52,952 nucleotides of DNA, from the NCBI GenBank assembly GCA_028691985.1, contig JAQUYG010000003.1, positions 1 through 52,952 of the forward strand, given 5' to 3'. The position numbers and the translations under genes were made by a program. Below, piece after piece: positions 1 to 52,952 of the stretch (within the stretch, counting starts at the first letter, position 1; each line of letters starts with the position of its first letter). The notes beneath the pieces are model-generated. The model had not been told where the DNA came from, made no database searches, and saw nothing but the letters and a program-made list of their open reading frames with translations. Origin of the DNA: Minisyncoccota bacterium. GTDB lineage: Bacteria; Patescibacteriota; Minisyncoccia; JAHIHE01; JAGLIN01.

Positions 1-131
1 GCCATCGCTTGGAGTACAAAAAAACCGCCCAGTAATCCCATTGCGGTAAACGATGCCAGTATGGATTTTTTGGAGAATTTCCCCAATAAACCATTGTTCC
101 AAATTAAATTTGTTTTTTCTAATAATTTCAT
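1..131 (-). CDS. Secreted or membrane-anchored protein, 5' fragment (runs off the window)
   Basis: The first 43 codons of a minus-strand gene are present; the rest lies beyond base 1. The translation begins MKLLEKTNLIWNN and contains a hydrophobic stretch at about residues 24-42 ending in an A-x-A-like QAMA. This reads as a Sec signal peptide with a possible signal peptidase I site, or as an N-terminal membrane anchor. A promoter with a perfect -35 box lies about 100 bases upstream (233-261). Nothing beyond the signal is visible, so no function can be given. Confidence 0.6.
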   Translation of the reverse strand, partial: MKLLEKTNLIWNNGLLGKFSKKSILASFTAMGLLGGFFVLQAM

Positions 132-232
132 TTCCGTTTTTAATAACGATTAAAAAGAAAACTACACACTATCTAAAAACGCCAAGTCGAAGAAAACACA
201 CGCGACCCGCGTATTTATTTGTACATAAAACC

Positions 233-261
233 ATCTTATAAACAGCAGCCCCTTTTGTCAA
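233..261 (-). promoter_or_regulatory. Sigma70-type promoter of the edge gene
   Basis: Read on the minus strand: TTGACA (261-256), 17-base spacer, TAAGAT (238-233). It lies about 100 bases before the start codon at 131, leaving a leader of roughly 95 bases. Confidence 0.5.
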
Positions 262-524
262 TAGACTTTTTTGGCTTTTTCAAGACACTTTTCCACTTTA
301 CGGTCTTTGTTCCCCTCCGATTAGCGAAACAATTATCCACAGGTACACTCCGATAACCCGCACCTTATTGCATTTGGAGCAGCAGGTTTCAACCTGCGTT
401 GTATCTGGGGGGGGGCGGTAAAACTTTGTGCGTATCGGACAACTGCGCAGACTAAAGTCTACTATTCCACACTTCCTCTTTTGGTAAAAGGGGTAATCCT
501 TATGGCATAAGTATTTAATACAAC
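262..524. repeat. Intergenic stretch with two REP-like palindromes and a poly-G run
   Basis: No convincing gene is seen between the edge gene and the tRNA terminator. The stretch holds a perfect palindrome GCAGGTTTCAACCTGC (382-397), a run of nine G (407-415) and a second palindrome AGACTAAAGTCT (449-460). The two short stem-loops spaced about 60 bases apart look like REP/BIME elements. An 81-codon minus-strand frame crosses both palindromes but has no protein-like character. Confidence 0.5.
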
Positions 525-557
525 AAAAACACCGCAATATCAATTGCAGTGTTTTTT
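525..557 (-). terminator. Rho-independent terminator of the tRNA-Thr pair
   Basis: Stem ACACcGCAAT / ATTGCaGTGT with a four-base loop (529-552). It is flanked by A5 on the left (U-run in the minus direction) and T6 on the right, so it can work both ways. It follows the two minus-strand tRNA genes. Confidence 0.75.
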
Positions 558-564
558 ATTTATG

Positions 565-637
565 AGCCGTTGAGCAGACTCGAACTGCTGACCTGCTCCT
601 TACCATGGAGCTGCTCTACCAACTGAGCTACAACGGC
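565..637 (-). tRNA. tRNA-Thr(GGT)
   Basis: A full cloverleaf is visible on the minus strand. The acceptor GCCGTTG pairs with CAACGGC, the anticodon stem GCTCC/GGAGC carries loop ATGGTAA with anticodon GGT, and the T-arm contains GTTCGAGTC. CCA is not encoded (T then CAT follows the acceptor stem). It lies 77 bases downstream of the other tRNA-Thr and probably shares its transcript. Confidence 0.95.
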
Positions 638-714
638 TTAAGAGGTCTGAATCCTTCAGGCATCAAAAGCTAGACCTTAACTGACGAATGAGCACGCATC
701 CAAAACCATCAAAC

Positions 715-789
715 TGGAGCCGGCTGTCAGATTTGAACTGACGACCTACTGTTTACAAAACAGTTGCTCTACCACTGAGCTAAGCCGGC
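715..789 (-). tRNA. tRNA-Thr(TGT)
   Basis: Cloverleaf on the minus strand. The acceptor GCCGGCT pairs with AGCCGGC, and the anticodon stem ACTGT/ACAGT carries loop TTTGTAA with anticodon TGT. Unlike its neighbour, this gene encodes its 3' CCA (715-717). With tRNA-Thr(GGT) it covers ACA/ACG and ACC/ACU codons. Confidence 0.95.
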
Positions 790-802
790 AAAATACTTAA
801 GC

Positions 803-831
803 AGTATAAAGTACTTTTTTTATTTTGCCAA
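803..831 (-). promoter_or_regulatory. Promoter of the tRNA-Thr pair
   Basis: Minus strand TTGGCA (831-826), 17-base spacer, TATACT (808-803), placed about 15 bases before the mature 5' end of tRNA-Thr(TGT). It lies just after the stop of the TPR gene, so the tRNAs have their own start signal. Confidence 0.65.
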
Positions 832-844
832 GCCCCTTCCATTT

Positions 845-1978
845 CTATTCATCTCCACCTCTTCTTTTCATCTTATCCATCAATTCTATCGCTTTTTGTT
901 TGGCTTTCGTGTAGGTCGGATCAATTTTTGCGATCTGCTTGAAACACGCCAGGGCATCGTCGTAGTTCCTTCTTTTTGAATACAAAAGCCCAAGCTTCCA
1001 ATAACTCTTCACATCGGCCGGGTCTTTCATCAGCGCACCTATATACTCTTCTTCTTTCTTTGTTCTGACTTTCTTTATTTCCTCCGTTTCTTCTATGTCC
1101 TTTTCTTCGGAGACGGTCTCTTCGGGGAAATTTTCTTCTGCACCGATAACTTCCTCCTTAACTTCCGTGTAGGCAGGTTCTGCTTCTGTCGCAACCTCTT
1201 CCAGCGGACTTTCTTGAATAACTTCCTCTTCATACACTTCCAAAAGCACTACTTCTTCTGCAGTATTTTCCGGGGTTTCCATTCCTATATTTTCTCTCGT
1301 TTCTATATTCTCGCCCGCCTCTGTTTCATGTTCCGTTTCTTCTTCCTGATATTGCGTCACTTCTTCCGCCGGTTCGGAGGTGTATGCAAGTTCTTCTCTC
1401 TGGATTTCTTCGGTTTCTGCTTCCGTATTTTCCTCGACAACAGCCAATCCCTCAGCTACGGAAAAGTTTGTCTTTGTCGCTGTGTCCTTTTCTTCTTCTG
1501 CTGCCATTTCATTTTCCCTCTCCTTCTCCTCGTGTTCTGCTTTCCTCCTTTCGTTTCGGTTGCTGTTTATAAATTGGAGTAGCTTCTGATTTTCTTCTTT
1601 TCTTTTTTCTTCTGGCTCGATCTCTGGCTCGTCACTCTTTTCTTCCGCCGCCTTTATATTTTTTCTTCTCAAATGTTCGAGTAACTCGACGATCTCGTGA
1701 TCTAATTTTAAGAAGCTTATCCTGATCTTTCTTAAAAGTTTTTCAAACCAAATCCAAAATGAATTGATTTTTTGCTCATAATTCTCCTTGTTGATCCTGC
1801 GTATCGCGCGCTTATAAAGATATACGAACTTCTCCCGTTCTTCCTGGTCTTTTTCATTCTCCAGAAACAGGCTGTCCGCTTCTCTCTCTTTTATTTTCGC
1901 GAAATTTTTTCCTACGATTACCAGTATCCCGGCCGTAGAAAAGAGCATTATCAATTGAGGCAGAATTTCAAAATCCAT
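845..1978 (-). CDS. Membrane-anchored, glutamate-rich protein with a C-terminal TPR
   Basis: 377 aa. A single membrane segment at about residues 8-24 is followed by a basic helical stretch (about 45-110), a very Glu-rich, probably disordered region (about 110-300), and a C-terminal tetratricopeptide-like pair of helices (about 315-365; SYWKLGLLYSKRRNYDDALACF pattern, cut here by description). TPRs bind partner proteins; no enzyme motif is seen. It is the last protein gene of the rpsB-tsf-ricT run, 21 bases after ricT, so it is probably co-transcribed with translation genes. The partner is unknown. The acidic stretch produces long open frames on the other strand that are not genes. Confidence 0.75.
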   Translation of the reverse strand: MDFEILPQLIMLFSTAGILVIVGKNFAKIKEREADSLFLENEKDQEEREKFVYLYKRAIRRINKENYEQKINSFWIWFEKLLRKIRISFLKLDHEIVELLEHLRRKNIKAAEEKSDEPEIEPEEKRKEENQKLLQFINSNRNERRKAEHEEKERENEMAAEEEKDTATKTNFSVAEGLAVVEENTEAETEEIQREELAYTSEPAEEVTQYQEEETEHETEAGENIETRENIGMETPENTAEEVVLLEVYEEEVIQESPLEEVATEAEPAYTEVKEEVIGAEENFPEETVSEEKDIEETEEIKKVRTKKEEEYIGALMKDPADVKSYWKLGLLYSKRRNYDDALACFKQIAKIDPTYTKAKQKAIELMDKMKRRGGDE

Positions 1979-1999
1979 TTTGTTTTTATAAATAATTTG

Positions 2000-2776
2000 C
2001 TAAATTTTTATATCTTTGAGCGAAACCTTTTTCTTATTTCCGCTTTCAAATTCGACTGTCACTTGCTCCATCATTATGTTTCTGTCGACAATAACGCCTT
2101 TTTTCCCCTCGCAGGTTATCCACTGCCTTTCTCCGGGGAATTTTTCCAGATTCTTCTTATATTGTCCAGATTCAAAACCGAGGCAACATCTCAGCCGGTC
2201 GCATAACCCGGAAAGCCTGTCGCTTCCCCTTTGCCCCATTTGCTGAGCTCTGGCGTCTTCGATAGTAACGCTCTGGAGTCCTCCAGAGAATTTCATACAG
2301 CAAAGTCCTCTTCCACAGGCACCGAAACCTCCTTTGCCCTTAGCTTCGTCGCGCGATCCGATTTGCTGTAGTCTTATCGACCTTTGGAATTCCTTGGAAA
2401 GATCCTTGACCAAATCGCGGAAATCTACGCGTTTTTCTGCGATGAAAGAGAAGGTTACCTTGCCGCCGTCGAAACTGAAATGTGAATCGACAACTTTCAT
2501 GGAGAGCCCTCTTTTTTTCACCATCTGTCTGCAGAGTCTGACTGCTTCTTTTTCTTTTTCCGCGTTTCTTTCGCAAATTTCCAAATCAGAATTATTTGCC
2601 CTGCGGATAATCTTCGGAGCCTCCTCTTCGGCGTTTACTCCCACTTTGGATATTATAGCATTTTCTGTTCCCGAATCAAAATTCACAATCACAATATCTC
2701 CGATTTGGAGATCTAAACCGCTGGCATTAAAAACATAGCCATTATCCCAGCTGAAGATTTTAGCGTTTATATTCAT
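2000..2776 (-). CDS. ricT: PSP1 / RicT (YaaT) family protein
   Basis: 258 aa. The C-terminal half carries the cysteine pattern typical of the PSP1/YaaT family: ACGRGLCC at about residue 153 and LCDRLRCCLGFE at about 190-201. In Bacillus subtilis, RicT (YaaT) works with RicA and RicF in an Fe-S-containing complex that affects RNase Y and several developmental phosphorelays. No ricA or ricF is seen nearby. It lies 17 bases after tsf and 21 bases before the TPR gene, in one operon. The family call is firm; the exact role here is inferred. Confidence 0.85.
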   Translation of the reverse strand: MNINAKIFSWDNGYVFNASGLDLQIGDIVIVNFDSGTENAIISKVGVNAEEEAPKIIRRANNSDLEICERNAEKEKEAVRLCRQMVKKRGLSMKVVDSHFSFDGGKVTFSFIAEKRVDFRDLVKDLSKEFQRSIRLQQIGSRDEAKGKGGFGACGRGLCCMKFSGGLQSVTIEDARAQQMGQRGSDRLSGLCDRLRCCLGFESGQYKKNLEKFPGERQWITCEGKKGVIVDRNIMMEQVTVEFESGNKKKVSLKDIKI

Positions 2777-2793
2777 AAGAAGACCCTGTTATT

Positions 2794-3381
2794 TTATTCT
2801 ACTTCCAGTTTGACGAATCTTTTGATTTTTACATTTTCTCCGAACTTGGCAATCTTTTCGGTAAGCAGTTGTCCGATCGTCATGTCGGGGTTTTTTACGA
2901 AAGGTTGGGTTAGCAGAGAAATGTCATCGAAGTGTTTTTTGACCTTACCTTCGATAATTTTTTCCATGATATCCGCTGGCTTGTCCTGGCCTTTGGTTTC
3001 CTCTATAACTTCCGCTCGCTTGGCTTCTATGAGGTTTTTATCGATTTCGTCCACGCTCACGAATTGCGGGTTCATTGCCAAGATATGCATTGCAATGTCG
3101 TGGGCGAATTCTTTAAATTCGTCTCCGCGCGCAACAAAATCAGTTTCACAGTTGATTTCTACTAAAACGCCGGCTTTTCCATTAGTATGAATATAAGAAC
3201 CTATCATGCCTTCTGAGGTGAATCGATCGCATTTCTTGTTGGCGATCTTAGAACCGTTCTTCTGCATAATTTTGACAGCCTCTTCAAAATTACCTTTGCT
3301 TTCTTCAAGAGCTTTTTTGCACTGCATCATGCTGGCTCCTGTTGAGTCTCGCAATTTTTTCACATCTTGAGCTGAAATCAT
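2794..3381 (-). CDS. tsf: Elongation factor Ts
   Basis: 195 aa. EF-Ts exchanges GDP for GTP on EF-Tu. The N-terminal UBA-like module begins ISAQDVKKLRDSTGA, and the nucleotide-exchange motif TDFV is at residues 80-83 in the context INCETDFVAR. At 195 residues it is the short form, close to the Thermus protein and lacking most of the second core subdomain of the Escherichia coli protein (about 283 residues). It follows rpsB by 18 bases, the classical rpsB-tsf order. Confidence 0.97.
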   Translation of the reverse strand: MISAQDVKKLRDSTGASMMQCKKALEESKGNFEEAVKIMQKNGSKIANKKCDRFTSEGMIGSYIHTNGKAGVLVEINCETDFVARGDEFKEFAHDIAMHILAMNPQFVSVDEIDKNLIEAKRAEVIEETKGQDKPADIMEKIIEGKVKKHFDDISLLTQPFVKNPDMTIGQLLTEKIAKFGENVKIKRFVKLEVE

Positions 3382-3399
3382 ATATTTAAGATTAAATTT

Positions 3400-4107
3400 T
3401 TAGTTCACTTTCTTGTTCTTTGCTCCTTCGATAATCGCATCGGCGATTATGTTAGTTATGAGTTCTATAGAACGGATTGCATCGTCATTGGCAGGGATCG
3501 GATAAGCTATCCGGGAAGGATTGGTATTGGTATCGGTAATGGCGATAATAGGAACATTCTTTGCCGTAGCCTCAGCCACAGCAGTTTCTTCTTCTTGAAT
3601 ATCTACAATGAAAATCGCGTCTGGAATCCGGTTGATCTTTCGGATGCCACCGAATTTTATTTCAAGTCTCTTGATTTCTCTTCCGATTTCCTGTCTTTCC
3701 TTTTTGGTATATCTTTTTTCCAACTCGCCGCTTTCTTTTTGTTCTGTCAGCAATTCCAGTCTTTTCTTTCCGATCAGGATTTTATCAAAGTTAGTAAAAG
3801 TTCCACCCAGCCATCTCTGTGACACATATGGCATTTCACATCTCTTGGCAGCTTCTTCTACAATTTTTTCTGCCTGTCTCTTGGTTCCCACGAACAGCAC
3901 TACTCCGCCTTTCTCGCCAACCTTTTTAGCAAAATCAGCCGCTTCTCCGAGTTTGGCTTTTGTCTTGCCGAGGTCGATGATACTTATGTTGTTTCTGATA
4001 GCAAAAACGAATTCATCCATTTTAGGATGTTTCTTCGATTTTTTGTGACCGAAGTGGACTCCTGCTTTCAGCATATCCATCATCTCGATCTTAGTCTTCT
4101 CTTCCAT
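3400..4107 (-). CDS. rpsB: 30S ribosomal protein S2
   Basis: 235 aa, the normal size for bacterial S2, which joins the small subunit late and helps S1 bind. Family landmarks include the N-terminal LKAGVHFGHKK, the central VLFVGTKRQAEKIVEEAA, RWLGGTFTN, and the C-terminal NVPIIAITDTNTNP with IPANDDAIRSI. AAGG lies a few bases before the ATG. It is first in the rpsB-tsf-ricT-TPR operon, behind a structured leader with its own promoter (4261-4288). Confidence 0.98.
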   Translation of the reverse strand: MEEKTKIEMMDMLKAGVHFGHKKSKKHPKMDEFVFAIRNNISIIDLGKTKAKLGEAADFAKKVGEKGGVVLFVGTKRQAEKIVEEAAKRCEMPYVSQRWLGGTFTNFDKILIGKKRLELLTEQKESGELEKRYTKKERQEIGREIKRLEIKFGGIRKINRIPDAIFIVDIQEEETAVAEATAKNVPIIAITDTNTNPSRIAYPIPANDDAIRSIELITNIIADAIIEGAKNKKVN

Positions 4108-4260
4108 TTTTTTAACCTTTCTTCGTTTGCCTTCGCCAGCTTTTTTTAAATAAAAAGAAATAAGGCACTTGCCTTTCTGGCGTCTTCAAACTTTTCGCTA
4201 AATAAGCGAAAATTAACTGTTTAATTTAATAAAGATCCGAAAGGACCTTTTCTAGAAAAC
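4108..4260 (-). promoter_or_regulatory. Structured rpsB 5' leader, possible S2 autoregulatory element
   Basis: The roughly 150-base leader, read on the minus strand, contains three successive stem-loops: AAAGGTCC / GGATCTTT with loop TTTC, TTTTCGCT / AGCGAAAA, and AAGGC AAGT GCCTT. The last sits inside a longer GCCAG/CTGGC pairing close to the start codon. In other bacteria S2 represses its own operon through the rpsB leader. That this leader does so is inferred from its position and folding potential. Confidence 0.45.
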
Positions 4261-4288
4261 AGTATAACATGGGGAATAAAAATTGCAA
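4261..4288 (-). promoter_or_regulatory. Promoter of the rpsB operon
   Basis: Minus strand TTGCAA (4288-4283), 16-base spacer, TATACT (4266-4261), about 155 bases before rpsB. Confidence 0.65.
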
Positions 4289-4353
4289 GAGCAAGGTAAA
4301 AATTAGGCTTTCGGAAGGGCGGAGAGTATCATTGCTCAAGTGTGCCTAAAATA

Positions 4354-4383
4354 TTGACATAATCCCAAAAAAGGCTGTATTAT
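4354..4383 (+). promoter_or_regulatory. Strong sigma70-type promoter upstream of a hairpin RNA
   Basis: Consensus TTGACA (4354-4359), 18-base spacer, TATTAT (4378-4383). The expected start near 4390 is the first base of the long stem described at 4390-4452. Confidence 0.65.
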
Positions 4384-4389
4384 TAACAC

Positions 4390-4452
4390 GGACCTTAGAG
4401 GGCAACCTCCTCCCCCATGAGGAATTTTATGTGGTTTTATCCCTCTGGGTCC
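4390..4452 (+). ncRNA. Candidate structured RNA (small RNA or rpmE leader)
   Basis: The sequence folds by eye into one long arm: GGACC/GGTCC (4390-4394 with 4448-4452), AGAGGG/CCCTCT (4397-4402 with 4441-4446), AACC/GGTT (4404-4407 with 4433-4436) and TCCTC/GAGGA (4408-4412 with 4419-4423) around loop CCCCAT. The 5' base of the outer stem matches the predicted start of the promoter at 4354-4383. The inner arm contains a CCUCC tract and an opposing GAGGA followed by ATG at 4429, which would open a 32-codon frame (4429-4527). It could be a free small RNA or a leader controlling rpmE, as L31 leaders do elsewhere. I do not recognise the family, and no clear terminator separates it from rpmE. Confidence 0.45.
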
Positions 4453-4514
4453 ACGATAATCTTAGAAAAACTTCAATTTAAAAGCTATTTTTTTATCGTT
4501 ATGTCTTTGAACCC

Positions 4515-4543
4515 TTGCAAAATTTAAGAAACTCTGCTAGAAT
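4515..4543 (+). promoter_or_regulatory. Promoter of rpmE
   Basis: TTGCAA (4515-4520), 17-base spacer, TAGAAT (4538-4543). It lies about 65 bases before the rpmE start, so rpmE can be transcribed independently of the upstream hairpin RNA. Confidence 0.6.
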
Positions 4544-4609
4544 GCATTTGCGCTTCAAAAGGAGTGAAATTTTTGTGTTTAATATAAATTTAATCAAACG
4601 GAAAATCAT

Positions 4610-4885
4610 ATGAAAAAAGATATCCATCCAAATTATCAGGAATGTACAGTCAAATGTGTTTGTGGAAGCTCATTCGTGACCAAATCCGTTCTTAAAGAAA
4701 TCAATATCGAAGTATGTGGAGCATGCCACCCTGTTTATACCGGCAAGCAGAAAGTTGTAGATTCCACCGGAAGAGTTGACAGGTTTAAGAAGTTGCTTGA
4801 AAGAAAGCAGAAAGATGTTGTCTCTAAGAAAGACAAGAAAGCGAAAAAAGCTCAGGTTAAGAAAGAAAAAAATATTGAGAAATAG
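4610..4885 (+). CDS. rpmE: 50S ribosomal protein L31
   Basis: 91 aa. It begins [10 protein letters not shown] as L31 does and keeps C16, C18, C36 and C39 (CxC and CxxC), the zinc-binding 'C+' form. The core ends near residue 65. The last 25 residues are a Lys-rich tail longer than in most L31 proteins. L31 bridges the two ribosomal subunits. The gene stands alone with its own promoter and a terminator at 4901-4930. Confidence 0.95.
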
Positions 4886-4900
4886 CTTTTTAAATTTACA

Positions 4901-4930
4901 GCAAAGCCCCATTTCTGATGGGGTTTTGTG
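4901..4930 (+). terminator. Terminator of rpmE
   Basis: Stem AAGCCCC / GGGGTTT with a nine-base loop followed by a short T-rich tail (4903-4928), 16 bases after the stop codon. Confidence 0.65.
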
Positions 4931-5044
4931 TATATGCGTATAAATAAAAATGTTGCAATTTCTCCTTTAGTAAGCCTTTAAAACCCCTCTTTTTTGGAGG
5001 AGACGCCAACAAGATGATGGGCATAAGGGCTTTTTATAAAAAAT

Positions 5045-6109
5045 ATGAAAGAAAAATTAGGACAAATCAAGAAAGAATTCGAGGATATAATGCGCGAGCT
5101 CAGCCGACCTGATGTCACTTCTGATGTCGATAGGTTTAGGCGGTTAAGTAAAGAACAGAGTAAACTCGGTGAAATCGTGGAGAAATACGATGCTTTTTTG
5201 AAATTGGAAAAAAATATTTCTGAAAATGAGGAGATAATCTCTTCGGAAAGCGATGAAGAATTAGTGGGGATGGCAAAAGAGGAGAATACCGATCTGAGTG
5301 TGCAAAAAGAGTTATTGGAAAAAGAGCTGGAAAGTATGCTCATTCCTAAGGATCCTCGTGATGAGAAAGATGTTATCGTAGAAATTCGCGCAGGTGCCGG
5401 TGGGGACGAAGCGGGGCTTTTTGCTGCCGAGCTTTTTCGGATGTATGGATATTTTGCGGAAAAGCGCGGTTGGAAAACAGCGATTATGAGTTCCAGTATC
5501 AACGATGTGGGTGGCTTCAAGGAAGTTATTTTTGAAATAAACGGACAGAATGTTTTTGGCGAGATGAAATACGAGAGTGGTGTGCATCGTGTGCAGCGTG
5601 TGCCGGAGACGGAAAAGCAGGGCCGTATCCAGACCTCGACAGCGACAGTAGTCGTGCTGCCTGAGGCGGAAGAAGCGGATATCGAAATCAGAAACGAAGA
5701 CATCAGGATTGATGTGTTTCGATCTTCAGGTCCAGGTGGACAGAGTGTAAATACGACAGACTCGGCGGTGCGGTTGACTCACATCCCCTCCGGCCTGGTG
5801 ATCTCTTGTCAGGATGAGAAGTCTCAGCTCAAAAACAAAGCCAAAGCACTCCAGATTCTGCGTTCTCGCCTCCTGCAATTCGAGGAAGAAAAGCGGGAAA
5901 AAGAAGCGACTGATGCGCGCCGGAGCCAGATTGGGACAGGAGACCGCAGTGAGAAAATCCGAACCTATAATTTTCCGCAGGACCGTATTACCGATCACCG
6001 CATCAAAGAGAGCTGGCACGAGATTGATAAAGTTTTACAGGGAGATCTGAATGATATCATCGAGGCTCTTATTCAGGAGGATTTGGCAAAAAAGAAGGAA
6101 TTGCAATAA
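5045..6109 (+). CDS. prfA: Peptide chain release factor 1
   Basis: 354 aa, full length. RF1 reads UAA and UAG stops and triggers peptide release. The catalytic GGQ is at residues 231-233 ([16 protein letters not shown]). The stop-codon-reading tripeptide lies in [10 protein letters not shown], that is P-E-T where E. coli RF1 has P-A-T; RF2 would show S-P-F. The sequence [12 protein letters not shown] also fits RF1. No prmC methylase gene follows, although it often does elsewhere. A terminator sits directly after the gene. Confidence 0.96.
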
Positions 6110-6118
6110 AGATATATA

Positions 6119-6157
6119 AAAAAACAGACTCACGGTAGGAAGGGGTCTGTTTTTTTG
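6119..6157 (+). terminator. Terminator of prfA
   Basis: AAAAAACAGACTC and GGGTCTGTTTTTTT arms with a T7 tail, beginning 10 bases after the prfA stop. The A-run on the left makes it potentially bidirectional. Confidence 0.85.
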
Positions 6158-6352
6158 TATCACTTTTTCTAGAGACTATTTTTTTAGGCAGTAGCAAAGA
6201 GAAGGGGCCGATTAAAAAATAAAAGCTTGTCGGACGGATAAAAATTCCTAGTCCGGCTCTCCTTGTAAAAAGTCTTTCGGCTTTGTCTGTGATATGGATA
6301 GGGGTTATATTTTTTCCAAAAACATCGGTTACTTAAAAAAATACAATGGTTG

Positions 6353-6361
6353 TGCTATAAT
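6353..6361 (+). promoter_or_regulatory. Extended -10 promoter of the cysteine desulfurase
   Basis: TGCTATAAT (6353-6361) is a perfect TATAAT with the TGn extension. No good -35 box is visible at 16-18 bases, which is usual for extended -10 promoters. Upstream, at 6228-6258, GTCGGAC and GTCCGGC can form a seven-pair hairpin of unknown meaning. Confidence 0.6.
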
Positions 6362-6396
6362 GTTGTTGAGAGAATTTTATAAAATTTAAAATTTTT

Positions 6397-7731
6397 ATGC
6401 TCAACACAAAAACAATCAGAAAATCTTTTCCTGCTATAGAGGCTGGAAGGCTTATCTCTAATAATGCGGCAAGTACCCAGATTCCTGTTCAGTTGTTGGA
6501 CCTGTTAAACGGGCTTGCTGCCGGATACGAGAATGTTCATCGAGGACAATCTCAGGCATCGATATCAATAACGGAAATGTTTGAATCCTCCTATGACACC
6601 ATAGCGCAGTTTATCGGTGCACCGAGCAAAAAAAACATTATCCTGTATCGAAACACCACGGAGGCTATCAATTCCGTGATGTATTCTTTGATGACCGAAT
6701 TCAAGGATGGGGACAATGTGGTCACGACCCATATGGAACACAATTCTAATTTTGTTCCGTGGTACGGAATGGCTAAAGAAATATTGCCAAAATTCGGAAT
6801 CAATGTGGAATATAGGCTTGTGAAATTTGATAAGGAAACGGGGGTGCTTGATTTGGAGCATATGAAATCTTTAGTGGACAATAGAACCAAGATAGTCTGT
6901 TGCACCGGAGCTTCTAATTTTTTGGGGACTAAAAATCCGATCAAAGAAGTTCGGAAAATAGCCGATGCCAGCGGGTATGAGCAGCCTAACGGGATGAAGA
7001 AGTCCTATTTCTTGCTCGACGGAGCGCAGACCGTTCCTAACATCTATATCGATGTAAAGGACTTGGATGTCGATTTTCTCGCATGGTCTTTCCATAAGAT
7101 GCTGGCGCCCTTCGGCGTTGGGGCTTTGTATGCCAAGGAAGAAATATTACAGAGTATGCGACCATTCCTTTATGGGGGCGACATGATCGCCGATGGATCG
7201 GTATATCCCCACACACTGGAGTACAACGAGCTTCCTTGGAAGTTTACGGCGGGAACACCCAATATCTTGGGAACTATTTTGTCAGCCCAGGCTTTGCGTT
7301 TATTGATGGACTTCTCTTTAAATCCGGGCCAGGAAGTTTATTTTATGACTGGTAAAAAGTTGGAACCTTCTGAAGTCGAAAAAGCGATGGACAATATTGA
7401 GACTCATGAAAAGGAGTTGGCCGCAGAAGCTCTGGAGCTATTAAGCGAAATTCCTTTAGTGGAGATTTATGGACCCAAGGATCCAGCCGACAGGACTTCC
7501 CTGTTCTCTTTCAATTGTCCCGGTATCAATCCTTATAAGCTTGCCGAAGAATTAAATAAATGTGGGGTAGAGTCCAGGGCTGGATGTCACTGCGCTTCCT
7601 TGGCGCACCGATATTATGACATGAAACCTACCATAGCAAGTTGCAGACTGAGTTTTTATGTCTATAACGACCTCGAAGATGTCAGAAAGGCTTGTGATGC
7701 GGTTAAAAAATGTGCCGGGATAAACTCTTGA
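6397..7731 (+). CDS. Cysteine desulfurase-like class V aminotransferase (SufS type)
   Basis: 444 aa, somewhat longer than SufS (about 406). It is a PLP enzyme expected to take sulfur from cysteine as a persulfide for Fe-S clusters or thio-modified tRNA. H115 lies in THMEHNSN, the PLP lysine is K234 in WSFHKMLAPFGVG, and the probable catalytic cysteine is C399 in RAGCHCAS, matching the RAGHHCAQ loop of SufS with an extra Cys (C397) in place of His. About 40 extra residues at about 320-350 are not in SufS. No sufBCD or iscU genes lie nearby, so its sulfur acceptor is unknown. It stands alone between a promoter and a terminator. Confidence 0.88.
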   Translation: MLNTKTIRKSFPAIEAGRLISNNAASTQIPVQLLDLLNGLAAGYENVHRGQSQASISITEMFESSYDTIAQFIGAPSKKNIILYRNTTEAINSVMYSLMTEFKDGDNVVTTHMEHNSNFVPWYGMAKEILPKFGINVEYRLVKFDKETGVLDLEHMKSLVDNRTKIVCCTGASNFLGTKNPIKEVRKIADASGYEQPNGMKKSYFLLDGAQTVPNIYIDVKDLDVDFLAWSFHKMLAPFGVGALYAKEEILQSMRPFLYGGDMIADGSVYPHTLEYNELPWKFTAGTPNILGTILSAQALRLLMDFSLNPGQEVYFMTGKKLEPSEVEKAMDNIETHEKELAAEALELLSEIPLVEIYGPKDPADRTSLFSFNCPGINPYKLAEELNKCGVESRAGCHCASLAHRYYDMKPTIASCRLSFYVYNDLEDVRKACDAVKKCAGINS

Positions 7732-7753
7732 TGACAAATCCGAGGTTTCTTCT

Positions 7754-7785
7754 GGGGTATTGCAGAAAAATACTCCGGCATTTTT
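7754..7785 (+). terminator. Probable terminator of the cysteine desulfurase
   Basis: GGGGTATT pairs with AATACTCC (one G-U) around a seven-base loop, and T5 follows after four bases. It starts 23 bases after the stop. Confidence 0.55.
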
Positions 7786-7846
7786 GGTAATGGGGTAGAG
7801 TGGTTATAAATCCAGACAAATAATCCTTACATTATAAGATAAAGAT

Positions 7847-8296
7847 ATGCAACAGTGTTCTTTTTTGAACGATTCTTCGCGATTCTCTAAATTGATTTAT
7901 GGCAGCGTAATATTGACTGCCTTTCTTGTTCGCAGTAAGTGGTTGGTTTTAATCGTAAGCGTTCTGATGTGTTTAAATGCTTTTTCCGTGGGCTTTAGTA
8001 TCCCCTGTCGAATTTATTCCTTTACAGAGAAATATCTTTTTAAAAGAAAGATCGGACCATTGCAAAAGGAACCAGGAGAACTCCGCTTTTCTTACGCCAT
8101 GGCTAGTGTATTGATTTTTGTAGGCTTTTTGCTTCTACAATTTACTAAATATACCGTCTTTGCCTGGATGTATATTTTAATAGTTGCTTTTATGCTCTTT
8201 ATAGCCTGCTTTATCGGTTTTTGTGTGGCAACACTAATGTATGTCGCTTTTAAGAGATTTTTAGAATCTGTCCGTAATAATAAGAAATATACTTGA
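7847..8296 (+). CDS. DUF4395-like membrane protein
   Basis: 149 aa with four predicted membrane segments (about residues 17-29, 31-50, 83-100 and 103-132). The pattern IGPLQKEPGELRFSYA after the second segment and IACFIGFCVATLMY in the last fits the DUF4395 family of small membrane proteins. Family members often end GFCxGC; here the second Cys is absent. Its stop codon overlaps the ATG of the histidine kinase (TGATG), so the two are translationally coupled. It might be a membrane partner or sensor for the kinase. Biochemical function is unknown. Confidence 0.6.
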   Translation: MQQCSFLNDSSRFSKLIYGSVILTAFLVRSKWLVLIVSVLMCLNAFSVGFSIPCRIYSFTEKYLFKRKIGPLQKEPGELRFSYAMASVLIFVGFLLLQFTKYTVFAWMYILIVAFMLFIACFIGFCVATLMYVAFKRFLESVRNNKKYT

Positions 8297-9420
8297 TGAA
8301 ATACAAAGAAAAAAAAAGAATCAGAAGGAAAGAGGCAGGAGGGAGTTATTATTTAAACAAAAAGTGCTGGTTAGTAAAAAATCTTGATCATCCTCCTTAT
8401 AAGCGTTGCCAATATTGTGAGCTTAGATTTCACGATTGTTTGTTTATGCGTTATCAGGTAATCAGTCTTGTTTTAGGTTGTTTTTCTTTTCTTTTAATAT
8501 ATTTATTCGAAAGAACGATTCCTTTTTATGCTATAGTAATTATTTTTACTATGGTCATTGTCTACGGATATTATTTTAATAGTAGCACGGAAAAAATAGT
8601 CAAGTCTAACTTTCTCGAAAAAAAAGCTAAAGATGAGCTTAAAAAATTGTCTAATGAATTGGAAAATAGAGTTGAAAGACAGACGAAAAATATCAAGAAG
8701 CAAAATAAGAACTTGAAAGAACTGTTAAATGTCAAAAGTGATTTTTTGCGTACAGTAAACCATCAGCTGAACACTCCCCTGACGATAATGAGAGGCGCCT
8801 TCTCGATGATGGAGGATAAATCTCTCTCGATTGATCAGGGAATGAAGATTGCTTCGCATGGGTTAGAAAGGATGAGCAGCACGATTGAAGATTTCTGGGA
8901 CGCTTTCGAGCTGGAAGAACAAAAAGTGTCGGTGGATTTGGTTGAAACAGATATAGAAGCGATCGTTGGAGATATGGTGGAAGAGAAAAAAAAGATGGAG
9001 TCGGTAATAAATAAAAAGCTGAAAATAGTGTTGTCACGGCCCAACTTCTCTATTCCGAAAGTTCTATGTGATCAGAAAAAAATATCACACGCAATATCCA
9101 ATCTGTTGGACAATGCCGTTTTTTATACTCAGAAAGGGTCTGTAGGGGTCAGGTTTGAAAAGGTCAAAAGAGATAAGAAAAACTATTTGAAAGTTTTCAT
9201 ATCGGACACCGGGGAAGGAATTCCGGCAAAGGACCAGAAAAAAATTTTTGAAAAATTTACCAGAGGATCATCCACTTCTTCCATAAACCCGAACGGGTCC
9301 GGACTCGGTCTCTATATCGCGAAAACCATCATAGAAAAAAGCGGTGGAAAAATCATTCTAGAAGAATCCGTGGTAGGCAAGGGAACAACCTTCAGCTTTA
9401 TTTTGGAGGCTGCAAAGTAA
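8296..9420 (+). CDS. Membrane histidine kinase with a cysteine-rich N-terminus, no response regulator nearby
   Basis: 374 aa from the ATG at 8296; a TTG one codon earlier is also possible. Order: an N-terminal segment with four cysteines (about residues 22-48, including CQYC), two membrane segments (about 55-95), a coiled-coil linker (about 100-140), HisKA with phospho-acceptor H156 in VNHQLNTPL, then the ATPase domain with N-box HAISNLLDNAV, G1 SDTGEGIP, F-box FEKFTRG and G2 GSGLGLYIAK. All boxes are intact, so it should be active. The Cys cluster could bind a metal or sense redox state; this is inferred. It is coupled to the DUF4395 gene and is an orphan: no receiver-domain gene is in the window. 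Confidence 0.92.
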   Translation: MKYKEKKRIRRKEAGGSYYLNKKCWLVKNLDHPPYKRCQYCELRFHDCLFMRYQVISLVLGCFSFLLIYLFERTIPFYAIVIIFTMVIVYGYYFNSSTEKIVKSNFLEKKAKDELKKLSNELENRVERQTKNIKKQNKNLKELLNVKSDFLRTVNHQLNTPLTIMRGAFSMMEDKSLSIDQGMKIASHGLERMSSTIEDFWDAFELEEQKVSVDLVETDIEAIVGDMVEEKKKMESVINKKLKIVLSRPNFSIPKVLCDQKKISHAISNLLDNAVFYTQKGSVGVRFEKVKRDKKNYLKVFISDTGEGIPAKDQKKIFEKFTRGSSTSSINPNGSGLGLYIAKTIIEKSGGKIILEESVVGKGTTFSFILEAAK

Positions 9421-9537
9421 ACAGGGCCTGGAAAATACAGAGTCTATATCTAAGGTTGTTGTCGGTAATGGCAAATCGGCGGAGTGTGGTGAGATGAAGT
9501 GAGATTTGATTGAGCCAATTATAAGATACAGATTATA

Positions 9538-9566
9538 AAATACAGACTTACGATCGTCTGTATTTT
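9538..9566. terminator. Bidirectional terminator between convergent genes
   Basis: Ten-pair stem AAATACAGAC / GTCTGTATTT around an eight-base loop, with T-rich tails on both strands. It separates the plus-strand kinase from the minus-strand uvrA. Confidence 0.8.
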
Positions 9567-9667
9567 TGCATTCTTTGAAAAGGCTTCATTTATAAAATCG
9601 AAAGGATGGTCTTTTCTTGTGTCATCAAAACTAAGGTCTTATCGGGGACAGTCAGAAATAAAGATAA

Positions 9668-12478
9668 CTATTTTAAAACATCTTTGATCGCTTTCCCTGT
9701 CAGGGAGAATCCGCTCTGTGCGATTTCTTCCGGTGTACCAGTGGCAATGATCTCTCCTCCTCCGATTCCTCCTTGTGGTCCTAAGTCGATGATATAGTCG
9801 GCGGATTTGATGACATCTAAGTTGTGCTCGATAACTAGCACGGAATTCCCCGCATCGACTAGACGGTTTATGATATTCAAGAGTTTTTTGATGTCGTCAA
9901 AATGTAGTCCGGTGGTCGGTTCGTCCAGAATATAGAAAGTCCTTCCGGTGGCGCGCTTAGAAAGTTCTGCGGCAAGCTTGATGCGTTGTGCTTCTCCTCC
10001 CGAAAGTGTAGTCGCGCTTTGTCCGAGATGTATATATCCCAACCCCACATCCTGCAAGACGAAAAGTGGATCGCTGATCTGCGGAATGTCTTTGAAAAAA
10101 TCCACAGCTTCACTGACGGTCATATCCAAAACTTCAGAAATATTTTTTCCTTTGTAGTGAATCTTCAGTGTTTCCTGGTTGTAGCGCTTGCCTTCACAAG
10201 TCTCACAGGGGAGATAAACATCGGGCAGGAATTGCATTTCGACTTGGATCATTCCATCGCCTTTGCAGACCTCGCATCTTCCGCCGGAAACATTGAAACT
10301 GAATCTGCCAGGTTGATAGCCTTTTTCCTTAGCTTCTTTGGTCATGGCAAAAAGATCTCGTATGCGATTGAAAATTCCCGTGTAGGTGACTGGGTTGCTG
10401 CGTGGCGTGCGACCGATTGGCGATTGGTCGATTTGAATAACTTTGTCGATATGTTCTATACCTTCAATCTTTTCGCACATACCCGGTTTTTCCATTGAAC
10501 GGTTGATTTTGCGTGCGAGATTCTTATAGATAATTTCGTTGACCAGCGTCGATTTTCCCGAACCGGAAACTCCCGTCACGCAGGTAAAAACTCCGAGCGG
10601 AATGCTGACACTGACATTTTTTAGATTGTTCTCTTTGGCTTTTGTCACGGTCAAGAATCGTTTACCTATCCTGCGGCGCATTTTAGGCACCTCGATTTTT
10701 TTGCGTCCAGAGAGATAATCCCCTGTTAGAGATTTTTTGTCTTTAAGGATCTCTTCATAAGTTCCTGCGAAAACGATTTCTCCTCCATGTTTGCCAGCAC
10801 CCGGTCCAATATCCACCAGATAGTCTGCTTCACGCATCGTCTCCTCATCGTGTTCGATGACGATGAGAGTATTGCCGAGATCGCGGAGATGTTTGAGTGT
10901 GTCCAGCAGCTTCGCATTATCTACAGCGTGCAATCCGATAGAGGGCTCGTCGAGTATATACAACACCCCCATCAATGACGATCCGATTTGCGACGCTAGT
11001 CGGATGCGTTGTGATTCTCCTCCCGCCAAGGTGCGTCCGGTCCGGTTTAAGGTTAGGTAGCTGAGCCCCACATCATTCAAAAAGCCTAAGCGATTTCTTA
11101 TTTCCGCGACAATCTTTTCAGAAAGCAAGTATTCCTTTTTTGTAAGATTGAGTTTTATAAAAAAATCCAAAGCGTCGGCAACTGACATGTCGGAAATCTC
11201 GGCGATATTCTTATTGCCGATTCGTACTGCCAATGCATTTTCGTTGAGTCGCTGTCCGCCACACAAGCTGCAAGGCGCATCGTTCATATATTTTTCAACC
11301 TCTTCTCTCACCTTGGGCGATTCTGATTTAAAATATCTTCTTTTCATATCTGGAATAACTCCGGAAAAGTTGAGATTAAAAACCTGAGTGCGTCCTTTTG
11401 TTGCGAACCTTACTTCGATTTTTTCAGCTTCGCCGCTTCCATACAGAATCTTGTCTATTTTTTCTTGGGGAATATCCTTGATCCGAGTCTTGAGTGGAAT
11501 ACGATATTTTTCAGCTACTGCTCGCAGCAGTGCTCCATAATAGTTACTGGTCTTGTGGCTCCATGGTAAAATCGCCCCCTCTTCGATAGTCTTGTTTTTA
11601 TCTGGAACGACTAAAACGGGGTCTATTTCTTTTTTGCTTCCCAGTCCGTTACATTCCGGACAGGCGCCGAAAGGACTATTGAAAGAGAACAATCGCGGTT
11701 CGATCTCGGGAAAGCTGAAATCGCATTTTGCGCAGGACAGATTCTGATTCATCAATATTTCCTTTTTGCCGTTCTCCACAACAACTAATCCGTCTGAGAG
11801 CTTTACTGTTCTTTCGATATCTTCAAAAATTCGGCTGAAATTTTTTTCTTCTATTTTTGTCTCATCTATCAAAATGTCAATGTCGTGCATCTTATACCTC
11901 GCCATGTCTATTTTTTCGTCAAGCCGCAGCATTTTGCCGTCTACGCGTGCTTTTGTGTAGCCTCGTTTATAGATATCATTCAAGAGCTGGAGATATTCTC
12001 CTTTTCTTCCTCTTACTATCGGTGAAAATATCTTTATTTTTTCTCCTTCTCCGATTTCTAAAATTTTATCGACCATCTGTTCGACAGTAAGTGCAGCGAT
12101 AGGATCTCCACATTTTGTGCAGTGAGGCGTTCCGACCTTTGCAAAAAGTAGGCGCATATAATCATGGATCTCAGTAATGGTCCCGACAGTGGAACGCGGA
12201 TTGTGCGAGGCTGTCTTCTGTGAGATAGAAATTGCTGGTGATAGTCCTTCTATATAATCCACATCCGGTTTTTCCATCTGCCCTAAGAACTGGCGGGCAT
12301 AGCTGGAGAGACTTTCCAAATATCGCCTTTGTCCTTCCGCAAAAATTGTATCAAAAGCCAGGGTCGATTTTCCCGATCCTGAAATTCCTGTAAAAACAAT
12401 AAATTGGTCGCGCGGCAATTCTAAATCGATATTTTTGAGATTGTGCTCCCTCGCGCCTTTTATGATAATTTTCTTCAT
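9668..12478 (-). CDS. uvrA: UvrABC excinuclease subunit A
   Basis: 936 aa, full length. UvrA is the damage-sensing ABC-type ATPase of nucleotide excision repair, loading UvrB on DNA. The two Walker A motifs are GISGSGKS (31-38) and GVSGSGKS in the second half. The two ABC signatures are LAGGESQRI and LSGGEAQRI. Zinc-binding cysteine pairs are seen as CAKC/CPEC, CSLC and CEVC/CETC. uvrC is 9 kb away on the same strand; uvrB is not in the window. The promoter at 12507-12535 serves it. Confidence 0.98.
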
Positions 12479-12506
12479 ATAAAAATCTTGATAAATAGCA
12501 TTTTAC

Positions 12507-12535
12507 ATTCTACCTCATATACGCCGATTTAACAA
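12507..12535 (-). promoter_or_regulatory. Promoter of uvrA
   Basis: Minus strand TTGTTA (12535-12530), 17-base spacer, TAGAAT (12512-12507), about 30 bases before the ATG. No obvious LexA-type operator is seen around it. Confidence 0.55.
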
Positions 12536-12610
12536 GCCCCGTACCTGATTTTTTAAATTTACCGACAAAATAAAAAACGGCAACATTGGCAGAAGCTTTT
12601 GTTGTATCTT

Positions 12611-13042
12611 TTAGCTGTTTGCTCTTATAATGAGGTAGCTAGATATCAATAGTATCGCCTGCACGAGAAAATCATTCAGTGTGAGAATGTAGGATGCCAG
12701 TCTTTCTCTTTGGTAGAAAATGTGTCCCAAAAAGGAATTCAATATTATAACGATAAGTCCGACTGTCGGTAGTAAAAAAATCTTTTCGTAGTCCCCTAAA
12801 AAATCTACGCCATAAAAAAGGTTGTAATGAAGAATTATAGGGTAGTCGCTTTTGACGCGGTTTTCAATAAGATATATCCAATTTACAAGATTCATGAGTC
12901 CGCTTGCAAAAAGTACGGCCGAGACTTCGCTGTCTTGCCAGTAAGGTTTTTTGATAGTAATTTTTATTCCGCTTGAGACAAAACTCAATAGGATCATAAA
13001 TCTTCTCAAGATGACTTTTAGGAGTTTTTCTTGCTGCTGCAT
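12611..13042 (-). CDS. Small membrane protein of unknown function
   Basis: 143 aa with three likely membrane segments (about residues 40-57, 88-108 and 118-138) and a basic N-terminus. I do not recognise a family. It starts one base after the stop of the presenilin-like protease (TAA-A-ATG), so the two are very probably translated together. It is the last gene of the VIT / protease / membrane-protein operon. It could be a partner or substrate of the protease; this is speculation from position. Confidence 0.6.
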   Translation of the reverse strand: MQQQEKLLKVILRRFMILLSFVSSGIKITIKKPYWQDSEVSAVLFASGLMNLVNWIYLIENRVKSDYPIILHYNLFYGVDFLGDYEKIFLLPTVGLIVIILNSFLGHIFYQRERLASYILTLNDFLVQAILLISSYLIIRANS

Positions 13043-13043
13043 T

Positions 13044-13940
13044 TTAGGTTGTTAAGCTTATTATGAAAAATATGATTGCAAAAAACGATATGAGTGGAAG
13101 TGCCGGGATGGCCTTTTTTTCTTTTTGCAGGATAAAAAAGAGGTGATTGCATATGATTCCGACGATAGCTCCGGATATCGTGAAATAAAAATGGACAGAG
13201 CCCATAGGCAGGGTCGAAACCGCAAAAAATATCGGCAAAGCAAGGTCTCCCGTGCCTAAAAAAACGAATTCCTGTCTTTTTTCCGGTTTGGTAAAATCGA
13301 ATCTGTTTTTCCAGGAGGAAAAATTTTTGGGGATTACTAGTGCCAGTACAGCGCCTTTTTCTGCCATTCCCTTAAAGAGCTTGCTCATATGTCTAGTTTT
13401 ATAGACTGCAATCATGTCGTAGACAGACAATAGGATCAGAATCCCTGCGCTCGTCGCGGGGCTTGTATACATGCCGAAGTTGGCGGCGATGCCTGAGACT
13501 CCTATGATGATTGCAAGATTTTGTGTCCATATCCGCGGAAGTAGAAATCTGATAGTCGGTAAGGCTGTTGCTAATAAAAAGGCATATCCTCTTGAGAATA
13601 AGAACCTCAACGGTCCTTGTGCTCCGAAAATAATCGCTCCTGAAAAGAACAATTCAAATAGAAACCTCCCTTTGAAAACTTCCAAAAATATGAGCATCAT
13701 CATGGTGGCAATGAGGAAGGCAGCTGTGAATTCTATTAGTTTTGTCTGTACTTCCTGGTTCAAAATGTTAAAAGAGGTTTTAGATTTTTCCATCGAGAGC
13801 TGCGCTGTCTGGATCTGGAGATAGTCCTCATTTTTTTTCATTGTACCTTGCACGGTTAAAAGTGACAAAAAAGCTGTGGCGGAAAAAGCCAGAATGATTT
13901 GAAGAAGAAAATTGAGTTTTAGGTTCGCAGCTTTTGTCAT
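13044..13940 (-). CDS. Presenilin/SPP-type intramembrane aspartyl protease
   Basis: 298 aa with about nine hydrophobic segments. The three hallmarks of GxGD aspartyl proteases are present in order: YD in LSVYDMIAVY (Y174, D175), GxGD in LGTGDLALP (G229-D232) and PAL in IPALPL (P279-L281). D175 and D232 would be the catalytic pair that cuts peptide bonds inside the membrane. Length and layout resemble the short archaeal presenilin/SPP homologues (DUF1119-like) more than eukaryotic presenilin. The gene is tightly packed: one base after the VIT-like gene and one base before the 143-aa membrane protein. Substrates cannot be read from sequence. The motif evidence is strong; protease activity is inferred. 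Confidence 0.82.
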   Translation of the reverse strand: MTKAANLKLNFLLQIILAFSATAFLSLLTVQGTMKKNEDYLQIQTAQLSMEKSKTSFNILNQEVQTKLIEFTAAFLIATMMMLIFLEVFKGRFLFELFFSGAIIFGAQGPLRFLFSRGYAFLLATALPTIRFLLPRIWTQNLAIIIGVSGIAANFGMYTSPATSAGILILLSVYDMIAVYKTRHMSKLFKGMAEKGAVLALVIPKNFSSWKNRFDFTKPEKRQEFVFLGTGDLALPIFFAVSTLPMGSVHFYFTISGAIVGIICNHLFFILQKEKKAIPALPLISFFAIIFFIISLTT

Positions 13941-13941
13941 T

Positions 13942-14418
13942 CTAGTAAAAATTAGCGGCTGTCCAGAGCCCGATTTGATGGGTTATGAAGACAACTATTA
14001 ACGCTATGAAGATATGTTCTAAGATCACATGAATGCTTTTTGTGTCTTGACTCTTCGCGATGAAATGACTGACTATGGACAGGATCAGGACTCCCCAAAC
14101 TATACTGATTGATACTGCTTTTGAGAGATCAAAAAGTAGGACAGGTACGATAAAAGTCAGAGCAAACAGGAACTTTGTTGTAAAGGTTGCAAGAGTCGCT
14201 TCCCATATGTGGTTTTTGGAATTTACCTTATTTGACTCTTCTGATATGTGTATTCCCAGCGCATCGGACATCGCATCTGCAATCGCTATGGTTATAAGTC
14301 CTCCTATGACGGTTGCCTTGGAGTCTGTCCCAGCGGCCAGTCCTACCATGAGCCCCAAGGTAGTTATTGTTGCCGAAGTGAGTCCGAAACACAGTCCAGT
14401 TTTGAGTGATTGCTTCAT
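13942..14418 (-). CDS. VIT1/CCC1-like membrane transporter, short form
   Basis: 158 aa, about five membrane helices. The N-terminal half (GLCFGLTSATITTLGLMVGL, then ITIAIADAMSDALGIHISEES) matches helix 1-2 of the VIT/CCC1 iron-manganese transporter family, including the acidic residues of the second helix. The long cytoplasmic metal-binding domain of plant VIT1 is missing and the protein is shorter than most bacterial members. Probable role: membrane transport of Fe(II) or Mn(II). It is the first gene of the three-gene operon with the presenilin-like protease. Confidence 0.65.
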   Translation of the reverse strand: MKQSLKTGLCFGLTSATITTLGLMVGLAAGTDSKATVIGGLITIAIADAMSDALGIHISEESNKVNSKNHIWEATLATFTTKFLFALTFIVPVLLFDLSKAVSISIVWGVLILSIVSHFIAKSQDTKSIHVILEHIFIALIVVFITHQIGLWTAANFY

Positions 14419-14453
14419 CGTTTTATTTTATTTCTTATTCTTGTTCTTGATTA

Positions 14454-14482
14454 ATTCTATAATATATCGAGGATAATGACAA
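14454..14482 (-). promoter_or_regulatory. Promoter of the VIT-like/protease operon
   Basis: Minus strand TTGTCA (14482-14477), 17-base spacer, TAGAAT (14459-14454), about 36 bases before the ATG. Confidence 0.5.
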
Positions 14483-14486
14483 TTAT

Positions 14487-14517
14487 AAAAAGCCCGCCTT
14501 TCGAGGTGGGCTTTTTT
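14487..14517 (-). terminator. Terminator after the Q/E-rich secreted protein
   Basis: GC-rich stem AAAAGCCCGCCT / AGGTGGGCTTTTT with a four-base loop and T-runs on both strands. It lies 20 bases after the stop of the gene at 14538-15380 and just before the VIT promoter. Confidence 0.85.
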
Positions 14518-14537
14518 ATATCTAGCGAAACGCTTTT

Positions 14538-15380
14538 TTATGAAATCCACTTGAATAGCCATCCGAACAGGCTGAATCCCTGGCGCTCTACCTCAAGTTC
14601 CTGTTTCAGCTCGGCTTTTACCTCGTTCATGATTTTAATCTGTTCCATTACTGCCTGAGCATCGCCTTCATTATTGAGCTGGTTTGCCAACTGTTGTATC
14701 TGCTGAATCCGGTTCTCTTGTTCCTGGATTTTTTTCTCGACTTCATTCAGTTTGCCGTAATTCGGACCTATAAGAAATTTTACGACTGAACTTCTCTTTT
14801 GGGCCTTTTCTAGCGAGTTTTCTATGGTGTCTTGGTCGTTATTTTGATTCTGTGCCATAACTTTTAATTGTTCGCCGGTTTCTCCGTTGTTCGTTGCTAT
14901 CCTTTCCATCTCTTGCATAGCATTGGCAATCTGATTGCGACGGTTTATGCTTCGTTCGGATTTTTCTTCGGTCGATTTTCCAAGTTCCGTCCGGTTTTCT
15001 TCTTGGTTTTGATTCTGAATTTGTGCTCCATTTCCGTCTCCGATTTCTTCCTGGATCATTTCTCTATTTTGTTCCTGTTCTTGATCCCCTGTCCTGTCCT
15101 GCAGGCGGTCTCTAACTTGTTCTTCCTCCTGTAAGGTGTCTCCCTGCCCTGTATCTTGCCCGCTCTGTTCTTTTGAGCTATCTTGTCCGGTTCCGGTCCC
15201 CTGCCCTGCTGTGGCATCAGATCCTTGACCTTGTGGGGTTGCAGCGTTTTGATTCCCTGTGGTTTCTTCCGACCCCGTACCGCTTCCGGGAGTCGGATCG
15301 ATCCTGGCGCCGAAAGAAATTACTGGTGTGAAAAACAAAACGAGAAACATCAGCACAGCACCTGTCTTTTGCCTTTGCAT
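14538..15380 (-). CDS. Secreted low-complexity Gln/Glu/Gly-rich protein with a coiled-coil end
   Basis: 280 aa from the ATG at 15380. That start is preferred because it opens a clean signal peptide (MQRQKTG, hydrophobic core, cleavage near SFGA). The open frame runs 42 codons further upstream but would bury the signal and cross the promoter. The mature part is rich in G, T, Q, S (about 25-75), then Q, E, N, R (about 75-150), followed by two helical coiled-coil stretches (about 150-260) and an amphipathic, aromatic tail GFSLFGWLFKW. No known domain is seen. It may be a cell-surface or periplasmic structural protein. Confidence 0.65.
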   Translation of the reverse strand: MQRQKTGAVLMFLVLFFTPVISFGARIDPTPGSGTGSEETTGNQNAATPQGQGSDATAGQGTGTGQDSSKEQSGQDTGQGDTLQEEEQVRDRLQDRTGDQEQEQNREMIQEEIGDGNGAQIQNQNQEENRTELGKSTEEKSERSINRRNQIANAMQEMERIATNNGETGEQLKVMAQNQNNDQDTIENSLEKAQKRSSVVKFLIGPNYGKLNEVEKKIQEQENRIQQIQQLANQLNNEGDAQAVMEQIKIMNEVKAELKQELEVERQGFSLFGWLFKWIS

Positions 15381-15423
15381 GATTTTATTCTTAATTGGAT
15401 AAAAAAACTTTCTCTTGCCTTTT

Positions 15424-15432
15424 ATTATAACA
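15424..15432 (-). promoter_or_regulatory. Extended -10 promoter of the secreted-protein gene
   Basis: Minus strand TGTTATAAT (15432-15424), a perfect TATAAT with a TG extension, about 44 bases before the ATG at 15380. It supports the shorter start. Confidence 0.6.
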
Positions 15433-15502
15433 CAAAAAACAGGATTATGATATAATATTGCAGAAAGGTTAAAAAAGAGATTATCTCGACGAGAGTTGCA
15501 AA

Positions 15503-16480
15503 TCAATCCAAAAATTCCTGGACAAAAATTATTCCATAAGAACCTGCGTCAATAACTCCTATGCCTACTCGTCCGAAGAATGGATGCAATATATTTTCCC
15601 TGTGTCCTTCACTCTCCATAAGTCCATCATGAGCCTCCTCCAGTCCGGGTGCATAGGCAAGATTCTCACCGATCATAGTATATGTCGTATCGTAGTTCTT
15701 CATCCTGTCGCTTGGCGATCCCCCTTCCAGATCAGTATGAGAGAAGATTCCGTTCTCAAAGAGATATTTGCCATAATTTCTGGCAGCCTCTCTGGCAACT
15801 TCGTCAATTGATAAAGCTTTTAAACCCCTTGCCGTCCTTTCTTTGTTGACCATTTCTAGCATCTTTTCTTCTAAGTCTTCCCTTAGTGAGAATTCCATAG
15901 TCTCAAATTTGAGATCGACTATTTCATCTGTTCCGGTTTCAACTGTTAAAAAGCTGAGTTTTTCCACTGTTGTCTCCAAAATGTTTCCAAAAACTCCAGA
16001 AAAACTCTTTTCGAGTCCCAGCTGGTTGTTTTTTACGAAATTGCCGAAAGTTGAAGCCTCTATCTCGGTAGTGACAAATGTTGGAAGAGAAAGAGAAAAA
16101 GTTGCTATGAATAAAGTAAAAAATACCACGACACCTGACAGGACAGAAACGGTGCCCCCGATGATTTTTTTTGTCATCGGGTCTTTGATCTGTGTAAATC
16201 TACGGATTTTTTTTGTGGCATATAGAAAAAGGAGAAGAAAACCTACTTTGGATATCGATGCGTTTATAAAAAAGCCTATTGCGTTCGCGTAAGCTTGCGG
16301 AATCTGAAAATTGGATACAAAAAACCCCGCCGTCACTTTGAAAGTGAGGAGTGCTATCATAATACCGAACACAAAGCTGAAAATTTCGGCAATCGTTTGA
16401 AGAAAATCTTTTTTTGCTCCTGAAAAGAGAAGTATAAAAAGGCAAAAAATGATGATGAGATCTATCCAATTTCCTATCAT
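15503..16480 (-). CDS. CvpA-like membrane domain fused to a CAP (SCP/PR-1) domain
   Basis: 325 aa. The N-terminal 170 residues hold four hydrophobic segments in the manner of the CvpA/colicin-V-production family (WIDLIIIFCLFILLFSGAKK start). A linker of about 30 residues follows, then a C-terminal CAP domain at about 205-325 with the motifs MVNKERTARGL, HTDLEGGSP, GENLAY and HRENILHPFFGRVGIGV. CAP domains in secreted bacterial proteins are thought to act on lipids or the cell wall, or to bind calcium. Here the CAP domain would be held at the outer face of the membrane. It lies 16 bases after the Na/Pi cotransporter gene, so they are probably co-transcribed. Confidence 0.82.
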   Translation of the reverse strand: MIGNWIDLIIIFCLFILLFSGAKKDFLQTIAEIFSFVFGIMIALLTFKVTAGFFVSNFQIPQAYANAIGFFINASISKVGFLLLFLYATKKIRRFTQIKDPMTKKIIGGTVSVLSGVVVFFTLFIATFSLSLPTFVTTEIEASTFGNFVKNNQLGLEKSFSGVFGNILETTVEKLSFLTVETGTDEIVDLKFETMEFSLREDLEEKMLEMVNKERTARGLKALSIDEVAREAARNYGKYLFENGIFSHTDLEGGSPSDRMKNYDTTYTMIGENLAYAPGLEEAHDGLMESEGHRENILHPFFGRVGIGVIDAGSYGIIFVQEFLD

Positions 16481-16496
16481 AAAGAGCTGGTTAGTT

Positions 16497-18122
16497 TTAT
16501 ATTCTTTCGTTGTGTTTGAATCTGTCTACGATTGCATAGGCGATGTTGTCGTAGTGATCGCCGATTCTTTCCAGGTTATAGAGTATCTCGGAAAAATATT
16601 GTCCCGCCTCTTCTGTACAATTCCCCTCCTGCATTCGAAGCGCATGATTATTGCTGATTTTTTTAATGATTTCATCAACTTTGTTCTCGTGTTGGATGAT
16701 TTCATTCGCAAGTTTGACATTGTCTTCGTCTAGAGACTTAATCACTAAGTTTTGCATTATTCCCAATTTTCCGAATACTGCAATCAATTCCCCTTTTGCT
16801 TTTTCTGAAAGGTTGCGGTCTTTGCTTTTTTTCATCGCCTCAAATATTTCCGAAACATCTAAAATGTGGTCGCACAAATGCTCAATTTCTGCTACAATAT
16901 GCATCATACTATAGAGCTTCATCATATCCGGTCTACTCAAGTTCTGTTGTGATATCTGGACCATATATTCTGAGCTTTTTTCTGTCATATTGTCTATCCG
17001 ATTTTCGCGCTGTTGGATGTTTTTTATAAGATCCCTGTTTTTAAAGAGAATCATTTTTGAAGATTCAAGCATTTCATAAGCAATCTTTGCCATTTCAACC
17101 ATTCCCCTGTTGACCTGAGAGAGAGATACTGAGGGTGTGCAAATCAGTTTTTTGTCTAGATAAAAAAGATCGGTCTTTTTGATGGATTTATTTGCTGGTG
17201 ATATTTTTTCCACGAATCGGATTATAAGTGGTGTGAATGGTATGAAGAATATCGCCGATATGAGGTTATAAAAAGTGTGAGCATTCGCTATCTGCCTGCC
17301 CGTGTCGATGGAGGAAACTTGTACCAAGCTTTCAAAATAACCGAAAAATGCCAAAAACAAGACGAGCCCGAAAGAATTGAAAAGTATATGGATGAGTGCT
17401 AATTTGCCAGAAAAATTCTTCCCTCTGAGCGCCAGAGATACGACTTTTAAACTGGAACCGAAATTGATTCCTAATATCATATAGAGCGCAGAAGAAAGGT
17501 CAATCGATCCTGTAGCTCCGAGTGTAACAACTAGGATGGAAATCGTGCTGGCGCTTCTGAGGAGTACTGTTATGATTGCGCCGAGAAGTATGGCTGAGAG
17601 CGGAGAATTAACGAATAGCTTGATCGTTTCTAGAAACAGAGGGTTTTTTGAAAGGCTGTCTATCCCTGAATAGAGGAATTCCATTCCCAGGAAGAGAAAA
17701 CTGAATCCTACGAGAGCTTCTCCAATCCGTTTATTTATTTTCTTTTCCGCAGATATATGCATCAAAACTCCCGCTGTCAGAAATGCGAGGGCATAGGATC
17801 CTATGCGTAGCGATGCGAGTTGTGTGGCAAAAGTGCTTCCTATGTTTGCTCCGAGCATAACGGGAATTGCTCCCGGCAAGGTCATAAAACCGCCCGTAAT
17901 GAGTCCGATAAGCATGACAGTTGTAGTTCCACTACTATGGATCATCCCTGTAATTGCCGTCCCGGTTGCAAGTCCTCTTACGGAGTTTCTGTTGGATTTT
18001 TTTAGCATATCTTCCAGTTTGGACCCCAGTATTTTCTGCAGATTTATGCCCGAAAGATGGATACCGTAAAGGATAAGCGAAAGTCCTCCCGTTATCTCAA
18101 AGAAAAAATTTATCTCACTCAT
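16497..18122 (-). CDS. Na+/phosphate cotransporter family protein with C-terminal PhoU-like domain
   Basis: 541 aa. The N-terminal 310 residues contain the two inverted Na/Pi-cotransporter repeats; their signature loops read GMIHSSGTTTVMLIG and LLRSASTISILV, where many relatives have QSSSATT. The last 200 residues are helical with the spacing of a PhoU domain (EHLCDHILDVSE and NLERIGDHYDNIA). It probably imports phosphate with sodium, with the PhoU part regulating flux. No pst or pho regulator genes lie nearby. It heads a two-gene run with the CvpA-CAP fusion. Confidence 0.9.
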   Translation of the reverse strand: MSEINFFFEITGGLSLILYGIHLSGINLQKILGSKLEDMLKKSNRNSVRGLATGTAITGMIHSSGTTTVMLIGLITGGFMTLPGAIPVMLGANIGSTFATQLASLRIGSYALAFLTAGVLMHISAEKKINKRIGEALVGFSFLFLGMEFLYSGIDSLSKNPLFLETIKLFVNSPLSAILLGAIITVLLRSASTISILVVTLGATGSIDLSSALYMILGINFGSSLKVVSLALRGKNFSGKLALIHILFNSFGLVLFLAFFGYFESLVQVSSIDTGRQIANAHTFYNLISAIFFIPFTPLIIRFVEKISPANKSIKKTDLFYLDKKLICTPSVSLSQVNRGMVEMAKIAYEMLESSKMILFKNRDLIKNIQQRENRIDNMTEKSSEYMVQISQQNLSRPDMMKLYSMMHIVAEIEHLCDHILDVSEIFEAMKKSKDRNLSEKAKGELIAVFGKLGIMQNLVIKSLDEDNVKLANEIIQHENKVDEIIKKISNNHALRMQEGNCTEEAGQYFSEILYNLERIGDHYDNIAYAIVDRFKHNERI

Positions 18123-18201
18123 ATTATTTTTGGAAAATCAAGTATTCGGTTAAAAGCTATTTTTTATCTATCGTTAAATAAAACGGTCACATCTTGCTCT
18201 C

Positions 18202-20202
18202 TTAAGAGTTAGAAGCGGTGGAGCTTGTCACAATCGCTTCCCCTTCTCCGATACTGTAGTCGTCTTCAAGCAGGGTGTCAATTCCGTCTATCTGGTATTT
18301 GATTTCTTGCTCTATAAATTCATCGAATGCGCTAGCGGTTATCCTGCTGATCATAGTCATGGCGTTGCCGATATTCTCTTCTTGCGGCTCAATCTCTATC
18401 TGAAAAATTATTTCTTTAGTAGAATTAAGTATGCCGTCATTGGCCTTCATTCTGGGAATTTCCCAGACGATTTCGCGGTTTTCTGCATCATAATAAATTT
18501 TTTCTTCAGTCATATCTTGCTGCTGTTTTTCTTCCTCTGTTTCGTTTTCTTCGTTTATGATATTCGCGCTGTTATTTTCCTCGTTGACCGTGTCTGCGGT
18601 ATTTTTATCTGCTTCCTTCGGGTCTTGATAAAGCAGTCTGTTATCCGAATTGATATATTTCCCCGTGAAGTCTACATTGTCAGCAAGTTTGGCGGCTATT
18701 TTGATATTTTTTGTATCGTTGAAGAAATTTTTTGCGATAAGATGTACCGTATAGGAAGTCTTTTTTCCTGCCTGTGGAGGAAGAGCCCCTTCATTTTCTA
18801 TTCTTCCGTCATCGTTAAAAAATCCTTTGGCTTCAACATACAGAAACGCTTTTACTTTGGTTTCGAGGTTGTTTGAGGCGAGAACGGTCTTTATATTATT
18901 TGAACCTTCTTCGTAATTTATGACGCTGACAGAGGTGCTGCTTTCCAGGATAAAATTCTTATTTTCAGCACTAGTTATGTCAAAATAGTCTTTCACCTTT
19001 ACTTTAAAGCTGACGCTGCCTTCCTCCCCGTCTTTCAAAACTGCCAATCCATTAATTTTCATGGCACTCCATACTATTTTATTTCCGTTTACTGTTCCAT
19101 TTTCGGTTTCGATAGAAGACTCGTCAAAATTTCCATTTAGGTATGTTTCTAAAATCAGTCCTTTGATTTCTTTTCCACTCTGATTTTTAAAACTGATTCT
19201 GTATTCCAGCTCTTCATTTTTGCCCGCAATCAACCCTTCTCCTCCGTTTACTGTCTGAGTTATCATTATGTCTGATTTTTCTATCTTTAGTTCACGCTCT
19301 GTCTCGGCATATTTGATCATCTCGCCGTTTTCCTCAAGGATGTAGAGTTCAGCTTTCATTTTTTCCTGATCCTGTTCACTGTCAAAGATTCCTCTGACTA
19401 GAAGCTCTCTTTTCTCTCCCGCCACAAATTCTGTGTCTTCAAAAGAAATGATGCCGCTTTCGATTTTTATCGGATCCAGGCTGGAAGAAACTAGCACGAA
19501 AGATTCTCCTGTGTCTATATTTATTTCAATCTTGGAAAAAGAGCGGTCGCTCTCATTCTCATACTCAAATACAAAATCCTCTTCTGATTGGTTCGGAACG
19601 GAGGACTTTTCCTCCATGGTCAGTTTTATCGGTGAAAAAGAAATGTAGATTTCTGTTGAGCCCGCTGTCTGAAATTTCGAATTGAAATTGAGGGGTACAT
19701 ATGTCATATTACTGCTAATCGTTGCCTTGTCTCCCGTTTGTCCTATGAATCTGCCAAATATCCTGATTTTTTCCGAATTTCCAGCGGAAATCCTCCCGAT
19801 ATTCCAATAAACCATTTTTCCAGACTTTTCCAGCCCTTTATCGTTTGAGGTCATGATGAAACTATCCGGCAATGAGATCTCCAGCTTTGTTTCGTTTATA
19901 TCAACATCATTGTTGTTGCTACAGGATACAATCAAACTTGTTTCCTCTCCGCTGGTTATGCCTTCGGAAATCTCGTAACTTATGCCGATTTTGCTGTCAT
20001 TGAAGGAGCCATGCCCCTTGCTGAAAGACAGATAAGCGAAAATAATGGCGATAAAAAACAAACCTAAGATTAGCACCGCTCCGATTTTCTTCTTCCTGTT
20101 TTCAGGTGCAGCGGAAAAATAATCATCTTTAGTCAAAGTGTCTTTGTTTGTCAAATATTCCTCCACTTTTTGTTCATTTTCCTTTTTAAAGAAATTTTTC
20201 AT
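18202..20202 (-). CDS. Large membrane-anchored surface protein with DUF11-like beta-sandwich repeats
   Basis: 666 aa. A charged cytoplasmic N-terminus of about 38 residues is followed by one membrane segment (about 39-60, LILGLFFIAIIFAYL) and an extracellular part of about 600 residues. This part looks like repeated beta-sandwich modules with the pattern 'G..V.Y.I...N....D..N..L...LP', each ending in a 'W.I..I..G..' strand, as in DUF11 or cadherin-like repeats. An acidic Asn/Glu-rich insertion lies at about 545-575. No sortase signal is seen, so the N-terminal helix is the anchor. The likely role is envelope structure or adhesion. It has its own promoter (20225-20253). Confidence 0.7.
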   Translation of the reverse strand: MKNFFKKENEQKVEEYLTNKDTLTKDDYFSAAPENRKKKIGAVLILGLFFIAIIFAYLSFSKGHGSFNDSKIGISYEISEGITSGEETSLIVSCSNNNDVDINETKLEISLPDSFIMTSNDKGLEKSGKMVYWNIGRISAGNSEKIRIFGRFIGQTGDKATISSNMTYVPLNFNSKFQTAGSTEIYISFSPIKLTMEEKSSVPNQSEEDFVFEYENESDRSFSKIEINIDTGESFVLVSSSLDPIKIESGIISFEDTEFVAGEKRELLVRGIFDSEQDQEKMKAELYILEENGEMIKYAETERELKIEKSDIMITQTVNGGEGLIAGKNEELEYRISFKNQSGKEIKGLILETYLNGNFDESSIETENGTVNGNKIVWSAMKINGLAVLKDGEEGSVSFKVKVKDYFDITSAENKNFILESSTSVSVINYEEGSNNIKTVLASNNLETKVKAFLYVEAKGFFNDDGRIENEGALPPQAGKKTSYTVHLIAKNFFNDTKNIKIAAKLADNVDFTGKYINSDNRLLYQDPKEADKNTADTVNEENNSANIINEENETEEEKQQQDMTEEKIYYDAENREIVWEIPRMKANDGILNSTKEIIFQIEIEPQEENIGNAMTMISRITASAFDEFIEQEIKYQIDGIDTLLEDDYSIGEGEAIVTSSTASNS

Positions 20203-20224
20203 TTTTTTGCTTTAATTCCTATTT

Positions 20225-20253
20225 ATTATAAATCAGACAGGTTATTAAATCAA
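20225..20253 (-). promoter_or_regulatory. Promoter of the surface-protein gene
   Basis: Minus strand TTGATT (20253-20248), 17-base spacer, perfect TATAAT (20230-20225), about 22 bases before the ATG at 20202. Confidence 0.7.
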
Positions 20254-20272
20254 ATTTTACATGAAGATTCTG

Positions 20273-21049
20273 TTATTCGGGAGAGCTGACCTTTTTTGCT
20301 TTCTGGTGATTTTTTGTGAATTTTGTGAATAAAAAATATAGAACCGTTGAGATTATGAAGACCAAAGATACCCATTGTGTGGCCGTCAGGCTGCCGAAGT
20401 GTCGGTCGCAGAGATCAAGATCACTGCAGCGGAAAAAATCCGCAAAGAATCTAAAAAAGGCGTAAAGGAAACAAAAAACTATAAGCAGCTGTCCTTTTTT
20501 AGGCAGCTTCTTTTCGATTTTTATCATGATGAAATAAATTGTAGTCAAAAAAACGATATGATAAAGCGCGATGGGGTGTCGGATAGTCCCATCTACGAAT
20601 GCTCTTCCCCAGGGGAGGTTGGTGATTTTTCCTATATGATCTCCGACTAAGAAGCATCCGATCCTGGCAACGATAAGAGCTGTTATGATACCGGGCACGA
20701 GCAGGTCATAAACCTCTCTCGGATCAACTTTTTTCTTTTTTAAATATATGGAACTTAAAACCCCTGCCATAATCGCTCCACCCATGAGAGAAAAGCCGCT
20801 ATGGGTATCAAGGACATTGAGGTTTTTTTCTGGACCAGTTAACAGGTAAAAAATCCGTCCGCCGGCAATCATTCCTAAGAGCGAGATAATCGTCATATCC
20901 CATATCAGATTTTCGTGTATTTTTTCAGCCCTCGTCCTCTTGAGGGATATTCTAAGCGCCATTAGAACCCCCAAGGAGACGAATGCCCCCCATATTTGCA
21001 GAGTAAGCCCGGCGATTTTTATTTCGTTTATTGAAAAATAAGGAATCAT
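20273..21049 (-). CDS. lgt: Prolipoprotein diacylglyceryl transferase
   Basis: 258 aa, seven membrane helices. Lgt moves diacylglycerol from phosphatidylglycerol to the lipobox cysteine of prelipoproteins. Landmarks are GMIAGGRIFYLL, HSGFSLMGG (the HGG-type loop), ARIGCFLVGDHIG (the usual GRIGNFINGE signature) and FFRFFADFFR near the C-terminus. The signature keeps its Arg and Gly, but the usual Asn is Cys and the usual Glu is Asp. This Cys/Asp variant occurs in other distant Lgt proteins. The start codon overlaps the uvrC stop (ATGA), so the two are translationally coupled. Confidence 0.93.
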   Translation of the reverse strand: MIPYFSINEIKIAGLTLQIWGAFVSLGVLMALRISLKRTRAEKIHENLIWDMTIISLLGMIAGGRIFYLLTGPEKNLNVLDTHSGFSLMGGAIMAGVLSSIYLKKKKVDPREVYDLLVPGIITALIVARIGCFLVGDHIGKITNLPWGRAFVDGTIRHPIALYHIVFLTTIYFIMIKIEKKLPKKGQLLIVFCFLYAFFRFFADFFRCSDLDLCDRHFGSLTATQWVSLVFIISTVLYFLFTKFTKNHQKAKKVSSPE

Positions 21050-22284
21050 ATTTTTTTGCCTTTTATTCTTTCTCCTCTTAACTTGCGATGGTAATTTATG
21101 GCGAAGCGATGGGATTCGTCACGGACTTTTTTAATAAGGTCTATGTCCGGAAACACAAAACCTTTAGGTGCTGAGAAAAAAAGTTTCTCTCCTTTCCGGT
21201 CTGGCCCTTTGGCGATTCCAACGATCGGGATTGTTAGTCTATGTTTTTTTAATACGGTTTTAGCGGCATTGGTCTGGGTCATTCCTCCATCCATTATGAT
21301 CAAATCTGGCAGTTGCCAATCGTGCCCGTTTCCGAATCTTCTTTCCAAAATCTCTTTCATCATCGCGATATCATTTGCACCCTGCACAGTTTTGATTTTG
21401 AACTTGCGGTATTCATCTTTGTCTGGTTTGTTGCGACGAAATACTACCATACTGCCCACGGCATCTTTCCCTGAAGTGTTTGAAATGTCGTAGCCCTCAA
21501 TCCTGTCAAAATCCGTGGATTGTTTTTCTAGCAGTAAATCCTCTTTATCCATAAAGGCCGTATCGCGTATATGCTGTAGGGCGAAAATCTGGTCACGAAG
21601 TTGCGCAGCTTTTTCAAATTCGCTTCTTTTTGCCGCCGAGAGCATCTCTTTCTCTGCTTTTTTGATGATCTTTTCTTTTCTGCCTTCCAGGAAAGATTTT
21701 ATATTGTAGATGATTTTTTTGTAATCTTTTTCAGCTATACTTCCGATTTTTCCCGAGCTATACCCTTTGATATAATAGCGCAAATAGAGATTCTCTGTCG
21801 AAGACGAACTTTTGTCTCTTCTACTGCAAAAAATCTTAACCAGAAGATCGATTACTTGCTTGGCATCTCTTTTACTGGTATAAGGTCCAAAAATGTTTTT
21901 TGTCTTTTGTTTTTTTTCGTCGCTAGCACGCGCAATAAGAATACGCGGAAACTTCTCTTCTGTTATGATTATATTCACGAAATATTTATCGTCTTTCAGC
22001 TTGATATTATAATAGGGTTTATAGAGACTTATTAGATTGGCCTCCAGGATGAGGGCCTCCATCGCGCTTTCAGTCATCTTAAAATCTATACCCCTTATAT
22101 CACTCACGAGCTTCTCTGTTTTGGTATTCAGCGCACGGTTAAAATAAGACCCTACTCGCTTGCGCAGAGATGTCGCCTTGCCAACATATATTATTTCCGC
22201 TTTTTCATTCTTCATCAGATATACCCCAGGAGAATCGGGAAATTTTTTGACCACTTCTTTTATATTTGCATCAAATAGGGACAT
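21046..22284 (-). CDS. uvrC: Excinuclease subunit C, short form
   Basis: 412 aa, versus about 600 in most bacteria. UvrC makes both incisions in nucleotide excision repair. Present: the GIY-YIG 3'-nuclease (PGVYLMK and IIYVGKATSLRKR, residues 1-90), a UVR motif that meets UvrB (AAKRSEFEKAAQLRDQIFAL, about 214-233), and the RNase H-like 5'-nuclease with EGYDISNTSG, LIIMDGG and HRFAINYHR. Missing: the C-terminal tandem helix-hairpin-helix domain that binds DNA; the protein ends soon after HRKLRGERIKGKK. The usual cysteine cluster after the GIY-YIG domain is also not evident. Its stop overlaps the lgt start. Confidence 0.93.
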   Translation of the reverse strand: MSLFDANIKEVVKKFPDSPGVYLMKNEKAEIIYVGKATSLRKRVGSYFNRALNTKTEKLVSDIRGIDFKMTESAMEALILEANLISLYKPYYNIKLKDDKYFVNIIITEEKFPRILIARASDEKKQKTKNIFGPYTSKRDAKQVIDLLVKIFCSRRDKSSSSTENLYLRYYIKGYSSGKIGSIAEKDYKKIIYNIKSFLEGRKEKIIKKAEKEMLSAAKRSEFEKAAQLRDQIFALQHIRDTAFMDKEDLLLEKQSTDFDRIEGYDISNTSGKDAVGSMVVFRRNKPDKDEYRKFKIKTVQGANDIAMMKEILERRFGNGHDWQLPDLIIMDGGMTQTNAAKTVLKKHRLTIPIVGIAKGPDRKGEKLFFSAPKGFVFPDIDLIKKVRDESHRFAINYHRKLRGERIKGKKI

Positions 22285-22401
22285 GGAAACGCTTAAAATA
22301 ACAAATAAAAACGGATCAATCCGCTTTTATTCTAACACTTTTGTGTCTTTTTTGCGAGAGATAGATAGGCACCACTGCATTGAAGTTTGATCTTCCAAAT
22401 A

Positions 22402-22469
22402 CTTAAGGCCAGCCTTCGGAATTATCTATTTTGTTAACAGATAGCTACCGCGGGAGGCGTGGTCTTAAG
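22402..22469. repeat. 68-base imperfect palindrome
   Basis: Outer arms at 22402-22415 and 22455-22469 match when one is inverted, except for one substitution and one inserted base. An inner hairpin TATCT/AGATA lies between them. It may be an intergenic palindromic repeat or a folded RNA in the uvrC leader. Confidence 0.5.
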
Positions 22470-22557
22470 ATCCGATCCTAACAGTTTTAAATCTCACTGA
22501 GATATATTTTATCGCAATGTTTTGTTTGCCATTTAAAACTTTTATCATCAAAACAAA

Positions 22558-22590
22558 TTAAAAAAACCGACCCTGGGGGGTCAGTTTTTA
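22558..22590 (-). terminator. Terminator of the POR gamma-delta operon
   Basis: Stem ACcGACCC / GGGTCaGT with loop TGGG (22566-22585), a U-run on the minus strand from the A7 on its left, and T5 on its right. It lies about 130 bases after the delta subunit stop. Confidence 0.75.
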
Positions 22591-22717
22591 GGTTATATCT
22601 TTCTTTTTTGCGATTTCGGAATTTTTATACCTCAATGCAAATAAAGATAAATTTTCTGTCTCTGTCTCATTCGCGAGAACAATGATTTCTTTATTGATAG
22701 AAATTCAGACGACGATA

Positions 22718-23029
22718 CTAGTTTTCCCCAACCTCTTCCATTTGGATCGCCTTTACCGGGCATTCGTTAGCGCAGATGCCGCAGCCTTTGCAATAGTCAA
22801 GGTCAATTTTGTCTATGACGGTTTTCTTTATCCCCTTCTCATTGGTGATTTCTTTGATTTTGATGGTCATCTCAGGACAATAGGCAGCGCAGCGCATACA
22901 GCCGATACATTTGTCTTTGTCTAGAATCGGTTTTTTTGATTTCCAGCTTCCGGTTTTGAAATCTTTGGAATTGCCCGCCTCGATTATTTTCCCGCCGATG
23001 GGAATTTCTTTTGCGCTTTTAAGTTTCAT
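22718..23029 (-). CDS. porD: Pyruvate (2-oxoacid):ferredoxin oxidoreductase, delta subunit
   Basis: 103 aa. Two 4Fe-4S ferredoxin motifs are complete: CIGCMRCAAYCP and CKGCGICANECP. The N-terminal stretch (KSAKEIPIGGKIIEAGNS...KTGSWKSKKP) is the usual lead-in of PorD rather than of a free ferredoxin. It would pass electrons from the alpha/beta core to ferredoxin. It lies 11 bases after the gamma gene. The alpha and beta genes are not next to it: a terminator and uvrC follow. Confidence 0.9.
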   Translation of the reverse strand: MKLKSAKEIPIGGKIIEAGNSKDFKTGSWKSKKPILDKDKCIGCMRCAAYCPEMTIKIKEITNEKGIKKTVIDKIDLDYCKGCGICANECPVKAIQMEEVGEN

Positions 23030-23040
23030 ATTAAAATTTT

Positions 23041-23613
23041 TTACTTATTAATATTTTGATACCCAGCATCCAGGGCTTCGATATTTTTATCCATCATCTC
23101 TTTGGATATTTTAACATCAAGTTTTTCCGTCATCTTTGCTGCAAGCCCCTTGTATGAAATTGAAGGCAAAAGTTTTGCCATCGCTCCGACAATGACTGTA
23201 TTAGGTAGATTTTTCCCGATAGTTTCCTTGGCGATTTTACTGGCGTCAATCGCGCGGATTTTACAATTCTTATTTTTAACTTCTTTCAAAAGTTCTTCTT
23301 CCGGCTTTGGTGAATTTATCAGTAAAAAGCCATTTTTACTCATTCCTTCCGTAACATCGATATTAGCAAGAAGCGAAGAATCCAACACTACAACCATATC
23401 CGGACTTTCTACATCTCCGTGCAAGCGGATTTGTTTGTTGCTTAGTCTTATAAAAACCTTCATGGGAGCCCCCGATCTTTCCGGACCATATTCTGCAAAA
23501 GCCTGTGCAAATTTTCCTTGTTCTATAAAAGTTTCCGCAATTATAACACCGGCCGTTTTTGCCCCTTGCCCGCCTCGGCTATGTATCCTGATCTGATAGA
23601 TATCCTCAATCAT
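23041..23613 (-). CDS. porG: Pyruvate (2-oxoacid):ferredoxin oxidoreductase, gamma subunit
   Basis: 190 aa, full length for a separate gamma subunit. The family signature IRIHSRGGQGAKTAGVIIAE is at residues 8-27, followed by YGPERSGAPMKVFIRLS and the conserved VVLDSSLL region. In archaea and anaerobic bacteria the gamma domain binds coenzyme A and completes the pyruvate to acetyl-CoA enzyme. The acetyl-CoA formed would feed the ADP-forming acetate-CoA ligase encoded upstream in the same run. Confidence 0.92.
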   Translation of the reverse strand: MIEDIYQIRIHSRGGQGAKTAGVIIAETFIEQGKFAQAFAEYGPERSGAPMKVFIRLSNKQIRLHGDVESPDMVVVLDSSLLANIDVTEGMSKNGFLLINSPKPEEELLKEVKNKNCKIRAIDASKIAKETIGKNLPNTVIVGAMAKLLPSISYKGLAAKMTEKLDVKISKEMMDKNIEALDAGYQNINK

Positions 23614-23622
23614 ATTTTTTTG

Positions 23623-24639
23623 TTAGCTGTTTATTTCCCAAGTCCTTATTATTGGAATCACGGTTATCTTGGAGATAACTGTTTCGTTCATTTCCCTCGA
23701 CAACAACTCATTTATGTTTTCAATCTGTTCGGTTGTAAGGGTATCTGTATATTCTATTGTGATATTTACAGTTACAATTTCTGTTTGACTGTCTATCTCG
23801 ACACTCTTGATATTTGCTTCCGGAAGCTTTGCCGCTATAACTTCATTTATAAGGGTTTGCTGACTTTTATCTTTGACTGCGTTAGTGGTGATCATAAGAA
23901 GCGGAATAGTTATCACGATCAAGAAAAGAAGTGTCCAGGCGATATTGTTTTTTCTCTGAGCTTGTCCGCTTTCACTGGCAGGGCCTTTAAATCTTGCAAC
24001 CATAAAAAGTGTGGATGCGGCAAAGGTTACCGCGATGAGATTGGAGAGATATAATATAAACGCCCCTCCGGCCAAGGTGAGATTACGATGAGCGATGGAA
24101 ATTCCCATAACAGCTATTGGTGGAACCAGAGCGGCAGCAATAACAACTCCTGCGATGGCGGAACCGATTTTTGGATAGGCTATGACAAAAGCTCCTACAA
24201 ATCCTGCGGCCAAGGCAATCAGGAGTTCAAAGATGGTCGGAGCCGTTCTTGATAAAAACTCGCTGCCGTCCATAGCATATCCTGGAGAAATGAGACCAAT
24301 GATGAAGGAAATAAAAAATACAGCGATAGCGCTTTTCAAAAGCGTATAAGCTGATGACTGTATCAATTTGGGCTTTCCTTCTACCAATCCTAACGAGAGA
24401 GCAAGAATCGGCCACACTAGAGGCGCAAGCAGCATTCCACCGATTACGACCGCCGATGAATTTATAACCAGCCCCAGGGTTATGATTATGCTGGCAAACA
24501 CGATCAGTACCGAAAAGTCAAAATCATCTTCGGCATTTGTTTTGATTTCGTCGTAGACCTTTTTTTGTCTGTCCTGCCCTATGTGAAAAGGGTCGATATA
24601 GGTTTTAATGTTTTCCAGTCCCTCCTTTTTTATCTCCAT
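23623..24639 (-). CDS. DUF389 family membrane protein
   Basis: 338 aa. A soluble N-terminal stretch of about 45 residues is followed by six or so membrane segments with the family's small-residue-rich signatures: VIGGMLLAPLVWPILALSLG, GFVGAFVIAYPKIGSAIAGV and AAALVPPIAVMGISIA. A soluble C-terminal domain of about 80 residues completes it. Function is unknown. The gene sits between the acetate-CoA ligase and POR gamma with gaps of 8 and 9 bases, so it is an integral part of the fermentation operon. A role in acetate or other product export is possible, from context only. Confidence 0.8.
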   Translation of the reverse strand: MEIKKEGLENIKTYIDPFHIGQDRQKKVYDEIKTNAEDDFDFSVLIVFASIIITLGLVINSSAVVIGGMLLAPLVWPILALSLGLVEGKPKLIQSSAYTLLKSAIAVFFISFIIGLISPGYAMDGSEFLSRTAPTIFELLIALAAGFVGAFVIAYPKIGSAIAGVVIAAALVPPIAVMGISIAHRNLTLAGGAFILYLSNLIAVTFAASTLFMVARFKGPASESGQAQRKNNIAWTLLFLIVITIPLLMITTNAVKDKSQQTLINEVIAAKLPEANIKSVEIDSQTEIVTVNITIEYTDTLTTEQIENINELLSREMNETVISKITVIPIIRTWEINS

Positions 24640-24647
24640 ACTTTTTG

Positions 24648-26711
24648 TTAAATTAAGATTCTTACATCAACAGCGCTGCATTTCTCGCCTTCTTGCCGCA
24701 CTATGAGCGGATTTATATCCAGCTCTTTAATCTCGGGATGTTCATCTGCTAAACGGGAAAGCGATACGATTGCTTCTGCTACCGATTCGATATCCATCTT
24801 GGGAAATTCTCGATATCCTGTCAGCGTTTTAAATGTCTTTATTTCTTGCATCATCTGCATGGCTTCGTCTTTGTCGATAGGAGCAAAACGAAAAGCGACA
24901 TCTTTCAGAACTTCTGTATATACCCCGCCCAAACCGAACATTATCATCGAACCGAAACTTTCATCTTTCTTGATTCCTAGAATGATCTCTCGACCCTTAG
25001 CCATCGGCTGCACAATCATACCATCGAGGTCTTCGCCTAGCGTACTCTTAATTCTATCAAAATATTCTCTAATTTCCAAATCATTTTTTATTCCGATTTT
25101 TACTCCCTCAACTTCTGTTTTGTGACTTATCTTTTTTGAGAAGATTTTCATCGCCACTGGATAGCCGATCTCGTGCGCAATCGTGGCAGCTTCTTCGCTT
25201 GTATAGGCGACCTTTGACTGCGCAACTGGGATTCCGTATTTCTCGAGAAGCTCGAGGCTCTGTATGAAGTCGGGTGCTTGTTTAATTGTTTCACCTATAG
25301 TTTCCGACAAAGCTCCTTTATAAAAATTCAGATATTCTCGCGCCTCTTTCTTTCCTTTTTCGCACTCCCAGACTTTTCCCAAAGAGAATATGGCTTGCGA
25401 CAAATGATCATAAGATGCAATCAGGCTTTCTTTTAACAGAGCTATTTCTTTTTCCATCAGTTTTCCGCCGATAAAGCTGGTGACGACAGGTTTATCGGAT
25501 TTCTTTGAAAGTTCTATGAGAGTTTTTGCGGTTTTTCCGATTTCAGTGCCTCTTTGCGGGGTAAGTATGAAGATTATAGCATCAACATTCTTGTCCTCCA
25601 ACAAAGCCTTAAGCGCGAACTTATAGCGGTCTTCTTTTGCATCGCCCAAGACATCTACTGGATTGTGGAAATTCGCTTCAGTGGGTAATATACTTTTTAA
25701 TGCAACTTCTGTTTTTCGGCTGAGTTTAGCGAGCTTGAGTCCGTGCTTCTCAATTTCATCCGTTCCGATCACACCCGGTCCTCCTGCATTTGTAATGATG
25801 GCAACACTATTACTTTTTATCTTATCATAACGCGAAAGGAATTTTGCTACATCAAACAGCTGTTCCATATTATCAACCCTCACCGCTCCCACTTCCGAAA
25901 AGGCTGTCCTGATTGCGGCGTCGGTTCCTGCCAGTGCTCCCGTGTGGGATTGCATCGCCTTCTGAGAAGCTTTGCTTATCCCTGGTTTGATGATCACGAG
26001 AGGTTTTTTGAGAATCAATTCAGCCGCCGCTTCCATAAAAGCTTTGCCATCTTTGATGCTTTCCAGATATGCCAAGACCGCCGTCGTCTTATCGTCATCT
26101 TTGAAATATTTCATAAGCTCAACCTCTGAAATCACTGCTTTGTTTCCCACGCTCACAAATCTTGAAAAACCCACTCCATTAAGATTTGCCCAGTCGAGCA
26201 TTGCTGAACAGATTGCCCCTGATTGCGAGATGAAACCTAAACTGCCTTTTTGAATCATTCCGTTAGCGAAAGATGCATTCAGGTTTGAAGTAGAATCAGC
26301 AAGCCCCAGACAGTTAGGACCGATTATCTTCATATCATATTTGGCGGCTATTCTTATTACTCCCGCTTCCATCTTCGTTCCCTCTTTTCCTGTTTCTTTG
26401 AACCCTGCAGAGATAATGATGGTGTTTTTAATTCCCTTCTCTCCACACTCTTCCAATGCGGCACTAACGAATTTTGCAGGGATAGCAATAACCGCTAAGT
26501 CGATTTCCTTCTCCACGCTTAAGACTGACGGATAGGCTTTTAGTCCCAAAATTTTTTTTGCTTTCAGATTTATTGGGTACACTGTGCCTCTATACTTAGC
26601 CTCTAAAATATTTTTTAATATCCCATATCCAATCTTGCCCTTATCTGTCGAAGCGCCGATAACCGCTACTGATTTAGGAGTAAAAAACTTATCGAGTTTG
26701 TTTTCTGGCAT
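24648..26711 (-). CDS. ADP-forming acetate-CoA ligase, fused alpha-beta chain
   Basis: 687 aa. It turns acetyl-CoA, ADP and phosphate into acetate, CoA and ATP. The alpha part (about 1-455) holds the CoA-binding fold (KSVAVIGAST), the succinyl-CoA-ligase-like domain and the phosphorylated histidine H256 in QSHTGALAGTDAA. The beta part (about 465-687) is an ATP-grasp domain (SLELLEKYGIPVAQ, KIFSKKISHKTE, GLGGVYTEVLKDVAFR, ELDINPL). This ligase is common in archaea and many CPR bacteria, where it replaces Pta-AckA. With the POR subunits downstream it would make one ATP per pyruvate. A TATAAT on the minus strand (26816-26811) is a likely -10 element. Confidence 0.93.
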   Translation of the reverse strand: MPENKLDKFFTPKSVAVIGASTDKGKIGYGILKNILEAKYRGTVYPINLKAKKILGLKAYPSVLSVEKEIDLAVIAIPAKFVSAALEECGEKGIKNTIIISAGFKETGKEGTKMEAGVIRIAAKYDMKIIGPNCLGLADSTSNLNASFANGMIQKGSLGFISQSGAICSAMLDWANLNGVGFSRFVSVGNKAVISEVELMKYFKDDDKTTAVLAYLESIKDGKAFMEAAAELILKKPLVIIKPGISKASQKAMQSHTGALAGTDAAIRTAFSEVGAVRVDNMEQLFDVAKFLSRYDKIKSNSVAIITNAGGPGVIGTDEIEKHGLKLAKLSRKTEVALKSILPTEANFHNPVDVLGDAKEDRYKFALKALLEDKNVDAIIFILTPQRGTEIGKTAKTLIELSKKSDKPVVTSFIGGKLMEKEIALLKESLIASYDHLSQAIFSLGKVWECEKGKKEAREYLNFYKGALSETIGETIKQAPDFIQSLELLEKYGIPVAQSKVAYTSEEAATIAHEIGYPVAMKIFSKKISHKTEVEGVKIGIKNDLEIREYFDRIKSTLGEDLDGMIVQPMAKGREIILGIKKDESFGSMIMFGLGGVYTEVLKDVAFRFAPIDKDEAMQMMQEIKTFKTLTGYREFPKMDIESVAEAIVSLSRLADEHPEIKELDINPLIVRQEGEKCSAVDVRILI

Positions 26712-26848
26712 ATATAAGATTTACCTGATTATTAAATATTTTTTTATCCCGTTCTTTTTCGGGTTCTAGTTTTTTGTGACTTCTCTGTCTTGAGAAGAGT
26801 TAAATGGCAAATTATAATTCTACAAATTTCGCTTATTTTATTTAGATA

Positions 26849-27175
26849 TTAGTCTACCCCCATTAGCAGAACTAGAAAAACGATAAAGACATATAAAGAT
26901 ATTGCTCTTAAGTTGCAAATAAACAAGACTGAAAAAACAAAAAGACCTAATGCTTTTGTCAGTTTAATTGGTAATATTTTTTGTTTATTTCGCTTTTGAA
27001 TAAAAATAAAGAGCAACAGAAGTATTATAAGAAGTGCAAACCAATACCATCTGTTAAAAGCGAATAGAAACTGTATAAATTCAAAACCTAAAGAGTCGAA
27101 CATCCATATATCAAAAATAACAAAGACTAGTGCAAGGATAAACATAATCTTTCTTGGTATTTTTTTGTCTTTCAT
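26849..27175 (-). CDS. Small membrane protein of unknown function
   Basis: 108 aa with four likely membrane segments (about 10-27, 41-60, 72-88 and 90-106) and a short basic loop in the middle. No family is recognised. It lies 15 bases after the PfkB kinase gene and is probably co-transcribed with it. Confidence 0.55.
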   Translation of the reverse strand: MKDKKIPRKIMFILALVFVIFDIWMFDSLGFEFIQFLFAFNRWYWFALLIILLLLFIFIQKRNKQKILPIKLTKALGLFVFSVLFICNLRAISLYVFIVFLVLLMGVD

Positions 27176-27190
27176 CTTAATTTTCTAGGT

Positions 27191-28204
27191 TTATATCTTT
27201 TTCACTTCTATCTTATTTATCTGCTTTTCTACTTCTTGTCTGGTCATTATCCCATTTTGAGCGCCATACTGGCTGACCACTCCACCGCTGTTTAAGACTC
27301 CGAATTTGAGGGCTTTCTCCAAATCACCGGTCAGGATATATCCCGACACTAGACCCGATCCGAAAGAATCGCCGGCACCGGTTGTGTCTACTCTTTTGTG
27401 GGCGGAAGCCGGAGCTTTTAGCAAATTGTTGCCATCGAAAATATAGGCACCATTTTTTCCATCGGTAATCACGACAATTGCCGCTCCCCAGTCCTTTAAG
27501 ACTCTTATGAGTTGTCTTGCATCGTTTATCTCTTTTTCGTCAAGGTGGTTTTTTTTGTCGCTCTGCACTAGCTCTATCGCTTCATCTTTGTTTACTATAA
27601 ATATATCTGTTTGTTTTATGAGTCCGATTAACCCTTTTTTACCGGCTTGAATTTGTACTGCTCCTGGATTCCATGCCAGTTTTACTCCGTCCTCTTCCAT
27701 AACTTCTCGAACTTTTGTAAAATTATCTTTCCATTTTCCCGCCAAAGCAGTCAAATAAATCCATTTAGTTTTTCTGATATTGTTTTTTTGTATTTCTAAA
27801 TCATCACTTGCTCCTTTATGTGTGAAGATGACCCGGTCTCCATCATTCTCTCTGTTATTTACTATGACAAAAGAAAAACCCGAGTTCTGGTTGGGGTCGG
27901 TCTGCATGAGTTTTGTGCTAATCTTCTTGTCTTTGAGATTCCTTAAAATAGATTTTCCGTTGTCATCTCCTCCAATTTTTGAGCAGGCAGCTACAGAGAA
28001 TCCCATTCTGGAGAAAGTCGCGGCGCTGTTGCAGGCCCCTCCTCCGAAATTCATTCGTACTTTTTCGCTTCTAATCTTAGCTCCATATTCGAAGCCTAAA
28101 AGCTGTTGCTCCGTCAAGTTTTCGGGCGTATTGATTATCCATCCCTTATCAGTCAAAAAAGTAATGTCGCGGGTTGCCCCTCCGATAGTTATAATGTCGA
28201 ACAT
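27191..28204 (-). CDS. PfkB-family carbohydrate/nucleoside kinase
   Basis: 337 aa. The two PfkB signatures are present: FGGGACNSAATFSRMG (about 53-68) and VDTTGAGDSFGSGL, in which D279 is the catalytic base. The N-terminal FDIITIGGATRDI is typical of ribokinase-type folds. It would phosphorylate a sugar or nucleoside with ATP; the substrate cannot be told from these motifs. An extended -10 promoter lies at 28234-28242, and the small membrane protein gene follows. Confidence 0.88.
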   Translation of the reverse strand: MFDIITIGGATRDITFLTDKGWIINTPENLTEQQLLGFEYGAKIRSEKVRMNFGGGACNSAATFSRMGFSVAACSKIGGDDNGKSILRNLKDKKISTKLMQTDPNQNSGFSFVIVNNRENDGDRVIFTHKGASDDLEIQKNNIRKTKWIYLTALAGKWKDNFTKVREVMEEDGVKLAWNPGAVQIQAGKKGLIGLIKQTDIFIVNKDEAIELVQSDKKNHLDEKEINDARQLIRVLKDWGAAIVVITDGKNGAYIFDGNNLLKAPASAHKRVDTTGAGDSFGSGLVSGYILTGDLEKALKFGVLNSGGVVSQYGAQNGIMTRQEVEKQINKIEVKKI

Positions 28205-28233
28205 AGGAATAGCTAATGATTATTATATTAACA

Positions 28234-28242
28234 TTATAACAA
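28234..28242 (-). promoter_or_regulatory. Extended -10 promoter of the PfkB kinase
   Basis: Minus strand TGTTATAAT (28242-28234), about 30 bases before the ATG. Confidence 0.6.
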
Positions 28243-28458
28243 AAAAAGATATTTTTATCTAGGAAATAAAAATATCGCCCCCAAAGCCCATCTATCTCTA
28301 ATAAACCGAAGTGTGATTTTAAGTCTCTGAAAGGTCTGGTCTCGAAATAATTAACAGCTATCTAGTTAACACTAGATATTATAAAAGCGAATCCCAAAGA
28401 AGTGGGAGCTGGTCTCTGGATCGATTTCTGGTAATAGTGTTTTAGAATGAAAAAGTTT

Positions 28459-28752
28459 TTATAGTAAAAAGAATATTGTGATGAGAGTTTTTGTTTTGCG
28501 AAGCTTAAAACTATCAGGACCGAGTTTTGAGACCACGCTTCTGCATGGAGGACTATTGTTCTTGTTTTGTTTTTGATATGACCAAGAAGTATCATACCAA
28601 AGGTCAGTGGTGTCGGCTTGAGCTAAATTTATGGTCAGGCCATCTTTCGATTTTGGTAACAAAAAAATATTCCCTACAAAAAATTGGGCTATAATCAAAG
28701 ATACTGCTAAAGTTTTATGGATTTTTCTATTCGGTTTTTTATCTGCGATCTG
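28459..28752 (-). pseudogene. Remnant of a secreted DUF2341-like surface protein
   Basis: Read from the codon after an in-frame TAG at 28753-28755, the frame gives a basic N-terminus (KKPNRKIHKT), a hydrophobic signal (LAVSLIIAQFFVGNIFLL) and then LWYDTSWSYQK. W-Y-x-x-x-W-x-Y at the mature N-terminus is how DUF2341 domains begin; they usually continue RKKITI. Here the sequence turns into unrelated residues and stops after about 95 codons. No ATG, GTG or TTG precedes the signal, although a TATAAT promoter does (28771-28779). I read it as the stump of a large surface-protein gene. The alternative is a chance frame. Confidence 0.45.
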
Positions 28753-28770
28753 CTAGAATAACTGGATAGA

Positions 28771-28779
28771 ATTATAACA
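28771..28779 (-). promoter_or_regulatory. Extended -10 element before the surface-protein remnant
   Basis: Minus strand TGTTATAAT (28779-28771), in the right place to have driven the broken gene at 28459-28752. Confidence 0.4.
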
Positions 28780-28888
28780 AAAAACGAATATATATAAACA
28801 AAAAACATTTTTAAAGGCGGATCCTATCGGTTTGAGTCATAAGGGGAACCGTGGTTTATTTTGGGTAACAATTAGAACGCACAGAGAG

Positions 28889-30009
28889 CTACTTCAACTG
28901 TAATTTTACAGATTCTTTCCAATTAATTCTCAAAAAGAATAAAAGAGCTATCATTGCGAAGCAGGCATTAATCATCATTCCAATGAGCATTGAGCTGTGG
29001 TCTACGGAAAAACTGACGGTATTTATAAAGACCGGAAAGAGTAGCATGTATATTTGCCCTTGTATACTCATTGTGGTTGCGCGGTGAGAAGAAGGAACAG
29101 TTTTATGAATGATATTCTCTATATATATCATATGAACCTGCAAAGAATGTAAGGAGCGCGATAGAAACAATAGCCAATACAGCGATTTGCGCGCCAAAAA
29201 GAAGGGAAGAAATCAAGTTAACAATGAGGTAAATTATCATAATACTTTTCCAGTCAAAGCGAGATTTCATTTTTGCATAAAGACCCGCTCCAAGAAAACC
29301 GAAGATGTTAATAAAGACATAAATAACGCCGAAATAAGAGAGAGGAATTTCTGACAACTTCATAACTGGCTGATAATAGTTAAAAAGGACATCGTATATT
29401 GCGTTTACGGCAGAAAAAATAATGACCGTATTCCAAATTGTTTTGTGCTTGAAGAGAAAGCTTAGTCCTTCTTTCACTTGGTTGAAAGATTTACTGACGC
29501 TCTTCTCTCGAGTAGGCTTCATGAGGGAAAAAGTTACCCAAAAAACATATAAAGTTAGCTACGGCCGATAATAGAAAAGGTAGCTTAGGGTTCATGTAAT
29601 AGAGATATACGCCTGCGACTGAAGCGATAATCCTGCCTACGAAAGAATATTGTACTATTTTCGCTTGGACTTTTTCATATTTTCTTTCTTTTCCCATGGA
29701 AAGTAGCGTGTTGTACAAGAATGCGCTTGAAATTCCGGACGAAAAAGCGGTGCCCGTACCATTAAAACAGAAGCCAAGAAAGAACATCCAAAAAGTAATG
29801 TTTAAAAGGGTGAAAGCTGCGCTACTCAAAGTTAGGAGAGACCTGCGTGAGTATCTATCTGTCCAAATGCTAGAAGGGATATCAAGTAAAAAAGAGACAA
29901 TATAAGATGCCCAGGTAATCAGTCCCACTTGAGTAAAATTTATTCCCCTATCCAAGAGAAAAATTACAAAAATGGGACCTGCAAACCACATCCTATCTAC
30001 AAAGATCAT
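28889..30009 (-). pseudogene. MFS transporter broken by two frameshifts
   Basis: Three overlapping minus-strand frames join into one major facilitator of about 370 aa. Frame 1 (30009 to about 29515) has the N-terminal half, with FLLDRGINFTQVGLI and the loop DIPSSIWTDRYSRR typical of MFS helix 2-3. Frame 2 (about 29522 to 29110) has helices 7-10. Frame 3 (to 28889) has the end, including HKTVPSSHRATTMS. The first switch is near 29525 in a T5C3 run and needs one base removed. The second, near 29125, is in an AT-repeat and needs one AT unit added. Either the gene is decaying or the two simple tracts were miscalled. Confidence 0.8.
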
Positions 30010-30149
30010 CAGACACAGTTTGTTTATATTTCCCTCTAGTTCATTCCGGTTAGTTTTGTTTATTGTTGCGTGTATTTATTTTATTCATCTGAGTTTTGTC
30101 GCGTGGGTAAATTTTTATAATATTTAATCTTTAAAAACTGGAGCAGTTA

Positions 30150-30538
30150 TTAGAGCCTTGTCTTAAAATACCTTTTTAATTTATTAACAAACTTGATCAT
30201 TTTCTTATGGGCTACCCAGCGCTGTTGCTCGTGGTTTTTATAAAGCTTGTTATTTGCATATTTCGGAAAAACATGGATATGAAAATGCCATATAAGGTTC
30301 ATTATGCTGTCGCATAGAAATACCGTTACAAGCGTAAGTTTCTCTGATTGCTGTTGATATTTCTTTTACGGCTTTGTAGACATCATTTAGTAATCCATCT
30401 TGGATGTTATAAATATTTTCCATACATTGTTTTGATATCACGATTACATGACCAGGATTTTTTCCATCATTTTGGAGATACAAAAAACAAGAGCATTTTT
30501 GTCTTCGTAGACAATATACTCTTGTTTATTTTTCTCAT
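30150..30538 (-). pseudogene. HIT-family (histidine triad) protein with frameshifts
   Basis: Pieces in different frames add up to a HIT nucleotide hydrolase/transferase. They are YIVYEDKNALVF, then NPGHVIVISK in a second frame, then NGISMRQHNEP, and in a third frame WHFHIHVFPKY with the catalytic H-x-H-x-H, ending KKMIKFVNKLKRYF at 30150. Frame changes occur near 30525 (A-run after the ATG), near 30490 (T6 run) and near 30290. An AGGAG lies before the ATG at 30538. The usual N-terminal CIFCKI metal-binding motif is missing. The gene cannot give a full product as read. Confidence 0.8.
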
Positions 30539-30581
30539 CGTCTTCTCTCCTGACGAATTTACTGACAAATTTAAATCTTTG

Positions 30582-30654
30582 AGCGGGTGATGGGAATCGA
30601 ACCCACATCCTCAGCTTGGAAGGCTGATATAATAAGCCACTATACGACACCCGC
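30582..30654 (-). tRNA. tRNA-Gly(TCC)
   Basis: Cloverleaf on the minus strand. The acceptor GCGGGTG pairs with CACCCGC, the anticodon stem TCAGC/GCTGA carries loop CTTCCAA with anticodon TCC, and the T-arm contains GTTCGATTC. CCA is not encoded. Confidence 0.95.
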
Positions 30655-30679
30655 AAATCTTGCCATTTTCCACTCAAGT

Positions 30680-30707
30680 ATTGTAGCATATGAAAAAGAA
30701 ATGGCAA
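30680..30707 (-). promoter_or_regulatory. Promoter of tRNA-Gly within a 10-base inverted repeat
   Basis: Minus strand TTGCCA (30707-30702), 16-base spacer, TACAAT (30685-30680). The -35 box lies in one arm of a perfect inverted repeat CTTGCCATTT / AAATGGCAAG (30659-30668 and 30699-30708). The other arm lies between the -10 box and the tRNA. Confidence 0.6.
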
Positions 30708-30751
30708 GGGATAGGTATTTTTAAAACAGGGGGGGGCAATCTCGGTGTATG

Positions 30752-33223
30752 CTATAATAAGTTCACTCTCTGCATAATCTCTCTTTCTATCACATCGCGG
30801 TCTCTTCCGTATTTGAGCATCGAAAGTTGTCTTATATTCTCCCCTAATTCACGGTTTCCTTCGGTCGGTGGATAGGTTTGCATATTAAAGCCTTCACTCA
30901 TAATGCCATTGATCATCAGTTTTAGATAGGCATTGTAGTTATCAATATTTATGAGATCCTGCTCGTTGAAGACCGGAGCGAACTGCTTTGCTAAAAACTC
31001 CGCATCCTCCGGGCCGATTCTGAAGGAGCATAGTGTTCCGACATTTCCAAAAACGGACTTGCTGATATCTTCGGGAAGTTGTCCCAAGAATTGATGGGCA
31101 ATCGTAAGGGACAGTCGATATTTTCTCGCTTCTGAGAGGATCGTTGAGATGCTATCGGTCGTGAAATTTTGGAACTCGTCGATATAGAGATAGAAATCTT
31201 TTCTTTCTTCCTGTGGAATATCGGTTCGGCTGAGCGAAGAAATGAGTATTTTTCCGACCAAGACAAGTCCGAGAAGGTGCGCATTCGTTTCTCCGATCTT
31301 TCCCTTCGAAAGATTTACAAGCAGGATTTTTTTGCTATCCATAATCTCCCTGAAGTTTATAGAGCTCTTCTGCTGCCCGATAATCGGTCGCATCGTGTCG
31401 TTGACAATGAATGGAGTTAGTTTACTGGTGATATAAGGCACCATATTAGCTAGTGCGGCCTCCCCTCCTGCTTTTTCAGCTTCCTTTTGCCAGAAGTCTT
31501 TGACGGTCATATTTTTGCATTTGGAAAGCTTATATTTCCTGAAGTCGGGATCTGCGAGCACCTTGGAAATCTCGACCAGAGTAGAACCTGATTCCGGGTC
31601 ATCCATGATAAGAAGCATCGCATTTCTCATATATTGCTCGAACATCGGGCCTCCGGTCTTGGAGAGGTCATAGAGTTTGTCGAAAATCTTGATCATCTCA
31701 TTGATGACAAAGGTCTTCTGTTCCGGATACCGTGGGTCATATTCCAAAAGATTGAGCCCGATAGGTCGTTCCAGATTCGAGGGATCGAAGAGGATAACAT
31801 CTTCCGCCCTTTCTTTCGGGACCGCTGCCAGTGCTTCTTCGATAAGGTCTCCATGCGGATCGATCACGCAGAGCCCTTCCCCGTTTTGGATGTCTTGCTT
31901 GATCATTCCTCCTAGATAGCCTGATTTTCCGGTTCCGGTCTGTCCGACGATATACATATGCCTTCTTCGGTCTTCTCTGCCGATTTTTATCGGTCTATCT
32001 TCTCCACGATAGACATTGTGTCCCAGAACCAACCCATCCTCTACAATCTGCGATGGTGCCGGCGCCTGTTTGGACTTCTGCCATTTTATTCTCGGGGTTT
32101 CAGTGGCGGAAGTTGGAAAGTGAAATAAGCTCGCCAATTCTTCCGTGTTCAGGATAATTTTTCTTTTTTCTTCAAAGTTTCGGAAAATAAAATTATAGAG
32201 CGTTGTATTTAAAAATTTCGATTTGCCCAAAAAGGATTCGACTATTCTGAAGCCGTTGGTTTCTGGATTATTGAACTGTGTGAATGAATTTTCAAGTTCG
32301 CGTAAAAGGTTCTCGGCCTTTTCTTTTGTTGGCGCTGAAGTTACTAGCCTTACATTAGCCTCAAACCCGGTTTTTCCCGCCTTACTTTCAACCGCCTTTA
32401 TTATTTCTTCCTGCGCAGGGGTGAGATTTACGGTGGGCTCAGCTTCGCCCGCTTTTTTATTTTGTGGAGCTACGATTTCAAGTCCCAATTTTAATATCTT
32501 TAATAAGGCCGAAGTTCCTGCTGCCTCGCCATTAAAACCTTTTCCTTTCTGCATCATTCTGATACTTGCCTGACTTTTTTCTTGCCAGAGATTCCCTGCT
32601 GATCGCATAACTATCTGAAATGCCGCTCCTTCTCCCAGAGGAATCTTACTGAGCGCGCTAGTAATACTTGAGAGAGGGTCGGCTTCCAAGTGTTGATAGG
32701 TTTTTACGGGAAACACAAAACTTCTTTTGAGGGTCATATAAGATGCTGCCGCACCTCCATTAGGCACGAAAATACTGTAGTCATTTATTCTCTCAATATT
32801 TGCATCTTGATAAAAACTGTGCACTTGTTTTTCAACGATTGATACGAATTTTTTCGGTACTCCGACATAGAAAAAAATCTCGTTGCTGTCGGTTGGTGTG
32901 GCGACTTCGAAAGACATATAAAAAGGTCCGTAAAAAAGCCTGGTTAGCATTTTTTCTCGGACATTGCTGAGACTTGAAAAAAGTTGCTCCATAACAGCGA
33001 TATTTTCCCTTCTCGATTCCCCTCTGTCCCGCTCTGTTTGTTCTTCTTTTTTGGAAACGGAAACTTGCAGTATTGCCATATTAAGGGAGCGTGTAATTTT
33101 TCCCGATCTTCTGATTTTTAAATAAGCGACTATCAGAATCAGCGCGGTAAGAAAGAGAAGGGCGGCAAAGAGGATTTCAAAAGTCGTTGCTTCCAAAATG
33201 TATCCTGCAAGTTCTATTGTCAT
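30752..33223 (-). CDS. VirD4/TraD-like membrane-anchored ATPase (HerA/FtsK superfamily)
   Basis: 823 aa. One N-terminal membrane helix (about 15-37) is followed by a cytoplasmic region of about 370 residues, then the motor domain. The latter has Walker A GQTGTGKS (427-434), IDPHGDLIEEAL after it, Walker B LYIDEFQ (D682, E683) and a late AHQFLGQLPEDI segment, the layout of conjugative coupling proteins that pump DNA or protein through type IV secretion channels. No relaxase, VirB4 or pilin gene lies nearby. Such a lone ATPase is widespread in CPR genomes. It is downstream of a run of charged proteins (33280-38801) probably in the same transcript. Confidence 0.88.
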   Translation of the reverse strand: MTIELAGYILEATTFEILFAALLFLTALILIVAYLKIRRSGKITRSLNMAILQVSVSKKEEQTERDRGESRRENIAVMEQLFSSLSNVREKMLTRLFYGPFYMSFEVATPTDSNEIFFYVGVPKKFVSIVEKQVHSFYQDANIERINDYSIFVPNGGAAASYMTLKRSFVFPVKTYQHLEADPLSSITSALSKIPLGEGAAFQIVMRSAGNLWQEKSQASIRMMQKGKGFNGEAAGTSALLKILKLGLEIVAPQNKKAGEAEPTVNLTPAQEEIIKAVESKAGKTGFEANVRLVTSAPTKEKAENLLRELENSFTQFNNPETNGFRIVESFLGKSKFLNTTLYNFIFRNFEEKRKIILNTEELASLFHFPTSATETPRIKWQKSKQAPAPSQIVEDGLVLGHNVYRGEDRPIKIGREDRRRHMYIVGQTGTGKSGYLGGMIKQDIQNGEGLCVIDPHGDLIEEALAAVPKERAEDVILFDPSNLERPIGLNLLEYDPRYPEQKTFVINEMIKIFDKLYDLSKTGGPMFEQYMRNAMLLIMDDPESGSTLVEISKVLADPDFRKYKLSKCKNMTVKDFWQKEAEKAGGEAALANMVPYITSKLTPFIVNDTMRPIIGQQKSSINFREIMDSKKILLVNLSKGKIGETNAHLLGLVLVGKILISSLSRTDIPQEERKDFYLYIDEFQNFTTDSISTILSEARKYRLSLTIAHQFLGQLPEDISKSVFGNVGTLCSFRIGPEDAEFLAKQFAPVFNEQDLINIDNYNAYLKLMINGIMSEGFNMQTYPPTEGNRELGENIRQLSMLKYGRDRDVIEREIMQRVNLL

Positions 33224-33279
33224 ATGAAAAATTTATGATAAATGTATATCACCTATGGGCTGGACTGTTTCCGCCATTT

Positions 33280-33714
33280 TTATAAATCCTTAAGCTTCCC
33301 CTCCTTGATCAACTTGTCATGCAATTCTCCAATCAATTTGTCATGAAGACTGTCTAATATGTAGGGGTCTTGTAATCCTCTTGCAACTTCGATGCTATGA
33401 TCTATTCCTTCACTAAGGGCAATCATGACAAGTGTCTCTATCTTTCTGACCTCATCCATATCTCTCAGTGCGCTGATGTCTTTTGCAATTTTCCTTTTTC
33501 TCTCCTCCTCATTTTTCACAGGAGCTGTCTGTGTGGTGCTGGAAATCTGCGATTGGACTTCTTGTAGATTTTCTTTGGTAATCTCAGCCTCCTTATCTGT
33601 CTCTATGATACCCGCCTCCTTTTTCTCTCGCGCCGCCTTCCTCTCCGCGAGTTGTCTTTCCAACTCTTCAATTTCTTCCAACTCCAAATTTTCAGGACTA
33701 ATTATCTCCGGCAT
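33280..33714 (-). CDS. Charged helical protein of unknown function (ATPase neighbour)
   Basis: 144 aa. The N-terminal 75 residues are Glu/Lys-rich and helical (possible coiled coil at about 8-35). The C-terminal 70 residues look folded: KIETLVMIALSEGIDHSIEVARGLQDPYILDSLHDK type spacing, shortened here. No membrane segment or signal is present. I have the impression that this C-terminal pattern recurs beside VirD4-like ATPases in CPR genomes, but I cannot confirm it here. It starts 56 bases before the ATPase gene. Confidence 0.6.
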   Translation of the reverse strand: MPEIISPENLELEEIEELERQLAERKAAREKKEAGIIETDKEAEITKENLQEVQSQISSTTQTAPVKNEEERKRKIAKDISALRDMDEVRKIETLVMIALSEGIDHSIEVARGLQDPYILDSLHDKLIGELHDKLIKEGKLKDL

Positions 33715-33735
33715 AATTTTACTTTAAGTTTTATA

Positions 33736-35139
33736 TTATTTTGATTCACTGGCACCTAGCCCAAAAGGGATGCTGACTCCGCATATTTTTTTCATAAAAT
33801 TATCCCTTTGCTTTTCATCGGTAATCGCATATAAAAGTGTAATTAATCCTCCTCCGAAAATTATTTTTCCTGCAGTGGTGCTACCTGCAATTTTTCCCAA
33901 TTTCCAGGCGACATCTGTAGTCAGGACGCTCATTACGGCTGTTAATCCTTTGTCTCCGCCGAATTTTCCTGCGAGCATCGCCAACGCCTTAGCAAGTGCC
34001 GCTATCACTCCAGCGGGCAATAAATATTTAAGAAGTTCAAGTAATTTGCTAGCCTTCTTTATGCCTACTTCGTCTAATAATAACTCTCCTGTGCTTTCGT
34101 CATATAAACCTCCCTTAATAAGGTCGGCAAGGGCTTGCAATCGCTCAATGCTTAACCTTTTTTGCATGTGGGATTCCCCCAAGTCTTCTCCGCTATTTAG
34201 ATAATCGCATTTAAGCCAGTCGGCAAGATTTTGAAAACGATTCCCCAGCTCCTTGAAATACTCATTGACTTTTTTGATATCTTCTTTATTTTTCAGCTCG
34301 AATATATTTTCGTTGCCATTCAAAATCTCCAAGAACTCGTCCTGCTTCTTTATAAGTTCTTTCTGTCTGTCCGTAGGCTCGCCTTCTGAATTATCCTCTT
34401 TCAGTTCTTCGACAATTTTATTTTGTCTTTCGTCCAGAAGCTCCTTCAGTTTTTCAGGGTCCTCTTCTACGATTCCAAGTTCGCCCCTATATGTTTTTTT
34501 GAACTCTTTAATTATATTTTCCTTCTCTAATATATCTTTTTCCTTAAATTCTTCCATCAACACAAGCATCTCTTCATATTCTTCGCTATCTATCGGTGCT
34601 TTTTCTAAAATTTCTTTCAAAAATGTTATAATATCCTCTTCGCTAGGTTCCTTCACTTCCGTATTACCTTCTCCTGCAGCGGTTTCTTTCGGCTCTTCGG
34701 TAGTATCATCAACCCCTTCCGTACCAGCTGTATTTTCTGGATTCGTAGTGCCCCCTTCTTCGCTCTCTATCGCTTGTTCTGTTTTTTCTTGGAATTCACC
34801 TCCTGTTATAGAAGCTTCGCCATTTTCTATATTAAGAGGAATTCCTGTTACTGTCCGTGTAAAAAACTCGACAGCTTCCCGCCTCTCTTCTTCTGTTTTA
34901 CTAATTTCCTCCTCTATTTCTTTCGCCGTTTCTGGATTATCAATATAGGAAGTCTTTTCTTCAAGTTTAGCTGTGTCTTCTTGTACATCCTTGGACATTT
35001 CTGTTGCTTCTTGAACCTTCTCTATAACCTCATTCAGTTCTGTCTCTGGAGTTTCTGGATTTTCTGTGGTAGCTTCTGGTTTGCCAGGAGTCATCCCCTC
35101 TTGTTTTTTTTCGTCAGACATATCATTTTGTTCTACCAT
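33736..35139 (-). CDS. Acidic low-complexity protein with a hydrophobic C-terminal region
   Basis: 467 aa from the ATG at 35139. The frame is open for another 35 codons, but that part overlaps the 54-aa gene and reads poorly; an ATG at 35121 is also possible. The first 180 residues are Glu/Thr/Pro-rich and probably disordered. Residues 180-370 are charged and helical. Residues 375-450 are rich in Leu, Ala, Gly and could form two or three membrane-inserting or tightly packed helices (LLPAGVIAALAKALAMLAG and TAGKIIFGGGLITLLYAI). No signal peptide. The shape, with a disordered head and a hydrophobic glycine-rich tail, is like a pore-forming or secreted effector; this is inference. Confidence 0.6.
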   Translation of the reverse strand: MVEQNDMSDEKKQEGMTPGKPEATTENPETPETELNEVIEKVQEATEMSKDVQEDTAKLEEKTSYIDNPETAKEIEEEISKTEEERREAVEFFTRTVTGIPLNIENGEASITGGEFQEKTEQAIESEEGGTTNPENTAGTEGVDDTTEEPKETAAGEGNTEVKEPSEEDIITFLKEILEKAPIDSEEYEEMLVLMEEFKEKDILEKENIIKEFKKTYRGELGIVEEDPEKLKELLDERQNKIVEELKEDNSEGEPTDRQKELIKKQDEFLEILNGNENIFELKNKEDIKKVNEYFKELGNRFQNLADWLKCDYLNSGEDLGESHMQKRLSIERLQALADLIKGGLYDESTGELLLDEVGIKKASKLLELLKYLLPAGVIAALAKALAMLAGKFGGDKGLTAVMSVLTTDVAWKLGKIAGSTTAGKIIFGGGLITLLYAITDEKQRDNFMKKICGVSIPFGLGASESK

Positions 35140-35143
35140 ATTT

Positions 35144-35308
35144 TTAATTGTTATTAATCTTATTTCGAACTTCATCTGCTTTTTCCTTCGAAATAACCTT
35201 ATCAATTCTATTGAATAAAGCCAGCTGCTTTTTTTTGACAGCAACTATTTTTTCTCTGAACACTTCGAAAGCCTGTCTTACAATTTTGATTTTATCTTCA
35301 TTTTTCAT
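35144..35308 (-). CDS. 54-aa basic helical protein
   Basis: Small gene lying 4 bases before the 467-aa gene and 21 bases after the DUF5663-like gene. The translation begins MKNEDKIKIVRQAFEVFREK and ends KINNN. It is amphipathic, helical and lysine-rich. An in-frame ATG two codons upstream (35314) would make it 56 aa. The tight fit between two other genes is the main argument that it is real; codon use and amino-acid make-up are ordinary for the region. Function unknown. Confidence 0.55.
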   Translation of the reverse strand: MKNEDKIKIVRQAFEVFREKIVAVKKKQLALFNRIDKVISKEKADEVRNKINNN

Positions 35309-35329
35309 CTGCATATAGGAATAAGCCTT

Positions 35330-35629
35330 TTATATTTTGGTGTTTAAAAGCTCCTTTTTGGTCTTTTGCGCTTCTTCTTCAAAGATTTCTTTTGCGTTCG
35401 GATTCTTGGTGAGCAGATAATTTTCCATTTCCTCTATATTCTCATCTGGAATCCGGTTGAATTCTTTCGCCTCGTCTTCGCTTAATTCTTTCATAATCCG
35501 AATTCCCGCACGAGAACTAATAAGGCTGACCATTTCTTTCATAATATCATTTTTCCTATTTTTATCCAATAGGTCAAGTCCAAAAGACTCCTCAATATCT
35601 TGCAAAGTTTTTTCACTGATAAGTTGCAT
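35330..35629 (-). CDS. DUF5663-like protein
   Basis: 99 aa, all-helical and acidic. The pattern LISEKTLQDIEESFGL followed by KEMVSLISSRAGIRIMKELSEDEAKEF (a short form given here) resembles the CPR-restricted DUF5663 family of unknown function. It starts a tightly packed run: the 54-aa gene follows after 15 to 21 bases. Upstream, 232 bases without a gene separate it from the 979-aa gene, so a promoter may lie there. Confidence 0.6.
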   Translation of the reverse strand: MQLISEKTLQDIEESFGLDLLDKNRKNDIMKEMVSLISSRAGIRIMKELSEDEAKEFNRIPDENIEEMENYLLTKNPNAKEIFEEEAQKTKKELLNTKI

Positions 35630-35861
35630 AGTTTTAAGTTATTTATGTAATTATGATATGTTGAAATTATGCCAAATCAACTTGATCTGTGACATAATAA
35701 CTTCACTTTTATTTCTCCTTGCCTCGACATTCTCCCGGTAAGAGAGGGATAAATTCCAAACGCCGTATGACTGGATTGTGGAATAGATTTAGTTAACTTG
35801 GTATTACTAATGTAAAACTTTTTTGCTAAGTAGCTTATTCCGAATACTCTTTGTGTTCCTT

Positions 35862-38801
35862 TCAATCCTTATTAGTCATTGCGTTGGAGATAAGTTCTAT
35901 CGCATCTTTTACTTTTATACCCTGGGTTGATTCTATATCGTTTCCAAAGGTTTTTAAAACTGCAAGTCTTTTCGCTTTAGAGACTTCCGTATTTTTAAAG
36001 AATGTGTCTGAGATTAAAACATCCTCTCCCCACCCTTTGAGAAAATCTTTAGCGTTTTTTAATTCTACTTTGCTTGCCTTTAATAGGCTTTCGTAAATAG
36101 ACTTATTTCTTTCCTCTAGCGAAGTTCTTTTATTGGCATCTTTTTCTAGCGATTTTTTAAGTTGTTCCTCTGCTGACCTTAGCTCGTCATAAACATCGTA
36201 GTTAGGCTGAAAAGTGAATTCTTTCACCCTCTCGGCTATCATCTTTCTGATATCTTTTATATCTTCTTCATTTAAGTTAAAACTATCGGTTATTCTTTTC
36301 ATAAATAACCGTTCTGCGTTTTGATTGATTATAGGCGTATTTTCTTCAACTGGTATAGAATATTGCCTCGTAGTAGCAGTATTTCTTTCGTATTTTTTTG
36401 CTTCTCTTATAGATTCTTCCTCTATTAAATCACGAAGTTCTTCGTTTAGATTATTGCCTTTAATTAAAAGTTTTAACGGATCGTTGTCATCATTAAGTTC
36501 AATATATCTTTTTAGTCTAGGGTATCTATCAAACAATTCCCTCCTCTTCTTATCCCATGAGCTATCCAAGGACTTTGGTTTTTCTTCGTTCTCCTCCTTG
36601 TCCTTGACTGTATCCCCTGATACATTCTCTTCTTCTTGAGGATTTATTAGAGGTATTGCAGTTTTCTTTGTAGCTCTCTTAGGAATTATTTTTTCTTTTT
36701 CAATTTTTTTAGGATTAACTTTTTCTTGTTTTGCGTCAGGGTTAATTATAATCAAGGGATCATCTTCGTCATCTTTGGTTCCTGTGTTTTTTTCTTGACC
36801 TGTTGCATTTCCTCCGGCAGAGCTATTACCGCTTGCGCTAGACCCCCCTGCTCCGGTTGCAGTAGTTTTTTTGTCGTCTTTGTTCTTATCTTCCTTAAGT
36901 TTTTCTTCTTTAATTTCAACTTTAATCTTTTGCTTCTTGAGCCCCATCCTGCTCAAAATCCCTTTGTTTTTATCCCAATTAACCTTGCTAAAATCAACAT
37001 TAAAAGTTACCAACATTTCTGAACCGTCATTCTGTTTAAATATCGCATTAATTATAAGTAACTCACCTTCCTTAAGCACTCTTACATCCCTTGTTCTCTC
37101 AAAAAAAGCAAACTCCGCTTCTTTATAATCCGATATAAATGCTATTCTTCTTAACACATCCTCTTCTTGTTCTTTTTCAAGAGTTTTTCTTTGTGAAAGT
37201 GTTTTATTAAAAAAATTCAAATCGTTTTCATCTAGTTTAAATTGGCCATTCGTAATTTTTGTTTCATTAGAATTTTTTTCTGCTTCCTTTTTTTTATTAT
37301 TGTTCCGAGAGGGGTTTTCTCCAGTATTATTTTCCATCGCTATATTTGCCAGTTTTTCAGTACCCATTCTTTTTTGTTCGGATAATCCAGTTTTTTCTTT
37401 CTTAACAGTTTTTTGCATAGCACTTACTCCACCCATAACAAGTTTGAAAATCGTATCGCTTTCTTGAGGATTCAGAGTGGTACCTTCTTTGGTTTTCTTA
37501 AAGAAAATCTTTTCAAGCTCATGGACCGATCCGGCAGTCATCACTGCGCCTGATACCAAATTAAAATTGCGTAAAGCTCTTTCGAATTCTGCTTCCGCTT
37601 TTTCAATTGCCTTCTCTGCTTTTTTAATCTCCGACTGAAGCTCTATTATTTTTTCTTCGCCCGCTTTGTTTATAGTTGCTTTTTCTAAGGAGTTTTTGAT
37701 ATTTTTTGATTCCTCTTCTTTAACTCGCAGATTTTCTGAAGCTTCGGTAACTTTTTCTTGCCACTTTATTCTTTCCTTTGCAAGTTTTTTAAAAGATTCA
37801 ATACTCTCCCCAACTGTCTCCAGCTGCCTCTCTGTTATATTTTCTAACACCCCTTCTTGTTGCTCCATGTTTGTCTCCTGTTCTTCTGTTTTTGTCTCCT
37901 GTTGTTCTGATTCCGGTTCTTCTGTTTTTGTCTCCTGTTGTTCTGATTCTGACTCCTTTCTGTCCGTCTTACTCGCTTCTTGAGTTTTCTCTTCTGCTTC
38001 TTTTTCCTTAGAAAGATACTCACTTCCCTGCATAAAAGGTTTGCCTTCTTTACTAAAAATATTTATAGGATTCCTGCCCTTTGAAGAGGGGTTGTTGATA
38101 TCTGTTCCTGACATCCGTATGCTCTCCCTTGCTTTTTCTATCTTTAATTTTTCTTCGCGTATTTTTGTCATCAATGAAATGAGAGACTTAATGTCTTTAT
38201 ATTCTTTGATGTCATTAATGTTTATTTCTGTATCCTTAAATTGTTCTCTAAAATCTTCTGCGATTACCTTAGTCTTATTAAATACACTTTCTTCTCCTGC
38301 CAAAAATGCCTTAATCTCTAAAATCTTTTTTTCCCATTCCCCTATTAAACTGAAGTCCTTCTTTATAAAAGTATCAATCTCTTGCCACTTTTCGTAAAGT
38401 CGAACCCTCTCTTCTTTTAAGACTTTTTCTCTTATTTCTTCTAGTTCTTGCTGCCTCTTTTTTCTTTCCGTTTCTTCAGCGCTCTGAGTTTTTTCAAGAG
38501 CTTTCTCCTTAATATTCCTTATTATTTTATTTTCAGAATCTCGAATAGGTCTTTTTTGTGCTTCTCTTTTTATATTTTCAATAACAGCTCTTTCTTCGCT
38601 CGTGATGCCTTCATTTATCTCAGTTTTAATCACTACTATCCCCTCGTTTTCTTCGTTTATTCTATCTCTGCGTCTAGCTATCTTTTCGTCTTCTTTATCT
38701 ATTCTATTCTGCTCAGCTTCTTTTTCTTTCGCTTCTTTGTTCAGGTTATTGAATGTTTCAAAAGGGGTATTACTGCTCTGTTCTTTTTTAACCTCAGTCA
38801 T
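35862..38801 (-). CDS. Large cytoplasmic low-complexity coiled-coil protein
   Basis: 979 aa, no membrane segment and no signal. Long charged coiled coils fill residues 1-230 and about 330-420. Between them lies a repeat zone (about 280-315) where SEQQETKTEEPE and SEQQETKTEEQE follow each other, encoded by a 36-base tandem repeat. A small folded region with beta-strand character is at about 535-620, a Gly/Ser/Ala linker at about 645-670, and a helical C-terminal part from about 760 (ELFDRYPRLKRYIELNDD). No known domain is recognised. It is the first gene of the block that ends with the VirD4-like ATPase, and it could be a scaffold or the exported substrate of that machine. Confidence 0.7.
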   Translation of the reverse strand: MTEVKKEQSSNTPFETFNNLNKEAKEKEAEQNRIDKEDEKIARRRDRINEENEGIVVIKTEINEGITSEERAVIENIKREAQKRPIRDSENKIIRNIKEKALEKTQSAEETERKKRQQELEEIREKVLKEERVRLYEKWQEIDTFIKKDFSLIGEWEKKILEIKAFLAGEESVFNKTKVIAEDFREQFKDTEININDIKEYKDIKSLISLMTKIREEKLKIEKARESIRMSGTDINNPSSKGRNPINIFSKEGKPFMQGSEYLSKEKEAEEKTQEASKTDRKESESEQQETKTEEPESEQQETKTEEQETNMEQQEGVLENITERQLETVGESIESFKKLAKERIKWQEKVTEASENLRVKEEESKNIKNSLEKATINKAGEEKIIELQSEIKKAEKAIEKAEAEFERALRNFNLVSGAVMTAGSVHELEKIFFKKTKEGTTLNPQESDTIFKLVMGGVSAMQKTVKKEKTGLSEQKRMGTEKLANIAMENNTGENPSRNNNKKKEAEKNSNETKITNGQFKLDENDLNFFNKTLSQRKTLEKEQEEDVLRRIAFISDYKEAEFAFFERTRDVRVLKEGELLIINAIFKQNDGSEMLVTFNVDFSKVNWDKNKGILSRMGLKKQKIKVEIKEEKLKEDKNKDDKKTTATGAGGSSASGNSSAGGNATGQEKNTGTKDDEDDPLIIINPDAKQEKVNPKKIEKEKIIPKRATKKTAIPLINPQEEENVSGDTVKDKEENEEKPKSLDSSWDKKRRELFDRYPRLKRYIELNDDNDPLKLLIKGNNLNEELRDLIEEESIREAKKYERNTATTRQYSIPVEENTPIINQNAERLFMKRITDSFNLNEEDIKDIRKMIAERVKEFTFQPNYDVYDELRSAEEQLKKSLEKDANKRTSLEERNKSIYESLLKASKVELKNAKDFLKGWGEDVLISDTFFKNTEVSKAKRLAVLKTFGNDIESTQGIKVKDAIELISNAMTNKD
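37866..37952. repeat. 36-base tandem repeat in the 979-aa gene
   Basis: Two almost identical 36-base units (37881-37916 and 37917-37952) and a partial third (from 37866) encode 12-residue repeats rich in E, Q, T. Because the unit is a multiple of three, copy changes would keep the frame. It is too short and wholly coding, so it is not a CRISPR. Confidence 0.8.
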
Positions 38802-38843
38802 ATTTTTAAAAATTAATTTTTATTTAAAAAACCATGTCTAAAC

Positions 38844-39845
38844 TCATTCAAATATTTTTACTAAAAATAGTACATAAATCATAATATACATCATTCCTTC
38901 CCAATTATATATCTTTCTTGAGATTCCGGAAAATACATATAGAATTGTAGTGGCAATCAGGAAAGGAATTCCGACGGAATAAGTCTTTTCGTCGACAGCA
39001 AGCGGAGTAATGATTGCCGGTAGCCCTATGACTATCAGTGCGTTGAATATGTTTGATCCAAATACATTTCCCAGTGCGATTTCATATTTCTTCTTTTTTG
39101 CGGCCTGCACGGAAACAATAAGTTCTGGCAGTGAAGTTCCAAGTGCCATGGCGCTCATAACAATCAGTGAAGAATCGACATTAATTTCTTCCGCAATTTT
39201 TATAATTGACTCTACTGTCTGATTTGCTCCCAAGTATATAAAAATCGAGCTGGCAATAAGATACGCGAAGACTTTTGGGTCAATCTTTTCATGGTGTTTC
39301 CAGAGTCTTTTTAATATTTTTAGCCTGTCTAGTCTGGTCACTGGCAGTTCGCTGTCTCCCCCGTTATCCTTATGAGCCAGAGCTTTTCTTTCTTTGCCTG
39401 ATGACACTAGGTAGAATGTATAGATGAGGTAAGTACAAACCGCGATAGCTCCCTCAATTCTGGTCACCTGTTTGTCTTGCAATATAAAAACGATCAATGT
39501 TGTGACTGATGCCAAGAGCGGCAAATCCAGGTTAATAAGGCTTCTTTTGATGCTGATTTTTTTGGCAACGATTGAGGCCATGCCTACTATGAGCAGTATG
39601 TTTGCGATATTGGATCCGATGGCGTTGGCAGCAGCTATCTCCGTATCATTCTTCATGACGCCGATGATCGAAGTTGCAAGTTCTGGCAGGGATGTTCCAA
39701 TACTGACAATTGCGACTCCGACAATAAAGGATGGAATTTTGAAAGCAAGTCCGATTTTTTCAGCGCTTTCAGTGAAGATATCCGCAGATTTTATAAGTAT
39801 GATCAAACTGATGACAAACGAACCTATCCAAAATAGTAAATCCAT
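38844..39845 (-). CDS. Calcium/sodium antiporter (CaCA family, YrbG-like)
   Basis: 333 aa, about ten membrane helices in two inverted halves. The alpha-1 repeat carries IGTSLPELATS (about 52-62) and the alpha-2 repeat LGTSLPELIVS (about 237-247); their Glu residues coordinate the cation. A soluble loop of about 40 residues joins the halves, as in the YrbG subfamily. It probably exports Ca2+ in exchange for Na+ or H+. It lies 4 bases after the 252-aa gene and 42 bases before the 979-aa gene. Confidence 0.95.
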   Translation of the reverse strand: MDLLFWIGSFVISLIILIKSADIFTESAEKIGLAFKIPSFIVGVAIVSIGTSLPELATSIIGVMKNDTEIAAANAIGSNIANILLIVGMASIVAKKISIKRSLINLDLPLLASVTTLIVFILQDKQVTRIEGAIAVCTYLIYTFYLVSSGKERKALAHKDNGGDSELPVTRLDRLKILKRLWKHHEKIDPKVFAYLIASSIFIYLGANQTVESIIKIAEEINVDSSLIVMSAMALGTSLPELIVSVQAAKKKKYEIALGNVFGSNIFNALIVIGLPAIITPLAVDEKTYSVGIPFLIATTILYVFSGISRKIYNWEGMMYIMIYVLFLVKIFE

Positions 39846-39849
39846 ATTT

Positions 39850-40608
39850 TTAATTTGATCCGGGTTTGACTGGTCCCTTTGAACTGGACGCGCCAGACCT
39901 TTTATTGATTAACTCTGTCTTATCGACCCTTTTATAGGTCATGTGGTCTTCTTGTCCCAATAGGGCATTCTTCATTGCTTTTAGCTCTCTGCGGCTAAAA
40001 AACTTTTTGACTCCTGCTGAATTTCTGATTATGCCTTCTTTTTTCATCTCTTGGGTAAATTCTTTGAATTTTATATCCGATCCTCCTCTTCTCAATCCAG
40101 TTTCAAATTTTAGAATCTCGTCTCTGTCCATAGTTCCCAGATTGGTATTTTTTAAATTATGGTATTTTCCTAAAAGCTGCATAAATTCTCTCTGTTTCTT
40201 GATTGAGACACCTTTTGCGCCGGTCTTTATCGTTCGCTCGATTTTTTTATCTATTTTTTGGGTTCCATAGCCGAGCCTTCTTCCCTTACTGTCGAATATT
40301 CCTGAACCTTTATCTAAAACAAAAGTTTTCTTGATTTCAGCCTTCTGTCCTCCGATCGTCCTGGCATTTTCTTTTTCCCGGGCGATTCTTTCCTCTTCTT
40401 CCAAATCTCTCTTGCTCTTCCTGGATTTTTCCAGCTCCTTTAATTCTTCTTTTTTCTGCTCTTCTTTCTCCGCTCTTTCCTCTTCGGATTTTTTTATGAA
40501 CTGTTCAAAAGTTTCCTGTTCCAGTACCGCCAATTTTTTTTCTTCCTCTTTCTTTTTTTCCTCCTCACTGCCGTCGGTAGGCCTGAATTTTTTATTTCGC
40601 GTTAGCAT
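39850..40608 (-). CDS. Charged protein of unknown function, Lys/Glu-rich N-terminus
   Basis: 252 aa. The first 95 residues are an uninterrupted Glu/Lys helix (probable coiled coil). Residues about 95-130 contain GSGIFDSKGRRLGYGT, and the rest (about 130-235) is basic and helical with RRELKAMKNALLG, which might bind nucleic acid or another acidic partner. No membrane segment. Lying between ftsQ and the antiporter, its role is unknown. Confidence 0.6.
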   Translation of the reverse strand: MLTRNKKFRPTDGSEEEKKKEEEKKLAVLEQETFEQFIKKSEEERAEKEEQKKEELKELEKSRKSKRDLEEEERIAREKENARTIGGQKAEIKKTFVLDKGSGIFDSKGRRLGYGTQKIDKKIERTIKTGAKGVSIKKQREFMQLLGKYHNLKNTNLGTMDRDEILKFETGLRRGGSDIKFKEFTQEMKKEGIIRNSAGVKKFFSRRELKAMKNALLGQEDHMTYKRVDKTELINKRSGASSSKGPVKPGSN

Positions 40609-40671
40609 ATTTTTTACTTAACCTTATTATTCAGTATAACAGCTTATAAATCGGCGTAAAATTTCTTTCTT

Positions 40672-41697
40672 TTACTTATAAAAAACTCGATCTTCCGTTT
40701 TTAAATATATATATTCAAGCGAATCTATACTATCTTTTCCTATGCCGTCAGAAAGAAAATATCCCAAATTTTTTGCTTGTTTTGCCGCATCTTTCGTGGT
40801 GTCGAAATAAACTTTTATGTTTTTATCTGTCACAGCGACCAATTCCCTACTCGCAGTTCCTTTGGTTTGATAATATTTTATTTTTAACTGTGAATTATAA
40901 CTTATTTTATTGTTTATGTCAAGTAAAAAATCTATAAAGTTATTATCTGAAACTTTGTCGTTTATCTTCAAATCTTCCTTATACTCATCACTTATTATCT
41001 CGTTTATTTCGTTTTTTATTTCCTCTTTATTCGATTTTTCTCCTGGAGCTTTCTGCTCACTTTCTTTATCTGTTTTCTCTATGTCTAATGAGGTATTTTT
41101 TTCTAGCAGAGGACTCTCTTTATCGATATCTTTAGATTCTTCTTCCTTTTCTCTCATTGTCTCATATTCAGTCTCGATAATCTTTATAAAATATTTACTT
41201 TCTTCGACAAGCGCAGTCTCGTCTGCATCCATAAAAACTGTTCCTTCTGCGTTGATAAGGAAACATTTTTGCCGGCACCAGATTAGAGCGGGATCTTCTT
41301 CCTCAATTTTCACAGTAAGCTTATCTGGCAGGACTTTTTCAACTCTGACCTCTTTGATTTCTGGAAAATCATTTTTAAGTTGATTGGCGAGTTCTTCTGG
41401 CTCAACTAGAAAAAAATTCTTTCCCGAGAGACCATATTCCTGTCTCAATTCCATATTCATATCCATTTTTGCTTTTATTTCCTCTTTTGTCAGATTTTCG
41501 TTTCCGGATATCTCTAAATTTTTTATTACAAACAAATCAGAAAAAGCGAATACATAAGTTCCACAAGACAATCCGATTAAAAAGACAACGATAAAGAATG
41601 ACCTCTTGTTTAAAAGATTTCTTTTTTTATGGTATCTGAATCTCATCTTGTTTTTTTTCAGAAAACCTGTATTTTTTTTGCGATTGGATTTTAACAT
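40672..41697 (-). CDS. ftsQ: FtsQ/DivIB-type division protein with POTRA domain
   Basis: 341 aa. A basic cytoplasmic N-terminus (1-32), one membrane helix (about 33-52), then a POTRA domain (about 55-125) beginning VIKNLEISGNENLTKEEI and including FPEIKEVRVEKVLPDKLTV. The following beta domain carries the family's pattern DPALIWCRQKCFLINAEGTVF. A hydrophilic Glu/Lys-rich insertion at about 180-250 is unusual for the family. FtsQ links FtsB/FtsL to the septal wall machinery. Its ATG overlaps the stop of the FemX-like gene (TAATG). ftsA and ftsZ are not in the window. Confidence 0.85.
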   Translation of the reverse strand: MLKSNRKKNTGFLKKNKMRFRYHKKRNLLNKRSFFIVVFLIGLSCGTYVFAFSDLFVIKNLEISGNENLTKEEIKAKMDMNMELRQEYGLSGKNFFLVEPEELANQLKNDFPEIKEVRVEKVLPDKLTVKIEEEDPALIWCRQKCFLINAEGTVFMDADETALVEESKYFIKIIETEYETMREKEEESKDIDKESPLLEKNTSLDIEKTDKESEQKAPGEKSNKEEIKNEINEIISDEYKEDLKINDKVSDNNFIDFLLDINNKISYNSQLKIKYYQTKGTASRELVAVTDKNIKVYFDTTKDAAKQAKNLGYFLSDGIGKDSIDSLEYIYLKTEDRVFYK

Positions 41698-42716
41698 TAA
41701 TATCCTCTCTTAATTTTTCTAAGAGTCTCCACTAGATAAGTTAGTCTATATCTTGAATTAAGCGGTAGGTCTTGGCAATGCACCAGACTCATTTCTTCGC
41801 CTCCGAACCCCTTCTTAAATTTGGAAAGTCCGAACCACGGGTGCCTGGGCTTATTATCAACTATGCCGTAAAAATTGAATTTCTTAATTCCTCGTTTTTG
41901 CGCTTCTTGTATTGCCGTAAATAACGCCAAATATGAGGATGGTATCTTCGTATGCTCCGAAGAAGATGCTCCATGGTGATAAAAAGCTTCATTCCCATAA
42001 AAAACGATTATGGCGCTGGAAATGATTTTGTTCTCATAGCGGGCGTTAAATATACTGATCTGCCCGTCTTTTTTAAAAGTTTCCAGTTCTTGTTTTATAT
42101 ATTCGTAAGAAAAAGGCACGAAGTGATGTCTTCGGACGGTCTCCATGTGGATTTTGTAAAAACTTTTCAGGAATTCTTCCGAATCTCCTTGTATGATTTC
42201 AACGCCTTCTTTGCCGGCGCGTCGAATCAAATTGCGATGATTTTTTTTCATTTCAGAGAGAAGATTGGCCTCATCCTTGTCGATGTTGAGTATCCATGTG
42301 GTCTCAGGGTGCATCATATGGATAGGCGCATTTTTGAATCCCGCTTTTTTGAAAATTGCCAGATTTTCCTCGTTCGATTTAAAAATAGGACTGATTCTTA
42401 TGAAAGCCGCCCCTTCCTTTTTTCCCAAAACAGTCAGGAAAGATTTTAATTCTCCAATAGTTTCCTTTTTGCTTTGTTCAGAATCTACCACCGGACCATG
42501 CGGAACAAAAAGAAAAGTTCCTCTTCTTGCCTTGACCTTGATGACCAACGCAACCGCAACGAGATTTTTTTCTTGGAAAAATCCTAATCGCCAAATTTTT
42601 TCTCCGGTATTTTTATTGAATTCCCCCCAGTTCCATGAGTGTAAAAAAGAGTCGGTGTCATTCTTGGTGACGAAATTCTCCCAGTCTTCTTTTTCGGTAA
42701 TTTCGGAAATATTCAT
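41697..42716 (-). CDS. FemX/FemAB-family peptidoglycan interpeptide bridge aminoacyltransferase
   Basis: 339 aa, the usual size for a FemX-like protein with two GNAT folds. Landmarks are SFLHSWNWGEF near the start, RGTFLFVPHGPVV, KKNHRNLIRRAGKEGVEI, and the late GIKKFNFYGI with HPWFGLSKFKKGFGGE. Such enzymes add an amino acid from aminoacyl-tRNA to the peptide stem of lipid II. The coiled-coil arm seen in Staphylococcus FemA is absent. It lies between the DegT-family and ftsQ genes in an envelope cluster. Confidence 0.88.
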   Translation of the reverse strand: MNISEITEKEDWENFVTKNDTDSFLHSWNWGEFNKNTGEKIWRLGFFQEKNLVAVALVIKVKARRGTFLFVPHGPVVDSEQSKKETIGELKSFLTVLGKKEGAAFIRISPIFKSNEENLAIFKKAGFKNAPIHMMHPETTWILNIDKDEANLLSEMKKNHRNLIRRAGKEGVEIIQGDSEEFLKSFYKIHMETVRRHHFVPFSYEYIKQELETFKKDGQISIFNARYENKIISSAIIVFYGNEAFYHHGASSSEHTKIPSSYLALFTAIQEAQKRGIKKFNFYGIVDNKPRHPWFGLSKFKKGFGGEEMSLVHCQDLPLNSRYRLTYLVETLRKIKRGY

Positions 42717-42727
42717 AAGATCTCAAA

Positions 42728-43984
42728 TTATTTATAATCATTCACAAATGCAATCACTTTTCTGATCTCTCTTTTTCCCATGTTGTGATGTGTGGGTAAA
42801 TTTATGCAATGTGCGCTTAAATTTTCTGCAATCGGACAACTTCCTTCTCGGTAGCCAGCTTTTTTTAAATCTACCTCTTTGGGGCCGATGACCTGCGGAA
42901 ACCAGTCCCCGAAAATCATATTTTTTTCTTGCGCTTTTTTAATGAAGTTGTGCTTATCCCCTACCGTAATTGTGTACCAAAGAAATATATTTTTACATTT
43001 TTCCTTAGTGTCTGGCAATCTAACCTTCTCGCTTTTGATACCTTCCGCATATTTTTTGGCTGTCTTGATCCGGTGCCTGTTGAATTTGTCCACCGCTTTT
43101 ATTTGATGGAGGGCGATGGCGGCCAAGGCGTTGGGCATTTTTTTTGCAAAATCCATATCAGGCTCGCTTTTTTTTTCTTTTGTGGAATAGGCCTTGTCCA
43201 AAATCCTGAATTTAAAAGCGATAAACATTATTAGCTTCCCGATGGAAAAAAGTCTATAGATATGAAGCGCTTTAAATGTGATGATCGGGTGCAAAAGGCT
43301 TCTTACGATGGATTTTTTTGAAGGGAATTCTAATTCGTTTCGTAGCGTTTCGATTTTTTCCGCTAGCCCATAATCTTTTGTTATGACCATTCCGCCACTT
43401 ACGGCAGAAATTACTTTGTCTCTCCCGAAACTGAAGAACGCTGCATCAGCGAATTTGCCGGTTTTTTGACCAGTATATTCTGCTCCCAATGAATGAGCAC
43501 AATCCTCCACGGTTTTCAGTCTGTGTTTTTCTGCTATGTTTAGTATTTCTTCCACATCAGCAGGATTGCCGAAAGTATGCTGGATTACGATCAGTCTAGT
43601 TCTTGGTGTGATTTTCTTTTCAATTTTTTTTGGATCCATATTGTAAGTGCCCGGTTCTATATCTACAAAAACTGGCTTGGCACCAAAAAGTTTGATCGTG
43701 TTGGGGAGCGCCACAGTGGTAAAGGCCTGAAGAATGACCTCGTCGCCCTCTTTTATATCCAACGCTTTTAGTATCGCATAGAATCCGGATCGACCTGAGG
43801 CAAAACTGATTGCCTTGTCCGCATTGATATATTTTCTGAAATCTTCTTCCAGCTCAGAAATGTTTCCTCCGCTCTGTAGACGATTTTGATTCCACGGCAT
43901 AAGATACTTACCTGCAATCAGGGTATCTTTTAGCGTGTAGTTGGGTGCGAAAGCCGATGCTATCGGCATAAAAAATTTCGGCAT
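42728..43984 (-). CDS. DegT/DnrJ/EryC1/StrS-family PLP aminotransferase
   Basis: 418 aa. The family usually aminates keto-sugars on nucleotide carriers. The PLP lysine is K190 in FFSFGRDKVISAVSGGM, D161 in VEDCAHSLGA holds the pyridine nitrogen, and QHTFGNPAD is the conserved third motif. The loop before K190 reads GRDK where typical members show H-K, and a helical stretch with hydrophobic character at about 230-255 is longer than usual and could touch the membrane. The product is presumably an amino sugar for envelope glycans. It abuts the MurF-like gene with no gap (TAA then ATG). Confidence 0.88.
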   Translation of the reverse strand: MPKFFMPIASAFAPNYTLKDTLIAGKYLMPWNQNRLQSGGNISELEEDFRKYINADKAISFASGRSGFYAILKALDIKEGDEVILQAFTTVALPNTIKLFGAKPVFVDIEPGTYNMDPKKIEKKITPRTRLIVIQHTFGNPADVEEILNIAEKHRLKTVEDCAHSLGAEYTGQKTGKFADAAFFSFGRDKVISAVSGGMVITKDYGLAEKIETLRNELEFPSKKSIVRSLLHPIITFKALHIYRLFSIGKLIMFIAFKFRILDKAYSTKEKKSEPDMDFAKKMPNALAAIALHQIKAVDKFNRHRIKTAKKYAEGIKSEKVRLPDTKEKCKNIFLWYTITVGDKHNFIKKAQEKNMIFGDWFPQVIGPKEVDLKKAGYREGSCPIAENLSAHCINLPTHHNMGKREIRKVIAFVNDYK

Positions 43985-45619
43985 TTATTTGCTTTTATTA
44001 TTGTCCAATATTTTTTTCATAACAACCCCTGCGGCACGACTCTCGAATAATACGACAGTGTCTTTGTTTAGGCGTTTTTCCAAATCTGTTTTTATTCTAT
44101 CAAAATTCTTCCCGAAGATAAAGTGACACTTCTTCTGGTTCCTTGAAATTTCCTTGTTTCTTTTTTGCATTATGTAAGCCAGGTCACAAATGTTGTCAGT
44201 TTCATTCCAGAGTCTCTTATGGATTTTTTCAGAATCTTTCCCCAGCTCTATGATTCCCGGGAAAACAAGAATCCTGGTCTTTTTCGGATAAGCTTCCCGC
44301 ATATATCCGAGTGCGGCAATTACTCCGTCAGGATTGGCACTGTAGCTGTCGTCTATGAACACGGATCCGTGAGGACCTTGTGTCTTATGCATGAAATAGA
44401 TGCTTTTCATATCAATTTTTGAAACTGCTGCCTGTATTTCTCTCAAACTCATCCCCAATTTCTCGGCGGCGACGATAGCAGACAGGATGTTTTTTATATA
44501 ATGCCCTCCCAAGACTTGGATTTTAAACGGAATGTCTTTATATTCAAACTTTGCGTATTCTGGATGGACCTCGATATTTTTTGCGATGTCCTTTGAAAAA
44601 GAGGTCACATCTTTTACTTTGTAATAAATCTCTGGTTTCATTTCGAGTGCGTTTTTGTTTATAACAGCAAAACCGTCCTCCGGCAAGCTTTGTATGAGCT
44701 CGAATTTTCCTCTTTTTGTATTTTCTATAGATCCAAAAAGATCCAGATGCTGCTCATTGATGCCTGTAATGATCCCCGCAAATGGTTCGGCGATACTGCT
44801 GATTTCCTCTATCTCGCCAATTTTGTAAGCGCCCATTTCACATATGAAAAAATCGAAATTGTCGTCTACTTTGTTCAGGATTGTGTTCGCGACCCCCATC
44901 AGGGTATTATTGTTTCCTTCTGTTTTAACTACTTTGTATTTTTCCGACAAGATAGCGAACAAAAATTCTTTCGTGCTGGTTTTTCCGAAACTTCCCGTAA
45001 TGCCGATAGTTTTGACTTTTTTCATTTCAAGCATTTTTTTTCGTGCACTCCTGACAATTTTCCTTTTTTTGCGATTGGCGATAGGCGTTACTATCGCTAT
45101 TGCAAACAAGAGAAATATTGGAATCAGCGCGTTCAGAAGCAAGAGATAAAAAGAAAAGAGAATGAAAAAATCCAAACTGAAAACAATGGTAAAAGAATTT
45201 GAGATTTTTTTGCTGATGAAAAAGACAAAGGCTGAATATAATACGATGTAAACCGTTAAAATGAGGAGAATTTTAGTAGTTCTTTTCGGTCGTTTAAAAG
45301 CACGCTTTAATATCTCGAAAATTGTTTTTATGAGAGAACACAAAAAATAAACAGGCGCCAGAAGCCCCGTTAGCAATACGAGAAAAACAAATATGAATTC
45401 TGCGGTCTCGGAAAAAAAGGCTCCCAGAAAAATGAGTGTGCCGAAGAAAGCTGCAAAAACGGAAAAGATAGGAAAAAAGTGGTCTTTGATATGCGACTCC
45501 ATCCGATCAAACCTGTATTCTTTGGTCTGGAATAACCACAAAAATCCTAAGCTGTCCTTCAAAAATTTCATGAGAAAGAGAGCGGTCGTTATTAAAATCA
45601 ATAATTGTATACTATCCAT
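43985..45619 (-). CDS. MurF-like Mur ligase with N-terminal membrane domain
   Basis: 544 aa. The first about 190 residues carry four to six membrane helices. The rest is a Mur ligase: P-loop GSFGKTSTKEF with K213, the following NNNTLMGVANTIL, the acidic EMGAYKIGEI, NEQHLDLFGS, and the late DDSYSANPDGVIAAL of MurF-type enzymes. MurF adds D-Ala-D-Ala to UDP-MurNAc-tripeptide; the fused membrane part would place the reaction at the membrane where lipid II is made. A classical MurF has no such anchor, so the substrate may differ. It is the first gene of the envelope cluster. Confidence 0.83.
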   Translation of the reverse strand: MDSIQLLILITTALFLMKFLKDSLGFLWLFQTKEYRFDRMESHIKDHFFPIFSVFAAFFGTLIFLGAFFSETAEFIFVFLVLLTGLLAPVYFLCSLIKTIFEILKRAFKRPKRTTKILLILTVYIVLYSAFVFFISKKISNSFTIVFSLDFFILFSFYLLLLNALIPIFLLFAIAIVTPIANRKKRKIVRSARKKMLEMKKVKTIGITGSFGKTSTKEFLFAILSEKYKVVKTEGNNNTLMGVANTILNKVDDNFDFFICEMGAYKIGEIEEISSIAEPFAGIITGINEQHLDLFGSIENTKRGKFELIQSLPEDGFAVINKNALEMKPEIYYKVKDVTSFSKDIAKNIEVHPEYAKFEYKDIPFKIQVLGGHYIKNILSAIVAAEKLGMSLREIQAAVSKIDMKSIYFMHKTQGPHGSVFIDDSYSANPDGVIAALGYMREAYPKKTRILVFPGIIELGKDSEKIHKRLWNETDNICDLAYIMQKRNKEISRNQKKCHFIFGKNFDRIKTDLEKRLNKDTVVLFESRAAGVVMKKILDNNKSK

Positions 45620-45669
45620 TGTTTTTCTTTGAAATTATTTTTGTTATTTTTGAAAATGTGTGAGTGCGG

Positions 45670-46551
45670 TTATAGGAGCGTTATGGTCGCCTCCTTTAAC
45701 CCCTTCTCAAACTTCTTCGCAAATTCCTCGGCATTATTATAAACCGCAGAATGGTTCGCTTCTTTTATGATAAAAAGTTTTGAATCGGCAATTTTTTCAT
45801 GCATGATCTCTCCATCGGCTAGCGGAGTGGAATGGTCATTTTCTCCCCAAATCAGAACAGTCGGCACCGTTATTTTCTCTAGAAGCGGAGACAAATCTTC
45901 CTTGAGCGCGTTTTTCATAACTTCTTTCATCCTGGGATCTGCATCCGCATAATCCTTTTCTCTTGCAATCATATAAAGTATCTTTTTCGCATATCTCTCA
46001 AATTTACCGAATAGCGGTAAACGGAATAGTAAGCCTCCGATTTTAGCTGCTACAAAAACGATCTTCTGCTTTTTGCCGAGAGGGTGTCTGACTCCCGCCG
46101 CCCCGGTCAATACCAGCTTTTCTATATCATTCGGATATTTGACCGCATATTTGATCGCGACTCTTCCTCCGAAAGAGTGTGCAAGTAGAATCACTTTTTT
46201 GTTTTCCCTTCTCAAGGTGACCGAGCCGTCTTGCGCTGCCTGTTTCAGGATATTTTTCACCAACTCAAAGCCTGTCGTTCTTTGGACTGCGTTTTTGATG
46301 AATTCCTTTGTAAAATCGACATAGTCGTTCAATTTCCAATCTTCTGTCGGTTCTTCGCTTTTACCGAAGCCAGGTAGATCGGGAATATAGAATTTGAAAT
46401 CACTATTATCTTTCAAAATAGTCTCCGCCGTCGCCATATACTTATCCGAAGAAACACCCCAACCATGTAACAAGACTATCGGAACTTTTCCATCCCCGAT
46501 TGTTTTATAATTGACCGCCAGTTCTTTGATTTTTATTTGTTTCTCTTGCAT
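45670..46551 (-). CDS. Alpha/beta hydrolase
   Basis: 293 aa. The nucleophile S126 sits in LLAHSFGGR, the oxyanion loop is LHGWG (28-32), and the probable acid and base are the Asp of WGENDHST and the His of EANHSAV. The sequence YIPDLPGFGKSEEP is typical of the hydrolase fold. About 25 extra residues between 87 and 117 extend the cap region. The substrate (ester, lactone or other) is unknown. It is separated by 50 bases from the MurF-like gene and could be co-transcribed. Confidence 0.88.
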   Translation of the reverse strand: MQEKQIKIKELAVNYKTIGDGKVPIVLLHGWGVSSDKYMATAETILKDNSDFKFYIPDLPGFGKSEEPTEDWKLNDYVDFTKEFIKNAVQRTTGFELVKNILKQAAQDGSVTLRRENKKVILLAHSFGGRVAIKYAVKYPNDIEKLVLTGAAGVRHPLGKKQKIVFVAAKIGGLLFRLPLFGKFERYAKKILYMIAREKDYADADPRMKEVMKNALKEDLSPLLEKITVPTVLIWGENDHSTPLADGEIMHEKIADSKLFIIKEANHSAVYNNAEEFAKKFEKGLKEATITLL

Positions 46552-46886
46552 AGTTTTTTTATTGCTAAAGAAAAAACTTTTTCTTTACCGTCGTCCCAGA
46601 ATTCGGGTCATGCACAATTCATAATTTTAACTGATATCTTTATCGGTGAAGTTTTATATAATTTTAATAAATCGTTCAAATAAAAACTTTAAATAATATT
46701 CGGTAGGTTTGACAGAAAAATTGCAATGACTATTTGATTGCAAGAAGTGTTTTGTCAGAGTTGGGCGAAGGACACATATCGCGTATGATCCTGACATAAA
46801 ACACTCTCTGCTTTCGATTACGGGATTCTAGATATTCCTCCGAAGCTAAATGACAGAAATACGCAGGAAGATTGAGGATAAACAGC
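46552..46886. other. 335-base intergenic region downstream of serS
   Basis: No gene is seen. The main item is an imperfect inverted repeat at 46746-46805: arms AGTGTTTTGTCAG and CTGACATAAAACACT with an inner CATA-TCGCG-TATG. A possible minus-strand promoter for the hydrolase (TTGAAC at 46679-46674, TATAAA 15 bases further) is weak. No serS terminator with a good U-run is visible. Confidence 0.45.
46746..46805. repeat. 60-base imperfect palindrome after serS
   Basis: Thirteen of the fifteen arm bases pair, the only defect being a two-base AT bulge. A second small hairpin lies inside. There is no poly-T tail, so it is more like a palindromic repeat or RNA stability element than a terminator. 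Confidence 0.5.
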
Positions 46887-48137
46887 TTAGCCAATTCGAT
46901 CTTTTCCAAAAATCGGCCTTAACACTTCCGGAACAATTACGCTGCCATCCTCCTGTTGATAGTTTTCCAAGATGGCGATGAGCGGCCTGTCTGAAGTTCC
47001 CGTGTTGTTAATCGTGTGTACAAATTGCTTTTTTCCATTCTCATCTGTGTAGCGGCAGTTGAGTCTCCTTGCTTGAAAATCTGTGTCATTGCTGCAGGAA
47101 TTGGTTTCACGGAAAGTATCCTGTCCTGGCAGCCAAGTCTCTATGTCATACTTCTTGGCGTTTGGCGCTCCGATGTCTCCGGTACACATATTGAGTACCT
47201 GATAGCAAAGTCCGAGTGACTGCAAGAATTCTTCGGCGTATTGTAAGAGTTTTTCGTGCCACTGCCATGATTCCTCTGGCTTGCAAAAAATAAACATCTC
47301 AATCTTATTAAATTGATGTCCGCGCAAAATTCCTTTCATATCTTTGCCGTAAGTTCCTGCCTCGCGTCTGAAGCAACTAGAGTAGCCCATATATTTTTTC
47401 GGACCATCGCTGAAATCCAGATTTTCATTCATGTGATAAGCAGCCAAGGCTACTTCGGCAGTTCCGACTAAAAATAGATTATCTTCATCTGGGTTAACAC
47501 GATAAATTTCATTTTCATCTGCTGGGAAAAATCCAGTTCCGTACATGGCATCTTCGCGGACTAGCATCGGCACAATCATCGGCATAAGCCCTTTACTGGA
47601 ATAGAAATTGAAGGCGTACTGCATGAGCGCGAATTCCAATTTTGCCAAGTCGCCTTTCAGATACCAAAATCTGGATCCGGAAACCTTTGCCCCTCTTTCG
47701 CTATCAATCAAATATTTTACGCTTTCTATCTCGAAATGCTGCTTCGGTGCGAAATCGAATTTTGGCTTCTCTCCGACAGTTCTGATCACCACATTTCCTG
47801 ACTCATCCGGCCCGATCGGCACACTCTCGTGGGTAATATTTGGGAGGGTTAGTAATATTTTTTTAGTTTTTTCTTCCAGGTCTTTTAACTCCGGTTCAAT
47901 TTCGCCGATTTCTGATTTGATTTTTTGCATCTCTGAGATAAGCTTCTCATCGCGCCCTTTTTTCATCAGTTCGGTCGCTTCATTTTGCTTCGCTCGCAGG
48001 GCTTCGATCTGTTGCGTCAGTCCCCTCTTCTTCTCATCAAGAGACAGAAACGAATCTAGATCGATTTTCATATTACGCCTTTTGATTTCCTCTTTGATCC
48101 TATCCGGGTTCTCACGGATAAATTTTATATCCAGCAT
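46887..48137 (-). CDS. serS: Seryl-tRNA synthetase
   Basis: 416 aa, normal length. An N-terminal antiparallel coiled-coil arm (about 28-105) binds the long variable arm of tRNA-Ser. The class II catalytic motifs follow: motif 2 SSCFRREAGTYGKDMKGILRGHQF and motif 3 near RPLIAILENYQQEDGS, shortened here. The end EVLRPIFGKDRI replaces the common VLRPYMGG. No T-box leader is seen upstream. serS lies after lysS on the same strand with 168 bases between. Confidence 0.97.
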   Translation of the reverse strand: MLDIKFIRENPDRIKEEIKRRNMKIDLDSFLSLDEKKRGLTQQIEALRAKQNEATELMKKGRDEKLISEMQKIKSEIGEIEPELKDLEEKTKKILLTLPNITHESVPIGPDESGNVVIRTVGEKPKFDFAPKQHFEIESVKYLIDSERGAKVSGSRFWYLKGDLAKLEFALMQYAFNFYSSKGLMPMIVPMLVREDAMYGTGFFPADENEIYRVNPDEDNLFLVGTAEVALAAYHMNENLDFSDGPKKYMGYSSCFRREAGTYGKDMKGILRGHQFNKIEMFIFCKPEESWQWHEKLLQYAEEFLQSLGLCYQVLNMCTGDIGAPNAKKYDIETWLPGQDTFRETNSCSNDTDFQARRLNCRYTDENGKKQFVHTINNTGTSDRPLIAILENYQQEDGSVIVPEVLRPIFGKDRIG

Positions 48138-48305
48138 ATATTTTTAGTAATTCTAAATATTTAACCATTTATCTCAAAAACATCTTTCGTTGCGAGAAGT
48201 TAAGCGACGCAGCAATCTCGATTTTGTAATTTATATTAGTAAAATGTCGTGTTTTGTTTTTTTTATACACAACATTATGATAAAAAAGAACCATTAAATT
48301 TACAT

Positions 48306-49823
48306 TTATTCCGCCACCGGGGCGGACGACGATTCATCTTTCTCCTCTCCCGCGGAGATTTCAATCGGCTTGGGCTTCATCATCGGAAAGAAAACAACAT
48401 CGCGGATATTTTCTTGATCTGCAAGTATCATAAGCAATCTATCTATTCCTACTCCAAAACCTGCCGTGGGTGGCATTCCGTATTCCAGGGCCTCGACAAA
48501 ATCTTCATCAATCATTTGAGCTTCTTTATCTCCCGCCTCGCGTAGTTCCTCCTGTTTGAGAAATCGCTGTCTCTGGTCGATAGGGTCGTTAAGCTCAGAA
48601 AAGCCGTTCCCGACTTCTGCACCGGCAATCAAAACCTGAAGGCGCTCAACCTTGTTGATATCGTCTTCTTTGCTCTTGGCTAGCGGAGAGATATCGATCG
48701 GATGATTAATCAAAAAACACGGTTGAAAAAGATTCGGGCGCACTAGTTTTTTGTAGAGTTGGTCAATAAGCCTGCCTCTTCCCGCTGCCGGATCCGGTTT
48801 AATTCCTTTTTCTCGTACTAATTCTTGCATCGCTTCCTTGGTCGGATAGAGATCGATATCTACTCCGGATTCTTGTAGGATGATTTCTCGATAATCGACT
48901 CGCGGCCACGGCGCTTTAAAATTCAAAACTTTGCCTTGGTATGGAATTTCCAAAGTTCCGAAAGTTTTTTCGATTATGGTCGTGTAAAAATTTTCCACAA
49001 AATCCATCAGCTCCTCATAGTCTGCATATGCCCAGTAGAACTCCAACATGGTGAATTCCTGCAAGTGCTGAGTGCTGATTCCTTCGTTTCTGAATACTCT
49101 CCCTAGCTCATAGATTTTTTCAAATCCCCCCACCATCAACCTCTTCAGATGCAATTCCAGGGATATTCTCAGAAAAAAATCTATATCTAATTTATTGTGG
49201 TGTGTGACGAAAGGTTCTGCCTCGGCTCCTCCCGGAACGCTTTCCAAAACAGGAGTCTCTACTTCCATAAATCCATTGGAGTTTAAGAACTCGCGGACAT
49301 TATTCATAAAAGCAGTGCGTGTTCTGAATAATTTACGGACATCTTCGTTCATTATGAGGTCCAGGTGTCTTTTGCGATATCTTGTTTCTTCATCCTGCAA
49401 ACCATGCCATTTTTCGGGCAATGGCAGCAGGGATTTTGTCAGTATTTTATAATCAGAGACATTAAGCGTTTTCTGCCCCTTCTGAGTCGTAAAAAGAAAC
49501 CCGCTGGCCTCTATGAAGTCGCCGATGTCCAGACTTTTCATAAAATCATATTTTTCCACACCGAGCGCGTCTCTTTGAAAGAAAAGTTGCAATCTTCCAC
49601 TTTGGTCTTCAATATCTGCAAAAGAAAGTGCTCCGTGCGTTCGCAGCGTTCTGAGCCTTCCTGTTAAGAATATATTTTCCTTACTTTCGGATAATCTATC
49701 AAAGTCTTCCAACGCTTGCGCCACCGTTTTAGTTCTTTTAGACTTGGCGGGATATGGATTTATATTGAGCGCCTTGATTCTTTCCAGTTTTTCGATGCGT
49801 GCTTGCTTTAATTCATCTAGCAT
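48306..49823 (-). CDS. lysS: Lysyl-tRNA synthetase, class II
   Basis: 505 aa, normal length. The N-terminal OB-fold anticodon-binding domain spans about 45-150 (FLTGRLRTLRTHGALSFADI). The class II core has RLMVGGFEKIYELGRVFRNE (motif 2), FTMLEFYWAYADYEE and the final GFGVGIDRL (motif 3). It ends in a short Ser/Glu-rich tail. It charges tRNA-Lys. Confidence 0.97.
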   Translation of the reverse strand: MLDELKQARIEKLERIKALNINPYPAKSKRTKTVAQALEDFDRLSESKENIFLTGRLRTLRTHGALSFADIEDQSGRLQLFFQRDALGVEKYDFMKSLDIGDFIEASGFLFTTQKGQKTLNVSDYKILTKSLLPLPEKWHGLQDEETRYRKRHLDLIMNEDVRKLFRTRTAFMNNVREFLNSNGFMEVETPVLESVPGGAEAEPFVTHHNKLDIDFFLRISLELHLKRLMVGGFEKIYELGRVFRNEGISTQHLQEFTMLEFYWAYADYEELMDFVENFYTTIIEKTFGTLEIPYQGKVLNFKAPWPRVDYREIILQESGVDIDLYPTKEAMQELVREKGIKPDPAAGRGRLIDQLYKKLVRPNLFQPCFLINHPIDISPLAKSKEDDINKVERLQVLIAGAEVGNGFSELNDPIDQRQRFLKQEELREAGDKEAQMIDEDFVEALEYGMPPTAGFGVGIDRLLMILADQENIRDVVFFPMMKPKPIEISAGEEKDESSSAPVAE

Positions 49824-49892
49824 AAGGATTCAGTTAATTTATACCTAGTTATATTACTATTTTATGCAAAATAAGTCAAAAATTTCTTTTGT

Positions 49893-49926
49893 TTAAAACA
49901 AAAACAGACCAAATTAAGGGTCTGTC
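49893..49926 (-). terminator. Terminator of greA
   Basis: Stem ACAGACC / GGTCTGT (49904-49910 and 49919-49925) with an eight-base loop. On the minus strand the U-rich run TTTTTGTTTT follows, 24 bases after the greA stop. Confidence 0.8.
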
Positions 49927-49948
49927 TTTTGTTTTTGGTTTAATTTGC

Positions 49949-50410
49949 CTATTTTATTTCCAATATCTCATATTCAACATCCCCTTTGGGAGTGGAAACA
50001 AAGACTTTGTCACCTATTTTGTGTCCCATAAAGGATGTCGCCATGGGTGATTCGTTGGAAATTTTTCCTTCCAGAGGATCAGCTTCGTTAGATCCGACAA
50101 TAATATATGTCTTTTTTTTGCCATCGCTTTTGACAGTTATAGTCGAACCCACGCCGACTTTATTCGCACCGACTTTAGAGCTATCAACTATTTCTGAATT
50201 CTTAATAGTATCTTCAATTTCCGCTACTCGGGTCTCGTTTAGGGCTTGCTGTTCCTTTGCTTCCGAGTATTCGGCATTTTCACTTAAATCTCCAAGTTCT
50301 TTGGCAGTCTGAATCCTTTGCGCAACTTTTTGCCTCTCTATGGTCTTGAGTAGCTCAAGTTCTTTCTGCAACTTTTCCAATCCTTCTTTAGTTAAGATTC
50401 TTTTTGTCAT
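49949..50410 (-). CDS. greA: Transcription elongation factor GreA
   Basis: 153 aa. The N-terminal coiled-coil finger (about 1-75) carries the acidic tip in KELGDLSENAEYSEAKE, which reaches the RNA polymerase active site to provoke cleavage of backtracked RNA. The C-terminal FKBP-like domain (about 80-153) includes ISNESPMATSFMGHKIGDKV. It is a single gene with its own promoter (50466-50493) and terminator. Confidence 0.97.
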   Translation of the reverse strand: MTKRILTKEGLEKLQKELELLKTIERQKVAQRIQTAKELGDLSENAEYSEAKEQQALNETRVAEIEDTIKNSEIVDSSKVGANKVGVGSTITVKSDGKKKTYIIVGSNEADPLEGKISNESPMATSFMGHKIGDKVFVSTPKGDVEYEILEIK

Positions 50411-50465
50411 TTTTTGATTTTAACAATTAAAAAACCCCGCAATTTGGGTAAAAGCAATAATTTAT

Positions 50466-50493
50466 ATCTTATCAGATTTAAATAGTATGTCAA
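50466..50493 (-). promoter_or_regulatory. Promoter of greA
   Basis: Minus strand TTGACA (50493-50488), 16-base spacer, TAAGAT (50471-50466). The leader contains ACCC / GGGGT followed by T6 just before the gene (50428-50450), a weak terminator-like hairpin that could act as an attenuator. Confidence 0.6.
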
Positions 50494-50547
50494 TAATACG
50501 AGGCAGGTCGTTCGATCTTACCTTAAGTAAAAGGATTTTTCAGCCTT

Positions 50548-51426
50548 TTATTTTTCAAGCAGTAGCTTCTTTATCTTATCGAATTCCTCTTCTGAGAAAA
50601 AATCAATTATCAATTTTCCTATTCCCCCTTTTTTCTTTATCTGAATCTTGGTTCCGAGTCTTTCCTGCATTTCGTTTTCTAAATCCTGCATTTCGGCATT
50701 CTTTTCTTGCGACAGCACCCTCTTGTGCCCAGGCACAGTTATCTCTCTTACCTTATTTTCCACATCTCTTACGGTCAGCTTATTTTTTATGATAAGCTCA
50801 TAAAGCGCTCTTTGTTTTTCCGGATTCTCAAGTCCTAGAATGGCCCTGGCGTGTCCTTCAGTTATTTTTCCTTCTATGATTCCCCTCTGGATCTCTACCG
50901 GAAGGTCCAACAGTCTTATGATATTCGCCACAGTCGCTCTATTTTTACCGAGCTTTTTGGCGACATCTTCTTGTGTAAAATCAAAATCTTCCTTCAGTTT
51001 TTTGTAAGCCTTAGCCTCTTCTATCGGGTTTAAATCATGTCTTTGGACATTCTCAATGATGGCAAGTTCTAGTTTCTGTTGATTATTGGCCTCTCTCACG
51101 ATGGCGGGAATATCTTTGTTTCCTATGAGCTTCGACGCCCTAAGTCTTCGTTCTCCTGCCACTAATTCATATCTTCCATTATTAAGTTTGGTCACTATGA
51201 TCGGCTGAACCACTCCATGTTCGCGGATCGACTCGGCCAAATCTTTCAAATTGTCATTATCGAAGAAATATCTTGGCTGGCTAGGGTTGGGGATTATTTT
51301 TTCGACGGGAATTTTTATGACCTCATTATCGTGGTTAACTGCGTCTCCTGCACCGCCTTCCAGTCTTTTTGTTTTTTCTGGAATCAAGGACGAAAGTCCA
51401 GTTCCCAGACTACTCTTTTTCATCAT
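50548..51426 (-). CDS. parB: Chromosome partitioning protein ParB (Spo0J)
   Basis: 292 aa from the ATG at 51426; an ATG one codon later or a TTG two codons earlier are alternatives. Start SSLGTGLSSLIP matches the conserved ParA-binding N-terminus. The ParB/Srx CTPase domain has NPSQPRYFF and GERRLRASKLIG. The helix-turn-helix reads TQEDVAKKLGKNRATVANIIRLL, and the C-terminal dimerisation domain ends at FDKIKKLLLEK. It would bind parS sites and spread; no parS consensus is visible in the window. It lies 42 bases after parA. Confidence 0.96.
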   Translation of the reverse strand: MMKKSSLGTGLSSLIPEKTKRLEGGAGDAVNHDNEVIKIPVEKIIPNPSQPRYFFDNDNLKDLAESIREHGVVQPIIVTKLNNGRYELVAGERRLRASKLIGNKDIPAIVREANNQQKLELAIIENVQRHDLNPIEEAKAYKKLKEDFDFTQEDVAKKLGKNRATVANIIRLLDLPVEIQRGIIEGKITEGHARAILGLENPEKQRALYELIIKNKLTVRDVENKVREITVPGHKRVLSQEKNAEMQDLENEMQERLGTKIQIKKKGGIGKLIIDFFSEEEFDKIKKLLLEK

Positions 51427-51468
51427 ATACAATCTTTTATTTTTCTAAAAATATCAGTTGATGATTTT

Positions 51469-52233
51469 TTATTTGCTATCCAAATGAATCACTTCTTTCG
51501 CCAGATAATTATACGCCCTCGCTCCGGTACTTTCCGGCGCATATTCGCGGATCGTCTTTCCAAAACTCGGAGCCTCCGCCAAAGCGACATTTCTCGGGAT
51601 CATCGCATCAAAAGTATATCCTGGAAAATGCCTTTTCATTTCTTTAACAACTTGTCTTGAAAGCTGGTTCCTCTTGTCAAACATAGTAAGAACTGCACCC
51701 ATAATTTCCAAATCCTCTTTAAGATTGCTCTGTATAAGATCAATTGAGTGGAGAAGCTGACTCAGTCCTTCAAGCGCATAGTACTCGCACTGTACCGGAA
51801 TGATAATCTTATCTGCCGCAGTGAGACTGTTGACAGTCAGGAGTCCCAGACTCGGCGGACAGTCTATGAGGACATAGTCATATTCCTTTTCCAGCTCCTT
51901 GATTGCATTATGGAATTTATACTCCCTCTCAGTCGCCTCCACCAGCTCAATGGTTGCGCCCGCTAGGTCTTCTGATCCCGGCACCAAATCATAGTTTTCC
52001 AAGTTGGTTTTAATAATCACTTCTTCTGCCTTTTTTTTGCCTGAAATAATATCATAAGTGCTTCCATTCAAATTCTCCGGCCTGAATCCGAGTCCCGTTG
52101 TTGCGTTTGCCTGTGGATCCATATCGACGAGCAAGACCTTCTTCTCATATGCAGTCAAATAAGCCCCCAAATTTGTGGTTGTGGTGGTCTTTCCGACGCC
52201 TCCCTTTTGATTTACTAATGCAATTATACTCAT
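51469..52233 (-). CDS. parA: Chromosome partitioning ATPase ParA (Soj)
   Basis: 254 aa. The deviant Walker A NQKGGVGKTTTTTNLG lies at residues 8-23, DMDPQANATTGLG and LIDCPPSLGLLT follow, and the C-terminal GYTFDAMIPRNVALAEAPSFGKTI is typical of the Soj subgroup. It works with ParB to separate chromosome origins. Such a parAB pair often lies near oriC, but no dnaA, rnpA or gidA gene is seen here. The mRNA may be leaderless (see the promoter at 52240-52268). Confidence 0.97.
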   Translation of the reverse strand: MSIIALVNQKGGVGKTTTTTNLGAYLTAYEKKVLLVDMDPQANATTGLGFRPENLNGSTYDIISGKKKAEEVIIKTNLENYDLVPGSEDLAGATIELVEATEREYKFHNAIKELEKEYDYVLIDCPPSLGLLTVNSLTAADKIIIPVQCEYYALEGLSQLLHSIDLIQSNLKEDLEIMGAVLTMFDKRNQLSRQVVKEMKRHFPGYTFDAMIPRNVALAEAPSFGKTIREYAPESTGARAYNYLAKEVIHLDSK

Positions 52234-52239
52234 AGTGTT

Positions 52240-52268
52240 ATTATAATACAGTAAAAAGATATTTACAA
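52240..52268 (-). promoter_or_regulatory. Promoter of parA, possibly giving a leaderless mRNA
   Basis: Minus strand TTGTAA (52268-52263), 17-base spacer, perfect TATAAT (52245-52240). Only six bases separate the -10 box from the ATG at 52233, so transcription would start at or next to the start codon. A second, weaker promoter (TTGACA at 52306-52301, 17 bases, TAAGTT at 52283-52278) would give a leader of about 40 bases. Confidence 0.55.
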
Positions 52269-52305
52269 ATATATATAAACTTAGCTATTTTTCCGCCTTT
52301 TGTCA

Positions 52306-52711
52306 ACGATTATAAAAAAGCTTAATGCTATATCTATATAATCAGTTTGACTTTAAAATTATTGAGTTTTTTATACATGTTAGATAATTCGCTAACAAAA
52401 CACCATATAAATCTCACCTATACTAAAATTTTTATGTGTCATGCCGGGCCCCGACCCAGTATCTCTGTTATATCTCACTTTTGCCTTACTGCAATATTTA
52501 ATCGTTGTACTTTTATAATATACTAAGCTAATCTAGCCTACTTTATAAGTCTGCCACGAGTGTCCAGTATTATCTCCTCTCCCATTGGGAGAGGGTTAGG
52601 GTGAGGGGTATAATTTGAGAATTTAATCTATTACAGTATTAGACTCCGAATATCTCCTAACAATAAAATGATAGAATGACAATTTGCCGTTTCTTTAAAA
52701 AATCCATTCTC
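52306..52711. repeat. Intergenic region with two REP-like palindromes
   Basis: No gene is seen between parA and tRNA-Leu. Around 52436-52465 lies GTGTCATGCCGGGCCCCGAC, of the type 'gtcatgCCGGGcccCGACCC' found as dispersed intergenic repeats in many bacteria. At 52576-52594 a perfect hairpin CCTCTCCC-ATT-GGGAGAGG is followed by GTTAGGGTGAGGGG, another widely distributed intergenic palindrome. The rest is A/T-rich with no visible structure. Confidence 0.55.
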
Positions 52712-52739
52712 TTGAATTATTTTTTTTATCTGTTATACT
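52712..52739 (+). promoter_or_regulatory. Promoter of tRNA-Leu
   Basis: TTGAAT (52712-52717), 16-base spacer, TATACT (52734-52739), about 32 bases before the tRNA. Confidence 0.6.
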
Positions 52740-52770
52740 GAATTCGTCGTTTTATGTGTCAGAAAAACGC

Positions 52771-52852
52771 GCCGAAGTGGCGGAATTGGTAGACGCGCAC
52801 GACTCAAAATCGTGTGGGGCAACTCATGAGGGTTCGATTCCCTCCTTCGGTA
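52771..52852 (+). tRNA. tRNA-Leu(CAA)
   Basis: 82-base class II tRNA. The acceptor GCCGAAG pairs with CTTCGGT (one G-U at the first pair), the anticodon stem CACGA/TCGTG carries loop CTCAAAA with anticodon CAA, a long variable arm follows, and the T-arm contains GTTCGATTC. CCA is not encoded. It is the only plus-strand gene in the last 43 kb. Confidence 0.95.
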
Positions 52853-52860
52853 CAAAAAAT

Positions 52861-52882
52861 AGGCTCTTTGAGGGCCTTTTTA
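52861..52882 (+). terminator. Terminator of tRNA-Leu
   Basis: AGGCTCT / AGGGCCT stem (one G-U) with loop TTG and a T5 tail, starting eight bases after the tRNA. Confidence 0.7.
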
Positions 52883-52952
52883 AATTTATAAATAATAATT
52901 ATTTAGCAAAGAATTACAATTGTTGCAATCCCTGCCTTTACGCCTATAAGTT

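Follow-up and report, generated by a model that had tools for sequence, protein, structure and literature searches.

We identified a single-copy gene for a presenilin-like intramembrane protease within a 52,952-nt stretch of DNA from a small-genome Minisyncoccota bacterium of the Moranbacteria (the window, here meaning the whole of the DNA analyzed). The gene (13044..13940, minus strand) opens with an ATG and encodes a 298-aa GxGD-type aspartyl protease resembling the archaeal enzyme PSH, and by its sequence it is a genuine bacterial member of the known GxGD/A22-type family. We consider it probable that the protein works as a PSH-type (MEROPS A22-like) protease held in the presenilin orientation, serving an accessory role and most likely trimming type I membrane stubs.

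Standard family models already recognize this bacterial branch. The protein matches the Pfam SPP family PF06550 (E 3.1e-18; 66.7 bits with a cut-off of 23.9) and the NCBIfam model of archaeal PSH, NF041679 (E 7e-21), in the latter case with 75 bits, below the equivalog cut-off of 125. Its sole match in the PDB is PSH of Methanoculleus marisnigri (4hyc, E 4.9e-15), and that alignment pairs the two catalytic aspartates of each protein. The window protein alone shows no significant similarity to Pfam Presenilin (E 9.5) and no match to PF04258 (Peptidase_A22B). A profile built from 22 Patescibacteria homologues, however, reaches both PSH (E 7.6e-35) and human presenilin-1 (E 1.1e-5), the latter with the YD (including its Asp), GxGD and PALP motifs all aligned. 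Searched singly at a loose threshold, these homologues match PF06550 in every case, Presenilin (PF01080) in 14 of 22 and Peptidase_A22B in 6 of 22. The presenilin/SPP-type assignment proposed by the first-pass annotation is thereby borne out, as is the similarity to A22-family profiles that it entails. Its placement of the host among the CPR bacteria also agrees with the closest named relative of the protein, which is found in a Candidatus Moraniibacteriota MAG (46% identity).

The catalytic motifs lie where that annotation had put them, at D175, D232 and P279-L281. Y174-D175 (13416..13421, minus strand) aligns with Y161-D162 of PSH and YD257 of human presenilin-1; G229-T-G-D232 (13245..13256, minus strand) brings its aspartate to the position of PSH D220 and presenilin-1 D385; and P279-A-L-P282 (13095..13106, minus strand) aligns with the presenilin-1 PALP. 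A Kyte-Doolittle scan yields eight hydrophobic segments at a cut-off of 1.4 and nine at 1.2, the latter in line with the nine helices first proposed. Judged by hydropathy only, D175 (segment 162-180) and D232 (segment 226-244) fall in neighboring transmembrane segments, with YD closing the sixth and GxGD opening the seventh, and the PAL motif precedes the last helix. An AlphaFold2 model built from two sequences only (the window protein and L019) reached a pLDDT of 42 and was unusable, so the geometry of the aspartate pair is taken from homology to PSH, whose active Asp-Asp distance is ~6.8 Å in simulations (PMC9282858). Residues invariant in all 22 homologues include Y174, D175, T182, H184, M185, P204, G229, G231, D232, P236, A280, L281 and P282. 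Furthermore, dN/dS values of 0.11-0.14 between close pairs show that the gene is under purifying selection.

Members of this family are sparsely distributed. PF06550 is matched in 17 of 54 genomes around and including that of the window, in 10 of the 14 genomes of its own family, and across the phylum in 13 of 380 sampled Patescibacteria genomes. Among 14 control genomes it is found only in the two archaea Haloferax and Methanosarcina and in none of the bacteria, which fits the initial description of the family as uncommon in bacteria. The window's own genome (1.1 Mb, estimated 99.9% complete) carries one copy. A tree with archaeal homologues, of the kind the first-pass annotation had proposed, separates all the bacterial proteins from the archaeal ones by a long branch; with only two archaeal sequences, the tree neither dates nor roots the bacterial branch. 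Within it, the own-family sequences and that of G016 form a fully supported group, with the G049 protease outside the own-family clade. A divergent PF06550 relative in another genome, G112 (L034:9756-10577, plus strand), has YD and GAGD and no recognizable PAL motif. Phage, plasmid and viral collections contain no relative that we could find of the window protein, and we therefore see no sign of a mobile element at the gene; with PSH as the query, one haloarchaeal plasmid copy was found.

To predict the membrane orientation, we counted lysines and arginines (K+R) per loop over 24 homologues and applied the positive-inside rule, leaving the large helix 6-7 loop (loop 6) out of the comparison. 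In all 24, the N-terminus and loops 2, 4 and 8 carry more K+R than loops 1, 3, 5 and 7 and the C-terminus; the excluded loop itself averages 8.8. The window protein taken by itself shows a thin margin (8 versus 7, again excluding loop 6), because its long first outside loop has 5 K+R, so the case is carried by the homologues. Under the positive-inside rule, this distribution predicts a cytoplasmic N-terminus and a cytoplasmic catalytic helix 6-7 loop, which is the presenilin arrangement. The SPP-type arrangement, with the N-terminus outside and type II substrates, is predicted for none of the 24.

This orientation bears on the substrate. The first-pass annotation had named leftover signal peptides, which are type II segments, among the possible substrates. 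Presenilins, with the N-terminus inside, cut type I proteins, whereas SPPs, with the N-terminus outside, cut type II proteins (PMC7768045). By this rule, which derives from eukaryotic enzymes, the predicted presenilin-like orientation favors type I segments and argues against signal-peptide remnants being the main substrate, leaving that suggestion unsupported. A functional signal peptide peptidase that degrades such remnants after export would accord with the name of the Pfam family (SPP), with the predicted signal peptide peptidase role under which the archaeal homologue HVO_1107 is listed (PMC8305020, PMC9263693) and with the lack of SppA in the window's own genome. We nevertheless regard this role as unlikely. 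Besides the opposite predicted orientation in 24/24 homologues, the protease is missing from 37 of the 54 genomes, though signal peptidase I is nearly universal among them, and M50 (RseP-type) proteases occur in all 54, the window's own genome included. SppA is found in 8 of the 54 (6 over the cut-off) and is missing from most genomes with or without the PF06550 protease, while G004, G009 and G016 carry both.

We also considered the protease as a replacement for SppA, rhomboid or M50 enzymes and rejected this as a correlation, since M50 is universal, SppA is rare and sometimes co-occurs with the protease, and rhomboid is absent from 53 of the 54 genomes irrespective of the protease; no rhomboid was found in the window's own genome. 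Signal peptidase I, by comparison, matches at about E 1e-40 or better in all 13 family relatives. In the window's own genome we observed a weak partial match to it, outside the window (G000:C38:7627-7878; E 4e-8, below the cut-off, in a 156-aa frame). The missing full gene is likely an assembly gap, though it may be a real loss.

The surroundings of the gene point to an accessory role. In the window the order is a VIT1-like gene, the protease, a gene for a 143-aa membrane protein and a uvrA-like gene, with 1-base gaps on both sides of the protease. The upstream neighbor (13942..14418, minus strand), which ends 1 base before the protease start, encodes a 158-aa membrane protein matching Pfam VIT1 (29.9 bits, cut-off 28.1). 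The 143-aa gene (12611..13042, minus strand) begins 1 base past the protease stop, and its product carries the motif PIxLHYNxxxGVD and has no Pfam match. In the four own-family genomes lacking the protease, the flanking genes are otherwise joined: in G002 the VIT1-like gene meets the 143-aa gene directly; in G007 and G013 the gene directly before the 143-aa gene is the one that precedes the protease in G008; and in G010 a CAP-domain gene takes that place. No clear protease remnant is seen at any of these four joined flanks. Loss is the simplest reading of these absences, because G012, which shares its genus with three protease-less genomes, keeps a copy nested among the own-family sequences. 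The gene thus looks dispensable in its own family, and the argument from its persistence in a reduced genome to a defined substrate is weakened by the 4 of 14 family genomes that do without it.

Two further genes upstream drew our attention. The gene at 14538-15506 (minus strand) encodes a protein of low complexity that looks secreted and has abundant Q, E, G and N, with related genes at the same position in G007, G008 and G013. At 15503-16480 (minus strand), a CvpA (Colicin V production) membrane domain is fused to a CAP/YkwD domain; this gene adjoins a Na/Pi cotransporter, an arrangement conserved in the family.

The protease and the 143-aa protein could also form a dedicated pair, in which the small membrane protein would be a substrate, adaptor or regulator. 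The 143-aa gene directly follows the protease in all 10 protease-bearing family genomes, is spaced from it by a single base in the window and is itself under purifying selection. The two genes are also adjacent in G049, whose protease falls outside the own-family clade, so a functional link stays possible. Against such pairing, the 143-aa family occurs in 128 of 380 phylum genomes (about one third of Patescibacteria), nearly all of them without the protease and often in other neighborhoods; phylum-wide, the two do not co-occur significantly (Fisher p 0.14). Moreover, the two genes lie on different contigs in G016, the 143-aa gene persists in protease-less genomes of the family, and the adjacency within the family may reflect a single inherited event. 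Together, these observations make a dedicated pair rather improbable. Members of the 143-aa family often sit beside a gene with an RmuC-like start (named by eye). A possible similarity between the 143-aa protein and DUF1648 was not confirmed when checked, and no relative of this protein was found in the viral collection. Finally, the protein might have lost catalysis and serve instead as, for example, a scaffold in the membrane or an ion leak. This would suit our finding no reported activity among bacterial members but is very improbable given that the catalytic and gating residues are all invariant across 22 divergent homologues.

We therefore return to a presenilin-oriented, accessory PSH-type protease as our preferred reading. 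From what is known of the family, D175 in helix 6 and D232 in helix 7, on neighboring membrane helices, would activate a water molecule, and the PALP segment before helix 9 would gate the active site. A substrate helix would be cut within the bilayer with no partner subunits, as for PSH. With the N-terminus and helix 6-7 loop on the cytoplasmic side, the most likely substrates would be type I (N-out, C-in) membrane stubs, which would be cleared or trimmed, possibly with release of a cytoplasmic fragment; such a role would be accessory and distinct from core signal-peptide disposal. Consistent with partner-free action, the archaeal enzyme by itself cleaves a Gurken transmembrane substrate in vitro, with both aspartates required (PMC2947513). 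Our literature search found no reported activity for any bacterial member. A more far-reaching version, in which Patescibacteria possess their own long-standing, presenilin-oriented branch that cuts type I proteins, fills the rhomboid niche and in some lineages partners with the 143-aa protein, seems doubtful to us.

Alzheimer's disease motivates the study of presenilin-type proteases, for which the simple models have so far been archaeal. A bacterial group of its own, with a canonical PALP and housed in minimal genomes that carry few other intramembrane proteases, would offer new material for structural work and a way to test whether it is orientation or sequence that determines the substrate. 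We found no paper linking presenilin-like enzymes with Patescibacteria proteins in our literature search. The kind of enzyme is already known; what this analysis usefully adds is the predicted orientation and the recurrent absence of the gene from close relatives.

Presenilin itself acts as part of a complex that also contains nicastrin, APH-1 and PEN-2, partners that are not expected for PSH-type enzymes. Human presenilin-1, the catalytic part of gamma-secretase, resembles the bacterial protein in its aligned motifs and in its predicted orientation, whereas the loops of the bacterial protein are much shorter. Eukaryotic SPP (PF04258) has the same catalytic motif set and is loosely matched by a minority of the homologues; unlike it, the window protein has no PF04258 match and is predicted to lie in the opposite orientation. 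HVO_1107 of Haloferax volcanii, whose genus likewise yielded a PF06550 match among our controls, is a predicted SPP and differs in being an archaeal protein (PMC9263693). The nearest characterized counterpart is PSH (MCMJR1; PDB 4HYC, 4HYG and 4Y6K; NF041679). The two proteins have the same length and motif order and align over residues 73-294, including both catalytic aspartates and a VYxTKHM loop after YD. The relationship is nevertheless distant, as the sub-equivalog NF041679 score indicates, with a long branch between the bacterial proteins and the two archaeal ones, and the bacterial proteins carry the canonical PALP where PSH has GLPP.
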